Shown: piece after piece, positions 1 through 64,000 of the stretch
Layout: each line of letters starts with the position of its first letter
Numbering within the stretch: the first letter of the stretch is position 1
Source: Psychrobium sp. MM17-31
GTDB taxonomy: Bacteria > Pseudomonadota > Gammaproteobacteria > Enterobacterales > Psychrobiaceae
Length of the DNA stretch: 64,000 nt
NCBI RefSeq assembly: GCF_022347785.1
Contig: NZ_JAKRGA010000002.1
Span: forward strand, 310,001 to 374,000
Reading direction: 5' to 3'
Notes under the pieces: generated by a model
The model's input: the letters and a program-made list of their open reading frames with translations, nothing else
Databases searched by the model: none
What the model was told of the DNA's origin: nothing
Position numbers and translations under genes: made by a program

Positions 1-174
1 ACCCAAAAAGAAACCAACCCACATCATTAGGCTAAGCGCAGAAGCACCAGCGGCTAGCAAGAAAAATGGTCTGAATGCCAAACTTAGAAAGTCGTGATTA
101 AGAATCTTATCGAGCCCTTGATGCTGAGGCTTATCACTCGCTAAACGCGGATCCTGCGGTTGTAATACTGCCAT
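1..174 (-). CDS. nnrS: NnrS family membrane protein, N-terminal fragment (cut by window start)
   Basis: The reverse strand from an ATG at 174 is open to base 1 and encodes 58 residues. The stretch FRPFFLLAAG followed by a hydrophobic segment with MMWVGFF is typical of the start of NnrS proteins, polytopic haem- and copper-containing membrane proteins linked to relief of nitric oxide stress. The gene starts 2 bases after the stop of the small membrane protein upstream, so both probably share the sigma-54/NorR-controlled promoter near 494-509. The assignment rests on the N-terminal signature and on the adjacent norR. The rest of the gene lies outside the window. Confidence 0.8.
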   Translation of the reverse strand, partial: MAVLQPQDPRLASDKPQHQGLDKILNHDFLSLAFRPFFLLAAGASALSLMMWVGFFLG

Positions 175-176
175 CT

Positions 177-446
177 TTAAAAAGCCTTATGTCCTAAATT
201 AAATGCACCGACGCAACGCATAGCATAGCCAAGCTTAAAAATCGCAGCACTGATAATAGTCAATAAATGTGCTGCTACTTCTGCTGCCAAGATTAGAGAT
301 TGCTCTATGCCATAAGAAACCCAAACGGACGCCAGAAAAAAGCTCAGAGACACCAACATAATTTTGTTAGCAAACTTGATCAATCGCTTGTGTTTATCTT
401 TCAGAGCAACAACCGATTTAATAGGAATGTCGATAGCGCTAGCCAT
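177..446 (-). CDS. Small two-helix membrane protein, first gene of the NorR/sigma-54 operon
   Basis: An 89-residue protein. I take the ATG at 446 because GGAGA at 454-458 lies 7 bases upstream; an upstream in-frame start at 479 has no such site. The N-terminus is basic (KDKHKRLIKFANK) and is followed by two hydrophobic segments at about residues 30-50 and 54-80. It sits between a sigma-54 promoter and nnrS and must be co-transcribed with nnrS. I do not recognise the family with certainty; small membrane proteins annotated PpyR-like occur next to nnrS in related bacteria. A role in nitric oxide response is inferred only from its operon. Confidence 0.7.
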   Translation of the reverse strand: MASAIDIPIKSVVALKDKHKRLIKFANKIMLVSLSFFLASVWVSYGIEQSLILAAEVAAHLLTIISAAIFKLGYAMRCVGAFNLGHKAF

Positions 447-493
447 TAGGATATCTCCATAAAGTAACTTCAAATACAATTAACGCTTTAATA

Positions 494-509
494 GCAACGC
501 CAGTGCCAA
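494..509 (-). promoter_or_regulatory. Sigma-54 promoter of the small membrane protein-nnrS operon
   Basis: The reverse strand reads TTGGCACTGGCGTTGC, a full match to the -24/-12 pattern TGGCAC-N5-TTGC. It lies about 48 bases upstream of the ATG at 446 and about 50-110 bases from the NorR-type sites at 562-616, the usual arrangement for an enhancer-dependent promoter. Confidence 0.88.
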
Positions 510-561
510 CTTTTATAATCACTAATTATCAACAACTTAAATAGACAAAAACAATAATAGA

Positions 562-616
562 GTCATAATGACACTTTTAATTTAGAGTCAATATGACTAC
601 ACTGGGTCAAAATGAT
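562..616. promoter_or_regulatory. Cluster of three NorR-type operator/enhancer sites
   Basis: Three near-identical inverted repeats fit the NorR core GT-N7-AC: GTCATAATGAC at 562-572, GTCAATATGAC at 587-597, and a weaker GTCAAAATGAT at 606-616. They lie between the sigma-54 promoter (leftwards) and norR (rightwards). Three sites is also the number known upstream of E. coli norVW. The third ends 17 bases before the norR start, consistent with autoregulation. Confidence 0.8.
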
Positions 617-633
617 TTATCGAATGAACGCTA

Positions 634-2205
634 ATGCATCCAATTACCTCTGACTCATTGCTCGCCTTGTCGCTTGATTTAGCAACGAGCCTCACCACTA
701 AAGATCGCTTTAACAGATTGTTAGCGACGGTGCGAAAAACCATTACTTGCGATGCTGTAGCGCTGCTTTCATTTGATAACGACACCCTGACACCTCTTGT
801 GCAACAAGGATTAAAAAACGACGTGTTAGGTCGCCGTTTTCACATTGATGAGCACCCGCGCTTTGAAGCCATTTGCCAATCACTACATCCAGTGCGTTTT
901 AGCGCCACCAGCCCACTGCCGGATCCTTATGACGGATTATTAATTGAGCACGATGGCGATTTGCCAGTGCACGCGTGCATGGGCTTACCACTGTATTTTG
1001 ATCAACAACTTATCGGCGTTCTTACCCTTGATGCTCTCCAGCCAAACGTTTTTGACAATATAGCCAAGCGCACGCTTGAAATTATTTCGGCATTAGCTGC
1101 AGTTAGCCTCAATACCGCAATGACCTTAGACTTGCTAGAAAAGCAAGCAATGCACAACAAACAAGTTGTTGAAACACTTGCCATGCAACCGGGTAATATT
1201 AAGAGCAGTGAAATCATTGGTAATAGCTCAGCAATGATCAAACTAAACAACGAAATACGTCTTGTTGCTCCCTCGCCATTTACCGTACTCATTCAAGGGG
1301 AGACTGGCGTAGGCAAAGAGTTAGTGGCCAGCGCAATACACGCCAATTCATCACGTGCTCAAGCAGCGATAGTGCATGTAAACTGCGCTGCACTGCCGGA
1401 AAATCTAATAGAAAGTGAGTTATTTGGTCACGTTAAAGGTGCCTTTACTGGCGCAGAAAAAAACAGAGCTGGTAAGTTTTCCATTGCCAACGGCGGCACA
1501 TTATTTTTAGATGAGATTGGCGAGCTACCATTAAGTGCACAAAGCAAATTACTGCGTGTATTACAAAACAATGAGATCCAAGCCCTTGGTCAAGACAAAG
1601 TCGAAATTGTCGACGTGCGAATTATAGCTGCCACTAACCGTGACTTGGCTCTAGAAGTGGAAGACGGGCGATTTCGCGCAGACTTGTATCACCGTTTAAG
1701 CGTATTCCCAGTGAGCGTTCCGCCGCTGAGAGATCGTATTGGCGATGTTCACCTATTAGCAGGTTATTTTTGTGAAAAGTTAAAACGAAAACTAGGCTTG
1801 GCGCAAATAGCACTGAGCAGCGACTTTTTAGACGCGCTTGAACAATATCAATGGCCCGGAAATGTCAGGGAATTAGAGCATTTTATAAACCGAGCCACCT
1901 TAAAAGCCAAAGCGCAAAACAAGCCGCCATTTGCAATAAAAATCAATGCGTTAGACGCTGGTGAACTTGTCAATGAACCTATGGTTAGCACCGCAGTTCA
2001 AACTAATACGCAGACAGCGTCTGTGACAGATTTAAAACTCGCGACTAATCAATTTCAGCGTAAAATTATCCAAGAGGCGCTCACCCAGCACACTGGGAAT
2101 TGGGCAGCTAGCGCACGCACGTTAAATACCGATAGATCCAACCTGATGCGCTTGGCCAAACGCCTAGGAATAAGCGTTGAAAAGACAGTAATCAAAAGCG
2201 ACTAA
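634..2205 (+). CDS. norR: Nitric-oxide-responsive sigma-54 activator NorR
   Basis: A 523-residue bacterial enhancer-binding protein, close to the usual length. The N-terminal GAF domain (about 20-175) keeps the putative non-haem iron ligands of NorR: Arg76, Asp97, Asp100, His113 and Cys115 in the motif VHACMG. The AAA+ domain (about 195-425) has the Walker A motif GETGVGKE and the sigma-54 contact loop GAFTGA. The C-terminal helix-turn-helix contains NWAASARTLNTDRSNLMRLA. It is divergent from a sigma-54-promoted nnrS operon and has three GT-N7-AC sites just upstream. Its stop codon overlaps that of the convergent diguanylate cyclase gene. The start at 634 aligns with the E. coli NorR N-terminus although no strong ribosome binding site is visible. 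Confidence 0.95.
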   Translation: MHPITSDSLLALSLDLATSLTTKDRFNRLLATVRKTITCDAVALLSFDNDTLTPLVQQGLKNDVLGRRFHIDEHPRFEAICQSLHPVRFSATSPLPDPYDGLLIEHDGDLPVHACMGLPLYFDQQLIGVLTLDALQPNVFDNIAKRTLEIISALAAVSLNTAMTLDLLEKQAMHNKQVVETLAMQPGNIKSSEIIGNSSAMIKLNNEIRLVAPSPFTVLIQGETGVGKELVASAIHANSSRAQAAIVHVNCAALPENLIESELFGHVKGAFTGAEKNRAGKFSIANGGTLFLDEIGELPLSAQSKLLRVLQNNEIQALGQDKVEIVDVRIIAATNRDLALEVEDGRFRADLYHRLSVFPVSVPPLRDRIGDVHLLAGYFCEKLKRKLGLAQIALSSDFLDALEQYQWPGNVRELEHFINRATLKAKAQNKPPFAIKINALDAGELVNEPMVSTAVQTNTQTASVTDLKLATNQFQRKIIQEALTQHTGNWAASARTLNTDRSNLMRLAKRLGISVEKTVIKSD

Positions 2206-3788
2206 GCGGTCGCCGCGACACTGCAATTTCGCCCCTGCCCCTTGGCCTGATAAAGCGCTCGGTCGGCTTGCTTAAATAATTGATGGAAGTCATTAGCATT
2301 TGCAAGCTCAGCGACTCCTATAGAAATCGAAAGTTGAGGCAACTCAGGGAATTCTTTGGCGGACAACACACTAAATTGCTGCCTGATCCACTCCGCTTTG
2401 ACAAAACCGCTGTCGATATCAGTGTTAGGCAAGGCAATTAAGAATTCCTCACCGCCATAACGGCTGACTAGGTCTCCAACACGGCAGGCGTTTTTCATCA
2501 CCTTGGCTAAGAATTTTAAAACTTCATCACCTACCTGATGGCCAAAATCGTCGTTAATGCGTTTAAAGTTATCGACGTCTAAAATCAATAACGACAGCGC
2601 GCCAGTGTCGCGCTGTGCCATTAACACTTCGATTGATTGCTCAAAGTGACGACGATTGTGTAATCCGGTTAGTACATCCATTGCTGCTTGCTTTTGCAGC
2701 TCGTCTTTAAGTAAGGTAATTTCAGCAACTTTCTCATTGAGTGAAACATTCAAATTAATTAAATCGTATTCCAACTCTTTTTGCTCGGTAATATCGGTGG
2801 AAATACCGATAAAGCGATCGATCTCCCCTGCTTCATTCTTCAATGGAATCTTAACCGTCCAGTAATACAAAGTAGTATCTGGCAACTCGAAGGTTTCGAT
2901 ACAAGTAACCTTTTTGGCAGTTGCAAAGACTTGGCGATCGGTGCGCATGAATTCCTCGCCCTGCTTTTCACCGAGCAACTCAATGTTATTCTTGCCGAGG
3001 ATTTCATCTTCAGGTTTCTGAAACAGCTCACTAGTGCGCTTATTAATGTACTTAAAGCGATAGTCACGATCTTTAATAAAAATATAAGCGCCAGCATTAT
3101 CTAAGATAGTTGCAAGTTTTTGCTCGTTATCGAATATCTGCTTTTCTAAACGCTTTTGCTCGGTAATGTCCAGTGAAATACCTAATAGGCCATTGATAAC
3201 ACCGTCTGAGTCATATTGCGGCTTTTTAATCGATAGATAATAACGGTGCTCGTGTAGATGAGGGAGATAATTACACTCTTCTTGCTTAATTACTTTGCCT
3301 TTTTCAATTACGTCATAATCATAAATTTCGCGCAGACGTTTTCCCGACTCCTCGCCAAACAAATCACAATCTGTCTTACCAATAATCTCATCAGAGGTAA
3401 GTCCAAATAACTGGTAAACCTGCTGATTAGCATAGGTGTAGTGATAGTCCTTATCCTTGCAATAAACGTAGGCACCTAGGTTATCTAACAAACTATAGAA
3501 ATAGTCGACACACTGAACTGACTCTTCCACTAGCTCAAGAGCGATGGCCAATACTGGTCGATCTCCAATATCGACAGGAGACGACTCCATTTTAATGCTG
3601 CGGTTGTTATACAAAACAGGTGACAAATCACTAAGCGCAGGAACAAAACTCTGCTGCCAGTCTTCATTTTCGATTTCCGGATGACTTAACCCCAATAATG
3701 ACTGCGCAGCTGGGTTAACATATAGAAGTGCCAGATCCTTTTGACAAACAATAAGATAAGCTTGCTTTAGTTGCGCAAATATCTCCAT
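2202..3788 (-). CDS. PAS-PAS-PAS-GGDEF diguanylate cyclase
   Basis: A 528-residue soluble sensor. One weak PAS-like segment (about 1-80) is followed by two clear PAS/PAC domains (about 90-215 and 220-345), each ending in the typical DITEQK(R/E)LE linker. A short coiled-coil stretch follows, then a GGDEF domain from about 365. The active-site motif is GGEEF. RVGD five residues upstream fits the RxxD inhibitory site, so cyclic-di-GMP synthesis with product inhibition is expected. There is no EAL domain and no membrane segment, so the signal is probably cytoplasmic (redox, oxygen or a ligand). It converges on norR with overlapping stop codons, but functional linkage is not shown. Confidence 0.9.
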   Translation of the reverse strand: MEIFAQLKQAYLIVCQKDLALLYVNPAAQSLLGLSHPEIENEDWQQSFVPALSDLSPVLYNNRSIKMESSPVDIGDRPVLAIALELVEESVQCVDYFYSLLDNLGAYVYCKDKDYHYTYANQQVYQLFGLTSDEIIGKTDCDLFGEESGKRLREIYDYDVIEKGKVIKQEECNYLPHLHEHRYYLSIKKPQYDSDGVINGLLGISLDITEQKRLEKQIFDNEQKLATILDNAGAYIFIKDRDYRFKYINKRTSELFQKPEDEILGKNNIELLGEKQGEEFMRTDRQVFATAKKVTCIETFELPDTTLYYWTVKIPLKNEAGEIDRFIGISTDITEQKELEYDLINLNVSLNEKVAEITLLKDELQKQAAMDVLTGLHNRRHFEQSIEVLMAQRDTGALSLLILDVDNFKRINDDFGHQVGDEVLKFLAKVMKNACRVGDLVSRYGGEEFLIALPNTDIDSGFVKAEWIRQQFSVLSAKEFPELPQLSISIGVAELANANDFHQLFKQADRALYQAKGQGRNCSVAATA

Positions 3789-4097
3789 AGAGTTTCCATC
3801 CTAATGGCGAGGGGTCAAAAATAGTCATCAACAAGAGCGTTGATGAAATACCAGCATGAAATAAATTACGACTAATTTCAATTATAAAATCAGTCATTAT
3901 TGCTAGTTCAATGCCAATTATCTCACCTAAGTGGTCTTAGTTTATTGATATTGGGTAATTATCATTTAGATAGCTTGGAAGAAATATGAAAGCCAGCGAT
4001 AAGGGCTAGAGAAAGATAGTCGTCGGAAACATTAATCAAAAAGATCAAACTCACAGCACCTTCACTCATAAACTCAGCCTTCCGAAAACAAAAAAAA

Positions 4098-4115
4098 CGA
4101 AGCGTAACTGCTTCG
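4098..4115. terminator. Hairpin of the decayed tRNA-Trp repeat
   Basis: CGAAGC-GTAACT-GCTTCG, with an A-tract before and T-rich sequence after. It is the counterpart, in the fossil unit, of the terminator at 4218-4237. Confidence 0.55.
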
Positions 4116-4217
4116 GCTTTTTCGTGGAATTTAATTGGCAGGGATGGAGCCAGTGTTTGAGGAAGTCGAACTCACAACATCTTTACTTACTAAACACTAC
4201 CGTCCAAAAACAAAAAA

Positions 4218-4237
4218 GCCGATGATAAATCATCGGC
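4218..4237. terminator. Terminator of tRNA-Trp
   Basis: GCCGATG and CATCGGC flank a 6-base loop. The A6 tract at 4212-4217 becomes a T-run on the reverse strand, directly downstream of tRNA-Trp. Confidence 0.8.
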
Positions 4238-4255
4238 TTTTTCATTGAATATGAT

Positions 4256-4332
4256 TGGCAGGGGTGGAGAGATTCGAACTCACAACATCCGGTTTTGGAG
4301 ACCGGCGCTCTACCAATTGGAGCTACACCCCT
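4256..4332 (-). tRNA. tRNA-Trp (anticodon CCA)
   Basis: The reverse strand folds as a cloverleaf: acceptor AGGGGTG pairs with CACCCCT, the D-arm is GCTC...GAGC, the anticodon stem-loop is CCGGT-CTCCAAA-ACCGG with anticodon CCA, and the T-arm loop is TTCGAAT. The 3' CCA is encoded. Decayed copies of its 3' part lie immediately downstream. Confidence 0.95.
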
Positions 4333-4438
4333 GCGAACGAGGTGAATTATACATAAGCACAGGTGAAGGTAAAGGGCTTTTTTTCAAATATCTTTCAAGC
4401 GACTAGTTTTCACGCAAAACGCTGTTAATTCCATCGAA

Positions 4439-5032
4439 CTAGGCACTGCGTGCTTGATCGTAGCTTGATTCTTCCGCAATTGGCTCAGGTGCGACGACTT
4501 CATCATTAAGTGCTTTATCGTCAGACGGCTGTTCTGAATCTTCATCTTTATCAACTAACGCCTCTTCCGGAATCATCAAAAGGTGATTAAGTGTTGTCAG
4601 ACTATTTTGATAAAATCCAGCATTATATCCGCGAGGTTGAGTTGGCAAGTTATCGACAAAGAGTTCGATACGCTCGTGTACAGTTTCTAAATCATCGTAC
4701 TCATTGAAGTGATGCAATAGATCGGCAAAGCTCTTTGATAATTTACTCGTCGCGATTTCAAAGACTGCGACATTGTCCTCGTTGATACTTTGATAAACGA
4801 AAAAGTTATTCGCTACAGTGTAGAGTTTATCGCGTACGACTTTCGGTAAACTAGTTTCGTCACAAAATCGTTCAACATCGATTTTATAACTGTTTTTACT
4901 ATCGCTTACTCGAGAATTTAATGCTTGTTTAGCTTCAGCAATACGCTTTTTCCGATTGTTATCGAAAATAAAAAACGTAATAAATAACAACAATAACAAA
5001 GGAATAGTAATAGCGGCTATACTACTTAACAT
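4439..5032 (-). CDS. Unknown protein with one N-terminal membrane anchor
   Basis: A 197-residue protein I do not recognise. Residues about 4-24 are a single strongly hydrophobic helix followed by the basic stretch NNRKKR, predicting an inner-membrane anchor with a cytoplasmic body. Residues about 45-150 are likely helical and contain scattered aromatic residues. The last 40 residues are an acidic, proline-containing, low-complexity tail. It stands alone, upstream of tRNA-Trp on the same strand. No catalytic motif or cysteine cluster is visible. Confidence 0.7.
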   Translation of the reverse strand: MLSSIAAITIPLLLLLFITFFIFDNNRKKRIAEAKQALNSRVSDSKNSYKIDVERFCDETSLPKVVRDKLYTVANNFFVYQSINEDNVAVFEIATSKLSKSFADLLHHFNEYDDLETVHERIELFVDNLPTQPRGYNAGFYQNSLTTLNHLLMIPEEALVDKDEDSEQPSDDKALNDEVVAPEPIAEESSYDQARSA

Positions 5033-5179
5033 CTGGACCTCAACTGCCTATTCACCGACTTAAATTTCGGTTTTATAATTCTCGCGGTCACGATAACAAC
5101 TAATAAACACAGGTTCAATTACAAAGTACTAATCTCAAGATGACATTGATCATTTTCGTGAACTTGTGTGGAAATGCTT

Positions 5180-5404
5180 ATGCTGCAATGCCCAATATGT
5201 AACCAGTCTAATTACTGTCAAGTTGATACACCGCAGCAATGTTGGTGCATGAATACAGATATTCCAAAAGAGCTTCAGCTATTAGTTAGCGCTAAAGGTG
5301 CTAATCAATATTGTATTTGCTCACAGTGTGTCATGCTTTTTAAACAAAACCCTGAGATAATATACAATATACTTAATTCCTCACCACCAACTGACCAAGG
5401 ATAA
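5180..5404 (+). CDS. Small cysteine-rich CWC family protein
   Basis: About 74 residues. I prefer the ATG at 5180 (GGA at 5170-5172 lies upstream) over the GTG at 5168, but this is uncertain. It carries CPIC near the start, CWC in the middle and CICSQC later, the pattern of the Cys-rich CWC family, likely a small metal- or zinc-binding protein of unknown function. The stop is only 2 bases before the GTG of the MFS gene, so the two are probably translated from one message. Confidence 0.75.
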   Translation: MLQCPICNQSNYCQVDTPQQCWCMNTDIPKELQLLVSAKGANQYCICSQCVMLFKQNPEIIYNILNSSPPTDQG

Positions 5405-5406
5405 CA

Positions 5407-7500
5407 GTGAAAACCACGCTTATCTCCCTAATCTCACTCTTTGTGAGCTGCTTTATTCTGTTTTTTGCCAACGGACTCATTAACGTATTACTCCCAGTAC
5501 GCATGGGACTCGATGGTGTGAATACCGACACGATAGGTATGGTGCTATCGCTGTATTTCGTCGGCCTTATCATCGGGGCGATTTACAGTAAAAACTTAAT
5601 TAAAAAATCTGGCCATATTCGAATGTTCGCAGGCTGTGTCGCGTTGAGTGCGGTGAGTATTTTAGTGTGCAGCCTATACACAGACCCTGTGTTGTGGGGC
5701 TTAATGCGAGTTTTACTTGGTTTTTGTAATGCCTGTGCGTTTACCGCGATGGAAAGCTGGCTTAGCGATAGCGCGACTGAAGAAAATCGCGGAAAGTTAC
5801 TGTCGGTCTATCACGGCACCGCACTATTTGGATTATTTGCAGGTCAGTTTTTAATGAACGCCGCCGATCCTCAAGAAAGTGTGCTCTTTGTTTTAGCGGG
5901 TATTTTCTTATGTATGGCGGTAACGCCAGTGGTGCTGAGCCGACATAAAGGGCCTCAAGTAGAAGATGTTGCCTCCATGTCCATTAAACGGCTGGTGCAA
6001 ATCTCGCCACTCGGTATGATGACCTGTTTTATTTCAGGCATTGTTTACGCCTCTATGTTTAACTTATTGCCAGTTTTTGCTAAATCCTCAAATATCATTG
6101 CCTTTGATTTATCCCTCTACATGGGATTTGCGATTTTTGGCGCCTTTATTATGCAATTTCCAGTGGGGTATTTATCCGATAAGTACGACCGTCGTACCGT
6201 ATTATTAGGCATGATTAGTCTGTCTTTAGTAACCGCTTTCTTAGTGACAATGTCATCAGGCGATGGATTATCAAGTGTGCTTGTGCTCGCAACTTTAATC
6301 ACCGGTGGCACCCTTGCGTGTCTTTATCCCCTTAGCGTTTCTGAAACACTAGATAAACTCAAGCAGAGTGAGATGGTGGCGGCAATGGGCACCATGATTT
6401 TAGTGCAATCAATCGGCGGGGTTATTGGCCCTTACACCAGCTCGCTAATCATGAAATCAATCGGCGCTAACTCTCTATTCTATTTCATTATCCTAATCGA
6501 GCTGTTCTTGGCGGGCTTTGTTCTTTATCGCATGAGTGTGCGTAAAGCGCTGCCAGTTGAAGAGCAAGAGGCCTTTGTTATGCAAAGCGCCGTGGTTGCC
6601 GCCACAGCCTCTCCAGCTCTCGATCCGCGTACTCAATTTGTTGAGCCAGAGCCGAAATTATCTCGCCAAGCTAAAACCGCTAAAGATCTTGCCGAGCTCG
6701 ATCCCGCTGCTGCCGTAAAAATGGCCCGTGCTATTGCGCTAGACAATCCAGAATCGGGTGTTGAAATTGCGCGTGCTATTGCTACCGTTGACGGCATTGA
6801 TGTATTGCGTTTTTACGAAGTAATGCAAGAAGCATCGCCATTCCAAATGCCTGAAATTACCCAAGCATTAGTCACAACCAATCCTGATCACGCTTATGAT
6901 TTAGTGTCTAAGCTGGCGCAATGGCACCCAACACAAGTGGTTAATGTAGCACAGCAAATCTCTGAATCACTGCCAGAGCTGCGCAGCGAAATGGCCAAAG
7001 TGGCCGTTGAACATGCACCTGAGTCTGCGATTCAAGTTGCCCAATATTACGCGCAGGTCATTAGTGACGAGCAACAAGCGCTACGTCCAGCCGACCGTGA
7101 AGATGATACCAGCGAAGAAGAAGCGCTAGAAATTGCTTCACAAATTTGGGAGTCGGCGCCAGAGCAGGCGGTGGAGGTTGCGGTTGCGATTGCCGATAAC
7201 TTACCCGAAGCAGCAGTCGATATTGCGAGCGAACTGGCCACAAACTTCCACGAGCCAGATTCACCTATTATCGATAGCGCGCAGCAAGAAAACGAATCAG
7301 AGTTAGCGGTAGAGTTAGTGCAGCGTCTTGCAGAAGTCGCCCCTGAAAACGCCGCCGAAGTTGCTGGCGCCGTGGTAGATGTGGTGCCTGAAGTGGCCTC
7401 CGACATTGTTGAAGCCATTAGTGAAGGCGATAAACCGAAAGAAGGTGAATGGGTTGACTTAATCGACGATGGTAGCGAAGAGTCCAAAGAAAGAGATTAG
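5407..7500 (+). CDS. MFS transporter (YcaD-like) with a long C-terminal repeat tail
   Basis: A 697-residue protein with GTG start; AAGG lies just upstream. Residues about 1-380 form a 12-helix major facilitator unit with the loop motif GYLSDKYDRR between helices, similar in type to YcaD. Residues about 400-690 form a soluble, acidic, alanine-rich tail made of short repeating helices with the theme PE(A/Q)AVE(V/I)A..IA, for example PEQAVEVAVAIADNL and PEAAVDIASELATNF. The tail nearly doubles the usual MFS length of about 400 residues. It is coupled to the CWC gene upstream. The substrate is unknown, and the tail may be a cytoplasmic protein-interaction platform. Confidence 0.85.
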   Translation: MKTTLISLISLFVSCFILFFANGLINVLLPVRMGLDGVNTDTIGMVLSLYFVGLIIGAIYSKNLIKKSGHIRMFAGCVALSAVSILVCSLYTDPVLWGLMRVLLGFCNACAFTAMESWLSDSATEENRGKLLSVYHGTALFGLFAGQFLMNAADPQESVLFVLAGIFLCMAVTPVVLSRHKGPQVEDVASMSIKRLVQISPLGMMTCFISGIVYASMFNLLPVFAKSSNIIAFDLSLYMGFAIFGAFIMQFPVGYLSDKYDRRTVLLGMISLSLVTAFLVTMSSGDGLSSVLVLATLITGGTLACLYPLSVSETLDKLKQSEMVAAMGTMILVQSIGGVIGPYTSSLIMKSIGANSLFYFIILIELFLAGFVLYRMSVRKALPVEEQEAFVMQSAVVAATASPALDPRTQFVEPEPKLSRQAKTAKDLAELDPAAAVKMARAIALDNPESGVEIARAIATVDGIDVLRFYEVMQEASPFQMPEITQALVTTNPDHAYDLVSKLAQWHPTQVVNVAQQISESLPELRSEMAKVAVEHAPESAIQVAQYYAQVISDEQQALRPADREDDTSEEEALEIASQIWESAPEQAVEVAVAIADNLPEAAVDIASELATNFHEPDSPIIDSAQQENESELAVELVQRLAEVAPENAAEVAGAVVDVVPEVASDIVEAISEGDKPKEGEWVDLIDDGSEESKERD

Positions 7501-7513
7501 CCCTCAAACCTAA

Positions 7514-8311
7514 TTACTCCTCAAATTTAGTTAGCCAGTCTTGCCACTGCGCCTCAAACGTCATCATTTGTCGATGACGTTTTGAGGCCAAATGCGCTTG
7601 CCAATCCAATTGTGTTTCAATCGGTCCAACCCGGCACATGGCGCAATAGTTTTGCTCAGTGCAATAATCTGGTAATTCGAGATTTAAGTGCGCTTGCGCT
7701 CTATCGCTAAACACATAACTATAACCTTGCGTGTCTTTAACAAACTTATCGCGATCAACATTGCGCACCAGATAGCCATCAAACATAGAGATATCAAACT
7801 CACAGCGCCCCAGATAGTTAACAGCTAGCTCGTGACAGAGGCTGGTTTCAATATTCCACTGCCGATAAGGTTTCACATCTTTTGAGGTAATTACGGCAAG
7901 GCGCGCACCTGTTTGCGACAAAAAATAGCTAAAACAATGCTTGAGAAAGGATCGAAGTAACCAGCGATTTAAGGTATTGGTGGAGCCGATTTGCGACAAT
8001 TTCGCAAATTCGCTGGCAGAAAAATCACTGGGGATTAGGGGGAATTGAAATATCACCGCGTCATATTGGCCAAGCTCAATACCATGCCATGTATCGGGAT
8101 TTAAGACATCAACAGAAGCTTGCACATTAATGCCCTTTTCTGTGAGACGCTTAAAATGAGTCAAGCCGTATTTATTGGCTAAAACGGATTTATCATCATA
8201 GACAGTGGCAGTTAGCTGCGATGGCGCTACTTGCCCAGATAACGCAGCTGAGAACGACAAGTCGCCATCGCCAATGGTTAATATTTTCCACTCTGGATTT
8301 AGCGCTATCAT
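7514..8311 (-). CDS. BMT5-like (DUF2431) methyltransferase with C-terminal zinc finger
   Basis: A 265-residue protein. The N-terminus ILTIGDGDLSFSAALS is the signature of the DUF2431/BMT5-like Rossmann family, whose yeast member methylates 25S rRNA uridine N3. The C-terminal part (about 223-252) holds CAMC followed 13 residues later by HLASKRH, a CxxC-x13-H-x5-H finger of the U1/matrin type that binds RNA in eukaryotes. The ATG overlaps the stop of the helicase gene as TAATG, so the two are translationally coupled. An RNA substrate is inferred from family and finger. Confidence 0.75.
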   Translation of the reverse strand: MIALNPEWKILTIGDGDLSFSAALSGQVAPSQLTATVYDDKSVLANKYGLTHFKRLTEKGINVQASVDVLNPDTWHGIELGQYDAVIFQFPLIPSDFSASEFAKLSQIGSTNTLNRWLLRSFLKHCFSYFLSQTGARLAVITSKDVKPYRQWNIETSLCHELAVNYLGRCEFDISMFDGYLVRNVDRDKFVKDTQGYSYVFSDRAQAHLNLELPDYCTEQNYCAMCRVGPIETQLDWQAHLASKRHRQMMTFEAQWQDWLTKFEE

Positions 8312-10248
8312 TAGTGGCGAATTTGCTCGTCAATCCACTGTCTTACCTCGGCAAATGGATAGGCTTCTAACGCAGCAAAATGGGGCATTGAGCGCGCCTT
8401 AAGCTTTGTAAAAATAGGCGTTGTTAAACCACAAAGAAAACGCGCCAGTAAACTCACGCTAATAGCTAGCTCGGTGTGCTCGCGATACTTGAGGGTAATT
8501 TCACTGGTCAGTTGTCCGTAATCGAAACTCGCTAATGGTGTTAATGCTTTAGGCTGTGGCATCACCGCCACTTGACCAGCACACACGCTGCAATGACCAC
8601 AGGCTTGGGTTAGGCTGTTATCCGAGAAATAGCGCGATAACGACTGCGATAAACAAAGATCGCTTTCGAAAAATGCCATCAGCTGCTCAATGCGATTAAT
8701 TTCACTCACTTCTTTGTCTTCAAACTTGGCGCACAGTTTTTCCACCAATGCTTCGCCGTCAAATACCTTAGGATTTATTTGAAAGACTTGCGTCATTTTC
8801 GCTGTGTGCAGCTCAATAGCGCCCTGCTCCTGCAAATATTCTAACGCCGCAATAACTCGCGAGCGCTCACTGCCATATTGCTGATAGAGGGTATCAAAAT
8901 CTAATACCGACCACACACGCGCGTGTTTAGAGGCATCAAATATCGCCTGAATAAAACGCGCGCGCTCGCCGTCAAAACGGCCAGTGATGTCACTTTGCGA
9001 AGACAGTATCTTGTATTTGTACTGGGCAAAATAGCTGTAGCTCGGTTTAATAACATTAAGTAATTCTAAATATACCAAGAGTGTTTTTAAGGTGAGTGGC
9101 CGAATGTTGGCATCGCTGGATAATGCGTTTTCAATGACTTCCCATTGACCGCTGGTTTGATACTGACGAATTTGATCTAATACCACCTTGATCGCTTCAC
9201 GCGAAGGCGTATCAGCGTAAACAAAGTTTTGCAGCACATTAAGATTGTCGCGATTCGCCAGCACTAAACAATCACTCGCCATGCCATCACGTCCCGCACG
9301 GCCAATTTCTTGGGCATAGTTTTCAATCGATTTTGGCATATCGAAATGGGCAACAAAGCGAATATCGCTCTTATCAATGCCCATCCCAAAGGCAATTGTG
9401 GCAACGATTATTTGATTAGTGGAGTTCATAAAATCGCTAACAATACGCGCGCGCTCATCGCTGTCCATACCTGCGTGATAGGCAATAGCATTAAAGCCTT
9501 GCGCCGCTAAATCAGCCGCTAGTGTTTGCGCTGTTTTTTGCAAGGTCACATACACGACACCACATTGCTGACGGCGCGGTGTTAGCCATTGGCTAAGTGT
9601 TGACAATCGCTTATCAGACTCACAGCCCACCACATTTAAATTTAGATTCGAGCGATAAAAACCAGTAAGCGTAATATTTTGCTCATGGATAGCGAACTTA
9701 CGCCCCATATCTGCCACAACTTTTTCAGTAGCAGTCGCCGTTAACAGCAAGACTTGAGGAATATTAAACTGACGTTGATAACGGGGCAGTTTTAAGTAAT
9801 CCGGCCTAAAATTATGCCCCCATTCTGAAATACAGTGAGCTTCATCAATCACCAATAATGAAATAGGCACGCTAGATAAAAACTGCCTGAAACGTTCGTT
9901 GTTAAGACGCTCAACAGAGACCATTAAGATCTTGCAACGGCCATCGCGCACATCACTCATCACCTGTTGCGACTGCTGCGGCGTTTGTGTGGAATCGATT
10001 GTCCCAGCTGCAATGCCTTTACTATGCAAAAACGCTAACTGATCTTGCATCAAAGCCAATAACGGCGAGATAACGAGGGTTAGATGAGGGAGTTGGGTTG
10101 CTGGAAACTGATAACAGAGGGATTTACCCGAACCAGTTGGAAAAATAGCAGCAGCACTTTCGCCACGTAAAATAGCTTCAACCACCGGCTGCTGACCAAT
10201 GCGAAACTGATCAAAACCAAAGGTTTGCGATAATTGTTGTTCTAACAT
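8311..10248 (-). CDS. RecQ-family ATP-dependent DNA helicase
   Basis: A 645-residue SF2 helicase. Walker A is PTGSGKSLCYQ near residue 40, the DEAH box is VIDEAHCISEWGHNFRPDY, and motif VI contains QEIGRAGRDG. The RecQ zinc site is visible as a Cys (DLCLSQS) followed by CGHCSVC at about residues 540-565. The C-terminus after the zinc site is only about 80 residues and does not look like a canonical HRDC domain, so this may be a second RecQ-type enzyme rather than the main RecQ. It is coupled to a BMT5-like methyltransferase downstream. The family is certain; the orthologue is not. Confidence 0.88.
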   Translation of the reverse strand: MLEQQLSQTFGFDQFRIGQQPVVEAILRGESAAAIFPTGSGKSLCYQFPATQLPHLTLVISPLLALMQDQLAFLHSKGIAAGTIDSTQTPQQSQQVMSDVRDGRCKILMVSVERLNNERFRQFLSSVPISLLVIDEAHCISEWGHNFRPDYLKLPRYQRQFNIPQVLLLTATATEKVVADMGRKFAIHEQNITLTGFYRSNLNLNVVGCESDKRLSTLSQWLTPRRQQCGVVYVTLQKTAQTLAADLAAQGFNAIAYHAGMDSDERARIVSDFMNSTNQIIVATIAFGMGIDKSDIRFVAHFDMPKSIENYAQEIGRAGRDGMASDCLVLANRDNLNVLQNFVYADTPSREAIKVVLDQIRQYQTSGQWEVIENALSSDANIRPLTLKTLLVYLELLNVIKPSYSYFAQYKYKILSSQSDITGRFDGERARFIQAIFDASKHARVWSVLDFDTLYQQYGSERSRVIAALEYLQEQGAIELHTAKMTQVFQINPKVFDGEALVEKLCAKFEDKEVSEINRIEQLMAFFESDLCLSQSLSRYFSDNSLTQACGHCSVCAGQVAVMPQPKALTPLASFDYGQLTSEITLKYREHTELAISVSLLARFLCGLTTPIFTKLKARSMPHFAALEAYPFAEVRQWIDEQIRH

Positions 10249-10266
10249 AATGAATTTTAGAAAAAG

Positions 10267-10887
10267 CTACCACCAGCTATCAGACAAATCGTCCTTACAC
10301 TTGGCATATTGCCCTGCGTAGCGCTTAGCGCGTGCTTGTACCTTTTTCGACACCTTCTTCAGCCACGGTTTTTTATTATAGCTCTTGCGCTTATAACCGC
10401 CCCAACCTTCGTGATAATTAAGGTATTGGCCATAGGCATCCCATTTAGAAACGCCATTGATTTTATGCGTTTTATAAATAAACCAGCCCATAAAATCTAT
10501 CGCATCGGCAAAGTCATTACGATCGCCCCAGCTGTTGCCAGTTTCACGCACATAATCATCCCAAGTCATGGTTTTAGCTTGGGCATAACCATAAGCTGAG
10601 CTTGCACGACCATAAGGAATAAAGCCGAGGAAATAGCGCATTGGCGGGCGAGCATCGCTCTTAAAAGAACTCTCTTGGTACATCATGGCGATAGGCACGT
10701 GAACAGGCACGCCCCATTTGGCTTTAGTATCTAAAGCGGCTTCATGCCAATGGTCATGCTCTTTAAAAATCGCACAGATATTTTCTGGATTAGCAGGCGG
10801 TGAGGTGGCGCAACCACTACTGATTAGCACCACAAAAGCCAAGCATATTTTAAGGGGTAACAGGCGCGACAATCTTTGTTTCATCAA
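10267..10887 (-). CDS. Lipoprotein with lytic-transglycosylase-like (SLT) domain
   Basis: A 206-residue protein. The signal peptide ends at a lipobox ISSGC near residue 26. The catalytic-type motif MMYQESSFKSDA supplies the Glu expected in SLT-type transglycosylases, followed by SAYGYAQAKTMTWDDY and a YHEGWGG segment. It is expected at the outer membrane, cleaving peptidoglycan glycan strands. The start may be the second Met. It lies 18 bases downstream of the helicase on the opposite side from its start, and 26 bases after gshA on the same strand, so it may be transcribed with gshA. The role is by family resemblance only. Confidence 0.8.
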   Translation of the reverse strand: MMKQRLSRLLPLKICLAFVVLISSGCATSPPANPENICAIFKEHDHWHEAALDTKAKWGVPVHVPIAMMYQESSFKSDARPPMRYFLGFIPYGRASSAYGYAQAKTMTWDDYVRETGNSWGDRNDFADAIDFMGWFIYKTHKINGVSKWDAYGQYLNYHEGWGGYKRKSYNKKPWLKKVSKKVQARAKRYAGQYAKCKDDLSDSWW

Positions 10888-10913
10888 TGGGCTGTCCTTG
10901 GCTAATTAATTGG

Positions 10914-12482
10914 TTATTTAGCAAAATAATTTGCTAGATACTCATCGATTGACAGGGTGTCTGCCGTTTCAATTTCCGCTTGTTCACGCAAGGATTCCTC
11001 GGCGCGTTGACGCAAGATTTGTGGCGACAATCGTTGATATTCACGCTCACTAAACTGCTGCTTAAATTTCTGAGCCTGCGCCACACCAAACGGAGTGTTA
11101 TCAAGCTCATTTTCTTTGAGCAATGCCATTAACTTACCTGACAAGGTTGCTTCTGGGTCATTCACCATAGGGCGCAACTCGTCTAAACAAGCACGGTATT
11201 CGTTGCCACCGTTGTGGTGGTCAAATAACTCAGCGATACTTCCTAGCGCATCAAATAAGCGTGTCATCCAATCTTGTAATGAAATCTCGTCATCACCTTC
11301 TTCAAGCATTAAGCCAGGCTGACGGCCATTTAAAATCACGTTATTTAAGTTGCGAACCTTTTGTTGGCGTCGCTCTTGGCTCATCGGTTTGTCTTGCCAT
11401 AACATGCAGTGCATCAAGAACATATCAAGGAATTTGATTTGCGTTTTGTCGATGCCAACATTAACAAATGGGTTAACGTCTAGAGAACGAACTTCGATAT
11501 ATTCAACGCCACCTTCTTTTAGTGCTTCAGACGGCTTTTGGCCAGAGCGAGCTACGCGCTTAGGTCTAATTGGTGCGTAAAGCTCATTCTCAATTTGCAG
11601 TACGTTCGAGTTGAGCTGTTTGTATGCGCCATTTTCTTTGATACCGATCTTTTCAAACTTTTCAGATGGCATAGAAATAGCGTTATTAACTGAGTTGACG
11701 TAGTTTTCGATATCGTTATAACAGATAGATAAATTGTCTTGCTCGCTATTGGTGTAGCCTAAATCACTTAAGCGAAGACTAGTGCCGTATGGCAGGTAAT
11801 AAGTACCATTACCGAGTTTTTCAAAATCATACGGCATGCCATTCTTGATGAATGAACCACACAGTGCAGGCGATGCGCCAAACATATATGGAATGACCCA
11901 ACCTAAACGGTGGAAGTTGCGAATTAACGAGAAGTAGCGAGTAGAGCGAAAATCTTGTAACTGATTGTCATCTTTGAAGAACTGTTGCAGTACAGGCCAA
12001 GCATCATCACCTAATGAATAGTTAAAATGCAGTCCAGAAATCACCTGCATCAAACTGCCATAACGGTTCTTTAAACCTTGGCGGTAAATGTGCTTCATTT
12101 GACCAACGTTTGATGTGCCGTAATTGGCTAGCTCAATGTCATCTTCATTGGCTACCATACACGGCATACTCATCGGCCATAGCAATTCATCATCGATATT
12201 ATCTAAGGTGTAACGATGCAAATCAGCCAAATAGTCCACCAATTCATCAATATCGTTGTGAACAGGGGTAATGAATTCCAGTAGAGTTTCGGCATAATCT
12301 GTAGTGATATCGCCGTGGGTTAATGCAGAGCCTAGCGCCTTTGCGTGTGGCTTATCCGACAGCTCAGCTTTGTCGTTCATTCGCAAGGCTTCGCGCTCTA
12401 TGCCACGTTGTATTTGCGTAAAAATTGGCGCGAATTTAGGCTCTTTTAATTGGGAGAGTTTGTCTTTATAACAATTTATCAA
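10914..12482 (-). CDS. gshA: Glutamate-cysteine ligase
   Basis: 522 residues, the length of the proteobacterial type 1 enzyme. It catalyses ATP-dependent formation of gamma-glutamylcysteine, the first step of glutathione synthesis. Recognisable blocks are GIEREALR near the N-terminus, TTDYAETLLEFITP, ISGLHFNYSLG, and YIEVRSLDVNPF. It appears to have its own promoter in the 87-base AT-rich gap upstream. Confidence 0.97.
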   Translation of the reverse strand: MINCYKDKLSQLKEPKFAPIFTQIQRGIEREALRMNDKAELSDKPHAKALGSALTHGDITTDYAETLLEFITPVHNDIDELVDYLADLHRYTLDNIDDELLWPMSMPCMVANEDDIELANYGTSNVGQMKHIYRQGLKNRYGSLMQVISGLHFNYSLGDDAWPVLQQFFKDDNQLQDFRSTRYFSLIRNFHRLGWVIPYMFGASPALCGSFIKNGMPYDFEKLGNGTYYLPYGTSLRLSDLGYTNSEQDNLSICYNDIENYVNSVNNAISMPSEKFEKIGIKENGAYKQLNSNVLQIENELYAPIRPKRVARSGQKPSEALKEGGVEYIEVRSLDVNPFVNVGIDKTQIKFLDMFLMHCMLWQDKPMSQERRQQKVRNLNNVILNGRQPGLMLEEGDDEISLQDWMTRLFDALGSIAELFDHHNGGNEYRACLDELRPMVNDPEATLSGKLMALLKENELDNTPFGVAQAQKFKQQFSEREYQRLSPQILRQRAEESLREQAEIETADTLSIDEYLANYFAK

Positions 12483-12569
12483 AATTTTTCTCTACTTATA
12501 TTCAACGTCGCAGACACGACTCTATCATTGCCAGTTTAGTGCAACAAGCGACTTGTGTAACAAAAGACA

Positions 12570-12971
12570 TCAAGCGGCGAAATATAAAGTGGCAACAATG
12601 CAATAGCGTGTCGTTTTACCGATAGCAATAAACAAAATACTGCGCCACAATGGCAACTTAAACAAACCAGCAGCAATGCAAATCACATCACCAATCAGCG
12701 GCAGCCAACTGAGTAACAATGAATAAACGCCATGGCGTTTAACCCACAGTGCCGCCTTAGAATTTAGCTGTTTTTCACTCAGTTTCTTGGCGCCAATCGC
12801 CCCTAAACCGTAACTGGTTACGCTGCCTAGCGTATTGCCAACACTCGCCATAACAACAAGCCATATCACTAAATCTGGTCGTTGATTTAGATTAACCAAC
12901 AATAACGCTTCTGAGCCGCCGGGCAATATAGTTGCCGCCAAGAAGCTCGCTACGAACAGCGTGATTAACAT
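12570..12971 (-). CDS. YqaA/VTT-domain small membrane protein
   Basis: A 133-residue inner-membrane protein with about four hydrophobic segments. The motif FLAATILPGGSEALL, a glycine-rich loop (SVGNTLGSVTSYGLG) and SWLPLIGDVICIAAGLFK match YqaA-type members of the VTT/DedA (SNARE-associated) superfamily, whose larger members move or flip lipids. Its ATG overlaps the stop of the upstream dehydrogenase gene, suggesting coupling. The function of this subgroup is unknown. A larger VTT protein is at 34783-35364. Confidence 0.85.
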   Translation of the reverse strand: MLITLFVASFLAATILPGGSEALLLVNLNQRPDLVIWLVVMASVGNTLGSVTSYGLGAIGAKKLSEKQLNSKAALWVKRHGVYSLLLSWLPLIGDVICIAAGLFKLPLWRSILFIAIGKTTRYCIVATLYFAA

Positions 12972-13939
12972 TAGTTAGTTGTCAACACGATTTTGCCACC
13001 AGCAGCGCCTGACTCAGCGAGTTGATGTGCAGCGCTCGCTTGTGCTAACGGCATGTACTTGGCGATATTGAGACGTAACTCATTATTTTCAACCGCGTGC
13101 ACCAATTTAGTCAGCTGCTGTTTATCGTTTTTCACTAACATGCCCAGTGCGCTAGTCGCCTTGCCTAATACACTGTCACAGACAAAATCTTTACTCACTG
13201 TTGGCACTGTGACTAGACGCTCTAGCTCGTTAGCTGCAGTAAGTTGCAATATAGCTGGTTCACCGCCGATCAAATCAAACCACAAGTCGATTGCTGGCAG
13301 CGTTTCAAATACGCTCGCATCACTGTAATCGATCAGCGTAACTTCACCCAAGGCTAGTAACTTATCACCGCTTGCTTTACTGGCTACTGCAATAACTTTA
13401 GCCCCCGCATTAAGGGCTAGTTGCACTGCGAGATAACCAACGCCACCGCTAGCTCCGCTGATTAAGACCGTCTCACCCGCTTTTAATTTCCCGTGTTCGA
13501 ATAATCCTTGATAAGCAGTTAACCCTGCTAGTGGCAATGCCGCTAACGCATTGTAGCTGCGCTCAACCTTTACCAGCTCATCGCTAGTGGCTACGACATA
13601 CTGACTATAACAACCTGCATCTAACGGAAAACCAACAAAGCCGACGACTTTATCGCCAATGGCGAATTCAGAAACATCAGCACCTATTTCAACGATTTCG
13701 CCCAAGGCATCATACCCCAGCACCATTGGCAGCTTGTCGGCATTTTCTTGCGCTGCCCAACCAAGCCCTTGACGGGTTTTAAAGTCGATTGGATTAATTG
13801 ATGTTGCAAGGGTTTTAACACGAATTTGTGTACTGGCTAAATCCTTTGTCTCTCGCTGGACATAACTCAGCTTGTCGGGCTCTCCGAATTCATGAAATTC
13901 AACGGCGGAGTAAACAGATGGGATTGAACAATCAGACAT
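12971..13939 (-). CDS. Zinc-independent MDR family NADPH:quinone-type oxidoreductase
   Basis: A 322-residue medium-chain dehydrogenase/reductase. The N-terminal GroES-like part contains SINPIDFKTRQG, followed by the Rossmann motif ISGASGGVGYLAVQLALNAGAKVIA at about 150-175. The catalytic zinc ligands of alcohol dehydrogenases are not evident, pointing to the quinone reductase / enoyl reductase branch. It presumably reduces quinones or alpha,beta-unsaturated carbonyls with NADPH. Its stop overlaps the start of the VTT gene downstream. The substrate is unknown. Confidence 0.85.
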   Translation of the reverse strand: MSDCSIPSVYSAVEFHEFGEPDKLSYVQRETKDLASTQIRVKTLATSINPIDFKTRQGLGWAAQENADKLPMVLGYDALGEIVEIGADVSEFAIGDKVVGFVGFPLDAGCYSQYVVATSDELVKVERSYNALAALPLAGLTAYQGLFEHGKLKAGETVLISGASGGVGYLAVQLALNAGAKVIAVASKASGDKLLALGEVTLIDYSDASVFETLPAIDLWFDLIGGEPAILQLTAANELERLVTVPTVSKDFVCDSVLGKATSALGMLVKNDKQQLTKLVHAVENNELRLNIAKYMPLAQASAAHQLAESGAAGGKIVLTTN

Positions 13940-14054
13940 GCGGTAATTCCTTGAGTAATAAGTTTTAATCGCCTAAGTAATAGGTTTAGCAGTAGCTCAT
14001 GTAAAGACATTTTGCTAAAGTGACGATATCAATTTGCCTAATGATAATAGATTC

Positions 14055-14228
14055 ATGATTACAAAAATATTCTTAATCCCAATTATTCTTTGCATTTTAT
14101 GGGCGCTCTATCTCAATGCTAAGGGCTGGAAGCTAAGCCAAGGGAAACAAGGGTTTAAATGGATCTTAGGTATTGGTGCTGGTATTGGTCTGTTTTACAC
14201 CATTATGTTATGGCTAGTTTCCCCTTAA
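14055..14228 (+). CDS. Small unknown membrane protein
   Basis: 57 residues from the ATG at 14055; a longer reading from TTG at 14034 is less likely. Two hydrophobic helices (about 1-18 and 34-54) are joined by a short basic loop with KGWKLSQGKQG. It is divergent from the MDR gene and 40 bases before a lipoprotein gene on the same strand. No family recognised. Confidence 0.55.
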   Translation: MITKIFLIPIILCILWALYLNAKGWKLSQGKQGFKWILGIGAGIGLFYTIMLWLVSP

Positions 14229-14268
14229 TCCTGCACTTGTTATTACTCAATTTTACAATAGGGACATT

Positions 14269-15618
14269 ATGAATAATTTCTCAAAGTCAGCCCTCGCTAT
14301 CGCTTTATCGTCAACACTTATCGCTTGTGGCGGTGGCTCAGACAGTGGCTCTGGCGACAGTCTCAAACCACCAACGACTTATACCTTCACCTTAAACGCT
14401 AAAACCATAAATAAGTGCGGTGTCGAGCAACCTGTTGCCAATGCAGATTTTTATCTTCAAGACAGTGAATGGGCGCTGGTTAGTTCACATCAAACCGATG
14501 CTAACGGCCAAATTTCCATTACGACAACCGATAAAACCATCAATTACACCATTGCCAAAGAGCAACTAAATAATGGCAACGTAGCCAATGTCGAGTTACG
14601 CTCTTTTATCGATGTAAATAGCGCTAGCCAAGCAACAGTCGTCTTTGAAAATCCTCAACTAAGCGATGATTCGAGTTGTCAGTGTCAAACGCAAGATCTC
14701 GATCTTTCCTATTCGCTAGTAAGTTCAGTGGACAAACTCGCTAGCTCAGCAGCATTTGCCTCTGCGGCAGTAATCGATGCCAGTAATGCCCGTTTTAGCG
14801 ATGTTGAAGTGTGCCGAGAAAGCGACAAAGCATGGCCAAATGAATCATTCATGGTTGTTGCAACTAATAGCCAAGACAACCTCACGGCGTTTTCTGGCTT
14901 TAGCAACAGTTTCGATGCCACACCCGGTGAAAACTGGCGCTTAAATACCAACGCAATTGCCATTGCCCTAGATGTTGATCATACAAAATTACAACAGCTA
15001 ACTACGGCCCAGTTAATCGATAATAAACTGCATTTTGATTTTACAGCTAAACAAAACGACTCACAGACGATTGTGTTTGATAATCATGCGCAAAGTGACA
15101 ACGCAACTTACTATGGTCAAGCAGTCAATGTGCACCAAGAGTCAGTGTCAATTGTTGGCAAAGTCATTGTCAAAAGCTTCCACACGCGATTAAGCGCTCA
15201 ATACGAAGATACTGTCGCCTTAACACCTGCTTTAGAAGCGCCAGTAGTCGACACAGTTATTTTCTCAGAAGTATCCGCCGATGGCAGTTACGATTACAGT
15301 AAAGTGGACGGTTACAGCGCTATCCATTTCACCACTAAGGTGAATGCAGACCATCCGCAATCAAGCGGTAAAATACCAACCACTTGGCATGTATATGGCC
15401 CAATGGCTGGTAAATTGCCTGTTGCCGATACGCTAGAGAAATACAGTTATATCAAACGCGATATCGCCACCATTGAAACGCTACATGTTGAAATGTTTGC
15501 CAGTGACAGTGCATCAAGCTACGACAGTTTTATCAATGCATTTAGCAAAGGTAGCGCTTATCAAACAAGTGGTGTTTTGAGTAACTATCGCACACATCTA
15601 TTGGAGCTTGAAAAATAA
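14269..15618 (+). CDS. Unknown lipoprotein
   Basis: A 449-residue protein with a classical lipoprotein signal ending in LIACGGGSDSGSG, so likely outer-membrane anchored with a flexible Gly/Ser linker. The first third looks like a carboxypeptidase-regulatory or Ig-like beta fold (VANADFYLQDSEWALVSSHQ, TDANGQISITT). A CQCQ cluster lies near residue 138. No enzymatic motif is recognised. It sits alone downstream of the small membrane protein and converges on the NTF2-like gene. Confidence 0.75.
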   Translation: MNNFSKSALAIALSSTLIACGGGSDSGSGDSLKPPTTYTFTLNAKTINKCGVEQPVANADFYLQDSEWALVSSHQTDANGQISITTTDKTINYTIAKEQLNNGNVANVELRSFIDVNSASQATVVFENPQLSDDSSCQCQTQDLDLSYSLVSSVDKLASSAAFASAAVIDASNARFSDVEVCRESDKAWPNESFMVVATNSQDNLTAFSGFSNSFDATPGENWRLNTNAIAIALDVDHTKLQQLTTAQLIDNKLHFDFTAKQNDSQTIVFDNHAQSDNATYYGQAVNVHQESVSIVGKVIVKSFHTRLSAQYEDTVALTPALEAPVVDTVIFSEVSADGSYDYSKVDGYSAIHFTTKVNADHPQSSGKIPTTWHVYGPMAGKLPVADTLEKYSYIKRDIATIETLHVEMFASDSASSYDSFINAFSKGSAYQTSGVLSNYRTHLLELEK

Positions 15619-15640
15619 GTGATTAAGCAGTCAGAAGCGG

Positions 15641-16018
15641 TTAACTTACCGCTTCTGGCATTCTCGATGAATGATGCTCAATGATTTGCCAACAATTATC
15701 AATCCACTGATAAACAAAGGTATATCTCGCCTGAACCTCTCCCTGCCCTTCTAAGTTAAACTGACAAATACCAGAATTAATACCAATATCACCCACGACT
15801 CGAGTGTTGGAGCTTAACACTTTGCCTTGTGGTTTTAGTGGCAAGAAAATCTCAAAATAGTCTTCAATTTCCTCGATATTGGTGCGCATTTTATTAGATA
15901 TCGTCGGTAATAAAATCGCGCTTTTGTGATAAAGCTTAGCGACTGTTTCAGGACAGCCTGTTTGCAGCGCGTTATTCCAGCGCTCAAATTCTAGCGCTAC
16001 ATCGGTATAGTTATTCAT
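15641..16018 (-). CDS. NTF2-like protein of the CaMKII-association / SgcJ-EcaC type
   Basis: 125 residues. The pattern ILLPTISNKMR, EDYFEIFLPLKPQG, GICQF and the ending RYTFVYQW...IIEHHSSRMPE is typical of bacterial CaMKII_AD-like members of the NTF2 (SnoaL) superfamily. These form cone-shaped dimers with a pocket, and most have unknown ligands. It lies 40 bases downstream of the zrg-type permease on the same strand, so it may be read through from the zinc-regulated promoter. A role in zinc metabolism is inference only. Confidence 0.8.
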   Translation of the reverse strand: MNNYTDVALEFERWNNALQTGCPETVAKLYHKSAILLPTISNKMRTNIEEIEDYFEIFLPLKPQGKVLSSNTRVVGDIGINSGICQFNLEGQGEVQARYTFVYQWIDNCWQIIEHHSSRMPEAVS

Positions 16019-16058
16019 GGTGATTTACTCTTTGGTTACTAATTTTTGATCCAAGGGA

Positions 16059-17288
16059 CTAACTCAGCTGCTGATGGAGCGCTTTTCGATAGATAGAAAA
16101 CGCAGGGATTATTGCTGCAATTATTGCAGTAATTACAATACCAGCCGCAGTTAACAGCAGGTTATTCGACAGGATATTACTGCTAATAAACAAGCCAAAC
16201 TCGCTGGCTAACCAAGGTTTAAACAAGGTTAAAGCAACCACCAGCCCAGATATACTGATAGCTAAAGCAAGTGCGGTAATTAATAACACTTCGGCGAAAA
16301 TTAACGCGGTTACCTGCCACGGTCTTGCCCCTAGCACACGTAATACTGCTATTTCGCCCTGCCGCTCATTAATCGATGCTAATAACATGGTGGTTAATCC
16401 ACAAAACGATGACACCACGACAAGCGCAGCAATTAGCATTAACGCACTTTCAACACCATCGGTAATTTGCCACAACTGACTCATGGCAACACCGGGGAGT
16501 ATAGCCATCAGGCGATCCGCTTGATAATTATTGATTTGGCGCTGCAATTTAAACACCGCCATTTTGCTCTCAAGTCCGAGCATTACCGCGCTTAGCTCAC
16601 GCGGTGGCATCGACAGTGGCTTAGGCGCTGCGAGTTTTTTAAATAATAAGGTTGGTGGTAAGTGAATAGCGGTAATCGCATCAAGGGTCACATGTACCGT
16701 TTTATCCACGGGCGTCCCCGTCGGCTGCAAAATACCTGTAACTTTCAACGGAGCGTGCTTGTGCTTACTAAAACTGGTGTTACCGATACCGTGAGCAACG
16801 ATTATCTTGTCACCGATTTTATAATCTAAGCGAGCAGCGACTTCAGCGCCAAGCACTACATCAAAAATGTTATTAAATACCTTCCCCGCCACAAGCTCTA
16901 ATTTTTGCTGTTCACCATAACCATAGTGTTCAAAATAAGTGTTATTGGTGCCCAATACGCGATAACCGCGATGTGAATCGCCAAGCGCTAACGGAATAGC
17001 CCACTTAACTTCTGGCTTATTCTCAAGGGCAATAAAACTCTGATATTTAATTGAGTTCGTTGGCTGCCCAAGACGGAACACAGTATATAACAATAAATTT
17101 AATGGCCCACTAGGCGCTCCAACAATTAAATCGGTACCAGAGTTCGTGCGGTTAAAACTCTCCTTTAATTGCCATTGCAAATGCTGAACACCAAACAACA
17201 CCACCATACTTACGGTTAAAGACACCAGTGTTAACAAGACTGTTTTTTTGCGGCTTATCAAACTGTCTTTGGCAAGGGAAATTAGCAC
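16059..17288 (-). CDS. zrgB: ABC transporter permease, FtsX/MacB type, of a zrg-like zinc system
   Basis: A 409-residue permease. One helix near residues 15-37 is followed by a large extracytoplasmic MacB-type domain (about 40-270) and three C-terminal helices (about 275-300, 325-350, 375-400) with the FtsX-type motif NERQGEIAVLRVLGARPWQV. It overlaps the ATPase gene by 7 bases. Together with DUF3299 and DUF2796 proteins and Zur-like boxes, the set matches the zrgABCDE system reported in Vibrio cholerae for zinc uptake. The symbol is assigned by gene set, not by alignment. Confidence 0.75.
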   Translation of the reverse strand: MLISLAKDSLISRKKTVLLTLVSLTVSMVVLFGVQHLQWQLKESFNRTNSGTDLIVGAPSGPLNLLLYTVFRLGQPTNSIKYQSFIALENKPEVKWAIPLALGDSHRGYRVLGTNNTYFEHYGYGEQQKLELVAGKVFNNIFDVVLGAEVAARLDYKIGDKIIVAHGIGNTSFSKHKHAPLKVTGILQPTGTPVDKTVHVTLDAITAIHLPPTLLFKKLAAPKPLSMPPRELSAVMLGLESKMAVFKLQRQINNYQADRLMAILPGVAMSQLWQITDGVESALMLIAALVVVSSFCGLTTMLLASINERQGEIAVLRVLGARPWQVTALIFAEVLLITALALAISISGLVVALTLFKPWLASEFGLFISSNILSNNLLLTAAGIVITAIIAAIIPAFSIYRKALHQQLS

Positions 17289-17974
17289 GATAACGTCTCC
17301 TTGGCATGGAGAGTATTAAGACTATCGAATGCAATAACGGCATCAAACTTATCGCAATAGAGGCTATCGTGACTAACAAAAAGCATCGTGGCGCCCTCTT
17401 CATCAGCGATTTCTAGCAATAGTTTAATAAAGGCTTGTGCAGCGCCTTTATCAAGTGCCGAAGTAGGCTCATCCACCAACAGTAAACGAGGTTTATTTAT
17501 CAGAGCTCGCGCGATAGCAACTCGTTGCTGCTGCCCAACACTTAGCCGAGTAACCGGATGATGCAAAACGTCAGCGGGTAAATGTAACCGTGATAACATA
17601 GTCTGCACTCGTGTCGTTAAGTCAGGCGTTTTACTTGCCGCAAAATAGCAAGCAAGTTCTATATTCTTAAGTACAGAAAGATAGGGAATTAGATTAAAGG
17701 ACTGAGAAACAACGCCAATATTCTGCGCTCGAAAAACATCTCGCTTGGACGATGATAATTGATTTAACAGCTGGCCCAGTACCGAAACGCTACCACTTGT
17801 CGGCATCAGAATGCCACTTATCACATTAAGCAGCGTTGATTTACCGCAACCAGAGTCCCCAGCAAGAAATAGCTTTTGCCCCTGATGCACTTGCCAGTGT
17901 TCGATGTTCAATACGCGGTTAGACTGCGGATAGCTATAGGTAACATTGTCGAATTCGATTACTGGACTGCTCAT
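17282..17974 (-). CDS. zrgC: ABC transporter ATPase of a zrg-like zinc system
   Basis: A 230-residue ATPase of the LolD/MacB type. Walker A is AGDSGCGKSTL, the signature is RLSVGQQQRVAIARAL, Walker B is LLLVDEPTSALD, and the switch His is in FVSHD. It overlaps the permease gene that follows. A Zur-like half site lies about 42 bases upstream of its start, shared with the divergent DUF3299 gene. Confidence 0.78.
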   Translation of the reverse strand: MSSPVIEFDNVTYSYPQSNRVLNIEHWQVHQGQKLFLAGDSGCGKSTLLNVISGILMPTSGSVSVLGQLLNQLSSSKRDVFRAQNIGVVSQSFNLIPYLSVLKNIELACYFAASKTPDLTTRVQTMLSRLHLPADVLHHPVTRLSVGQQQRVAIARALINKPRLLLVDEPTSALDKGAAQAFIKLLLEIADEEGATMLFVSHDSLYCDKFDAVIAFDSLNTLHAKETLSC

Positions 17975-18015
17975 CTTAAAACACGCCTTTGCGACTAGCT
18001 AATTAGTTTATTTGC

Positions 18016-18038
18016 GCAACATTTTGTTATAACATTAC
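18016..18038. promoter_or_regulatory. Candidate Zur box between zrgC and the DUF3299 gene
   Basis: The right half, TATAACATTAC, matches the enterobacterial Zur half-site TATAACATTTC except for one base. The left half is poor (about 6 of 11). It is placed between divergent genes, about 40 bases from each start. Weaker than the box at 19233-19255, but the gene context supports it. Confidence 0.6.
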
Positions 18039-18074
18039 AATTAAAGCAAGATAGCCAATCGAGAAATTCACATA

Positions 18075-18671
18075 ATGACATTTATTACATCACGCTATTT
18101 CAATCTGATTTGTTTGTTAATAGCTGTTTTATTTTGTCTGCCAACTCAGGCGTTTAATGATAAAAAAGCCGCGAAAAATCCCACCTATGAAACGCTAGAA
18201 TGGGATGCTTTAATGCCCAAAGAAGATCTCGAAGCTATTCTCAACCCTCCAAATTCCATCATGGACATTGCCGATGGCTCGACATTAGACAGATTAGATG
18301 CCATCGATTCCCTTACTCAAAATGATCCTGCGGCTAAACGTTTTTTTGAGGCGATGAATTCAAGCAAGGTTGTCGAAACACTAAAAGGAAAACGCGTGAA
18401 ATTACCGGGCTTTGTGGTGCCATTAAATCATGACAAATACCATCGTGTGACAGAGTTTTTTATCGTTCCTTACTTTGGTGCCTGCCTCCATATGCCGCCA
18501 CCACCGCCAAATCAAATGATTTTCGTCAAACTCGATGAGGGTATCGTCGTCGAGGATTTATACATCGCGTTTTGGTTTGAAGGCACTATGGAAATATCAT
18601 CAAAAGATCACGCATTAGGTAGCTCTGCTTACACTTTAAAATTCGATCATTTCTATGAGTATATGCTGTAA
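18075..18671 (+). CDS. Secreted DUF3299 protein of the zrg-like zinc locus
   Basis: 198 residues with a signal peptide (about 1-26, cleaved after TQA). The C-terminal domain with KRVKLPGFVVPLNHD, FFIVPYFGACLHMPPPPPNQ and a final beta region is the DUF3299 signature. DUF3299 proteins accompany the zrg genes in Vibrio and many ABC permease operons. It is probably periplasmic. It is divergent from zrgC with a Zur-like box between them, and converges on the DUF2796 gene with only 4 bases between the stops. Confidence 0.82.
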   Translation: MTFITSRYFNLICLLIAVLFCLPTQAFNDKKAAKNPTYETLEWDALMPKEDLEAILNPPNSIMDIADGSTLDRLDAIDSLTQNDPAAKRFFEAMNSSKVVETLKGKRVKLPGFVVPLNHDKYHRVTEFFIVPYFGACLHMPPPPPNQMIFVKLDEGIVVEDLYIAFWFEGTMEISSKDHALGSSAYTLKFDHFYEYML

Positions 18672-18675
18672 AAAA

Positions 18676-19206
18676 TTACCAATTTAGCTTTGAATTTTTT
18701 GATGAAAGCTCCTCACTTCCTTGTCCCTTATTTGTAATCCACTGAGCTGTCAGGCTGTGCAAGTGATGCGTCTGTTCAAATACGGTAAAGGAAAATGAAG
18801 TCGCCATTTCAGCGCACTTATAATGAAAACTAAACACAACATCACTGTGCTCGTGAGAATCGTGATGATGTTGGTGCTGATGTTTATGGACTTCGCCCTT
18901 CAAATAATGCTCAGAGAACTGCTCTTGGCTACTAGTAAGTTGGCAAGAATCCTTAATTTCAATAAAGCGTTCAGGCTTAGCTAATGAGTCTAGGAAAGCT
19001 AATACCCGTTGATTTTGTTTAGCAGTTTGCGCGCGATGCTCAAATTCGAAGACGTTAATTGCAGGGATTTCAAATTGAATCTGCAATTCATCGTGCTCCT
19101 GTACAATAAATACTTTGCCTTTATCGTGCACGTGTTCACCAGCAAAAGGCGTTGCTATCATCAAAATTCCAACCAGCGCGACGAATGCCTGCGATGCTAT
19201 TTTCAT
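18676..19206 (-). CDS. zrgA: DUF2796 zinc-uptake protein, ZrgA type, with histidine-rich loop
   Basis: 176 residues with a signal peptide of about 22 residues followed by HVHDKG. A His-rich run at residues 107-120 (HKHQHQHHHDSHEH) is a clear metal-binding segment. Further motifs IPAINVFEFEHRAQT and FSFHYKCAEM match DUF2796/ZrgA. In Vibrio cholerae ZrgA works with an ABC transporter in zinc acquisition. A strong Zur box lies 27-49 bases upstream, shared with the divergent dihydroorotase gene. The role is by family and context. Confidence 0.85.
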   Translation of the reverse strand: MKIASQAFVALVGILMIATPFAGEHVHDKGKVFIVQEHDELQIQFEIPAINVFEFEHRAQTAKQNQRVLAFLDSLAKPERFIEIKDSCQLTSSQEQFSEHYLKGEVHKHQHQHHHDSHEHSDVVFSFHYKCAEMATSFSFTVFEQTHHLHSLTAQWITNKGQGSEELSSKNSKLNW

Positions 19207-19232
19207 TTTTATCTTCTCCGTCGTAGTAAAAC

Positions 19233-19255
19233 CAATTGTTATAATATAACATTTA
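19233..19255. promoter_or_regulatory. Strong Zur box shared by zrgA and the divergent dihydroorotase gene
   Basis: The core GTTATAATATAAC is a perfect palindrome, flanked by AAT on the left and ATTTA on the right. It matches about 20 of 23 positions of the gammaproteobacterial Zur consensus. It is 27 bases from the zrgA start and 35 from the dihydroorotase start, placed to control both. Confidence 0.85.
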
Positions 19256-19289
19256 AAACCACAATTTCACGACTATTTTATATTCAGCA

Positions 19290-20609
19290 ATGAAACTACT
19301 TATTAAAAACGCCGCAACCCACGCTAAGCTATTGGGCTTTCAAGAAGATCGTCAGCTAACTGTCAATCTGAGTATTCAAGACGATGTTATAGAGTTAATC
19401 TCAGCCAGCCGCCCGTGTGGAGATTTTGATCATGAAATCGATGCCACTGGATTGTTTTTAGCACCCGGTCTTGTTGACCCTCAAGTACACTTTCGCGAGC
19501 CCGGACAAGAATACAAAGAAGATATAACTTCAGGTTCCAAAGCCGCAGCGCAAGGTGGCTTTACCCAAGTTGTTTCAATGCCTAATACCTCGCCGACAGC
19601 GGATAATCCAGATGTTGTGGCCTATATGAAACAGCGTTCGCAAGAAGTGGGGATCTGCAAAGTCCACCCAACAGGTGCGTTATCAGTTGGCCTTGCAGGC
19701 AAAACGCTTACTGATTTCAAAGCCCTAAAAACGGCTGGTGCTGTGGCAATTACCGACGATGGCAAAGGGGTACAAGACGATCAATTATTTGAACGCGCCC
19801 TCATTAACGCCAAAGAGGTTGACCTACCAATTCTTGATCACAGTGAGGATGAATCCCTATCAAATGGTGGTGCAATTCATCTAGGTAAGGTTTCTGACAA
19901 ATACGGCATCAAAGGAATAGATGCTAGCTCCGAAGCAGTTCATGTCGCTAGAGGCTGTCAATTAGCCGCGAAAACTCATGCCCATTACCATGCACTTCAC
20001 GTATCGACTAAAGCGTCAATAGACGCCTTGCGAGAGGCCAAAGCTCAAGGATTCAAGGTTACTGCGGAGGTCTCGCCGCATCACCTGTTATTATGCGATG
20101 AAGACATTCCAGAAAAGCCAGATGGTACTCTCGATGCGAACTGGAAAATGAATCCACCACTGCGCAGTCGAGAGGACATGATGGCATGCCGACAAGCGCT
20201 AATCGACGGCGTATTCGATGCCATTGCCACCGATCACGCGCCCCATTCGCCAGACGAAAAGTCATTGCCTATTGAGCAAGCACCATTTGGGATCATTGGT
20301 TTAGAAACTGCTTTCCCGTTAATTTACACCCATTTTGTAAAGACCAAGCAAATCACGCTCACCCAATGTATCGATCTGATGAGCCAACAAGCAGGCGCCT
20401 TGTTCAATATTAAATGCGGCAGGCTGATCCAAGACAGCACAGCGGACATTGTATTACTCGATCTCGATAATTCGTTTGAAGTTAGCGCTGACTTTTTCGC
20501 GTCTAAATCCCGCAACTCACCATTTATCGGTAATAAACTTTACGGTCGCCCCGTACTCACCATCAATAATGGCAAGATCGTATTCGATGCTTTGACCAAT
20601 CAAACATAA
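19290..20609 (+). CDS. pyrC: Dihydroorotase (class I type), likely Zur-controlled paralogue with a changed metal ligand
   Basis: A 439-residue amidohydrolase, longer than the class II enzyme of E. coli (about 348). It is expected to interconvert N-carbamoyl-aspartate and dihydroorotate in pyrimidine synthesis. The usual DxHxH start of the barrel reads DPQVHFREPG: the first His is Gln65, with His67 kept. The other ligands appear present: TDDG (Asp156/157), His184 in LDHSE, His237 in ALHVST and catalytic Asp315 in ATDHAPH. QVH variants exist in some annotated dihydroorotases, so it may still be active with a reduced metal site. The shared Zur box suggests expression under zinc limitation as a backup for a standard PyrC. 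Confidence 0.88.
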   Translation: MKLLIKNAATHAKLLGFQEDRQLTVNLSIQDDVIELISASRPCGDFDHEIDATGLFLAPGLVDPQVHFREPGQEYKEDITSGSKAAAQGGFTQVVSMPNTSPTADNPDVVAYMKQRSQEVGICKVHPTGALSVGLAGKTLTDFKALKTAGAVAITDDGKGVQDDQLFERALINAKEVDLPILDHSEDESLSNGGAIHLGKVSDKYGIKGIDASSEAVHVARGCQLAAKTHAHYHALHVSTKASIDALREAKAQGFKVTAEVSPHHLLLCDEDIPEKPDGTLDANWKMNPPLRSREDMMACRQALIDGVFDAIATDHAPHSPDEKSLPIEQAPFGIIGLETAFPLIYTHFVKTKQITLTQCIDLMSQQAGALFNIKCGRLIQDSTADIVLLDLDNSFEVSADFFASKSRNSPFIGNKLYGRPVLTINNGKIVFDALTNQT

Positions 20610-20638
20610 ATGCTGACTATAAATTCAAGGCATAAAAA

Positions 20639-20662
20639 AAGCACTTCAATTGAAGTGCTTTT
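20639..20662. terminator. Bidirectional terminator between pyrC and oadB
   Basis: A perfect palindrome, AAGCACTTC-AATT-GAAGTGCTT, with A-run and T-run on its two sides. It serves both convergent transcripts. Confidence 0.85.
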
Positions 20663-20679
20663 CATTTGGCCGTAAACGA

Positions 20680-21813
20680 CTAGCCACCAACAATCGCCAG
20701 TAAAATACCCGCAGCCACTGCCGAACCTAATACACCTGCCACATTTGGGCCCATTGCGTGCATCAACAAGAAGTTATGCGGGTTAGCCTCTAAGCCAACT
20801 TTATTGGCAACACGTGCCGCCATAGGTACCGCCGAAACACCAGCCGCACCAACGAGTGGATTAATTGGCGTTTTCGAGAATTTACCCAATACCTTCGCCA
20901 TCATTACACCAGACGCAGTACCGATACTAAAGGCCACAGCACCAAGGACTAAAATACCTAGCGTTTCAATCGTTAGGAATTTGTCAGCCGATAACTTAGA
21001 ACCAACAGCTAAGCCTAAGAAGATAGTAACAATATTAATCAACTCGTTTTGCGCCGTATTACTTAAACGCTCAACCACGCCAGCTTCTTTCATCAAGTTA
21101 CCCAAACAGAACATACCAACTAGCGGGGTTGCTGCAGGCAAGAACAAGATTGTCATAAACAGCACAGCTAATGGGAACAATACTTTCTCTTTCTTAGAAA
21201 CAGGACGCAATTGCTCCATTACGATTTCACGTTCTTTTTGCGATGTTAGCGCTTTCATAATTGGCGGCTGGATAATTGGCACCAGTGCCATGTAAGAATA
21301 CGCAGCTACCGCTATCGCACCGAGTAAGTCAGGTGATAAACGCGACGCTAAGAAAATCGCCGTTGGGCCATCGGCACCACCGATGATCGCAATAGCAGAA
21401 GCATCAGCTAGCGTAAATTCAAAGCCAGGAATGAAGTTAAGCGTAATTGCCCCAAACAAGGTAGCAAAGATACCGAACTGCGCCGCGGCCCCTAAAAACA
21501 GCATTTTAGGGTTAGCAATAAGCGCCCCAAAGTCTGTCATCGCACCAACCCCCATAAAGATCAGCAATGGGAATACACCAGTTTCAATGCCGACGTGATA
21601 CACGTACCACAGCAATCCACCTTCATCGTTAAAACCCGCCGCTGGAATATTGGCCAAAATGGCACCAAAACCAATCGGTAGTAATAACAGCGGCTCATAG
21701 CCACGCGCTATCGCCAAATACAATAACAAGGCGCCAACCGCCATCATTACGATTTGACCGGGAACGAAATTGGCAAGGCCAGTATCGTTCCACAATGTCA
21801 TTAAACCTTCCAT
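20680..21813 (-). CDS. oadB: Sodium-translocating oxaloacetate decarboxylase, beta subunit
   Basis: A 377-residue polytopic membrane protein, the length of the Vibrio-type OadB. It couples decarboxylation of carboxybiotin to sodium export. Conserved blocks are [29 protein letters not shown], and [18 protein letters not shown]. The last gene of oadG-oadA-oadB, 10 bases after oadA. Confidence 0.95.
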
Positions 21814-21823
21814 TACAACCTCT

Positions 21824-23602
21824 CTACAGCGTTAACAGCGTTTGACCAACAGTCACACTGTCACCTTCTTTAACGCTAACTTGCCCAACAACACCAGCGT
21901 TAACGGCACGAACCTCAGTTTCCATTTTCATGGCTTCCAAGATCATCACCACTTCACCAGCAGCAACTTGTTGACCTGGTGAAACAAGGATCTTAAAGAT
22001 ATTACCAGCTAATGGCGCAGCCAACGGCTCGCCACCTGCTACCGGTGCTGGTGCGGCAGCAACAGGGGCTGCTGCAACTTGGATATCACTAATTTCACCG
22101 CCCGGACCAACTTCTACCTGATAAGCTTGACCGTTAACACGCACGCTATATGACTCTACGCCGCCACTTTGTGCTGGCGCAGCTGCTGCAGGCGCAGGCT
22201 CTGGGGCAACTTCGTTATCAGGATGCGGCTCAAATGCATCTGGATTATTGCGATTTTCTAAGAATTTCAAACCAATTTGTGGGAATAACGCGTAAGTTAA
22301 AACGTCATCTTCGACATTTTCACTTAATTCGATGCCCTTCTCTTTAGCTAACGCTTGAAGTTCGCTCGATAGTGCATCAAATTCATCGTCGATTAAATCA
22401 GCTGGACGACAGGTAATTTCTTCTGCGCCATCTAATACACGCGCTTGTAACTCAGCGTTCTTAGGTGCTGCAGTCGCGCCGTATTCACCTTTAAGCACGC
22501 CAGCTGTTTCTTTCGAAATGCTCTTATAACGCTCGCCAGTTAATACGTTCAATACCGCTTGTGTACCAACAATTTGCGACGTTGGAGTAACCAATGGAAT
22601 GTAACCAAGATCTTCACGAACTTTAGGAATTTCTAACAATACTTCGTCCATGCGGTCACCTGCGCCCTGCTCTTTAAGCTGGTTTTCCATGTTAGTTAGC
22701 ATGCCGCCTGGTACTTGTGCCAATAGAATTCGTCCATCTACGCCGCGTAAACTACCTTCGAACTTGGCATATTTTTTACGCACGTCGCGGAAATACGCTG
22801 CAATCTCTTCAAGCAATTCAAGATCTAAACCTGTGTCGTATTCAGAGCCTTGCGTCATCGCCACAACAGTCTCAGTCGCCGTGTGGCCATAAGTCATACT
22901 CATTGAAGATGACGCGGTATCAAGCATATCAATGCCAGCTTCAATCGCTTTTTGATAAGTTGCAGTCGACAGACCTGTTGTCGCGTGACACTGCATCGCA
23001 ATAGGTAAATCAACCGTTTGTTTTAGATTAGTGATTAACTCATGGGCATCGAATGGACGTAGTAAACCCGCCATATCTTTAATACAAATCGATTGCGCTC
23101 CCATGTCTTCAAGACGGCGCGCCATATCTAACCAGGTTTGTAAATTATGCACAGGGCTAGTGGTGTAAGAAATAGTACCTTGAGCGTGACCGCCAACTTC
23201 AACAACAGATTTTAGTGCAGTCTCAAGGTTGCGCACATCATTCATCGCATCAAAGACACGGAATACATCAACACCATTTTCGTGAGCGCGCTCTACGAAT
23301 TTACGCACAACATCATCCGCATAGTGACGGTAACCTAGTAGGTTTTGACCACGAAGTAGCATTTGCTGCGGCGTGTTAGGCATCGCTTTTTTCAATTCGC
23401 GAATACGGTGCCATGGATCTTCGCCAAGATAACGAATACATGAATCGAAGGTCGCTCCGCCCCAGGATTCTAAAGACCAAAAGCCAACTTTGTCGAGCTT
23501 CTCAGCAATTGGCAACATATCTTCCAGACGAAAACGAGTTGCTAATAATGATTGATGCGCGTCGCGTAGTACAACGTCGGTTAAAGCAAGAGGTTTAGAC
23601 AT
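21824..23602 (-). CDS. oadA: Oxaloacetate decarboxylase alpha subunit, biotin-containing
   Basis: 592 residues. The N-terminal carboxyltransferase barrel starts with [17 protein letters not shown] and contains the metal site region MQCHATTG. A middle PYC/OADA domain follows. An Ala/Pro-rich linker (about 470-515) leads to a C-terminal biotinyl domain with EAMKME, where Lys559 should carry biotin. It transfers the carboxyl group of oxaloacetate to biotin in the cytoplasm, and OadB then decarboxylates it. Confidence 0.96.
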
Positions 23603-23628
23603 AACAATTCCTATTTCTAGCAGAGTGA

Positions 23629-23868
23629 CTATTTATTTGATTGACGATACTGATGAACGGCACCACTGATGGCGGCAACTATGTTGTTATCAATACCTTG
23701 TTGCGCAGGCGCTACTGGCTTAGGTGCAGTTGGTTGCTCAACCTCACCACCGGCAAATCGCTCTAGCAATTTAATTGCGACAACCAAGATACTTAAAAAC
23801 GTAAATACACATACCATACCGAGCAGCATGATATTGGCAGCAGTAGAAAGTGCTTGTGTAATATCCAT
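23629..23868 (-). CDS. oadG: Oxaloacetate decarboxylase gamma subunit
   Basis: 79 residues: one membrane helix at about 13-36, followed by a Pro/Ala-rich cytoplasmic tail ending [11 protein letters not shown], typical for OadG. It links the alpha and beta subunits. The first gene of the oadGAB operon, with a long AT-rich upstream region. Confidence 0.92.
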
Positions 23869-24295
23869 AGCAGATTTTCACCTCAAATAATTAAACAGTC
23901 ATTTGAATTTTTACCAACAAAACTAACTAAACAATCAACTTAGTCGCATGAAAATTCAATTTAATGACTAACAGCATTCGAAATTAACATTTTTATTACG
24001 AATGCAAAACTTTGACGACACATTTATACCTGTGCTTAAAAACAGATGCAATAGCAATTGGTATGACAACTTTACCACAGACAAATAACCGACATTAACC
24101 AATAAAATCAACAACTTAATACGATCCACAGCAAATTAACTGTGTTTCCGTCAATGAGATTGAAGCCACTCACAAAGTTGACGTTTAGGTAAACTTAAAC
24201 GAAAGTCCGCTTCTCTGCACTCATCCTTTAGTAATAGACAAATCAAAGGATAAATCTATAGATTCAAATAGATATGTTAAATTGGAAAACAAACT

Positions 24296-24311
24296 TGTCA
24301 CATAAATGACA
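24296..24311. promoter_or_regulatory. Inverted repeat, possible operator
   Basis: TGTCACATAAATGACA has perfect 5-base arms with a 6-base spacer. It lies about 430 bases upstream of oadG. The regulator is unknown, and a chance match is possible. Confidence 0.25.
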
Positions 24312-24580
24312 TATTTATTCAAACAAAAATAAGCAACAAATTACTTTACCTATACGTAAAGTTAGAAAATTTCGGTTTTATAGAAATAATTCAAAATAGA
24401 TAGATAAATTTGCTATTTAGGCAAAAAAATCACGATGAAATGCGATAGATCATCAATCGGCCCTCGTATTTATCATTGTGTGGTGAGTAGGTATGACCAA
24501 TTTTTGAAGTAGTTGTAAGGCTTATTGCTCTTTAGTGAAGGTTATTTATTGAGAATTGTTGGGTCTTTCTGCAAGGCTGA

Positions 24581-24742
24581 GCCCTACACCACTTACAGGA
24601 TTTGGATGCAAATGGACGTTTTGAAGCGGTACAAGAACGCATTCCGACCATTGGCTAGCGATTGGAATTTAAAGAGCCGTTGAGCCTGAAGGAATATAGC
24701 AACTGACGCGAACAAAACGCAGTAGCCTTATTGTTAGTCTAA
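24581..24742 (+). pseudogene. Possible gene remnant with two in-frame stops
   Basis: One frame reads protein-like over 54 codons: after ALHHLQ comes DLDANGRFEAVQERIPTIG, then TAG at 24656, RLEFKEPLSLKEYSN, TGA at 24704, REQNAVALLLV and TAA at 24740. The base composition is richer in GC than the flanks. No start or family is recognised. Probably the tail of a decayed gene. Confidence 0.35.
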
Positions 24743-24873
24743 AAACAGAATCATTTACCAAAACCGGTAAACATCTAAGGCAAAAACTAACGCCAATACA
24801 TATAAAGTAAAACTTATACTAAAGACAAAGAGGAAATTTATTATTTGAGAAGATTTAAGAATTTAAAAAGAAA

Positions 24874-24950
24874 TGGCGCGCATGGAAGGAGTCGAACCTC
24901 CGACCGCCTGGTTCGTAGCCAGGTACTCTATCCAGCTGAGCTACATGCGC
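24874..24950 (-). tRNA. tRNA-Arg (anticodon ACG), copy 3
   Basis: Cloverleaf with acceptor GCGCATG/CATGCGC, anticodon loop CTACGAA, T-loop TTCGACT and an encoded CCA. The sequence is identical to the two copies upstream on the same strand. Confidence 0.95.
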
Positions 24951-24972
24951 GCATCAGAAACGAAAGTAAGAA

Positions 24973-25049
24973 TGGCGCGCATGGAAGGAGTCGAACCTCC
25001 GACCGCCTGGTTCGTAGCCAGGTACTCTATCCAGCTGAGCTACATGCGC
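24973..25049 (-). tRNA. tRNA-Arg (anticodon ACG), copy 2
   Basis: Same 77-base sequence as the neighbouring copies, with CCA encoded. A 22-base spacer separates it from the copy at 24874-24950. Confidence 0.95.
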
Positions 25050-25112
25050 GCATCTTATTTCTAACAACGACTGGTCTATCGCCCCATTTATCAAAAACAA
25101 TAAGAGATAAAG

Positions 25113-25189
25113 TGGCGCGCATGGAAGGAGTCGAACCTCCGACCGCCTGGTTCGTAGCCAGGTACTCTATCCAGCTGAGCTACATGCGC
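25113..25189 (-). tRNA. tRNA-Arg (anticodon ACG), copy 1
   Basis: Same 77-base sequence; 33 bases downstream of tRNA-Ser on the same strand, so the four tRNAs likely form one transcript. Confidence 0.95.
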
Positions 25190-25220
25190 ATTATACTTTA
25201 ACTATTTATTACAAGTAATA

Positions 25221-25314
<94 letters not shown>

Positions 25315-25520
25315 GGTATGCGGCGTATAATACTGGCTCGATAAAATAAGTCAAACAGTTTTTATGGGAAAACTCGACGAGTGCATCGTTTTTAAGCAAA
25401 TGGCGTAAATATGAATCACATCGGTGGATTAGGAGATTAAATTAGCGTCAAAGACAATAAATTTAATTAAAGAGTTAGAAGATGATGATGGCTGTATAAC
25501 GGGAAGTAAGGCAAAAAAAA

Positions 25521-25540
25521 TGGAAGCATAAATGCTTCCA
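25521..25540. terminator. Terminator of csrA
   Basis: TGGAAGCAT-AA-ATGCTTCCA hairpin. The A8 tract at 25513-25520 gives a T-run on the reverse strand, downstream of csrA. Confidence 0.85.
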
Positions 25541-25554
25541 TTATTCATCGATGA

Positions 25555-25743
25555 TTACATCATGCCATCATCAGACGATTTTTCTTGCTGAATGCGCTGA
25601 TAAATTTCTTCGCGGTGAACAGCAACTTCTTTTGGTGCGTTAACACCGATGCGAACTTGATTACCTTTAACACCTAAAACGGTAACAGTAACTTCATCAC
25701 CAACCATTAATGTTTCACCAACACGGCGAGTTAAAATTAACAT
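25555..25743 (-). CDS. csrA: Carbon storage regulator CsrA
   Basis: 62 residues beginning [16 protein letters not shown], the conserved RNA-binding start, with the [11 protein letters not shown] helix. It binds GGA motifs in mRNA leaders as a dimer and controls carbon storage, motility and biofilm genes. The preceding GGAGTAA is a strong ribosome binding site. Located between alaS and tRNA-Ser. Confidence 0.97.
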
Positions 25744-26112
25744 AGATTACTCCTGTAATATGATTCCGATTGACCCCGGATTAAAATCTCGCGACAAAAA
25801 TCTAATCGCTTAATTCAATTATATAACTAGATCGAAACTTCATGCGGACTTTTTTTTGAAAAAAGACAAAATTAGCACAATATTGATTTAATTTTAAACA
25901 CTTCATCACAAAATCCCCTGCTCTTGTCTCCATAGATAACAAGATCAATAGCTTGAATAAAAACTCTTCTCATTAAATACGAGATAAATTCAGAGCAAGG
26001 TGCCACATATGCGACATTGTAATAGACCGTCTATTCGCTTTTTTGTTTCCATTGTGCAATAAAAAAGCCTCGAATTATTCGAGGCCTTTAAAATCAGTAG
26101 GCTAATAAAGCG
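25744..26112. other. Intergenic region between alaS and csrA
   Basis: 369 bases with no gene. It holds the alaS terminator at 26067-26085 and presumably the csrA promoter. A TTTTTTTTGAAAAAA tract lies near 25848. An aspartokinase gene often found here in relatives is absent. Confidence 0.6.
26067..26085. terminator. Terminator of alaS
   Basis: GCCTCGAA-TTA-TTCGAGGC hairpin with AAAAAA on its left, which is the T-run for leftward transcription. Confidence 0.88.
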
Positions 26113-28713
26113 TTATAGGCGCTCAGTTAGCCAAGCGTTTACGCTCTCTAGTGCAGCTGGAAGCGCTGCGGCATCACTACCACCGGCCATTGCCATGTCA
26201 GGACGACCACCGCCCTTACCGCCAACTTGCTGTGCAACCATATTTACAAGTTCACCAGCTTTCACCTGACCAGTAAGGTCTTTAGTTACACCAGCAACCA
26301 AGCTAACTTTTGCGCCATCGGCTACACCAACAACAACAATACCACTGCCAAGTTTGTTTTTAAGCTCATCAACCGAACCGCGAAGTGTTTTGCTATCAAC
26401 CCCATCTAGCTGCGCGACCAATACTTTAATACCGCCAATTTCAACGACGTTATCTAGTAAGTTTGCACCTTGTTGACTCGCCAATTGTGCCTTCAATTCG
26501 TTAACCAACTTATCTAGCTGCTTGTTTTTGTCTACTAACGCCTGTGCTTTATCAAGCATATTTGCACTATCAGCTTTTAATACACTAGCAGCTGCTGCAA
26601 GCTTGGCTTCTTGCTCTTGAATTGCATTGATAGCATGTTGGCCTGTAACCGCTTCAATACGGCGTACACCAGCAGCAATACCAGCTTCTGAAGTGATTTT
26701 AAATAAACCAATTTCACCAGTATTCTTAACGTGAGTACCACCACATAGCTCGACAGATAACTCGCCCATGCTAACAACACGTACGTCGTTATCATATTTC
26801 TCGCCAAATAGCGCCATAGCACCGGCTTCTTTGGCTGCATCGAGCCCCATCTCTTTAGTCACTACAGGCACGTTTAAGCGAATATGATCGTTAACCATGC
26901 GCTCAACTTCGGCTAATTGGTCACTAGTCACCCCCTCAAAGTGAGAGAAATCGAAACGCATTTTGTCAGCTTCAACTAAAGAGCCTTTTTGCGTTACGTG
27001 ATCACCTAATTCACGACGTAATACGGCGTGAAGAATATGGGTAACAGAGTGGTTCAATGCGATATCGTTACGACGTTGAACATCAATCTCAGCTTTGGCA
27101 TTACCGCCCTTAGTAATAGTGCCTGACACTACTACGCCGCGATGACCAAATACTTTACCGATTTTAACCGTGTCTTCTACTTGGAACACACCGCTGTCAG
27201 TCGTAATGGTACCGGTATCACCAACTTGACCACCTGACTCAGCATAGAAAGCTGACTCATCTAATACGACAACCGCTTGTTGGTCAGCGCTTAAGCTATC
27301 AACTTCATCGCCATCCAAGATTAAGGTCGTTACAACTGAGCTATTTTCAGTTTCCGTGTAACCTAAGAAGTTGGTTTCACCGTCGAGCTTTACTTGATCG
27401 TTGTAATCAACGCTAAAGTTGCTAGCACTTTGTGCAAGTTCACGTTGCGCAGCCATTGCTTTTTCAAAGCCGGCTTGATCGATCTCTAAATTGCGCTCAC
27501 GTGCAATATCCGCTGTTAAATCTGCTGGGAAACCGTAAGTGTCGTAAAGCTTAAACACCAACTCACCGTCAATAACATTGCCAGTTTGATCTTTTAACGC
27601 TTCGTTTAAGATCATTAAACCGCGGTCAAGTGTGCGAGCAAACTGCTCTTCTTCCGCTTTTAATAGTTTAACGATAATCGCTTTGTTCTTCTCAAGCTCT
27701 GGATAGGCATCGCCCATTTGTACGATTAACTCATCAAGTAATTTGTAGAAGAATAAACCGTCGGCACCTAGACTATTACCGTGACGTACAGCACGGCGAA
27801 TAATACGGCGCAGTACATAGCCACGTCCTTCGTTAGATGGCATCACACCATCGCTGATCAAGAAGGCACAAGAACGAATGTGATCGGCAATAACGCGTAG
27901 TGATTTATTTTCTAAATCTGAAGTGCCAATAATCTTAGCGGCTGCATTGATTAAGCCTTGGAAGATGTCGATTTCATAGTTTGAATGAACACCTTGCATG
28001 ATTGCCGCAATACGCTCAAGACCCATACCAGTATCAACAGACGGTTTTGGCAAGTCTTCCATGGTTCCGTCCGCTAGGCGGTTAAACTGCATGAAAACTA
28101 AGTTCCAGATTTCAATGTAGCGATCGCCATCTTCTTCTGGCGTACCAGGAGGACCACCAGCAACTTCTTCGCCGTGATCAAAGAAAATCTCTGTACAAGG
28201 ACCACAAGGACCAGTGTCCCCCATTGACCAGAAGTTATCTTTGGCACCAATGCGAGATAAACGCGCAGGATCAACACCAATCTCGTTAATCCAAATAGCT
28301 TCTGCTTCGCTGTCCTCTTCAAATACAGTAACCCAAAGTTTTTCTTTAGGTAGTTTCAATTCATTAGTTAAGAAATCCCACGCAAAAGCAATGGCTTCTT
28401 TCTTGAAGTAATCACCAAAGCTAAAGTTACCTAGCATTTCAAAGAATGTGTGGTGACGAGCCGTGTAACCAACGTTTTCTAAATCGTTGTGTTTACCACC
28501 GGCACGAACACAGCGCTGCGATGAGGTCGCGCGGTTGTAATCGCGTTTGTCACTACCGATAAATACGTCTTTAAACGGCACCATACCCGCGTTAGTGAAT
28601 AATAACGTGGCATCGTTACCTGGAATTAATGAGCTGCTATCAACAACCTGATGCTGCTGCTTTTGATAATAAGTTAAGAACGCCTTTCTAATTTCTGCGG
28701 TTGTCATATGCAT
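26113..28713 (-). CDS. alaS: Alanyl-tRNA synthetase
   Basis: About 866 residues from the ATG at 28713. I prefer this start because AGGAAAA lies 9 bases upstream and the protein then begins [16 protein letters not shown], as in the family; a longer reading starts at 28737. The class II catalytic core contains [20 protein letters not shown]. The editing domain has NHSVTHILH and CGGTH zinc-type motifs. The C-terminal DHHA1 domain is glycine-rich ([15 protein letters not shown]). It charges tRNA-Ala and clears mischarged Ser and Gly. It follows recA directly, with no recX between. Confidence 0.97.
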
Positions 28714-28886
28714 CGCGATTTTCCTGAACTGCTTCACTAATAATAAAAATAACGCACATTATAAGGTCACTAGCCCCAATTGAGCTAGCGCAAAGGTGCA
28801 AATTTTAAAAATAGCCATAAAAAATGCGGCAAGTTTATCTTTTTATTGATGGGAGAAATGCTTGAGGAGTTGCAAGACGTAAAAAA

Positions 28887-28908
28887 AGAGCAGCCAACTG
28901 GCTGCTCT
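28887..28908. terminator. Terminator of recA
   Basis: AGAGCAGCC-AACT-GGCTGCTCT hairpin with an A-run on its left (T-run for the recA transcript). Confidence 0.88.
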
Positions 28909-28931
28909 TTCATATATTCAAGAGTAAAAAT

Positions 28932-29969
28932 TTACTCTTCTGGTTGCTCTAACGGCTCTTCATCAGGCTGATCCGTTGGCTTAATTAATAGCGCATCACG
29001 AAGTAAGTTTTCTAATTCATTACATACTTCAGGGTTTTCTTTTAAGAAGTTGATGCTGTTTGCTTTACCTTGGCCTATCTTGCTACCTTTATAGCTATAC
29101 CAAGCACCGGCTTTTTCAACTAGCTTCTCTTTCACGCCCCAGTCAATTAACTCACCGTATTTAGAAGTACCTTCACCGTAAAGGATTTGGAACTCAGCTT
29201 GTTTAAATGGAGGAGAAACTTTGTTCTTAACAACTTTAACGCGAGTTTCATTACCAACGATTTCATCACCATTTTTAACAGCGCCTGTACGACGAATATC
29301 TAAACGAACTGATGAGTAGAATTTAAGTGCGTTACCACCAGTAGTAGTTTCTGGGTTACCGAACATCACACCAATCTTCATACGAATTTGGTTAATGAAA
29401 ATACATAATGTGTTCGAGCGTTTGATGTTGGCAGTTAACTTACGTAATGCTTGCGACATTAGACGAGCTTGTAGACCCATGTGTGAATCACCCATGTCGC
29501 CTTCAATTTCAGCTTTTGGTGTTAACGCAGCAACCGAATCGACAATAATGACATCAACAGCACCAGAGCGCGTTAGCATATCTACGATTTCAAGCGCTTG
29601 CTCACCAGTATCTGGTTGAGAAACTAATAGTGAATCAATATCAACGCCAAGCTTAGTCGCATATACAGGATCTAATGCGTGCTCAGCATCAACGAACGCA
29701 CATACTTTGCCTTTAGCCTGCGCTTCAGCGATAACTTGAAGTGTTAGCGTTGTTTTACCCGAAGACTCAGGACCGTAAATTTCAACGATACGACCCATTG
29801 GTAGACCACCTATGCCAAGAGCGATATCAAGACCAAGTGAACCAGTTGACACTGATTCGATATCTAATGCTCTCGCTTCACCCAAGCGCATAATAGAACC
29901 TTTACCGAATTGTTTTTCGATTTGACCCAAGGCGGCTTCAAGTGCTTTTGTTTTGTTAGCGTCCATCAA
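28932..29969 (-). CDS. recA: Recombinase RecA
   Basis: 345 residues. Walker A is [10 protein letters not shown], followed by the conserved blocks [28 protein letters not shown] and [26 protein letters not shown]. The acidic tail ([10 protein letters not shown]) is typical. RecA forms filaments on single-stranded DNA and drives recombination and LexA self-cleavage. Its promoter contains a perfect LexA box. The second Met (29966) may be the true start. Confidence 0.98.
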
Positions 29970-30010
29970 TTGCTCCGTAATAAATTCTGTAACTTTAGTT
30001 AATGCAAATT

Positions 30011-30038
30011 AGTATACTGTACAGTCATACAGTATCAA
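30011..30038 (-). promoter_or_regulatory. recA promoter
   Basis: The reverse strand has -35 TTGATA (30033-30038) and -10 TATACT (30011-30016) separated by 16 bases. The spacer is exactly the CTGT-N8-ACAG core of the LexA box. The layout closely resembles that of E. coli recA. Confidence 0.88.
30015..30034. promoter_or_regulatory. LexA box (SOS operator) of recA
   Basis: TACTGTACAGTCATACAGTA fits the consensus TACTGT-N8-ACAGTA fully. It lies between the recA -35 and -10 elements, so LexA binding should block RNA polymerase. Confidence 0.95.
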
Positions 30039-30313
30039 GTTTTTTTTTATTAAATTTTAAAATACTCCGAACAAATAACATAAAGCATTGTTTTTATGAA
30101 CTTTAACTTTAAACAGAAAAATATCACTCAGTACTTAAAAGAAAACTACTGTATAACTTCATCCAGTAGTTTTTCATTTTACTGGTTACATCAAACTATC
30201 ATCTTATTTTCCATGCCTTCGCACACTCAAATTCCGTGATAGCTCTTTCTGTTTGGGGCGCTTTCGCGTATCCTTAGCCGATAATTTTTTACAGTAAAAT
30301 AGTCCCATTTTTT

Positions 30314-32890
30314 ATGAGCACGCCTATCCTAACGCCTGAAACAATGTCTTCTCATACTCCGATGATGCAGCAGTATCTCACCATCAAAAATGAGCACCCT
30401 AATACGCTGGTTTTTTATCGTATGGGAGATTTCTATGAATTGTTTTTCGACGATGCAAAAAAAGCAGCAGAGCTATTAGGTATTACCTTAACGGCGCGCG
30501 GGAAAACGGGCGGCAATGCGATTCCGATGGCGGGGATCCCCTATCACTCCGCTGATAACTATTTATTGAAGCTAGTCAATTTAGGTGAAAGCGTTGCGAT
30601 TTGTGAGCAAACTGGCGATCCAGCAACGAGTAAAGGCCCGGTGGAGCGCGAAGTTGTGCGCATTGTGACACCTGGAACTATTACCGATGAAGCGCTACTT
30701 GGCGATCGCAAAGACAATATCATTGCTTGTATCTATGAGCAGAAATCAGTCTTTGGTTTTGCCACCTTAGATGTGGCAAGTGGTGAATTTAACATTAGTG
30801 AGTTAACGACTACCGAGCAGTTTGAGTCGGAATTACACCGCACTAACCCAGCAGAAATATTACATATTGAGCAATGGGAAAACGTCGAATTACTCGGTCA
30901 GCGCAGTGGACTTCGCGCCTGTCCTGCATGGGATTTTGATTTAGATACCGCCAACGAATTGCTCAACCGACAATTTAAAACTGATAGCCTCGATGGCTTT
31001 GGTGTCGCAGATGCCAAAGTTGCATTAATTGCCGCTGGTTGTTTAATGCAATACGTTAACGACACACAGCGAGTTGCACTGCCACAGATCAGGCAGATAA
31101 AACTTACCAATCAAAATGCGTGCATCATTTTAGACGCGGCAACGCGCCGCAACTTAGAGCTTACCCAAAATATCAGTGGCGGTTTCGACAATACTTTAAT
31201 GTCGGTGCTAGATAGAACAGCAACTGCGATGGGTTCGCGTCTATTGCAGCGCTGGATCCACCAACCATCGCGCGATCAATACCTGATCAGTCAACGCCAT
31301 AGCGCGATTGCTTCATTAATTGAACAACAAAACATCGAACCGATCCGCGATGTTTTAAAGCACGTTGGTGACATCGAGCGTGTTTTAGGGCGTATGGCAC
31401 TGCGCTCTGCACGACCGCGCGATTTTGCCAAGTTACGCCAAGCACTATCATGCTTGCCCGCTATTCAAAAACTGCTGACGGAAAACAGCGATTGTAATCG
31501 CTTAAACAAGCTATCAAGCGACATCAAAGAATACCCAGAATTATTTGACTTACTAAGCCGCGCCGTCGTCGATAATCCACCAACGCTAATCCGCGATGGC
31601 GGTGTGATTGCTCCAGGCTATCATGAAGAGCTGGATGAATGGCGCGCGCTAAGTAAAGGCGCTACTGATTATGTTGAAGAATTAGAAGAGCGGGAGCGTG
31701 AAGCAACGGGCTTGTCATCACTAAAAGTTGGCTACAATAAAGTCCACGGTTACTACATCGAAATTAGTAAATCGCAGGCACAACAGGCGCCTGTGCACTA
31801 TGTTCGCCGTCAAACGCTTAAAAATAACGAACGCTTTATTATTCCTGAGCTCAAAGAGCACGAGGACAAAGTACTTAACAGCCAAGGTAAAGCGTTAGCA
31901 TTAGAGAAACTACTGTACGAGCAACTATTTGATCAACTAATGCCACTGCTAGCCGCCTTACAAAACACCTCAAGTGCGCTCTCACAACTAGACGTACTTA
32001 ACAACTTCGCTCAACGCGCGCTAGATCTGAATTATAATCGCCCAAGTTTTCATGATGGCATAGGCATTTCATTAACCGAAGCTCGTCATCCAGTTGTCGA
32101 GCAAGTCATGGACACCCCATTTATCGCCAATCCAGTGAAACTAGATCCAGAGCGCCAAATGCTAGTGATCACAGGTCCAAACATGGGCGGTAAGTCTACT
32201 TATATGCGCCAGACTGCACTGATTTGTTTAATGGCTCATATCGGCTCTTATGTACCAGCCGACACTGCCTTTATTGGCAACATCGATCGTATCTTCACGC
32301 GTATTGGCGCATCAGACGATTTAGCCAGTGGCCGCTCGACCTTTATGGTAGAAATGACGGAAACGGCTAATATTCTTCACAATGCGACAGAATACAGCTT
32401 GGTATTAATGGATGAAATTGGTCGTGGTACCAGCACCTTCGATGGCTTGTCCCTAGCTTGGGCATCGGCTCATTACCTTGCGACCAAATCAAAATCACTA
32501 ACGCTGTTCGCCACACATTATTTCGAACTGACGCAATTATCTGAGCACCTATCACAAGTAGCTAATGTTCATTTAGACGCGATTGAACATGAAGAATCCA
32601 TCGCTTTTTTACATCACGTCGCCGATGGCGCGGCTAACAAGAGTTATGGCATTCAAGTAGCTCAACTGGCAGGGATCCCAAAAGTTGTTACGCAAATAGC
32701 CAAAGCAAAACTTACTGAACTTGAGCTAAGCGGCCAACAAACCAGTGACGTTTCAATGGCGATGCCAACGATAGTCGAAGACAATAAAAATGAACAATTG
32801 ATCAATGACATTAAGGCGATTAATCCAGACGAGCTATCACCAAAAGAAGCACTTAATCTGCTTTATTCACTCAAAGCGCAGGTGAAATAA
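30314..32890 (+). CDS. mutS: DNA mismatch repair protein MutS
   Basis: 858 residues, the usual length. The mismatch-reading N-terminal domain has [15 protein letters not shown] with the Phe-x-Glu motif. The ATPase has Walker [14 protein letters not shown] and Walker [16 protein letters not shown]. It recognises mispairs and recruits MutL. Divergent from recA, convergent with rpoS across a shared terminator. Confidence 0.98.
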
Positions 32891-32915
32891 TCCAGCCTGA
32901 AAATAGGCAACAAAA

Positions 32916-32940
32916 AAGCCAGTGATTTATTCACTGGCTT
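32916..32940. terminator. Bidirectional terminator between mutS and rpoS
   Basis: GCCAGTGA-TTTAT-TCACTGGC hairpin, with A6 on the left and TTTTT on the right. It serves both convergent genes. Confidence 0.9.
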
Positions 32941-32969
32941 TTTAATAATTAGTTCGAAACTTGGTAAAA

Positions 32970-33866
32970 TTATGAGCCTGCAGGGAACAGAGTTTCAATA
33001 GATAAGCCTTGGCTCTTCATAATGTCCTGCATGCGCTTTAATGCTTCCACTTGAATTTGGCGAACACGCTCACGTGTTAAACCAATTTCTTTACCAACGA
33101 CCTCTAGCGTTGATGGCTCATGGCCAAGTAAGCCAAAGCGACGTGCTAGTACTTCACGTTGTTTAGTATTGAGCTCATTTAACCAACGAACAAGACTTTC
33201 ATTAATGTCTTCTTTCATCATGGTTGGTTCCGGAGAGTAATGGTCACCCGCTGAAACAATATCTAATAAGCCCTTTTCGTTAGCGCCGCTAATAGGTGAA
33301 TCCACTGAAGAGACTTTTTCATTGAGTTTAAGCATTTTACTCACATCGCTCACTGGCTTGTCTAACTTGTTAGCAATGTCTTCTGCAGTAGGCTCGTGAT
33401 CTAGCTCTTGTGCTAACTCGCGGGCTGTACGCAAATAAATATTTAGCTCTTTAACCACATGAATTGGCAAACGAATAGTACGAGTTTGATTCATGATAGC
33501 GCGTTCAATTGTTTGACGAATCCACCATGTCGCGTAAGTCGAAAATCTAAAGCCTCGCTCTGGATCGAATTTCTCTACCGCGCGGATCAGGCCAAGATTT
33601 CCTTCTTCCACTAAGTCGAGTAAAGCAAGACCGCGATTTAAATAACGACGAGAGATTTTAACAACAAGACGTAAGTTACTTTCAATCATTCGACGTCGTG
33701 CAGCAGCATCGCCACGCAGCGCTAAACGAGAGTAATAAACTTCTTCTTCAGCAGTTAATAAAGGTGAGAAACCAATTTCACTCAAATAGATTTGAGTTGC
33801 ATCTAAGTGGTTTGATTTTTCTGTTTCTACAGTTTGTGCAGTAGTGGTTGCAGTTTTACGTCCCAT
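32970..33866 (-). CDS. rpoS: Stationary-phase sigma factor RpoS
   Basis: 298 residues, somewhat shorter than E. coli RpoS (330) because the N-terminal region is short; GGGAGA just upstream of the ATG supports this start. Regions 1.2 ([21 protein letters not shown]), 2 ([29 protein letters not shown] and [15 protein letters not shown]), 3 and 4 ([19 protein letters not shown]) are intact. It directs the general stress response. The gene follows nlpD, as usual. Confidence 0.95.
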
Positions 33867-33929
33867 AATATTCTCCCTGATAGCTTACACACAATGACGG
33901 CTCATTGAACAAGCGCATAATTAATTGAG

Positions 33930-34778
33930 TTATCGTTTAGGAAGATAATTTGCTGGATTAACCGACTTACCGCGGAACCGAATTTCGAAGTGAAGTTGAA
34001 CACGTTCCGACTCTGTGTTCCCCATCTTGGCAATGACTTGCCCTTGCTTAATCCGTTGTTTTTCCTTGACAAAAATTGCGTCATTGTGTGCATATGCACT
34101 TAAGTAATTATCGTTATGCTTGATAATAATCAAGTTTCCATAACCTCTTAGCGCATTGCCAGCATAAACAACTTTGCCCGCCGCAGAAGCAACAATGTTG
34201 CTTCCTTTTAATCCTGCTATATCTATCCCTTTGTTTCCCTGCTTGGTGGCAGAGTACGCCGATACTACACGCCCTTTCGCTGGCCAAATCCATTTTGAAA
34301 TTTTCTTAGCGTAATTGCTTTTCTTTTTAACAGTCGAAACAACTTTCACTGACTTCGTCTGTTTTGTTGTAGAGCGTTTTGGCTTAATTACATTTTTAGA
34401 ATACGTGTCTTTATTTTGACGATCAAGCTTTTTTTGCCATTTTTTTGACACTTCATTTTTTTTGACTATCTTAATAGATGGTTTTTCATTCACCAAGCTT
34501 AGCCACTTACCAGGATAAATAATATAAGGCGGTTTTATCTTATTGATTTTAGAGAGTTCTTTCGCTGACATCCCCGCAGCAAAAGCAATTGAATAGAGCG
34601 TATCTCCTTTTTTAACTTTGTATTTCTTGCCCGTCAATTTTACGGGATAGGGTTTGTTTTTTTGACTAACAGAGATAGAAGAGACAGGTGCAGGTCCAGT
34701 TGGCGTGGTACAAGCTGCCATAGTCAAAACTATGACAGCCGATAATAATATCCTTATTTCACGCCAATCCAATTTCAT
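33930..34778 (-). CDS. nlpD: Murein hydrolase activator NlpD
   Basis: A 282-residue lipoprotein (lipobox MAAC near residue 22). A LysM domain at about 52-98 (KKGDTLYSIAFAAG) binds peptidoglycan, a basic linker follows, and a C-terminal M23/LytM domain covers about 165-280. The LytM metal-site His residues are largely lost: GNKGIDIAG replaces the active HxGxD form, and VQLHFEI keeps one His. So it is an amidase activator rather than an enzyme, as known for NlpD. It lies between the VTT protein and rpoS; in E. coli a main rpoS promoter lies inside nlpD. Confidence 0.93.
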   Translation of the reverse strand: MKLDWREIRILLSAVIVLTMAACTTPTGPAPVSSISVSQKNKPYPVKLTGKKYKVKKGDTLYSIAFAAGMSAKELSKINKIKPPYIIYPGKWLSLVNEKPSIKIVKKNEVSKKWQKKLDRQNKDTYSKNVIKPKRSTTKQTKSVKVVSTVKKKSNYAKKISKWIWPAKGRVVSAYSATKQGNKGIDIAGLKGSNIVASAAGKVVYAGNALRGYGNLIIIKHNDNYLSAYAHNDAIFVKEKQRIKQGQVIAKMGNTESERVQLHFEIRFRGKSVNPANYLPKR

Positions 34779-34782
34779 AACT

Positions 34783-35364
34783 TTACAATTTCATCACTAT
34801 CAAGGCGATTACGATTAAGGCAACAACGGTCCAGCCAATTCTATCGACATAGAGTTTAAGCTTCTCTTCCATTGCCTCGCCGCCCCAACGCATTAGTCCA
34901 GCTACCATAAAGAAGCGCAAGCCTCGTCCGATAAAAGAAACCAATACAAAAGGTAAAAACGCCATCGACATAATACCAGCAGTTACCGTGAACACTTTAT
35001 ATGGCACAGGCGTAAAACTAGCAATAAAGATAACCCAAATACCGTATTCGGTGAACCAAGCTTCGGCAGTGGTCAATTTATCTTGATAGCCGACAGATTC
35101 AATGATCGGTTGTACAACACTATCGTACAGTGCATAACCCAAATAATATCCGACAACACCGCCGATGACAGAAAATGCCGTCGCTAAAAACGCGTAATAC
35201 CACGCAGATTTTGGCTTGGCCAAAGCCATTGGCGCTAGCATCACATCGACAGGGATGGGAAAGAACACAGATTCAGCAAAGCTCATAAAGCTTAAATAGT
35301 AACTTGAGTGTTTGTGCCTCGCGGCTTTCATAGTCCACTCATACATCGCACTAAATATTTTCAA
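34783..35364 (-). CDS. YqaA/VTT-domain membrane protein in the surE-pcm-nlpD operon
   Basis: A 193-residue inner-membrane protein with about five hydrophobic segments. [20 protein letters not shown], the glycine-rich [10 protein letters not shown] and [14 protein letters not shown] are hallmarks of the DedA/VTT (SNARE-associated) superfamily, YqaA branch. It overlaps pcm by 4 bases and precedes nlpD by 4 bases, so it is firmly in the operon. Lipid scrambling or transport is known for other family members; its own role is unknown. Confidence 0.88.
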
Positions 35365-36008
35365 CTAAGGTCTCCAGCTAATAAAGGAACAAATTTAACG
35401 GCTTCGACTTCGCGTTTGCTAAAGCGTTCACCTTCTCGTGTGATAAGTAACAATTTTTGCGTTACATCACCTACTGGAATAATAAGCTGACCACCGTCAA
35501 CTAATTGTTGCAACAACTCAACTGGGATCTCACTAGGCGCAGCGGTGACGATAATTGCATCATAAGGACCTTTTGAAGACCAGCCTTGCCAGCCATCGCC
35601 ATGCTTCATCGAAACATTGTGCAAATCTAACTGACGTAAGCGCCTTCTTGCTTGGCGCTGCAAGTCTTTAATGCGCTCCACGGTATAAACATGCTCAACT
35701 AGCTGGGCAAGAATAGCGCACTGATAACCTGAGCCTGTGCCAATCTCTAGTACATTTTTGACCGGCCCGTTAGCCAATAAAAGCTGAGTCATTTTCGCAA
35801 CGATATACGGCTGAGAGATCGTCTGCTTATGGCCAATAGGCAACGCCGTGTTTTCGTATGCTTTATATTCCAACGCTTGGTCGATAAACAGCTGACGCGG
35901 GGTTGCAGCAATAGCCGCCAGCACTAGCTCATCGCTAATGCCTTCTTGCTTCAAACTTTGCGCTAATCGCTGTCCGTTGCGGCTAGTGGTCGTTAATAGG
36001 TTGCTCAT
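35361..36008 (-). CDS. pcm: Protein-L-isoaspartate O-methyltransferase
   Basis: 215 residues. The SAM site is [18 protein letters not shown], preceded by [19 protein letters not shown], the family-specific substrate loop. It repairs isoaspartyl residues in aged proteins. It overlaps surE by 4 bases and the VTT gene by 4 bases. Confidence 0.96.
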
Positions 36009-36754
36009 ATTTGTTCAGCCCATTGGCGCAGCTTCTCTAGACGTTGATGCGCAGTCAAATCGACGGTGATTGGCGTAATAGAGACGTAACCATTGGCAAT
36101 AGCATGAAAGTCTGTGCCTTCTCCGGCATCATCTGCTTTAGCCAATGGACCAACCCAATAAATATCACGACCACCAGGATCTTGAGTTTTGACCATAGAA
36201 GTCGCGCGATGACGTGCACCAAGGCGGGTAACCTTAATGCCTTTTATTTGTTCTAGTGGTAAATCAGGTACATTAACATTGAGGATCTGATTAGCAGGCA
36301 ATGGGCAATCACGCAGTTGATGCACTATTTTCGCGGCGTAAATGCCAGCGGTTTCATAATGAATAAGCTCTTTTCCAGCCAGCGAAACCGCAACAGACGG
36401 CAATCCCATATAGCGTCCTTCCATTGCCGCAGCGACTGTACCTGAATAAATCACATCATCACCAAGGTTGGCTCCGGCATTAATGCCAGTCACAACCAAC
36501 TGTGGATCTTCTTGACACAGCATATTAATCGCCAGATGAACACAATCAGTCGGTGTACCATTAACCGCGATAAAGCCATTGTCCATAGTGGTTGTGCGAA
36601 GCGGATTACTTAATGTTAATGACGAGCTTGCTGCACTGCAATTGCGATCGGGAGCAACAACTAAGGTGCTATCCATGCTGTCATTTAGCGCCTTATGTAA
36701 GGTCGCAATACCCGGCGCGTGTACACCATCATCATTGCTAATTAAGATATTCAA
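36005..36754 (-). CDS. surE: 5'/3'-nucleotidase SurE
   Basis: 249 residues beginning [16 protein letters not shown], which carries the metal-binding Asp pair, followed by [17 protein letters not shown] and [21 protein letters not shown]. It hydrolyses nucleoside monophosphates and is linked to stationary-phase survival. Three bases after truD, overlapping pcm. Confidence 0.97.
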
Positions 36755-36757
36755 CGG

Positions 36758-37801
36758 TTACTCTCCCATTTGTTCGCTGTTTGAAGCGTCGCTAATTATT
36801 GCTAACTCTCGCAATACACTAGTGGCATAACTGCCTGATGGCAATGAAAAATTTAACTTGAGACCATCGTCAATTACCTGCCAACTCATGTCCTTAAGTT
36901 TAACGAGCAGTGCGCGGCGCTCTTGCTTTAATCCATATTGCGCAAGACCTGAGGCAAATAGCTCGTATTTGTCCACTACCTGTTGCTCTAATTCCAGCGC
37001 TTGGTCAGTTGCCTTATTAAGGCCTTTTCCCCACATCGGCGCACTAAGCTCGATGTCACCATCGTTAAATCGCTTAATAATGACATCGTCGTTTTGCTCA
37101 GGCTTAAAAGAGGCTTTGCTACCACCGAGCATAAACACATCACCATCGATAGGTTTAGTGTGCAGGCCTGAGGCAATTCGCGCGCTAACAACATCATTAA
37201 ATATTAAGGAGCGAGCACTAGATAACAGCATCCCTCGCACATCTTTATTTTTGACTTTATTGCCAGTAAACAAAGACTGTGCGCGCTCAATATTTTCGCC
37301 ATCCCGGCCAAAGCGCTGCTGACCAAAATAATTCGGCACGCCGCTATTTTTGATTGCAGTTAAACGCTTTTCTAAATCATCGTCTAGTTGAAGGTCACGA
37401 ACGACTAATTCAAAAGTATTGCCTTTAAGTGCACCTGTTTTAATTTTTTTATTATGACGAGATGTATTAAGTACCCTAAGCTGTGGCGTTACTAACGCGT
37501 CAATATTAGGTGCGTCTTTGCCCGGTAAATGAACCGTAATACTCTGGCGAGTCACCCCATAGCGATCTTTCTTTCCCGCATAGCCAATTTCACGCTGTGT
37601 AACACCCGCCCAACGAGCAATGAGTTTGGCAGCGAACGCTGTGGTTAAACCGTCTTTCTCGATATCTAACCATAGGTGTTCACCGCTTCCTTCGGGGCCA
37701 TAACCGAGGTTTTCAATAACAATGAAATCGCTGTTATAAGTTTTAATGCGCCCTAATGCGGTTGGCTCGGCATGCAGATGACGCCAGTTTGGTAGTGTCA
37801 T
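36758..37801 (-). CDS. truD: tRNA pseudouridine(13) synthase TruD
   Basis: 347 residues. The catalytic region GYAGKKDRYGVTRQ contains the nucleophilic Asp, and NYFGQQRFGRDGENI is the second family signature. It converts U13 of tRNA-Glu to pseudouridine. In the same operon as ispF (3 bases away) and surE. Confidence 0.96.
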   Translation of the reverse strand: MTLPNWRHLHAEPTALGRIKTYNSDFIVIENLGYGPEGSGEHLWLDIEKDGLTTAFAAKLIARWAGVTQREIGYAGKKDRYGVTRQSITVHLPGKDAPNIDALVTPQLRVLNTSRHNKKIKTGALKGNTFELVVRDLQLDDDLEKRLTAIKNSGVPNYFGQQRFGRDGENIERAQSLFTGNKVKNKDVRGMLLSSARSLIFNDVVSARIASGLHTKPIDGDVFMLGGSKASFKPEQNDDVIIKRFNDGDIELSAPMWGKGLNKATDQALELEQQVVDKYELFASGLAQYGLKQERRALLVKLKDMSWQVIDDGLKLNFSLPSGSYATSVLRELAIISDASNSEQMGE

Positions 37802-37804
37802 AAA

Positions 37805-38281
37805 TTACGCTTTTACCAGTAAGACAACGGCATCGGTGGCAATACCTTCTTTACGACCTACAAAGCCTAACTTTTCAGTTGTTGTCGCTTTCACATTAAT
37901 TTGTGAAAGTTCAGCCTCTAAATCACTCGCTATCGCCTGACGCATCGCCTCGATATGCGGTGCCATTTTAGGGGCCTGTGCGGCAATAGTAATATCGGCG
38001 TTACCCAATTTATAACCTTGCTCTTTAACCAAGCCATAAACATGGCGTAATAACATTCGCGAATCCGCACCTTTGAATTCGTCATCGGTATCTGGAAAAT
38101 GATGGCCGATATCTCCCATCGCCACTGCACCGAGCAGCGCATCACTCAATGCGTGCAGTGCTACATCACCATCTGAATGAGCCACTAATCCAAATTCGTG
38201 CTCAATGGCAACACCACCTATTATTACCGGACCTTCGCCGCCAAATTTATGTACGTCGTAACCGTAACCAATTCTTATCAT
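37805..38281 (-). CDS. ispF: 2-C-methyl-D-erythritol 2,4-cyclodiphosphate synthase
   Basis: 158 residues starting [14 protein letters not shown] with the metal-binding DxH, and [21 protein letters not shown]. It forms the cyclodiphosphate of the MEP isoprenoid pathway. It overlaps ispD by 4 bases, which supplies an earlier step of the pathway. Confidence 0.97.
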
Positions 38282-39030
38282 GAGTTTTCCTGTGAATTAT
38301 TTAAACGCCCTTGGCTTTGTAAAAATAGCTGTGCTAGTTGCATATCTTCTGGTCTTGTCACCTTTATATTGTCACTGCGACCATTAAGCATCGTTATTTG
38401 CATACCGCCCCACTCCATTGCCGAAGCTTCATCCGTGACTGTCACACCTTGAGCCAAGGCTTCTTTTAACGTGGATTTTAAGGAGGATAGCGGAAACATT
38501 TGCGGGGTTAATGCGTGATATAAATTTTCTCTATCGACTGTATTTTCAATGGTGCCATTACTGTTAATTCGCTTCATGGTATCTCGCACCAATGAACCGA
38601 CAATGGCTCCACGATCCATCGAAGCATTACTCAACAATAAATCGATATCTTGTGTAGTTAAACAAGGTCTTGCCGCGTCGTGCACTAATACAACACCATC
38701 TTCCTCAATCGCATGCAATGCCGATAACACCGAATCAGCGCGCTCAACACCACCTTCAACAACCACGAGTTTAGGGTGACTAGCAATGGCTAGTTCGCTA
38801 AACCACTTATCATTTTTACTTAGCGCGACATAAACACTGTCGATACGCGTATCGTTTAACAATGGCTCTAAGGTATATTCAATAATGGCTTTGTCATTGA
38901 TGGTTAAATATTGTTTAGGGATTTCGCTGCCCATGCGTGAACCAATACCAGCGGCAGGAACGACAGCGTAAATAGGGTATGATAACAAAATAGATCTGCT
39001 CTTATTTTTATTCGATTTATTACTCAACAA
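38278..39030 (-). CDS. ispD: 2-C-methyl-D-erythritol 4-phosphate cytidylyltransferase
   Basis: 250 residues. The nucleotide-binding start [20 protein letters not shown] and the later [10 protein letters not shown] are diagnostic. It makes CDP-methylerythritol in the MEP pathway. The N-terminus has about 20 residues before the core; a later start is possible. It overlaps ftsB by 11 bases. Confidence 0.96.
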
Positions 39031-39289
39031 TTCGGTAGAAGGTTTCGCCGTCTTTGATTAAACCTAGCTGGTTTCGCGCGCGCTCTTCCACGGCATCAAG
39101 ACCGTTTTTCAAATCGTTGATCTCTTTGTATTGCAGTGCATTTTTTGCAGTTAGCGCTTGATTCTCTTTAGTTTGAGAGACAATTTCTTGTTTGAGCTGT
39201 AAATAATCGGGCCAGCTGTTTTTCCCAAACCACAAACGGTGCTGCAATAATGCCAACAAAACAATGAGAACGGCGGCGAACCATTTCAT
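39020..39289 (-). CDS. ftsB: Cell division protein FtsB
   Basis: 89 residues: one membrane helix (about 3-20), then a coiled coil (KQEIVSQTKENQALTAKN) and the motif [17 protein letters not shown]. It forms the FtsQLB divisome complex. The first gene of the ftsB-ispD-ispF-truD-surE-pcm-VTT-nlpD run. Confidence 0.94.
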   Translation of the reverse strand: MKWFAAVLIVLLALLQHRLWFGKNSWPDYLQLKQEIVSQTKENQALTAKNALQYKEINDLKNGLDAVEERARNQLGLIKDGETFYRIVE

Positions 39290-39412
39290 AATATACTCGG
39301 CGTTAGCGTTATTTTTTACGTAATTCTCGACATTCTATCAGCCATTAAGATTTATGAAAGAGATTAGCTCTGATAAAATCAAGCTCATTATCCCGATTGT
39401 TAGGAATTGAAC

Positions 39413-39739
39413 ATGAGAATCGATGACTCAGTACTGGTATTTGCCACCGACCGTGGTCGTATTAAAGAAGAAAAACCAGAACAAGAAATCCCTCAAGGCG
39501 ACGGAATTGTTCGCATCAGACGTGAAACCAAAGGCCGTAAAGGCAAAGGCGTTATGACCATTAGCGGCTTGCTAATGAATGAAAAAGATCTCAAAGCCTT
39601 GGCTAAAGAGCTAAAGAAACTTGCTGGTTGCGGTGGTGCAGTTAAAGATGGCATTATTGAAATTCAAGGAGATAAGCGCGATGTCATCAAGGCGCATCTC
39701 GAGAAAAAAGGCCATACCGTAAAATTGGCTGGCGGCTAA
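39413..39739 (+). CDS. yciH: SUI1/YciH family translation factor
   Basis: 108 residues from the ATG at 39413; AGGA at 39402-39405 supports it over the TTG at 39407. The C-terminal SUI1 fold contains RRETKGRKGKGVMTISGL and KLAGCGGAVKDGIIEIQGDKR, typical for the bacterial homologue of eIF1. In E. coli YciH influences initiation fidelity. Divergent from ftsB. Confidence 0.93.
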   Translation: MRIDDSVLVFATDRGRIKEEKPEQEIPQGDGIVRIRRETKGRKGKGVMTISGLLMNEKDLKALAKELKKLAGCGGAVKDGIIEIQGDKRDVIKAHLEKKGHTVKLAGG

Positions 39740-39764
39740 ATAACGATTGAGGATCACCGTCTAG

Positions 39765-40328
39765 ATGGATAGTTTGAGAAACCAGTTTTTAATTGCGATG
39801 CCCAATTTGGACGATCCTTATTTTAATCGCACTGTAATTTATTTGATCAAACACGACGAAGACGGTGCGATGGGCTTTATTATCAATCAGCCTATTAGTC
39901 AGCTAAACGTCGAGCAGTTGCTAGAAAAAATGGAATTGCCCATTACGACTCACGCAACGCCAAACATCCATCAGCAAGTTTTTAATGGCGGCCCTGTCAA
40001 TCAAGAGCGTGGATTTGTCTTACACTCCCCACAAAACGGCTGGAATAGTAGCGAGCAATGTTCTGACGATATTATGGTAACGACCTCTAAAGATATTATG
40101 TCATCTTTAGGTACAGGTGATGCTCCTGATAACTTTATCATCGCTCTGGGTTACGCCAGTTGGGAACCGGGACAACTCGAACAAGAGCTACTTGAAAACT
40201 CATGGCTTACTTGTCCCTGCGATCCAGAGCATTTGTTTGCGACACCAATCGACCAGCGCTGGCAGTTGGCTACGCAACAATTAGGTTTTGACGTATGGCA
40301 AATATCTCACCAAGCAGGCCATAGTTAA
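39765..40328 (+). CDS. yqgE: YqgE/AlgH family protein
   Basis: 187 residues beginning with NQFLIAMPNLDDPYFNRTVIYL and containing GAMGFIINQP and FNGGPVNQERGFVLH, the family signature (DUF179). The molecular function is not established. It precedes yqgF by 54 bases, the usual arrangement. Confidence 0.94.
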   Translation: MDSLRNQFLIAMPNLDDPYFNRTVIYLIKHDEDGAMGFIINQPISQLNVEQLLEKMELPITTHATPNIHQQVFNGGPVNQERGFVLHSPQNGWNSSEQCSDDIMVTTSKDIMSSLGTGDAPDNFIIALGYASWEPGQLEQELLENSWLTCPCDPEHLFATPIDQRWQLATQQLGFDVWQISHQAGHS

Positions 40329-40382
40329 TTTGACAATTAACACCGTTATTTCACTTTAATTTATTACCTTTTAAGAGATGCT

Positions 40383-40802
40383 ATGAGCTGTATTATCGCT
40401 TTCGACTTTGGCGCCAAAAGCATTGGCGTTGCTATTGGCCAGCAAATCACTGGCACAGCCAGTCCCCTTCCAGCATTAAAGGCTGTCGATGGTATTCCCA
40501 ACTGGCAAGCCGTCGATGACATTTTTAACGAATGGCAGCCGACAGATATTGTTATCGGCTACCCCACTAATATGGATGGTAGTGAGCAATTACTGACAGC
40601 GCGCGCTAAGAAATTCGGAAAACGCCTCTACAACAGATTCAAATTACCTGTCCACGGCCACGATGAACGCTTAACCACAGTTGAAGCAAAAGAGCGCTTA
40701 TTCGAGTTAGGCGGTTATAAAAAATTGACCAAGGGAAAAGTAGATAGCGTGTCGGCGGTACTTATCTTAGAGAGTTGGTTTGAAGCGCAATATGGTGCTT
40801 AG
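40383..40802 (+). CDS. yqgF: Holliday junction resolvase-like protein YqgF (RuvX)
   Basis: 139 residues of the RNase H-like fold: [17 protein letters not shown] with the first catalytic Asp, [13 protein letters not shown], and [12 protein letters not shown]. It is implicated in processing pre-16S rRNA. A strong terminator follows. Confidence 0.95.
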
Positions 40803-40815
40803 CTTAGGCACAAAA

Positions 40816-40848
40816 AAAACGGCGGTAAACAAATCTATCCGCCGTTTT
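40816..40848. terminator. Terminator between yqgF and pilU
   Basis: CGGCGG and CCGCCG arms around a 13-base loop, flanked by A-run and T-run. Suits both convergent genes. Confidence 0.85.
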
Positions 40849-40868
40849 CTATTTAATGAATCAACTCA

Positions 40869-41981
40869 CTAATCCATATCTAAAGTCACTTCACTTAATA
40901 ACCCGGCATCGATATCCTTACCGCCATTAAGTTTGATCATCAGACGTAAATCATTTGGTGAGTCTGCGTGATGCAGTGCGTCGGCGTAGCTGATCTCGTT
41001 TAGTTGATAGAGATTAAATAACGCTTGATCGAAGGTTTGCATCCCTAACTCGTTTGACTTTGCCATGGTTTCTTTCAGTGAATGCAGTTCACCTTTGGCG
41101 ATCAAATCCGATACGCGAGATGAGTTAAGCATTACTTCGATCGCCGCGCGGCGTCCTTTACCATTTTTAACAGGCACTAATTGTTGTGCCACAATAGCTC
41201 GAAGATTCAGAGATAAATCAAACAATAACTGCTGATGTTTCTCTTTTGGCACTAAGTGCATAATACGTTCAATGGCTTGGTTGGCATTATTGGCATGAAG
41301 TGTTGCCACACATAAATGACCAGTTTCGGCGAACGTTAGTGCGTATTGCATAGTAGCAGGAGAACGGATTTCCCCAAGCAGTACTACATCAGGTGCCTGA
41401 CGCAGTGCAGATTTTAAACCCGCTTCAAAGGATTCGGTATCGACGCCAACTTCACGTTGATTAACAATAGAGCGGCGGTGTTCATGCACGAATTCAATAG
41501 GATCTTCTACTGTTAAAATGTGGCCTTTACTATGACGATTGCGATGGCCAATCATCGCCGCCAGAGACGTTGATTTACCAGTACCAGTTGCACCAACCAT
41601 AATGACTAGACCGCGTTTACTCATGATCACATCTTTAAGTACGGCTGGTAGTTTTAAATCATCCATTTCAGGGATTTCAGTTTCAATACGACGAGCAACC
41701 AAGCCCGCCATATTGCGCTGCCAGAAGGCACTTAAACGGAAACGGCCTACGCCATCAACCGCGATTGCGTAGTTACATTCTTTAGTGGTTTCAAACTCTT
41801 GACGCTGCTTGGTGTTCATCGTGCCCAAAACAATTTCTAGCGCCTGCTCTGGCGATAAATCATTATCATCAACAGGCACCATAGCGCCGTGAGCCTTGAT
41901 GCTTGGTTTGGCATTAACGGTAATGAATAAATCAGAGCCGTCTTGCTCAACCAAAGCCTGTAAATAAGGTAATATTTTCAT
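40869..41981 (-). CDS. pilU: Type IV pilus retraction ATPase PilU
   Basis: 370 residues. Walker A is GATGTGKSTSLAAM, and the His/Asp box region has LTVEDPIEFVHEH. The Walker B-like motif LLGEIRSPATMQYA (instead of GEMRDLET) marks PilU rather than PilT. A C-terminal extension beyond the PilT length is typical. It helps PilT depolymerise type IV pili. Nine bases after pilT. Confidence 0.94.
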   Translation of the reverse strand: MKILPYLQALVEQDGSDLFITVNAKPSIKAHGAMVPVDDNDLSPEQALEIVLGTMNTKQRQEFETTKECNYAIAVDGVGRFRLSAFWQRNMAGLVARRIETEIPEMDDLKLPAVLKDVIMSKRGLVIMVGATGTGKSTSLAAMIGHRNRHSKGHILTVEDPIEFVHEHRRSIVNQREVGVDTESFEAGLKSALRQAPDVVLLGEIRSPATMQYALTFAETGHLCVATLHANNANQAIERIMHLVPKEKHQQLLFDLSLNLRAIVAQQLVPVKNGKGRRAAIEVMLNSSRVSDLIAKGELHSLKETMAKSNELGMQTFDQALFNLYQLNEISYADALHHADSPNDLRLMIKLNGGKDIDAGLLSEVTLDMD

Positions 41982-41990
41982 CTATCTGTC

Positions 41991-43025
41991 CTACAGTGTT
42001 GCTTTGCCAGAACCTTTAAGCATTGCGTCTTCACGCGTAATATCGCCGCTATTTACTAAGTTACTCAAAGACTGATCAAGAGTTTGCATACCAAACGCCA
42101 TACCGGTTTGAATTGCCGAATACATTTGCGCCACTTTAGCTTCGCGAATTAGGTTACGAATCGCAGGTGTCCCCACCATGATTTCATGAGCAGCAACACG
42201 CCCACCACCAATTTTCTTGACCAGCGTTTGCGAAATTACCGCTTGTAGTGATTCTGATAACATGGTTCTTACCATGTCTTTTTCTGCCGCAGGGAAAACA
42301 TCGACAATACGATCGATGGTTTTAGATGCAGAGGTGGTATGGAGCGTACCAAATACTAAGTGACCGGTTTCAGCTGCCGTTAATGCAAGGCGAATGGTTT
42401 CTAAGTCACGCATCTCACCAACAAGAATTACATCGGGATCTTCACGCAATGCACTTTTGAGTGCCGCGTCAAAACCATGGGTGTCGCGGTGTACTTCACG
42501 CTGGTTAATCAATGATTGCTTGTTTTGGTGGACGAATTCGATTGGATCTTCGATGGTAAGAATATGCTCGCGTTTTGATTCGTTAATATAATCAATCATC
42601 GCAGCTAACGTGGTGGATTTACCTGAACCAGTAGGGCCTGTCACCAATACTAGACCACGTGGATTTTCAGAAATCTTCTTAAAAATATGCGGGGCGTTAA
42701 TTTGCTCCAAGGTCAACACTTCACTTGGGATGGTACGGAATACCGCGCCAGCACCGCGGTTTTGAACAAATGCATTAACACGAAAGCGCGCCATATTTGG
42801 TACTTCAAACGAAAAGTCACACTCTAAATGCTCTTCGTAATCTTTGCGCTGCTTGTCATCCATGATGTCATAAATCAGATTGTGAACTTCTTTATGCTCT
42901 AAAGGTGGCACGTTTAGCTTTCGTACTTCACCATCAACACGTATCATAGGCGGAACACCAGCAGAAAGATGCAAGTCTGATGCGTCATGTTTTACACTAA
43001 ACGCCAATAATTCGGTAATATCCAT
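41991..43025 (-). CDS. pilT: Type IV pilus retraction ATPase PilT
   Basis: 344 residues. N-terminus DITELLAFSVKHDASDLHLSAG, Walker A TGPTGSGKSTTLAAM, LTIEDPIEFVHQNK, GEMRDLETIRLALTAAETGH, and the AIRNLIRE motif required for retraction. It powers twitching motility and DNA uptake. Divergent from yggS with a 32-base gap, a well-conserved arrangement. Confidence 0.97.
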   Translation of the reverse strand: MDITELLAFSVKHDASDLHLSAGVPPMIRVDGEVRKLNVPPLEHKEVHNLIYDIMDDKQRKDYEEHLECDFSFEVPNMARFRVNAFVQNRGAGAVFRTIPSEVLTLEQINAPHIFKKISENPRGLVLVTGPTGSGKSTTLAAMIDYINESKREHILTIEDPIEFVHQNKQSLINQREVHRDTHGFDAALKSALREDPDVILVGEMRDLETIRLALTAAETGHLVFGTLHTTSASKTIDRIVDVFPAAEKDMVRTMLSESLQAVISQTLVKKIGGGRVAAHEIMVGTPAIRNLIREAKVAQMYSAIQTGMAFGMQTLDQSLSNLVNSGDITREDAMLKGSGKATL

Positions 43026-43057
43026 AAAAAACCTTCGATTTATAATTAGTTAATATT

Positions 43058-43741
43058 ATGCCTAACATAACAGAACGATTAAATTCAGCAATTGACAGTA
43101 TTCGTTTTTTTGAGAAAAAATCTAATCGCGACGAAAATTCAGTGCAATTGATTGCGGTCAGTAAAACCAAACCTGTAGAAGATATCACCGAGGCCATTAC
43201 TGCTGGACAGCGCGACTTTGGAGAGAATTACGTTCAAGAGGGCGTAGAGAAAGTCACTCATTTTAATGATAAATCCCTGACATGGCATTTCATCGGTCCG
43301 CTGCAGTCAAACAAATCACGCCAAGTGGCTGAGCACTTCGATTGGGTTCATACCATTGATCGTTTAAAAATAGCTAAACGACTCAATGAGCAACGGGGTG
43401 TTTATCAACAACCGCTACAAGTACTGATTCAAGTTAATATCAGCGGTGAAGACTCCAAATCAGGCGTATTACCAACAGAGGTGATGTCGCTAGCTAAAGA
43501 AATAGTAAGTTTTGAGCGCCTTACCCTGCGCGGTTTAATGACTATTGGCGTCAAAACAGATGATGTCGATGTTATCAATCAACAATTTTCCACCATGAAT
43601 GAGTTGTTAACGCAACTGAAAACGCAATATACAACGGTTGATACGTTATCGATGGGCATGAGCAGTGATATCGAGCACGCTATCAATAACGGTTCGACCA
43701 TGGTTAGAGTCGGTAGCGCAATCTTTGGCGCACGTGGCTAA
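43058..43741 (+). CDS. yggS: PLP homeostasis protein YggS
   Basis: 227 residues of the alanine racemase-like fold. LIAVSKTKP carries the PLP-binding Lys, with FGENYVQE, WHFIGPLQSNKSR, and MGMSSDIEHAINNGSTMVRVGSAIFG. It keeps free pyridoxal phosphate in balance. The first gene of yggS-proC-yggT-DUF4426-rdgB-hemW. Confidence 0.96.
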   Translation: MPNITERLNSAIDSIRFFEKKSNRDENSVQLIAVSKTKPVEDITEAITAGQRDFGENYVQEGVEKVTHFNDKSLTWHFIGPLQSNKSRQVAEHFDWVHTIDRLKIAKRLNEQRGVYQQPLQVLIQVNISGEDSKSGVLPTEVMSLAKEIVSFERLTLRGLMTIGVKTDDVDVINQQFSTMNELLTQLKTQYTTVDTLSMGMSSDIEHAINNGSTMVRVGSAIFGARG

Positions 43742-43777
43742 ATCCAATTTAACAGTTTAAAGAAACAGAGAGTTGTC

Positions 43778-44593
43778 ATGCAACAACACAAAATAGCCTT
43801 TATTGGCGCAGGTAACATGAGCCGCAGTATTATCAGTGGATTGTCTGCTAAGCACTACCCTAGCAGTTTGATAATGGCGGCAAATCCATCAACTGAAAAA
43901 CTCGACGCACTAGAGCAACAGTTTGGCATCAGCACAACAACGGACAATAATGCCGCAATTGCATGGGCTGATATCGTTGTTATCGCCGTCAAACCACAAC
44001 TGATGGAAACGATGTGCCGTGCTATCACGACTGATTTATCCGACAAACTATTCGTGTCGTTAGCCGCAGGACTGTGTTGTCAAAGTTACTACGACTATCT
44101 AGGCCAGCAAGTACCTTTAGTACGAGTGATGCCAAATACGCCATCGTTATTAGGTTTAGGTATGAGCGGTCTCTTTGCCGATACAGGGGTGACTGAGGAA
44201 GATAAAGCACTGATCAGCCAAATCATGGACAGTGTTGGCGAAACCCTATGGGTTGAACAAGAATCTCACATCGATTTAGTTACAGCCTGTAGCGGCAGCT
44301 CACCAGCATACTTCTTCTTAATGATGGAATATATGCAACAAAGTGCCGTTCGCATGGGACTAACAGGTGAAGAAGCGCGTTTATTGATTCAACAAGCCGC
44401 GTTAGGCGCTGCTGAAATGGTAAGACATAATGATCATTTAGAGCTTAGCGAACTGCGAAAACAAGTCACTTCGAAAGGCGGAACCACTCATGCAGCTATC
44501 GAGACCTTTAAATCTCAAGGTTTTGACACCATGATAGATAATGCAATGACCAACGCCGTTAAGCGCGCAAGCGAAATGGCCAAAGAGTTTTAA
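43778..44593 (+). CDS. proC: Pyrroline-5-carboxylate reductase
   Basis: 271 residues. The Rossmann start is IAFIGAGNMSRSII, followed by VRVMPNTPSLLGLGMSGL and TSKGGTTHAAIETF. It makes proline with NAD(P)H, the last step of proline synthesis. Confidence 0.97.
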   Translation: MQQHKIAFIGAGNMSRSIISGLSAKHYPSSLIMAANPSTEKLDALEQQFGISTTTDNNAAIAWADIVVIAVKPQLMETMCRAITTDLSDKLFVSLAAGLCCQSYYDYLGQQVPLVRVMPNTPSLLGLGMSGLFADTGVTEEDKALISQIMDSVGETLWVEQESHIDLVTACSGSSPAYFFLMMEYMQQSAVRMGLTGEEARLLIQQAALGAAEMVRHNDHLELSELRKQVTSKGGTTHAAIETFKSQGFDTMIDNAMTNAVKRASEMAKEF

Positions 44594-44618
44594 TATCAAT
44601 TAATAGGATACCCACTTA

Positions 44619-45167
44619 ATGAGTTCTTTTAATTTTCTAATCGATATTCTGTTTAACACCTATTTTATGATTGTAATACTGCGCGTTTGGCTACAAATCG
44701 CCCGCGCTGATTACTACAATCCGTTTAGCCAGTTTATCGTTAAGGCGACAGATCCTTTAGTGCGTCCTCTACGACGCTTGATTCCGGGGTTATTTGGCCT
44801 AGATATGGCGAGCATCGTATTAGCTCTCTTAGTGAGCTTTGGTAAAATGGCGGTGCTCATGGCAATGGGGAATGGTTTTGATCCATTATCGCTGCTAATT
44901 TTAGGCCTGTTGTTTGCTGTGAAGAAGACGGGATTACTGCTATTTTGGGTATTATTGATCCGCGCCATCATGAGTTGGATTAGCCAAGGTAGACACCCAG
45001 TAGAACAAGTACTGGCGCAAATCTCCGAACCAATTCTTTACCCTATCCGTCGCCGTATGCCAGATTTAGGAGGTCTCGATTTATCATTGATGGTGGTCTC
45101 TATGGTGCTTATTTTTATCAATATGCTAATGGGCGATTTACTTGGTCCTATCTGGCAAGTTCTCTAG
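44619..45167 (+). CDS. yggT: YggT family membrane protein
   Basis: 182 residues with two YGGT units, each with two helices and the sequence DP(L/I)..P(L/I)RR (TDPLVRPLRRLIPG and SEPILYPIRRRMPD). An inner-membrane protein linked to osmotic tolerance in E. coli. In the proC operon. Confidence 0.93.
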   Translation: MSSFNFLIDILFNTYFMIVILRVWLQIARADYYNPFSQFIVKATDPLVRPLRRLIPGLFGLDMASIVLALLVSFGKMAVLMAMGNGFDPLSLLILGLLFAVKKTGLLLFWVLLIRAIMSWISQGRHPVEQVLAQISEPILYPIRRRMPDLGGLDLSLMVVSMVLIFINMLMGDLLGPIWQVL

Positions 45168-45187
45168 CGGCTATTAAAGGAAAAACA

Positions 45188-45649
45188 ATGAAAAAATTCA
45201 TCACTTTATTAAGCTCGTTGTTAATTGGCCTGTCTGTTTCAGTTCATGCAGCCGATGACAAAGAGGTTCAAACAGGCGGTCAGTACGAGCAGTCAGGACG
45301 ATTCCAAATTCATTACATCGCGCTACCGACAACGTTATTAACACCAAAAGTAGCCAGCACTTATGGCATTAAGCGCTCTAGCTATAATGGCTTTATCAAT
45401 ATTTCTATCTTAGATACGGTACTTGATGGCAATCCTGCGGTATCAGGCAAGGTAACAGGTGAAGCCGTTAATCTAACCGGAAAAATCGTCAAGTTAGATT
45501 TTAAAGAGATCAAAGAAAGCAATGCGATTTTTTACATCGCATCAATTCCATTTCGTCACAAAGAGCAATTTACAATTAAAGTACGCGCAGTTAACAAAGA
45601 TGGCCTCAATAGTCAGGTTAACTTCACTCAACAATTTTATGTCGACTAA
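45188..45649 (+). CDS. Secreted DUF4426 protein
   Basis: 153 residues with a signal peptide (about 1-21, HAADDKE after cleavage). The body is a beta-sandwich-like sequence with FQIHYIALPTTLLTPKVAS and YGIKRSSYNGFINISIL, the DUF4426 pattern seen between yggT and rdgB in Alteromonadales and Vibrionales. Function unknown; likely periplasmic. Confidence 0.88.
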   Translation: MKKFITLLSSLLIGLSVSVHAADDKEVQTGGQYEQSGRFQIHYIALPTTLLTPKVASTYGIKRSSYNGFINISILDTVLDGNPAVSGKVTGEAVNLTGKIVKLDFKEIKESNAIFYIASIPFRHKEQFTIKVRAVNKDGLNSQVNFTQQFYVD

Positions 45650-45670
45650 GCTCTAAATTAGGTTTTTTAT

Positions 45671-46267
45671 ATGTCTCAAATCGTTTTAGCCACAGGCAAC
45701 CAAGGTAAAGTTAAAGAGTTGGCATCAATGCTGGCGCCACTCAAGTTAGACGTTGTTGCACAAAGTGAATTCAAGGTCCCAGATGTGCCAGAAACAGGCA
45801 CTACCTTTGTTGAAAACGCGATTATTAAAGCGCGCCATGCCGCAAAAATTACTGGCAAGCCAGCCATTGCCGACGACTCAGGCTTAGAAGTTATGGCATT
45901 GAGCGGCGCACCTGGTATCTATTCTGCGCGCTACAGCGGCGATAACGCCACCGATCAAACTAATATCGACAAACTACTCGACACAATGAAGGATATTCCT
46001 TCTTCAGAGCGCCAAGCACGCTTTGTTTGTGTACTGGTATATATGCGACATGAAAATGATCCAACGCCTATTATCTGTCAAGGTTTCTGGGATGGCGAGA
46101 TCACCACAACCCAAGAGGGCCGCGAAGGTTTTGGTTATGATCCAGTATTTTTAGTTCCTGAACTAGGGTGCACCAGTGCCCAATTGGAAAAAGCTGACAA
46201 AAACAAACTCAGCCACCGCGCCAAAGCACTTGCAGCGCTAGTGCCTCAGTTGGCTAATCACCAATAA
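45671..46267 (+). CDS. rdgB: XTP/dITP diphosphatase RdgB
   Basis: 198 residues. The start [14 protein letters not shown], the catalytic [20 protein letters not shown] and [11 protein letters not shown] identify the HAM1 family. It removes non-canonical purine nucleotides from the pool. Its last base overlaps the first of hemW. Confidence 0.97.
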
Positions 46268-47427
46268 TGAATGCAAGTCTGTTACAACTGCCACCACTGA
46301 GTCTGTATATTCATATTCCGTGGTGCGTGCAAAAATGCCCTTATTGCGATTTTAACTCCCACGCCCTCAAGACTGATATTCCCCATCAAGCCTATGTCGA
46401 CGCTTTGTTAGAAGATTTAGATCAAGAATTAGCAAGCGTTCAAGACCGCCAATTACAGTCAATCTTCATCGGTGGCGGCACGCCTAGCTTACTAGAGCCA
46501 GCACAAATGAAGCGCTTACTCGATGGCGTCAAAGAAAAAATAGATTGTAGCGACGAACTGGAAGTCACCATGGAAGCCAACCCTGGCACCGTGGAAGCGG
46601 GTCGCTTCAAGCTGTTTCAAGCTGCTGGAGTTAACCGGATTTCTATTGGCGTACAATCTTTTCAAGAAGACAAATTAACCATTTTGGGGCGAATTCACGA
46701 CGGTAACGAAGCGGTGAATGCCGCAGTGCAAGCGAACTCACTTGCACTGCGCTCTTATAATATCGATTTAATGCACTCCCTCCCCAAACAAGGGGTTGGC
46801 GATGCGCTAAGCGATCTCAAGCAAGCGATAGAACTAGCACCACCTCACCTATCTTGGTATCAGCTTACAATAGAGCCCAATACCCAGTTTCATTCCAAGC
46901 CGCCAACAATTCCCGACGATGAAGTATTAGCAGATATCTTCGATGCTGGACGCCAAGCGTTAATCGATGCTGGTTATGTGCAATATGAAATATCAGCCTT
47001 TGCCAAACCGGGCTATCAATGTCAGCACAACCTGAACTATTGGCGTTTTGGCGATTACATCGGCATAGGGTGTGGCGCACACGGTAAAATAACTGATGTT
47101 AAGCAAAATAAAATTTGGCGCACCAGCAAGGTAAAACACCCGAAAGGCTATTTAGATCCTGCTAAGGATTACACCTTTGATCGCTGGTCAATAGACGAAG
47201 AAGACATCGCCCTCGAATACTTTATGAATCGCTTGCGATTAGTTGAGCCATGTCCACGCAATGAGTTTAGCCATTACACAGGATTAAGCGAACAAGCCAT
47301 CGCAAATCCGATGAATAAAGCGATTGACAAAGGACTAATAGAACAAAGCGAAAGTCATTGGCAAGTAACGCCGCTCGGCCAGCGCTTTCTGAATGAATTA
47401 CTTAATATTTTTATGGAAAATGGTTAG
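46267..47427 (+). CDS. hemW: Radical SAM haem chaperone HemW
   Basis: 386 residues. The radical SAM cluster motif is CVQKCPYC (Cx3Cx2C) preceded by LYIHIPW. IFIGGGTPSLL and NRISIGVQSFQ follow. The third Cys is followed by D rather than the extra Cys of HemN, as expected of HemW, a haem carrier rather than coproporphyrinogen dehydrogenase. Confidence 0.94.
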   Translation: MNASLLQLPPLSLYIHIPWCVQKCPYCDFNSHALKTDIPHQAYVDALLEDLDQELASVQDRQLQSIFIGGGTPSLLEPAQMKRLLDGVKEKIDCSDELEVTMEANPGTVEAGRFKLFQAAGVNRISIGVQSFQEDKLTILGRIHDGNEAVNAAVQANSLALRSYNIDLMHSLPKQGVGDALSDLKQAIELAPPHLSWYQLTIEPNTQFHSKPPTIPDDEVLADIFDAGRQALIDAGYVQYEISAFAKPGYQCQHNLNYWRFGDYIGIGCGAHGKITDVKQNKIWRTSKVKHPKGYLDPAKDYTFDRWSIDEEDIALEYFMNRLRLVEPCPRNEFSHYTGLSEQAIANPMNKAIDKGLIEQSESHWQVTPLGQRFLNELLNIFMENG

Positions 47428-47497
47428 TTAATTTGAACACTTGATTAGATCTTGTAGACTAACTTCGAAACGCCATCGAATAACAAGGGAAAACCCC

Positions 47498-49390
47498 ATG
47501 AATCATAAACTACTCTTTTTAGGTGCCGGCGCACTTGCGCTGGGCGGTTGTAGCCTTAATTTTACGCCAGATGAATCAGATAAAGAGCAACTTGCACAGC
47601 AACTAACTCCTGCGCAACAAGTGAATGTAGCCACCTCACCGGCAGTTACAGCAACTCAGGTAGCGCAAATTGCGGCGCATTCAGCAATGGCCAACCAGCT
47701 ATTTGATGACATCTACAAAGAAAATTTGATGGCAAGCCCGATTCGTCAAACCTATATGGGTATTAAACAAGACTATGACAAATGGGATGATATTAGTGAT
47801 AGCACGGCACAAGCTAATCATTTAAAAGATATTAACGATCTCAATCGCCTTAAAAAGCTCAACCCAGAGCTATTAGATGAGCAAACAAAACTAAGTTTCT
47901 ACCTGTTTGAAAACAAGCTAAAAGACGCTATTAATGATCATCAATGGCGCTTTCACACCTACCCTGTGAGTCAAATGCGCGGCTTACACAGTCAAGCGGT
48001 AAGCATGTTGATTAACGCCCATAAAATTGAAAGTGTAAGCGACGCTCAGGCGTATATTGCTCGCCTTCACGGCTTGAAAAAACTAATGAAGCAGCTGACT
48101 CAAAACCTACGCGATCGCGAAGAACGCGGCATTATGGCACCGCACTTTGTTTATGCTTACGTTATCAATGATTCAATGAATGTGTTAACAGGCAAGCCCT
48201 TTAACTCAAAAAGTGTGAGCCCGTTATACGCAGATTTTTCTCGTAAAGTAGACAAATTATCTTTATCAGATAACGAGAAAGAAACACTCAAGTACCAAGC
48301 GAGAGATGCGTTAGTAAGCGATGTAAAATCTGGCTACAGCACATTAATTAGCTATTTACGAGAGCAGCAAGCCCGCGCGAGTTATGACGACGGCGCTTGG
48401 AAGTTTCCAGACGGCGATCTGTTTTACAAACGCGCATTAGAAAACACCACTACAACCGACTTAACCGCAAAAGAAATTCACGAAATAGGTTTAAGTGAAG
48501 TTGCCCGCATTCACGAAGAAATGCGCGAGATTATACGCAAAGTGAAATTCCAAGGGGACTTAAATCAGTTCTTCGAGTTTATGCGTACCGATAAACAGTT
48601 TTACTACCCTAACACCGATGAAGGCCGTCAGGCTTATCTGACCAAAGCCACCGATTACATAGATCAAATGAAAGGCCGTTTAGACGAGCTGTTTATCGTC
48701 AAACCAAAAGCCGAGCTAGTTGTAAAAGCAGTTGAACCATTTCGCGAAAAATCTGCAGGCAAAGCCTTTTACAACCGCCCTTCTCCGGATGGTACGCGAC
48801 CAGGTCGTTATTACGCCAACCTTTATGACATGAACAATATGCCGAAATACCAAATGGAAGCATTAGCTTTCCACGAAGGTGTACCAGGCCACCATATGCA
48901 ATTGTCATTAGGCATGGAGCTTACTGGCATTCCAGACTTTAGAAAATATGGCCACTACACGGCCTATTCTGAAGGTTGGGGCTTGTATAGCGAATTGCTG
49001 CCAAAAGAGATTGGCTTCTACCAAGATCCATATTCTGACTTTGGCCGCTTGGCGATGGAACTATGGCGCGCATGTCGCTTAGTAGTTGATACAGGCATCC
49101 ACCAAATGCGCTGGACACGTGAACAAGCAATCGATTATTTAGTGCAAAATACACCAAACCCGAAAGGCGATGTGGTTAAAGCGATTGAACGCTATATCGT
49201 GATGCCATCACAAGCGACGGCGTATAAGATTGGTATGATAAAAATCGTTGAATTACGACAAAAAGCCAAAGACAAATTAGGGGCGAAATTCTCGATTCGC
49301 GATTTCCACCACGCGATTTTACGCAATGGCCCGGTGCCATTAAATGTCTTAGAGCAACAAGTTGATAATTACATCAATCAAACGCTGTAG
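47498..49390 (+). CDS. DUF885 family lipoprotein, putative metallopeptidase
   Basis: 630 residues from the ATG at 47498, chosen because AAGGGA lies 7 bases upstream and the protein then has a clean lipoprotein signal (LALGGC near residue 17). The earlier in-frame start at 47441 would bury it. The DUF885 core contains AFHEGVPGHHMQ (an HExxxGH zinc-peptidase-like motif) and YSEGWGLYSE. Family members are predicted peptidases of the cell envelope; the substrate is unknown. Located directly after hemW but with its own leader. Confidence 0.88.
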   Translation: MNHKLLFLGAGALALGGCSLNFTPDESDKEQLAQQLTPAQQVNVATSPAVTATQVAQIAAHSAMANQLFDDIYKENLMASPIRQTYMGIKQDYDKWDDISDSTAQANHLKDINDLNRLKKLNPELLDEQTKLSFYLFENKLKDAINDHQWRFHTYPVSQMRGLHSQAVSMLINAHKIESVSDAQAYIARLHGLKKLMKQLTQNLRDREERGIMAPHFVYAYVINDSMNVLTGKPFNSKSVSPLYADFSRKVDKLSLSDNEKETLKYQARDALVSDVKSGYSTLISYLREQQARASYDDGAWKFPDGDLFYKRALENTTTTDLTAKEIHEIGLSEVARIHEEMREIIRKVKFQGDLNQFFEFMRTDKQFYYPNTDEGRQAYLTKATDYIDQMKGRLDELFIVKPKAELVVKAVEPFREKSAGKAFYNRPSPDGTRPGRYYANLYDMNNMPKYQMEALAFHEGVPGHHMQLSLGMELTGIPDFRKYGHYTAYSEGWGLYSELLPKEIGFYQDPYSDFGRLAMELWRACRLVVDTGIHQMRWTREQAIDYLVQNTPNPKGDVVKAIERYIVMPSQATAYKIGMIKIVELRQKAKDKLGAKFSIRDFHHAILRNGPVPLNVLEQQVDNYINQTL

Positions 49391-49428
49391 CTGTTAAAAA
49401 ATAGCTATCTAACCCTGTAGAAATGAAG

Positions 49429-49448
49429 AGGCCGCTAACTAGCGGCCT
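49429..49448. terminator. Bidirectional terminator after the DUF885 gene
   Basis: AGGCCGCTA-AC-TAGCGGCCT hairpin followed by TCTTTTTG. It overlaps the last codons of the small secreted protein gene on the other strand. Confidence 0.82.
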
Positions 49449-49755
49449 TCTTTTTGTTCTTTACATCGACAGTTATTTGCATCATTGCACCTAATTGAGG
49501 TACATCTTCTGATACTGTTTCCACAAATTTCTGCAGCGGTGCCGTGCGGCTAGTTGCCTTGTAATAAACTCGCCAATGACGTGTACGTTGACACTTTTCA
49601 ACTTCATCGTCCTTACATTTTTTATCTACCAGCTTTAAGATTTGTTGGATCTTATCTACTTTGTACCAAGCGGTAGAAATCGTGGCATCGGCCTGTGCAA
49701 TTGGCATTAGTAGCAGAGCTAGTGCACAGATTTTGGATTTAGTGAATATTGTCAT
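49435..49755 (-). CDS. Small secreted protein of unknown function
   Basis: 106 residues with a signal peptide (about 1-23, cleaved after AQA). The mature part is basic, has two Cys near CKDDEVEKC that could form a disulfide, and ends KNKKKAAS. No family recognised. Its final codons are part of the terminator hairpin shared with the DUF885 gene. Confidence 0.6.
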   Translation of the reverse strand: MTIFTKSKICALALLLMPIAQADATISTAWYKVDKIQQILKLVDKKCKDDEVEKCQRTRHWRVYYKATSRTAPLQKFVETVSEDVPQLGAMMQITVDVKNKKKAAS

Positions 49756-50071
49756 GGTGTCGATTGCAAATGGGCATTTAAGCTATCTTGAATTAAAATT
49801 CATAACTCTACAAGGGACTTAACTGATCTTTGTATCTAAGCGCTGCGCAAAATGCTAGCTCAGTAAACATTAAGCGTAATATTTTATATAAGATAATAAG
49901 CTATTGAAGCTATTAACATTTAATTAAAAATTAAGTAAAAAACTTGCTAAATCAATATTTGGTTAATTTCACCTTTGTTACTGATTGACTTTCAACCACC
50001 AATCATTAGACTTTCCGCGTACTAAAACAAATCACAATAATAAAAAAGAACTAGTTTAGTAACCTTTTATA
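49756..50071. other. Intergenic region, nothing recognised
   Basis: 316 AT-rich bases between two divergent genes. I see no RNA gene, repeat or clear operator. Confidence 0.6.
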
Positions 50072-52819
50072 ATGATCAAACGACTGTCACAATATCTATT
50101 TGTTGTTCTTATGTTACTCATGAGTTATCAAACTTACGCGTTTGATGGCAACAATGTACTATCTAAAATTACATTGCAGTTAGACAGTCAACACCAATTT
50201 AGTCATGCTGGTTTTTACATCGCGAAAGAACAAGGTTTTTACGAAAACTATGGTCTCGATGTCGTTATTAAAGATGCTCCAAACGATGGTTTTGATCCTC
50301 TAACCCCGTTACTCAACCAACAAACCAACTTCACTGTAGTAGGCTCATCAGTAGTCAATCAACTAACATCACATCCCGATTTACGAGTGTTAGCAACCAT
50401 CGAGCAATTTTCGCCTTGGGTTCTTCTCACTAATCCCAACGTTACTATTGATTCACTAAAGCGAAAAAATATAGCTATTACGCATCGCGCCAGCGAGTTG
50501 CATGCAATGCTACGTAAAGCAGGGCTAAGAAAAGACGATTACCAAGTTATCAACAGCGAAGATATTAGCTTATTTAACAATAATCAAGTGGCTGCTATTG
50601 CCATTGAAATTACCGATTTACCTCACATCTCAGCGCAGATATCCAAAGCTTATGAGCTAATAAATTCACGCTCATTGGGACTCAACTTCTACGGCGCGAG
50701 TATTGTCGCACTTGAGCCTTACCTCAGTGGCAATATTGATTTAGCTAAAAAATTTAAACAAGCGACCATCCAAGGGTGGCAATTCGCGCTTGATAATCCG
50801 CAGTACAGTGCCAGCTTTATTAAAAGTGTTTACAATGATGCTCTAAGCGTTAATTCGATGTTGGTTGAATCGAGACAACTGATCTATTTAATGCAGCCAA
50901 ATTTATTGGAAATTGGCGATTCTAGCGAGATGCGTTGGCAACAAATAGCTGCTGATATTGCACCGCAACAAAACGTAAAAACTGACTCTTTAGTTTTTAA
51001 TCTCGCCGCAACAGGCTTCATGTTGTCGCAAACGGTGATTTGGTTTTTAAGTTTTACTCTTTTTGTATTTGTACTGATTCCCATTGCATTTTTGTGGCGC
51101 TCCAAGCACCTTGCTATTAAAGAAATGCGTTTGATGAACAGTATTCTAAAAACGCAGCAGCAAGCATCGATTGACGGTATTCTTACATTCAATGCACAAG
51201 GAAAACTAGTTTCTGCAAACAAACAGTTTAGAGAACTTTGGGGCTTAGACGAAAAGCAATTCGTTAATACTGACAATTGGCATGTGCTTTACGCTATGAC
51301 CAAAAAAGTAACTAACACCAAAGAATTCTTAATGTCGGTTCGCTCCCACAACGCCGATAACAATACACAAAGCTTCGCCGAGATTAATTTGAAAGATGGC
51401 CGTACCTTTGAGCGATTCTCCGCGCCGTTATTTGACGAGCAAAAAACCTTTGTTGGCCGCTTTTGGAGCTTTCGCGATATCACGCAGCGTAAATTGGCAG
51501 AAGAAAATATATGGTTACAAGCCAACTTTGATAGCCTAACAGATTTACCCAACCGCTTAATGTTTAAAGAACGCCTGATTTTCGAAATCAAAAAAACCGC
51601 GCGTAGCGGCAAGCAGGTAGCGCTCTTGTTCTTAGATCTCGATCGCTTTAAAGAGGTCAATGATTCAATGGGACACGATGTCGGCGATCAGCTGTTAATT
51701 GAAGTTGCCTCTCGCCTCAAGAAATGTGTTCGAGATATAGATATGGTCGCTCGTTTAGGCGGTGACGAATTTACAATAATTCTAAGCGATCTCGAAAATA
51801 TCTCAGTCATTGAACGTATCGCCAATAGCATTTTAGCAGCCTTAGCGACACCATTTGAACTCAATGGCCAACCTCATTACATTAGCACCAGTATAGGTAT
51901 TACTTTTAGCCCAAATGATGGTGTAGACGACGTACAATTATTAAAAAACGCCGACCAAGCTATGTATCACGCCAAAGCGCTGGGGCGTAATAACTTTCAA
52001 TACTTTACTCAAGAATTACAATCAAACGCCAGTAAACGCGTCGCTCTGTCCAACGACTTACGGATGGCAATTGAACGCCAAGAACTCTATCTAGAGTATC
52101 AACCAATCGTTTGCATGCATTCTAAAAAAATTATGAAAGCAGAGGCCTTATTGCGCTGGAAGCATCCAGAGCTTGGTATAGTGCCACCAAATGAATTTAT
52201 TGAATTGGCTGAAGAAACCGGCCTTATCAATATCATTGGCGAATGGGTGTTTGAGCAAGCTGCGAAACAAGTTAAAATTTTTCAACGAATTGAGCCGCAG
52301 TTTAGTATTTCGGTGAATACCTCGCCGGTGCAGTATCACAGTGAAACGCTCGATCCTAAAGCATGGTGCCGCCATTTAACGGAGCAAGGCGTGCGGGATA
52401 AGTCGATTATTGTGGAATTAACAGAAACCTTGCTGATTAAATCTAATCAAAAGTCGATGCAAACCTTAAAGGATTTCCGCTCTTGTGGTATGCCTATCGC
52501 ACTTGATGACTTTGGAACGGGCTACTCTTCGCTATCTTATCTCAACAAATTTGATATCGATTACTTAAAAATAGATCGCAGCTTTGTTTCGAACCTGAGC
52601 CCACAATCAAAAGAAATAGCTCTGTGTAAAGCGATTATTACCATGGCTGATAGCCTTGGTATGAAAACCGTAGCAGAAGGTATTGAAACCGCAGAACAAA
52701 GCCAGTTGTTAAGTGAAATGGGCTGTAACTTTGGCCAAGGGTTCTTCCTTTCAAAACCGATGCGCGCTAGCGCGATCATTCAATTACTCAATGAGCAATC
52801 CGTTGTTGAGCTGATTTAA
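50072..52819 (+). CDS. NMT1-type periplasmic sensor fused to PAS, GGDEF and EAL domains
   Basis: A 915-residue receptor. After a signal peptide (1-23), a periplasmic binding-protein domain of the NMT1/ThiY type covers about 28-300 (HAGFYIAKEQGFYENYGLDV), followed by one membrane helix (about 315-340) and PAS (about 355-470). GGDEF (about 480-645) has an intact RLGGDEF with a preceding RDID inhibitory site, and EAL (about 655-905) has EALLRW, ELTETLL, DDFGTGYSS and KIDRSF. Both enzymatic halves look active, so it may switch between making and breaking cyclic-di-GMP in response to a small nutrient. Its stop overlaps that of the convergent MbnH-like gene. Confidence 0.92.
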   Translation: MIKRLSQYLFVVLMLLMSYQTYAFDGNNVLSKITLQLDSQHQFSHAGFYIAKEQGFYENYGLDVVIKDAPNDGFDPLTPLLNQQTNFTVVGSSVVNQLTSHPDLRVLATIEQFSPWVLLTNPNVTIDSLKRKNIAITHRASELHAMLRKAGLRKDDYQVINSEDISLFNNNQVAAIAIEITDLPHISAQISKAYELINSRSLGLNFYGASIVALEPYLSGNIDLAKKFKQATIQGWQFALDNPQYSASFIKSVYNDALSVNSMLVESRQLIYLMQPNLLEIGDSSEMRWQQIAADIAPQQNVKTDSLVFNLAATGFMLSQTVIWFLSFTLFVFVLIPIAFLWRSKHLAIKEMRLMNSILKTQQQASIDGILTFNAQGKLVSANKQFRELWGLDEKQFVNTDNWHVLYAMTKKVTNTKEFLMSVRSHNADNNTQSFAEINLKDGRTFERFSAPLFDEQKTFVGRFWSFRDITQRKLAEENIWLQANFDSLTDLPNRLMFKERLIFEIKKTARSGKQVALLFLDLDRFKEVNDSMGHDVGDQLLIEVASRLKKCVRDIDMVARLGGDEFTIILSDLENISVIERIANSILAALATPFELNGQPHYISTSIGITFSPNDGVDDVQLLKNADQAMYHAKALGRNNFQYFTQELQSNASKRVALSNDLRMAIERQELYLEYQPIVCMHSKKIMKAEALLRWKHPELGIVPPNEFIELAEETGLINIIGEWVFEQAAKQVKIFQRIEPQFSISVNTSPVQYHSETLDPKAWCRHLTEQGVRDKSIIVELTETLLIKSNQKSMQTLKDFRSCGMPIALDDFGTGYSSLSYLNKFDIDYLKIDRSFVSNLSPQSKEIALCKAIITMADSLGMKTVAEGIETAEQSQLLSEMGCNFGQGFFLSKPMRASAIIQLLNEQSVVELI

Positions 52820-53958
52820 TTACGCTGCTCAAATGGATTGCTGAACGCCGGGTTGACTATAAAATCTTGATCGCTAAGGGCATGTAAAAACGCTAATAAA
52901 TCCTGTTTTTGCTGTTCATCTAAATCAAACCCTTTAACAAACTGGCTCTTATGTGGATTAAGACGGCCATCACCAACGTATTTACCATCAGTTATATTTC
53001 GGCCCCCAGCTGCATAAAACTCTATAACCTGCTCTAATGTCGCAATACTCCCATCGTGCATATATGGGGCAGTTAATGCGACGTTGCGAAGCGTAGGCGT
53101 GCGAAACCTGCCGACATCTTGCATCTTAGCGCTAGCTTCAAAAAGTCCAGTATCTAGCTCAGGATAGTTATATTTTCCTGCGGTGTTATACAGACCAGTA
53201 TTGTGAAAGGCACGCAAGTCCAGCTGCTGTTTTTCATGGGTTGTCGATTGCGTAAAATTAAATCCGCCATGACAATGATGACATTCGAGCTTTTCGGAAA
53301 AAAACATATTCATTCCTCGCAACTGAGAAGGCGTCAAAGCGTTGTCTTTCATTTGATAGGCGTATTGGTCAAATGGACTGTTTAAAGAAATTAAACTTCG
53401 GGTAAAACTAGCCAAAGCCTTAACGATGCGATCAAAATTAATCTCATCATCACCGAAGGCATCTTCAAATAGCGATTGATACAAGGGGGAATCTAATCGT
53501 TTTAAAATCTCAAATTCATGCCCTGTTACCCCCATTTCCACAGGTTCCTCGCCAAATAACGGCAATAGTATTTGTCGTTCAAGAGTGAAGATTTCATCAT
53601 TCGCCCAAGTGAGGGAATGATTAAAAGCCACATTAACCAATGCTTGAGCGTTACGGCGATGCACCTGCCCTGTTGAGCCAATTGAAGTTACCAGTGGCTC
53701 TGAGAATGCTTTTGATTGTAGATGACAGCTAGCACAAGATTGCACCTGATTCGCAGACAATCGGGTGTCATAAAACAAATGACGTCCAAGTTCGACTTTT
53801 TCCACCGACATGGGATTATCTGCTGGCACGAATGGCTTGGGAAAGCCTTGAGGAAACTTCCAGTCATAAGGTTCATTTGAGGTAGTAGTATCACCGCACG
53901 ACACCATGAATATGCTACTTAAAACCGCAATTAAAACTGGAATTTTAAACTTCATCAT
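52816..53958 (-). CDS. Di-haem enzyme of the MbnH / cytochrome c peroxidase family
   Basis: A 380-residue lipoprotein (lipobox VSC near residue 21). Two c-type haem sites are visible, CASCH near residue 80 and CHHCH near residue 230, with the family blocks LGRHLFYDTRLSANQ, FRTPTLRNVALTAPYMHDG and KGFDLDEQQKQDLLAFLHAL. It is paired with an MbnP-like gene whose stop coincides with its start, the arrangement known as the metallo-mystery pair. In methanotrophs MbnH oxidises a Trp of MbnP to kynurenine, creating a copper site. A similar role here is inferred. Confidence 0.88.
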   Translation of the reverse strand: MMKFKIPVLIAVLSSIFMVSCGDTTTSNEPYDWKFPQGFPKPFVPADNPMSVEKVELGRHLFYDTRLSANQVQSCASCHLQSKAFSEPLVTSIGSTGQVHRRNAQALVNVAFNHSLTWANDEIFTLERQILLPLFGEEPVEMGVTGHEFEILKRLDSPLYQSLFEDAFGDDEINFDRIVKALASFTRSLISLNSPFDQYAYQMKDNALTPSQLRGMNMFFSEKLECHHCHGGFNFTQSTTHEKQQLDLRAFHNTGLYNTAGKYNYPELDTGLFEASAKMQDVGRFRTPTLRNVALTAPYMHDGSIATLEQVIEFYAAGGRNITDGKYVGDGRLNPHKSQFVKGFDLDEQQKQDLLAFLHALSDQDFIVNPAFSNPFEQRN

Positions 53959-54743
53959 TATTGATAAAACACCGATGTATTTTTGTTGTTCATATTGCGA
54001 TTTAGCTCATTACAGCTTTTCTGAGTAGGCATAGATAAGCACCGTGTCGACGCGCCCAATTCAATTCCTTGCACGATACGGCCAATATCAACTTTGATGG
54101 CTTTGTTTTTATCAAATTGTTCAACAAGCACATTAATATGATTTGGTTCTCGGCATTGCTGCTTCGGCGCCCTCATTGCGCTAGGAGAGTTACAACCAAC
54201 CGCACCAATATGATACGCCCAGCCTTCACCAGCATGATTATCAAGATCTAGGCGCAGAGATTTATATCCTTGCTGCCAAGTCCAAAACATATTGCCATTG
54301 TCAAAAATACCTTGTGCCTGCAGCGGGTTTTGATGATTTAAATTAAACGGTACCGCTATCTTAAAAGAGATGGCAGATATTTTTTCCGGTAAGGCGTCAG
54401 TAAGTGCCAACTGCCAATTTTGTGATTGATTGTCTCGACAGTGCTGCCCTATTAACGCCACACCATCGGTTTGCCATTTAGTTGCTTGCAAAGAGACAGG
54501 GTGCCAGCCTTTATCACCTTTAACTTGTACTGACGAAAGGTAAAACCAAAACTGCGATAGCTGATACTGCTGTTTTAACGAAGAATTACAATTGACGGGT
54601 ATATTGTCACTTTGTAACAAAAACTCTAAGTATTGATTTTGCTTATTATTATCACATCCAACTAGCAGCGCTATCGATGCAACACTACAAAGTAACCCTA
54701 TATTTTTTAATACTTTAATTAACACGTTTACGTTAAAGTCCAT
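53958..54743 (-). CDS. MbnP-like four-Cys metal-binding protein
   Basis: A 261-residue lipoprotein (VGC lipobox near residue 29). The family pattern is visible: LSQFWFYLSSVQV, WTWQQGYKSLRLDLD, and paired Cys in VNCNSS, GQHCRDN, GAVGCNSPS and QQCREPNH. The Trp residues in the first two blocks include the candidate for oxidation by the partner haem enzyme. It is upstream of and overlaps the MbnH-like gene, and has a 71-base divergent promoter region shared with the large surface protein. Confidence 0.85.
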   Translation of the reverse strand: MDFNVNVLIKVLKNIGLLCSVASIALLVGCDNNKQNQYLEFLLQSDNIPVNCNSSLKQQYQLSQFWFYLSSVQVKGDKGWHPVSLQATKWQTDGVALIGQHCRDNQSQNWQLALTDALPEKISAISFKIAVPFNLNHQNPLQAQGIFDNGNMFWTWQQGYKSLRLDLDNHAGEGWAYHIGAVGCNSPSAMRAPKQQCREPNHINVLVEQFDKNKAIKVDIGRIVQGIELGASTRCLSMPTQKSCNELNRNMNNKNTSVFYQ

Positions 54744-54814
54744 TACTATTTTGCTTGCTAAAATAGCACAATACAGTAAGGTACTGGCAACACAATTTTA
54801 CAAGGATTTTACAA

Positions 54815-57568
54815 ATGTCGTCATTTACTAAGTTTATGACCTGTAGTATTTCTGTATTTCTAATGATTTTAGCTTCCTTTGATAGCGATGCACACGCTGA
54901 AAAAGACAAGGCTCGCTATGTCGCTCCTAATGGTGTGGATCAGGGGTTATGTGATAATCCACTGCGCCCGTGTAAAACGATGCTTTATGGCATTTCCAAA
55001 GCGGCTAAAGGCGATAAGCTATTAATGGCTGCTGGCGACTACAGTCTTGAATCACTTGAAGAAATTTTAGCGTTAAAAGGCGCTTTAGTGCCAGTGTATG
55101 GCGGCTATAATAGATTCGACCATTACAGTAACCAAAGCCCTGCTACTAATATCACTCGATTATATGGCGTACCCAGTGACTTGACAGATATCGCACGCCA
55201 GAAAGGCTTTACTTTAATGAATGATGGCAAGTCTAAATTCTCACAGCAAAGAATAGCCAGCGCGAATCAACAATACACTGCTGCTAGCCAAAGCCAATCC
55301 GCGACTCCCTGTGTCAATGGTAAAGCAGGTGCATTTAGCTGTAATAATATTGATTTAGTCGCTCATGTTGCGCTAGAAGATTTTAGTTTTAAACCTAGTG
55401 CTGGCAATGATATTTGGGGACATGTTGATTTAAACACTAATAAAGAATACGCCATTATGGGCATTCTCAATGGTATTGCAGTATTCGATCTCTCAAATCC
55501 TGAAGCACCGAGAGAAGTAGGCTCAATATCTGGAAAAAACTCGAGCTGGCGTGATATCAAGGTCTATCAATATTTTGATAAAAATATTGGCACTTGGCAA
55601 GCTTATGCCTATGCAACTGTTGACGACACGAATGACTTTGTCAGCATCATAGATCTCAATCAATTGCCAAATAGCGTCTCTTTAGTGACCAAAGACACAG
55701 CTGTCGCCATGGCACATAACGTTTATATCAGCAACGTAGATTACACTACTAATACCGCACTCAAAGATGCAACTCCAACATTACAGCTAGTTGGTGCGCA
55801 AGGCTCAAAGATAAGCTCAAGATCCTTCTTGAGTTACTCACTGGCAGATCCGAAGCAACTTTCGCCACTGCCTGTCGGTGCTAACGGTTCAAATGGATAT
55901 ACCCATGATGGAACATCATTGCGAATTGATGACGATCGAAAGGCGACTGATTGTGTCGATTCAAACAAGACCTGTGAAGTCTTTGTTGATTTTAATGAAA
56001 ACGAAATCATGATTTGGGACGCAACAACGCCAGGACAAGAAAGGAAATTAAGTCAAACGACTTATAACGACGTTTCACCATCAGCTCAATATGTCCATTC
56101 TGGATGGTGGAGTGAGGACAAGAAGTACATTTTTGTTCATGATGAATTTGATGAAAGCCGCGGTGGTCTAAACACAACATTGCGGATATATGACATCTCG
56201 TCGTTGACTAAACCTAGTCTCGCAGCAGTGTGGAAAGGTGAAACTCGGGCAATAGATCACAACGGTTTCGTGAGAGGAAATCGTTATTACATGTCCAATT
56301 ATCGCCGCGGATTAACCATTTTAGATATTACCGATCCAACAGCGCCCCAAGAGGTAGGATTCTTCGATACCTATGTCGCAAATGACTCTAGTGGGTTCGA
56401 TGGCGCATGGGGAGCCTACCCTTTCCTACCATCGGGATTAATATTAGTTAGCGATATTAAAGGTGGCCTTTTCGTATTAAGAGATAATACTCGCACGGTT
56501 TCGCAAGGCACTCTTTCTTTTGCCACAGATGAAACACAGATTGCGGCAAATAACACTGTAGATATCGATATTAAGCGCGTAAATGGCAGCGAGGATGAGA
56601 TTACCGTCGGCTGGGAAATTCTCCCTGGTAGTGCACTAGCTGGCGAAGATTATGTTGATCAATCAGGCATCCTCACTTGGCAGGCTGATAACACTGATTC
56701 TAAAACTATCAGTATTCAAGTTGCCGACAATGGTGTAAATGAAACAAAAGAGCAATTTTTTGTTCGCTTATTTAATCCAACAAACGGTGCAACACTGTCT
56801 AGTCCTCACTACACCACAGTCACTATTGAAGGAAAAAAAGTTGCGGGAGCAATAGGATTCGAGCATTCACAACTGGCTTTAAATGAGCAAAGTGGTACGA
56901 CAAAAATTCAAGTTTATAGGATCGGTGGCAGCGATGGAGCTGTTAGTGTGTCATTTGAATTATCAGCAGATAGCGCAACTATCAACGAAGACATTGTTAA
57001 CGCATCAGGCACTCTTGAATGGCAAGATGGCGATATGCAGCCCAAACCTATTGACTTAACATTAATTAACGATGAATTATTAGAACAAGACGAGTCACTA
57101 ACGCTAACCCTATCGGCAAACAACGACACAGTGCTTGCAAGCAACTCCGCGCTAGTAGTGACGATTAAAGACGATGATAGTAACACTCCACCAGTGCTTA
57201 CTATTAGTGAAAATTTTGAGGTCAATACTAGCCAAACAGCTAGTCTAACTAGTAGTGCTACAGATGCTGAAAATGATGAAATAACCTTTCAATGGCGACA
57301 AACTTCTGGTCCGTCAGTCACGCTAATCAATAGTACAATGAGCGAAGCGAGCTTCGTCGCACCACTCCAAGCCATGACTATTGAATTCACTGTTACAGCC
57401 ACAGATAGCCGCGGTGCTGCGTCAGAAAAGTCGCTTACTGTTACTGTCAAGCAGTCTACAGAGCCAGAACCCACCAACCCTGATATTAGTGGCGGTAGTT
57501 TGTATTACTTCCTCTTCATGCTTGTGGGGTTAGTCACACTTCGTCATAGACGAATAATCAAATCGTAG
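54815..57568 (+). CDS. Large surface protein: choice-of-anchor B type with Calx-beta repeats and GlyGly-CTERM-like tail
   Basis: 917 residues with a signal peptide (about 1-28). Residues 33-125 resemble the start of a right-handed beta-helix protein (YVAPNGVDQGLCDNPLRPCKT). A choice-of-anchor B / LVIVD-repeat beta-propeller region (about 165-565) begins with the typical CVNGKAGAFSCNNIDLVAHV. Two Calx-beta domains (about 570-680 and 685-785) and a PKD/cadherin-like domain (about 795-890) follow. The end SGGSLYYFLF plus a hydrophobic helix and RHRR fits GlyGly-CTERM sorting by rhombosortase. It is divergent from the MbnP/MbnH pair. Confidence 0.82.
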   Translation: MSSFTKFMTCSISVFLMILASFDSDAHAEKDKARYVAPNGVDQGLCDNPLRPCKTMLYGISKAAKGDKLLMAAGDYSLESLEEILALKGALVPVYGGYNRFDHYSNQSPATNITRLYGVPSDLTDIARQKGFTLMNDGKSKFSQQRIASANQQYTAASQSQSATPCVNGKAGAFSCNNIDLVAHVALEDFSFKPSAGNDIWGHVDLNTNKEYAIMGILNGIAVFDLSNPEAPREVGSISGKNSSWRDIKVYQYFDKNIGTWQAYAYATVDDTNDFVSIIDLNQLPNSVSLVTKDTAVAMAHNVYISNVDYTTNTALKDATPTLQLVGAQGSKISSRSFLSYSLADPKQLSPLPVGANGSNGYTHDGTSLRIDDDRKATDCVDSNKTCEVFVDFNENEIMIWDATTPGQERKLSQTTYNDVSPSAQYVHSGWWSEDKKYIFVHDEFDESRGGLNTTLRIYDISSLTKPSLAAVWKGETRAIDHNGFVRGNRYYMSNYRRGLTILDITDPTAPQEVGFFDTYVANDSSGFDGAWGAYPFLPSGLILVSDIKGGLFVLRDNTRTVSQGTLSFATDETQIAANNTVDIDIKRVNGSEDEITVGWEILPGSALAGEDYVDQSGILTWQADNTDSKTISIQVADNGVNETKEQFFVRLFNPTNGATLSSPHYTTVTIEGKKVAGAIGFEHSQLALNEQSGTTKIQVYRIGGSDGAVSVSFELSADSATINEDIVNASGTLEWQDGDMQPKPIDLTLINDELLEQDESLTLTLSANNDTVLASNSALVVTIKDDDSNTPPVLTISENFEVNTSQTASLTSSATDAENDEITFQWRQTSGPSVTLINSTMSEASFVAPLQAMTIEFTVTATDSRGAASEKSLTVTVKQSTEPEPTNPDISGGSLYYFLFMLVGLVTLRHRRIIKS

Positions 57569-57574
57569 ATACTA

Positions 57575-57600
57575 AAATGCCGCTTTAAAAGCGGCATTTT
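57575..57600. terminator. Bidirectional terminator between the surface protein and yggN-like genes
   Basis: ATGCCGCTTT and AAAGCGGCAT arms with A-run before and T-run after. Confidence 0.87.
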
Positions 57601-57620
57601 TTATGGGAAATTTTAAAGCA

Positions 57621-58391
57621 TTAAATCGATTGAGCTTTAAGTAAATCAAACGCTGCTATCGCAGGAATTTTCTCTTGCATTTGCGTTTCTAGCGCGTCTA
57701 ATTTTTCCATCTTAACACACATAGCTTCGGCGCTTTTCTCTAGTGCTTCACCACGTGCTTCCATTGTTTCACCAAAGGCTTCCATTTTACGCTCAAAATC
57801 TTCCATGCCACCTTCGCCTTTTAGCATCATCTTACCGATCAATACCATCATATGACCGGCAGATTCTTTCATTAGAGTTTCGATCTCAGCTTCAATTTCT
57901 TTCCCTAATTCTTCACCACCACTGGCCATTTCATCTTTAGGTAAGTAATACTCACCTTTTTCTTCGTTCATGAGTGGCGAGATGCGATCTTCAAATCTAG
58001 CGACAATAGTTTCAACTTTACTTTGCAATTCGGTTTCATCACCAAATAACTCGGTAAATACTTGCTCAACAGCATCCTTTGCCATTTCTAAACCTTGACT
58101 AACAAGATGGGCAACTTCTGGAGCAAGTTCCTGCATTAAATCGCGGTATTCATCGACAATGGCTTGTTGTTCACTGTTTAAGTGAATACGCTTCCCCTGC
58201 GCATATAACTCTGAATTGTCGGTAATGCGGAACAAAGATTTATCACCGTCTAATACTTGAACGTAAGCAGGTGTAACTTTAATACTATTGTTAATATTGA
58301 TGTCGCAAGAATTGTGGCGACCATGAGAATCATGGGCGAAAGCTGAAGTTGATAATAGAGCAGTTAATGTAAGAGCAATTTTAGTTTTCAT
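57621..58391 (-). CDS. yggN: YggN/DUF2884 family periplasmic protein
   Basis: 256 residues with a signal peptide (1-19, AFA). The mature start HNSCDININNSIKVTPAYVQV and LNSEQQAIVDEYRDLMQELAPEV are typical of DUF2884 (YggN). The remainder is strongly helical and acidic. Function unknown. Its place near yggL, trmB and mutY matches E. coli gene order. Confidence 0.87.
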   Translation of the reverse strand: MKTKIALTLTALLSTSAFAHDSHGRHNSCDININNSIKVTPAYVQVLDGDKSLFRITDNSELYAQGKRIHLNSEQQAIVDEYRDLMQELAPEVAHLVSQGLEMAKDAVEQVFTELFGDETELQSKVETIVARFEDRISPLMNEEKGEYYLPKDEMASGGEELGKEIEAEIETLMKESAGHMMVLIGKMMLKGEGGMEDFERKMEAFGETMEARGEALEKSAEAMCVKMEKLDALETQMQEKIPAIAAFDLLKAQSI

Positions 58392-58530
58392 GATCTTTCC
58401 TTTATCTATTGAATTGGCTATTTAGTTTTAATTTCTAATATGCCAACTAATTGCAATCACTAGACCAAACTTAAAACAAGATTAATTTCAACAACTTAAC
58501 AAAAAACCATAACACAATATCCAAAAAAAA

Positions 58531-58568
58531 ATGGCCAATAACACTAACGATTAGTGCTATTGGCCATT
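58531..58568. terminator. Terminator of yggL
   Basis: A long hairpin, ATGGCCAATA with TATTGGCCAT, and an inner ACTAA/TTAGT stem. The A-run on its left is a T-run downstream of yggL on the reverse strand. Confidence 0.88.
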
Positions 58569-58590
58569 TTTAAAATCTAAATGTGAAGAA

Positions 58591-58923
58591 TTATCCCCAC
58601 CAAAGATCAAATAGCTCTGTCACTTCAATATTTTCTAGTGACTGGCTTTCTAGGTAAGCTTTTACTGCCGCACGATGCTCTTCGGTACACTGACCGATTT
58701 TCTGAGTACAAACAATACCTTCCCACTCGAGATCACCGCCACCAGCAAAACCCAAACCATTAACTTCAATAACGTCATTGATCAAGCCATCGATAATTGC
58801 ATCGATTTTCGCATCGTCTGTGCCTTGCGGAAAGTGCCAGCTTACTTCAAAACCTAGCTCTTTAAATTCGTCTACACGTAACTTTTTGCGAATTCGACGA
58901 TTGCGCTTTGCGTTGTCTTTCAT
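58591..58923 (-). CDS. yggL: YggL family 50S ribosome-associated protein
   Basis: 110 residues: the basic start KRNRRIRKKLRVDEFKELGF, GFAGGGDLEWEGIVC and the end LFDLWWG define the DUF469/YggL family, shown to bind the large ribosomal subunit. Located after trmB on the same strand. Confidence 0.92.
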   Translation of the reverse strand: MKDNAKRNRRIRKKLRVDEFKELGFEVSWHFPQGTDDAKIDAIIDGLINDVIEVNGLGFAGGGDLEWEGIVCTQKIGQCTEEHRAAVKAYLESQSLENIEVTELFDLWWG

Positions 58924-58984
58924 GGTGTTTCCCTTTTTTTAGAGTCGTAATAACTGTTGTTTAATCTAGCTTAATTCGAATCGA

Positions 58985-59713
58985 TTAGCTAATGCGCTGA
59001 TACATCAGATCCCAAACACCGTGCCCCAAACGCTGACCACGCGCTTCAAACTTAGTCAATGGACGATGCTCAGGACGCTCGATGTAGTCGCCTTTCTCTG
59101 CAATATTCTTATAACCTGGCGCAACACCTAATACTTCAACCATATGCTCAGCATAGTTTTCCCAGTCAGTAGCCAGATGGAAAATTCCGCCAACGCTTAG
59201 GCTTTGACGAACATTTTCACAAAACTCTGGTTGCACTATACGGCGCTTGTGATGGCGGGCCTTATGCCAAGGATCGGCAAAGAATAACTGCATGCAAGAT
59301 AAGCTCGCCTTAGGAATACAATCTGCTAGGATTTCAATGGCGTCGTGACAATATACGCGTAAGTTCGTCACGCCCTGCTCACCCGCTTCCATCAAGCAAG
59401 CACCAACACCCGGTGTGTGAACCTCAATGCCAATAAAGTTTTTTTCTGGCGCAGCTTTGGCCATTTCAACTAGAGATTTCCCCATACCAAAACCAATCTC
59501 AGCAACCACAGGGTTGTCATTACCGAAAACTTCTTTGAAATCTAGCATGCCATCTTTATGCTCTAGACCCATAGTTGGCCACAGCTGCTCTAATGCGGCT
59601 TCTTGACCTTTAGTCAAGCGTCCTTCGCGCTTTACAAAGCTTTTGATGGTACGAATATAAACACCGTCTTTTTTCTTTTGTTCGATGATGTCGTTGCTAT
59701 CTTCTTTAGTCAT
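58985..59713 (-). CDS. trmB: tRNA (guanine-N7-)-methyltransferase TrmB
   Basis: About 242 residues from the ATG at 59713. The open frame extends upstream to 59929, but the extra 72 residues do not resemble the family and would overlap mutY. The SAM site is [16 protein letters not shown] and the RNA-binding part contains [18 protein letters not shown]. It makes m7G46 in tRNA. Divergent from mutY. Confidence 0.95.
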
Positions 59714-59902
59714 GTCTCTAGTCCTAAAAATTAAAGGGGACGTTATGCGGCGGCATTTTATACACTGGGTATATTGAGTCAATTGATTTGTGTAACTTTG
59801 TCCTAGTTTTGCAAGCAGAGCGGCTACTTTTGTCATAATAGCGCTAGCAAAATAAGTTGAGCGCAGTACACTGACGCCAATTACAAAAATAAAACAGCAA
59901 TT

Positions 59903-60973
59903 ATGTCGCAACCTTTTAGCTCTGAGCAATTACCCTTAACCGAAAATTTTGCCACTCGCATCGTCGATTGGTATCACGAATTTGGACGCAAAACGCTACC
60001 TTGGCAAATAGACAAAACGCCTTATCGCGTGTGGGTGTCTGAGGTTATGCTACAACAAACACAAGTAGCTACAGTCATTCCTTATTACCAACGCTTTATG
60101 GAAAGCTACCCCACGGTGATCGACCTAGCAAATGCCCCCATCGATGAAGTACTTCATCATTGGACAGGGCTTGGCTATTACGCCCGTGCTCGTAACCTGC
60201 ACAAAACCGCACAAATAGTCAGAGATGACTATCACGGAGAGTTTCCTATAACCCTAGAAGAAGTAAACGCACTACCGGGAATTGGTCGTTCTACCGCTGG
60301 CGCGGTTCTATCTCTGGCCCTTGGTCAGCCCCACTCTATTTTAGATGGCAATGTAAAACGTGTTTTAACGCGTCACTTTGCTATTGAAGGATGGTATGGC
60401 GTTAGTAAAGTCGAAAAGTATCTATGGCAGGTCACAGATTTTCTGACGCCACAACAAGACGCGACATTTTACAATCAAGCGATGATGGATTTAGGGGCTT
60501 CGCATTGCAGCCGCTCAAAGCCACAATGCTCTCAGTGCCCAGTATCAACAACTTGTATTGCGCATAACAGCAATCGCGTAAAAGAATTTCCTCATTCAAA
60601 ACCCAAGAAGACCACACCAGTAAAAACAACAATTATGTTACTGCTAGAGTTAGATGGCGAAGTATATTTGGCCAAGAGGCCGAGTAGTGGCATTTGGGGC
60701 GGCCTTTACTGCTTCCCTGAATTTAAAGACAAAGACGCAATGAATATATGGCTAGATAACCAAGGACTGGCTGGTGTATTAAAAAAATTACCGGAACTGC
60801 GCCATACCTTTAGTCATTATCATTTAGATATTACGCCATATCATTTATCATTACCCAACAATGCGCTCTCACAAGTGAGTGAAGCCGAGCAATCAATTTG
60901 GTACAACCTTAGCGTTCCGCAACAGGTTGGCCTCGCCGCAGTGACTAAATCGCTGCTTACACAAATACAATAG
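59903..60973 (+). CDS. mutY: Adenine DNA glycosylase MutY
   Basis: 356 residues. The start region [13 protein letters not shown] and [13 protein letters not shown], the helix-hairpin-helix [16 protein letters not shown], and the iron-sulfur cluster pattern C-x6-C-x2-C-x5-C ([17 protein letters not shown]) are all intact, with a C-terminal NUDIX-like domain that senses 8-oxoG ([12 protein letters not shown]). It removes adenine opposite 8-oxoguanine. Followed by yggX after 9 bases. Confidence 0.97.
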
Positions 60974-60982
60974 GAGGCCTCA

Positions 60983-61255
60983 ATGGCTCGTACTATCTTT
61001 TGCACCTACTTACAAAAAGACGCCGACGGTTTAGATTTCCAAACGCTGCCTGGCGAATTAGGTAAAAAAGTTTTCGAAAATATCTCAAAAGAAGCTTGGG
61101 GAATGTGGATGTCTAAGCAAACCATGCTTATCAATGAAAAGAAGCTTAATTTAATGGCACCTGACGATCGCGCTTTACTAGAGAAAACTATGGTAGACTT
61201 TTTGTTTGAAGGTAAAGATGTGGAGATTGAAGGCTATACTCCTGAGAAAAAATAA
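60983..61255 (+). CDS. yggX: Oxidative-damage/Fe(II) trafficking protein YggX
   Basis: 90 residues beginning [19 protein letters not shown] with the conserved Cys, and [20 protein letters not shown]. It is linked to protection of iron-sulfur clusters and fits its place behind mutY. AGGAGG just upstream is a strong ribosome binding site. Confidence 0.96.
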
Positions 61256-61335
61256 CCAAAACATCTAAAATTCAAACAAAGCGCACAACAAAGCAGCAAG
61301 CGGCATTAAATTCTAACTTTATTTGAAAATAGTAG

Positions 61336-61364
61336 TTGACTTAAACCCTCAAAATCTATTTAAT
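61336..61364 (+). promoter_or_regulatory. Promoter of the tRNA-Phe/Thr cluster
   Basis: TTGACT (61336-61341) and TTTAAT (61359-61364) are separated by 17 bases, followed by the GC-rich discriminator GCCGCCG typical of stringently controlled stable RNA promoters. Confidence 0.7.
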
Positions 61365-61433
61365 AGCCGCCGTTGCTTAGGCAGACTGCTTCAAAAAACA
61401 GTTCTAATCAATTCGATTAAAATTGTGCAAGAT

Positions 61434-61509
61434 GCCTCGATAGCTCAGTCGGTAGAGCAGAGGATTGAAAATCCTCGTGTCCCTGGTTCGATTCCGGGTC
61501 GAGGCACCA
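61434..61509 (+). tRNA. tRNA-Phe (anticodon GAA), copy 1
   Basis: Acceptor GCCTCGA/TCGAGGC, D-arm GCTC...GAGC, anticodon loop TTGAAAA, T-loop TTCGATT and encoded CCA. Identical to the copy at 61759-61834. Confidence 0.96.
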
Positions 61510-61550
61510 TTTTTAAAGATGGTCAACAGAGTAACAGATAGTTTAGGCGT

Positions 61551-61626
<76 letters not shown>

Positions 61627-61674
61627 TTAAACTAACATTTCTAAATGATTCAATTACTGAATCGCACTTTATGT

Positions 61675-61748
61675 GCCTCGATAGCTCACTCAGTAGAGCA
61701 ATCGAAGCATTGAAAATCCTGAGGTAGGTATTCCTATTACAGGTGCAT
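61675..61748 (+). pseudogene. Decayed tRNA-Phe copy
   Basis: It starts GCCTCGATAGCTCACTCAGT and keeps GAGCA and ATTGAAAATCCT. The anticodon 5' arm is changed (ATCGAAGC), the T-arm (GGTATTCCTATTACAGG) no longer forms, and the acceptor 3' strand GGTGCA does not pair. It lies directly before the second intact tRNA-Phe. Confidence 0.8.
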
Positions 61749-61758
61749 CCTTTAAGAT

Positions 61759-61834
61759 GCCTCGATAGCTCAGTCGGTAGAGCAGAGGATTGAAAATCCT
61801 CGTGTCCCTGGTTCGATTCCGGGTCGAGGCACCA
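61759..61834 (+). tRNA. tRNA-Phe (anticodon GAA), copy 2
   Basis: Same 76-base sequence as copy 1, including the AGAT-type leader bases just before it. Encoded CCA. Confidence 0.96.
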
Positions 61835-61927
61835 TTTTAAAACACTCCCTTTAATTCTTTTAATATCTAAGTTTATTTTATCGTCCGTATATAACGTCTC
61901 TAATTATTGCCTTCTAGCAATAAAAAA

Positions 61928-61951
61928 CGGCGCCTGTTACCAGTTACGCCG
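61928..61951. terminator. Probable terminator of the small secreted protein gene
   Basis: CGGCG and CGCCG arms around a 14-base loop. The A6 run on the left is a T-run on the reverse strand, downstream of the gene at 61986-62321. Confidence 0.6.
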
Positions 61952-61985
61952 CTTAAGAAAATTACTTTTTAATTAGCTGTTGCCG

Positions 61986-62321
61986 CTAACTACAGTTTTC
62001 TAAATTCCAATCATTGAGATATCTAGATACTGGCGCCATCTTAATCATTAGATCTTTATCTTCATGCTTAATAGCTGTTTCAGCTTGTTCAAGCACTTGC
62101 TCAAAAGACTCATCATTAAAGTAGCGTGCATTGCGCTTTAATTTTTTCAATAATTTGTAATCGTCAAATTGATAGTTCGCCAATGAGTAAAAATCATCGG
62201 CATGCTTATCTAATTTAGTGATTTGAGAGGTTACTTCTTTACAAAGTTTTGTATTTGCCTGCGCAGGAGTTGCAAGACTTAATATCGCTACGGATAGAGA
62301 GGTGAGAAGTAATTTATTCAT
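61986..62321 (-). CDS. Small secreted helical protein, unknown
   Basis: 111 residues with a signal peptide (1-22, AQA). The mature protein is alpha-helical and charged, with one Cys near each end (KLCKEV and ENCS), which may form a disulfide. No family recognised. Stands alone between the tRNA cluster and an empty stretch. Confidence 0.6.
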   Translation of the reverse strand: MNKLLLTSLSVAILSLATPAQANTKLCKEVTSQITKLDKHADDFYSLANYQFDDYKLLKKLKRNARYFNDESFEQVLEQAETAIKHEDKDLMIKMAPVSRYLNDWNLENCS

Positions 62322-62648
62322 TGAAAGTCACTCGTTATTCCATGTTTATATAAACTAAAAGTACACTATCGTGAAAGAGACATACGTAATCTTTTATGAT
62401 TACACGTTATCAACTGTTATTCGTACTTAACTATTCGACAAAAAGATAATTCTTCATGCCGAATTCACTAATTATAAATAAAAATGTCATAAAAGACCTT
62501 CATTTCACGAAAAATACGTAAAACAGATGTTTGAATGTTTATATTTACTACCAATCACCTATCTTTTAGACGATTGTAAAAAGGGTTTGTGATTAACTGA
62601 GGAGCTGAGGTAGATTAATACATAATCTGTTTTTAAAGGACTGGAAAA
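62322..62648. other. Intergenic region, nothing recognised
   Basis: 327 AT-rich bases between divergent genes; no RNA gene, repeat or operator I can support. Confidence 0.55.
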
Positions 62649-63008
62649 TTGCGATTTATAACTATTGCCCTGTTAGCGCTTTATTCTACGCTTACCCTAG
62701 CGGCACAGCAGTCAAGCGAAAATACGCCCTCCTCGCACAAAGTCCAACAGATATTTTTGCAAATGACTGCGCAACAAAAGCGGGATGCCTTCATCAGTAC
62801 CATTACTTCGACAGGCAATATCTGTAAACAAGTTACCCAAATGGTATTTGATAAAATTAAGGATAATAAGGCCTATTGGTATGTTGCGTGTAATAAACGG
62901 CACTATGAAGTCTATATTCGCGATGATGAAACCGGCACCACACATGTGACCTCTTGCACGGCATTAAACTTAATTGGACGAGTATGCCCATTGCAGGAGC
63001 TTGAGTGA
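62649..63008 (+). CDS. Small secreted protein, unknown, TTG start
   Basis: 119 residues. The frame begins at TTG with AAAGGA about 10 bases upstream, giving a clean signal peptide (1-18, cleaved after LAA). Four Cys in the mature part (NICKQV, VACNKRH, TSCTAL, RVCPL) suggest two disulfides. It converges on the histidine kinase gene with 3 bases between stops. No family recognised. Confidence 0.6.
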   Translation: MRFITIALLALYSTLTLAAQQSSENTPSSHKVQQIFLQMTAQQKRDAFISTITSTGNICKQVTQMVFDKIKDNKAYWYVACNKRHYEVYIRDDETGTTHVTSCTALNLIGRVCPLQELE

Positions 63009-63011
63009 CGC

Positions 63012-64000
63012 CTAACCATCTAACGGCATTGTTACGGTAAAGCTTGCACCACCCAAAGCAGAGTGGCCTACATCGATTGTTCCGCGCATATTCAATACCG
63101 CCGCCTTGGTAATCGACAAGCCAAGTCCAATCCCACCTGTCTTTCTGCTACGACTACTATCTAATCTAGCAAAGGGAATGAATACTGTTTCATAACTCGT
63201 ACTGTCTATGCCAACGCCATCATCTTCTACCAGCATATAAACTTCACCTGACTCGACATAGACAATGATATTTACTTGGCGATTGGCGTAAATCAGCGCA
63301 TTTTTAATGAGATTATCTACGACTAATCGTAAATAAACAGGATTTGTCGTTATCCGAGCCTCGCTACAAATATTTAGCGCTATCGACTTGTCGCTGGGTA
63401 CAGTGACGAGTGCCATCCGCGATTTTATGAAATCCGATAAAAAAATCGTTTCATAATTCTGGTAATACTCTGCTGATTTTGAATTGGTCAATTTCGAGAA
63501 GTTAACTATTTGCGAAATCAATTCGTTAATATCAACAATGTATGCATCCACGTCATCGAGTAAGGCCGCCACCTTGTCATCACTGCTCTGCTGTCTCAAT
63601 AATCCAGCTGCGAGTTGAATTCTGCTCAATGGCGTTCTAATTTCATGCGGAATTGCATGAGCAAACACTTCCTTTTCTTTAACACTTTTATCAATTGCCT
63701 CAGCCATGTTATTAAAACTAATAGCAATATCATTGAGTGGCCGCAAGATGTCTTCATCGGCACGCGCACTCATATCACCGCGACCAAATCGTTTTTGTGC
63801 TTTGTTTAAGCCGTAAATCTGTCGATGCATTTTTTTTAACGGCCAATACAAACTAACAAATATTAAAACCAAACACAGAATTAAGAAAAACGGTGAGTCT
63901 AACTCATCGATATGCAATTCAGACTCTTCCCCCTCTACTCGCTCTTCATCGGTTTTTTCATAAATCAATAAACCTCTCATGGAAGTCACTGTAGAAAAAT
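63012..64000 (-). CDS. Sensor histidine kinase, N-terminus cut by window end
   Basis: The frame is open to the last base. An internal GTG at 63989 gives 325 residues, but the start is probably outside the window because the usual first helix is missing. Visible are a hydrophobic helix (LILCLVLIFVSLYWPL), a HAMP-like linker with GRGDMSARADEDI, the H-box HAIPHEIRTPLSRIQLA with the phospho-accepting His, the N-box DNLIKNALIYA, and the G-boxes DDGVGID and GGIGLGLSITKA. An RstB/EnvZ-type two-component kinase; the partner regulator should lie further right. Confidence 0.9.
   Translation of the reverse strand, partial: FSTVTSMRGLLIYEKTDEERVEGEESELHIDELDSPFFLILCLVLIFVSLYWPLKKMHRQIYGLNKAQKRFGRGDMSARADEDILRPLNDIAISFNNMAEAIDKSVKEKEVFAHAIPHEIRTPLSRIQLAAGLLRQQSSDDKVAALLDDVDAYIVDINELISQIVNFSKLTNSKSAEYYQNYETIFLSDFIKSRMALVTVPSDKSIALNICSEARITTNPVYLRLVVDNLIKNALIYANRQVNIIVYVESGEVYMLVEDDGVGIDSTSYETVFIPFARLDSSRSRKTGGIGLGLSITKAAVLNMRGTIDVGHSALGGASFTVTMPLDG

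Follow-up and report, generated by a model that had tools for sequence, protein, structure and literature searches.

The window, i.e., the whole stretch of 64,000 nucleotides from Psychrobium sp. MM17-31 that was analysed, contains near its left edge a norR gene and a divergent operon. The region that lies between them (447-633) is shared by both as a control region and is, judged by its sequence, of the canonical NorR/sigma-54 type. The features of the locus are, from left to right:

1-174, minus strand: nnrS, of which the 5′ end is in the window (full gene at 308948-310174 of contig C2, 408 aa)
177-446, minus strand: small gene of 89 aa, with its ATG at 446 and a GGAG ribosome site upstream, probably encoding a two-helix membrane protein
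493-508, minus strand: sigma-54 -24/-12 element, TGGCACTGGCGTTGCT, perfect match to the element
527-539, plus strand: IHF-like site, TATCAACAACTTA, between the enhancer sites and the promoter
562-572, plus strand: putative NorR site 1, promoter-proximal, GTCATAATGAC, exact GTCA-N3-TGAC, position conserved in relatives
587-597, plus strand: putative NorR site 2, GTCAATATGAC, exact GTCA-N3-TGAC, 25 bp from site 1, position conserved in relatives
598-603, plus strand: TACACT, possible -10 hexamer of norR suggested by the sequence, between sites 2 and 3
606-616, plus strand: putative NorR site 3, norR-proximal, GTCAAAATGAT, GT-N7-AT with one mismatch, 19 bp from site 2
634-2205, plus strand: norR, 523 aa, predicted NO-sensing sigma-54 activator with GAF domain, AAA+ domain carrying GAFTGA, and weak Fis-type HTH

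The norR product reaches 738.5 bits with the NCBIfam model NF003451 (cut-off 476) and matches Sigma54_activat, the AAA lid, and GAF in Pfam; its HTH_8 match is below the Pfam cut-off (17.9 vs 22 bits). In E. coli NorR, the iron centre is made of R75, D96, D99, C113, and D131. By alignment, this list of residues is entirely kept in the window NorR, at R76, D97, D100, C115, and D133, and the GAFTGA loop is also present when the protein is aligned to the E. coli and Cupriavidus NorR. The position of E. coli R81 is occupied by Q82 in the window NorR and by Ala in Cupriavidus necator; a passage of PMC2941729 describes R81 as critical for the repression exerted by the GAF domain, and names R75 as well. 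Scanning named genomes for NorR gave one relative at 83% identity, in an uncultured gammaproteobacterial bin, and 34 other activators that do not exceed 50%. The gene for sigma-54 itself, rpoN, is present in the genome (515 bits). At its other end, norR is convergent with a gene for a GGDEF protein (diguanylate cyclase) with three PAS stretches (window 2202-3788, minus strand), which overlaps the end of norR by 4 bases.

The first-pass annotation had read 447-633 as a NorR/sigma-54 control region, and this reading is borne out, as the NorR model is passed, rpoN is present, and the geometry of the sites is canonical. The perfect -24/-12 element that it had announced on the reverse strand does exist, one base away from the place given (at 493-508, not 494-509). 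Its three GT-N7-AC repeats are correctly positioned at 562, 587, and 606 and correctly described for sites 1 and 2, but site 3 ends in AT. The spacings are 25 bp (sites 1 to 2) and 19 bp (sites 2 to 3), and the sigma-54 element is 53 bp from the nearest site. When the window was shuffled 300 times with its dinucleotides preserved, such a triad of sites within 70 bp never came up. The -24/-12 element by itself is within chance (2 matches in the window with one mismatch allowed vs 5.5 expected), and significance rests on the cluster of sites. The same annotation had proposed to search the rest of the genome for GTCA-N3-TGAC. Single NorR-type sites are uninformative for this purpose, with 375 GTCA-N3-TGAY sites genome-wide on both strands vs 263 for the reversed control pattern, whereas a pair of sites occurs elsewhere only once, inside a coding sequence. 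Indeed, the two-site pattern returned four rows in the 4.17-Mb genome (1 and 2 with reversed-pattern controls), three of which correspond to the norR locus, i.e., to one cluster read on both strands. The remaining pair, on contig 4, lies inside a 441-aa coding frame (a histidine kinase by eye) and was rejected. The cluster at the norR locus is the sole one of this kind found outside coding sequence in the genome.

We then place this layout in the context of the order. A search for NorR across 197 genomes of the order gave 59 matches at E ≤ 1e-150, spread over 56 genomes, and the surroundings of all 59 norR loci were taken, including the window's own (L002) and one that is cut by a contig end (L054). 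Two norR matches (G178:C13:34173-35690 and G143:C1:4456353-4457885) belong to open frames that, with 1085 aa, are roughly double the normal size. A pair was scored when two sites, each allowed one mismatch, were separated by 22-28 bp and located no more than 350 bp upstream of norR; by this rule, it was present in 45 of the 59 loci and absent in 14, compared with at most 2 in 200 rounds of shuffling. When a sigma-54 element was required in addition, with 42-65 bp between the element and the promoter-proximal site, 38 loci were retained and 21 were not, compared with at most 0 over 200 rounds; these loci are related, and the counts are not those of independent events. Site 3, the weakest point of the window's layout, is degenerate in the two nearest relatives of the window (3 and 4 mismatches), and its position holds 1 or 2 mismatches in the 16 norVW-type loci with the full layout. 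An IHF-like site occurs in 16 of the 38 spacers, many of these loci being closely related, vs 0.26 expected in shuffled spacers. The one at 527-539 is a lead, and it agrees with DNA looping as it operates at sigma-54 promoters.

The same sites also face norR. The start codon of norR comes 37 positions after the end of site 2 and 18 after the end of site 3, both sites lying within 47 bp of it, and this proximity fits a negative autoregulation such as the one proposed, in a passage of PMC1274295, for the site before norR2. The hexamer TACACT (598-603) could be the -10 of norR, and TACAAT or TACTAT, which resemble it, stand after site 2 in several relatives (by eye); no good -35 hexamer was seen for it, and it is absent from the output of the promoter scan. 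One might thus propose, from the closeness of sites 2 and 3 to the start codon and from a -24/-12 element that alone is within chance, that the sites serve mainly for norR autorepression and that the sigma-54 element is a fortuitous match. We consider this very unlikely, since the pair and the element are held at a near-fixed distance in 38 of the 59 loci and in none of the shuffles, and since E. coli shows the same layout.

On the minus strand, the genes succeed one another past the left edge of the window in the order small gene, nnrS, hmp, glutathione peroxidase-like gene, and OhrR-like gene. The NnrS protein matches the Pfam family of this name with 297.8 bits (cut-off 28). The hmp gene lies just outside the window, in the same direction as nnrS; its product (395 aa from the ATG) reaches 525.3 bits with the flavohaemoglobin model NF009805 of NCBIfam (cut-off 432) and contains the Pfam domains Globin, FAD_binding_6, and NAD_binding_1, i.e., a full flavohaemoglobin. 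The gaps are of 2 bp between the small gene and nnrS, 114 bp between nnrS and hmp, and 118 bp after hmp. The first-pass annotation had stated that norVW is not the target of the control region, and we agree: the divergent genes are others, and E. coli NorV has no match in the genome, although an empty answer of this type by itself shows little; the same query does, however, locate norV with tblastn in 27 loci out of the 59. As for the target that it had named instead, a small membrane protein plus nnrS, both genes are indeed divergent from norR, but hmp follows them beyond the window edge. Its further claim, that the NO response is directed at the NnrS branch, is not supported; this reading was brought about by the edge of the window, and the full flavohaemoglobin gene that follows nnrS in the same direction corrects it. 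Since hmp has this orientation and since the 114-bp gap contains neither a NorR site (with at most one mismatch) nor a sigma-70-like site on the operon strand, we read hmp as a member of the operon. Hence, the NO response would not be confined to the NnrS branch, and hmp, which encodes the classical NO dioxygenase, would probably be under the same NorR control, presumably cotranscribed with the small gene and nnrS.

Another possibility is that NorR control extends to the small gene and nnrS but no further, and that hmp is served by a promoter within the 114-bp gap that answers to a different regulator. The length of this gap, together with a weak terminator-like hairpin in it, means that hmp might have such a promoter, and the two genes are separable in the order. 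In each of the 59 norR loci, some 4.5 kb on the divergent side were examined by tblastn and with the small-protein profile. This side carries norVW in 27 loci, hmp alone in 13, the small gene and nnrS without hmp in seven, the small gene with both nnrS and hmp in five, the small gene with hmp in two, the small gene without nnrS or hmp in one, and none of these genes in four (one of them cut by a contig end). On the other hand, these loci also show that hmp itself is often encoded divergently next to norR (20/59, with or without other genes), the hairpin is within shuffle expectation, the gap is devoid of the NorR and sigma-70-like sites mentioned above, and no NsrR was found in the genome. We therefore judge a separate promoter for hmp to be unlikely, even if it is the most serious of the alternatives considered here.

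A different regulator, NsrR or one of the FNR/DNR type, could also be imagined as the main NO control of the operon, all the more as the small gene is found near NsrR-like genes in other genomes of the order (4 of 45 loci, see below). Our search of the window's genome gave no candidate for NsrR, the sole Rrf2 protein found being of the IscR type; its score with the IscR model is above the cut-off (208.1 vs 207.55 bits), and it adjoins a gene read by eye as iscS. Moreover, no NsrR-like box with fewer than 4 mismatches occurs in window 1-900, and the best FNR-like box near the promoter has 2 and is located at position 250, inside the small gene. Control by such a regulator is, in our opinion, highly improbable, slightly more so than the use of the sites for autorepression.

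Taken as a whole, the best explanation, which we hold with great confidence, is that the region 447-633 drives a divergent NO-defence operon, small gene-nnrS-hmp, by means of NorR and sigma-54. What the DNA itself shows is which parts are present, how they are spaced, how far they are conserved, and in which order the genes stand; from this we infer the induction by NO, the binding of NorR, the cotranscription of hmp, the role of IHF, and the autorepression. In this mechanism, NO would bind the iron in the GAF domain of NorR and thereby release the AAA+ domain. Once NorR is assembled on the tandem sites (562-616), looping of the DNA, possibly with a bend made by IHF at 527-539, would bring the activator into contact with the sigma-54 RNA polymerase at 493-508, and the NorR ATPase would remodel the polymerase and open the promoter. 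The transcript would start near 483 on the minus strand and reach the ATG of the small gene at 446, and the operon would supply the small membrane protein, the haem-copper membrane protein NnrS, and the NO dioxygenase Hmp. Bound to sites 2 and 3 beside the norR start, NorR would probably also restrain its own gene. We counted against this explanation the imperfect site 3 and its degeneracy in the two nearest relatives, the 114-bp nnrS-hmp gap with its hairpin, the norR loci without the pair (14) or without the pair plus sigma-54 element (21), and the replacement of R81 by Q82.

The promoter-proximal gene is the least understood part of the operon. Its product in the window belongs to no Pfam or NCBIfam family, and with 14 aligned small proteins the best E-values were 0.0042 in Pfam and 0.006 in NCBIfam; among solved structures, no relative was found at E ≤ 1. 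It is probably a two-helix membrane protein, as pointed to by the two hydrophobic stretches of a hydropathy profile computed on one relative, not on the window's copy. Six residues (N27, H60, A67, K71, Y74, and R77 in the numbering of the window) are kept in 43 to 47 of the 48 aligned small proteins. The nearly invariant His, Lys, Tyr, and Arg, all in the second half of the protein, suggest that it may bind a cofactor or a partner, e.g., NnrS.

In the order, every one of the 12 nnrS-bearing norR loci also has the small gene, which was not found at any of the 27 loci with norVW. The small-protein profile gave 47 matches among 394 genomes of the order and, class-wide, matches in 2 of 369 genomes, both of the same order as the window. 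The class-wide search for NorR gave matches in 15 of 369 genomes, and none of 13 norR loci lying outside the order was matched by the small-protein profile. One class-wide NorR locus (L206) has the arrangement norR, hmp, a 208-aa frame (YtfE- or hemerythrin-like by eye), and nnrS, and the small protein is absent from it. We left out two of the 47 matches, G663 (E 8.6e-4, internal stop) and G647 (inside a 486-aa frame), which brings the loci to 45. In 40 of them, the small gene is near a NorR-type or NsrR-like regulator or has its own pair of NorR sites. It stands beside norR in 21 loci. Twelve small genes, all from one genus, are away from norR within the 7-10 kb taken and are preceded by two NorR-type sites 26 bp apart, and 11 of these 12 have a sigma-54-like element with at most 2 mismatches (raw counts of the site scan). 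In the named case of Vibrio sp. THAF190c, the small gene is located behind two exact sites 26 bp apart and TGGAACACCTTTTGCT, and norR is elsewhere on the same replicon. Four others have an NsrR-like gene nearby, a few genes away at most; in all four cases, no model fits this gene better than that of NsrR, although the score stays below the cut-off, and an NsrR-like box with 1 or 2 mismatches is found at two of them. In three loci of the window's genus (L010, L011, and L192), the small gene is clustered with genes for a pyridine nucleotide-disulphide oxidoreductase, a DUF1971 protein, and a convergent NorR-like activator, the families having been searched for one of the three. For five loci (L177, L186, L188, L189, and L195), neither tblastn nor the site scan revealed a connection with NO regulation; the neighbours were listed for two of them, L177 and L186. 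Finally, on a plasmid record of Vibrio campbellii (L199 5941-5957), the small gene comes after ATGCATATAAAATACAT, a perfect NsrR-type palindrome and not NorR sites; it fits exactly the NsrR box core given in a passage of PMC1274295, and 0 are expected in shuffles.

This link to NO regulators (NorR for most homologues, NsrR-like genes for some) makes the small protein a good candidate for an overlooked component of NO defence. Going one step further, its presence in all 12 nnrS-holding loci, its own site pair in 12 genomes, and its NsrR-like neighbours elsewhere argue for an undescribed family (roughly 75-120 aa, probably two-helix membrane proteins) that would serve specifically in the response of this gammaproteobacterial order to NO; we see the arguments for and against this as evenly balanced. 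A literature search combining flavohemoglobin, NnrS, and "small membrane protein" found nothing. The family is not described in passages of PMC1274295, PMC2941729, PMC3299288, PMC6768983, PMC9112911, and PMC11976125, an absence that, in excerpts, is weak evidence for its being unpublished. The new part of this system may be the small protein family.

The control region itself is a clean further example of a well-understood system and causes little surprise. The norR-norV region of E. coli is very similar, with a divergent norR, three tandem sites, and a sigma-54 element at about the same distance. In the norR-norV gap of strain K-12, GTCAATTTGAC, GTCATATCGAC, and GTCATTTTGAC (GT-N7-AC) are 21 and 24 bp apart, and the sigma-54 element, TGGCACGCAATCTGCA, lies 55 bp further on. 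Counted from the promoter, the spacings are thus 25/19 in the window vs 24/21 in E. coli, and the third site of the window is imperfect. A passage of PMC2941729 on the norR-norVW system describes its three sites as essential. The targets also differ, i.e., norVW in E. coli and small protein-nnrS-hmp in the window. The spacings of the window (19 and 25) are found upstream of hmp in P. stutzeri, where three sites are placed at -192, -173, and -148 in a passage of PMC1274295.

The action of NorR on nnrS and hmp is not new either, as it was already reported in Vibrio cholerae. Passages of PMC1274295 predict NorR control of hmp and nnrS in this species, and of nnrS in P. aeruginosa; a passage of PMC11976125, citing Stern 2012, states that V. 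cholerae NorR activates hmpA and nnrS. The window would resemble V. cholerae in having the flavohaemoglobin and nnrS under NorR (PMC1274295 and PMC11976125, in the passages concerned). However, nnrS appears in PMC1274295 as a second genomic target in V. cholerae, whereas in the window nnrS and hmp are gathered in one divergent cluster with one control region. The arrangement of the window is found again in Pseudoalteromonas xiamenensis, with norR, a hypothetical protein, NnrS, and hmpA in this order and the same divergence, but the small protein of this species is shorter (74 aa) and has diverged from that of the window.

A last comparison concerns P. aeruginosa, in which the NorR orthologue FhpR controls fhp, with ppyR and an nnrS downstream of fhp (passages of PMC9112911, PMC3299288, and PMC1274295). 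PpyR (PA2663) has two transmembrane regions, and its gene forms, downstream of fhp, an operon with that of the NnrS protein PA2662 (passages of PMC9112911 and PMC3299288). As in the window, a flavohaemoglobin gene, a gene for a protein with two transmembrane regions (probable for that of the window), and nnrS are close to each other and have a NorR-type regulator; the gene order (fhp-ppyR-PA2662) differs, however, and the small protein is likened to PpyR by its neighbourhood. We suspect from this analogy that both proteins are homologous. If so, this could explain the puzzling presence of PpyR in the NO-responsive fhp operon of Pseudomonas.
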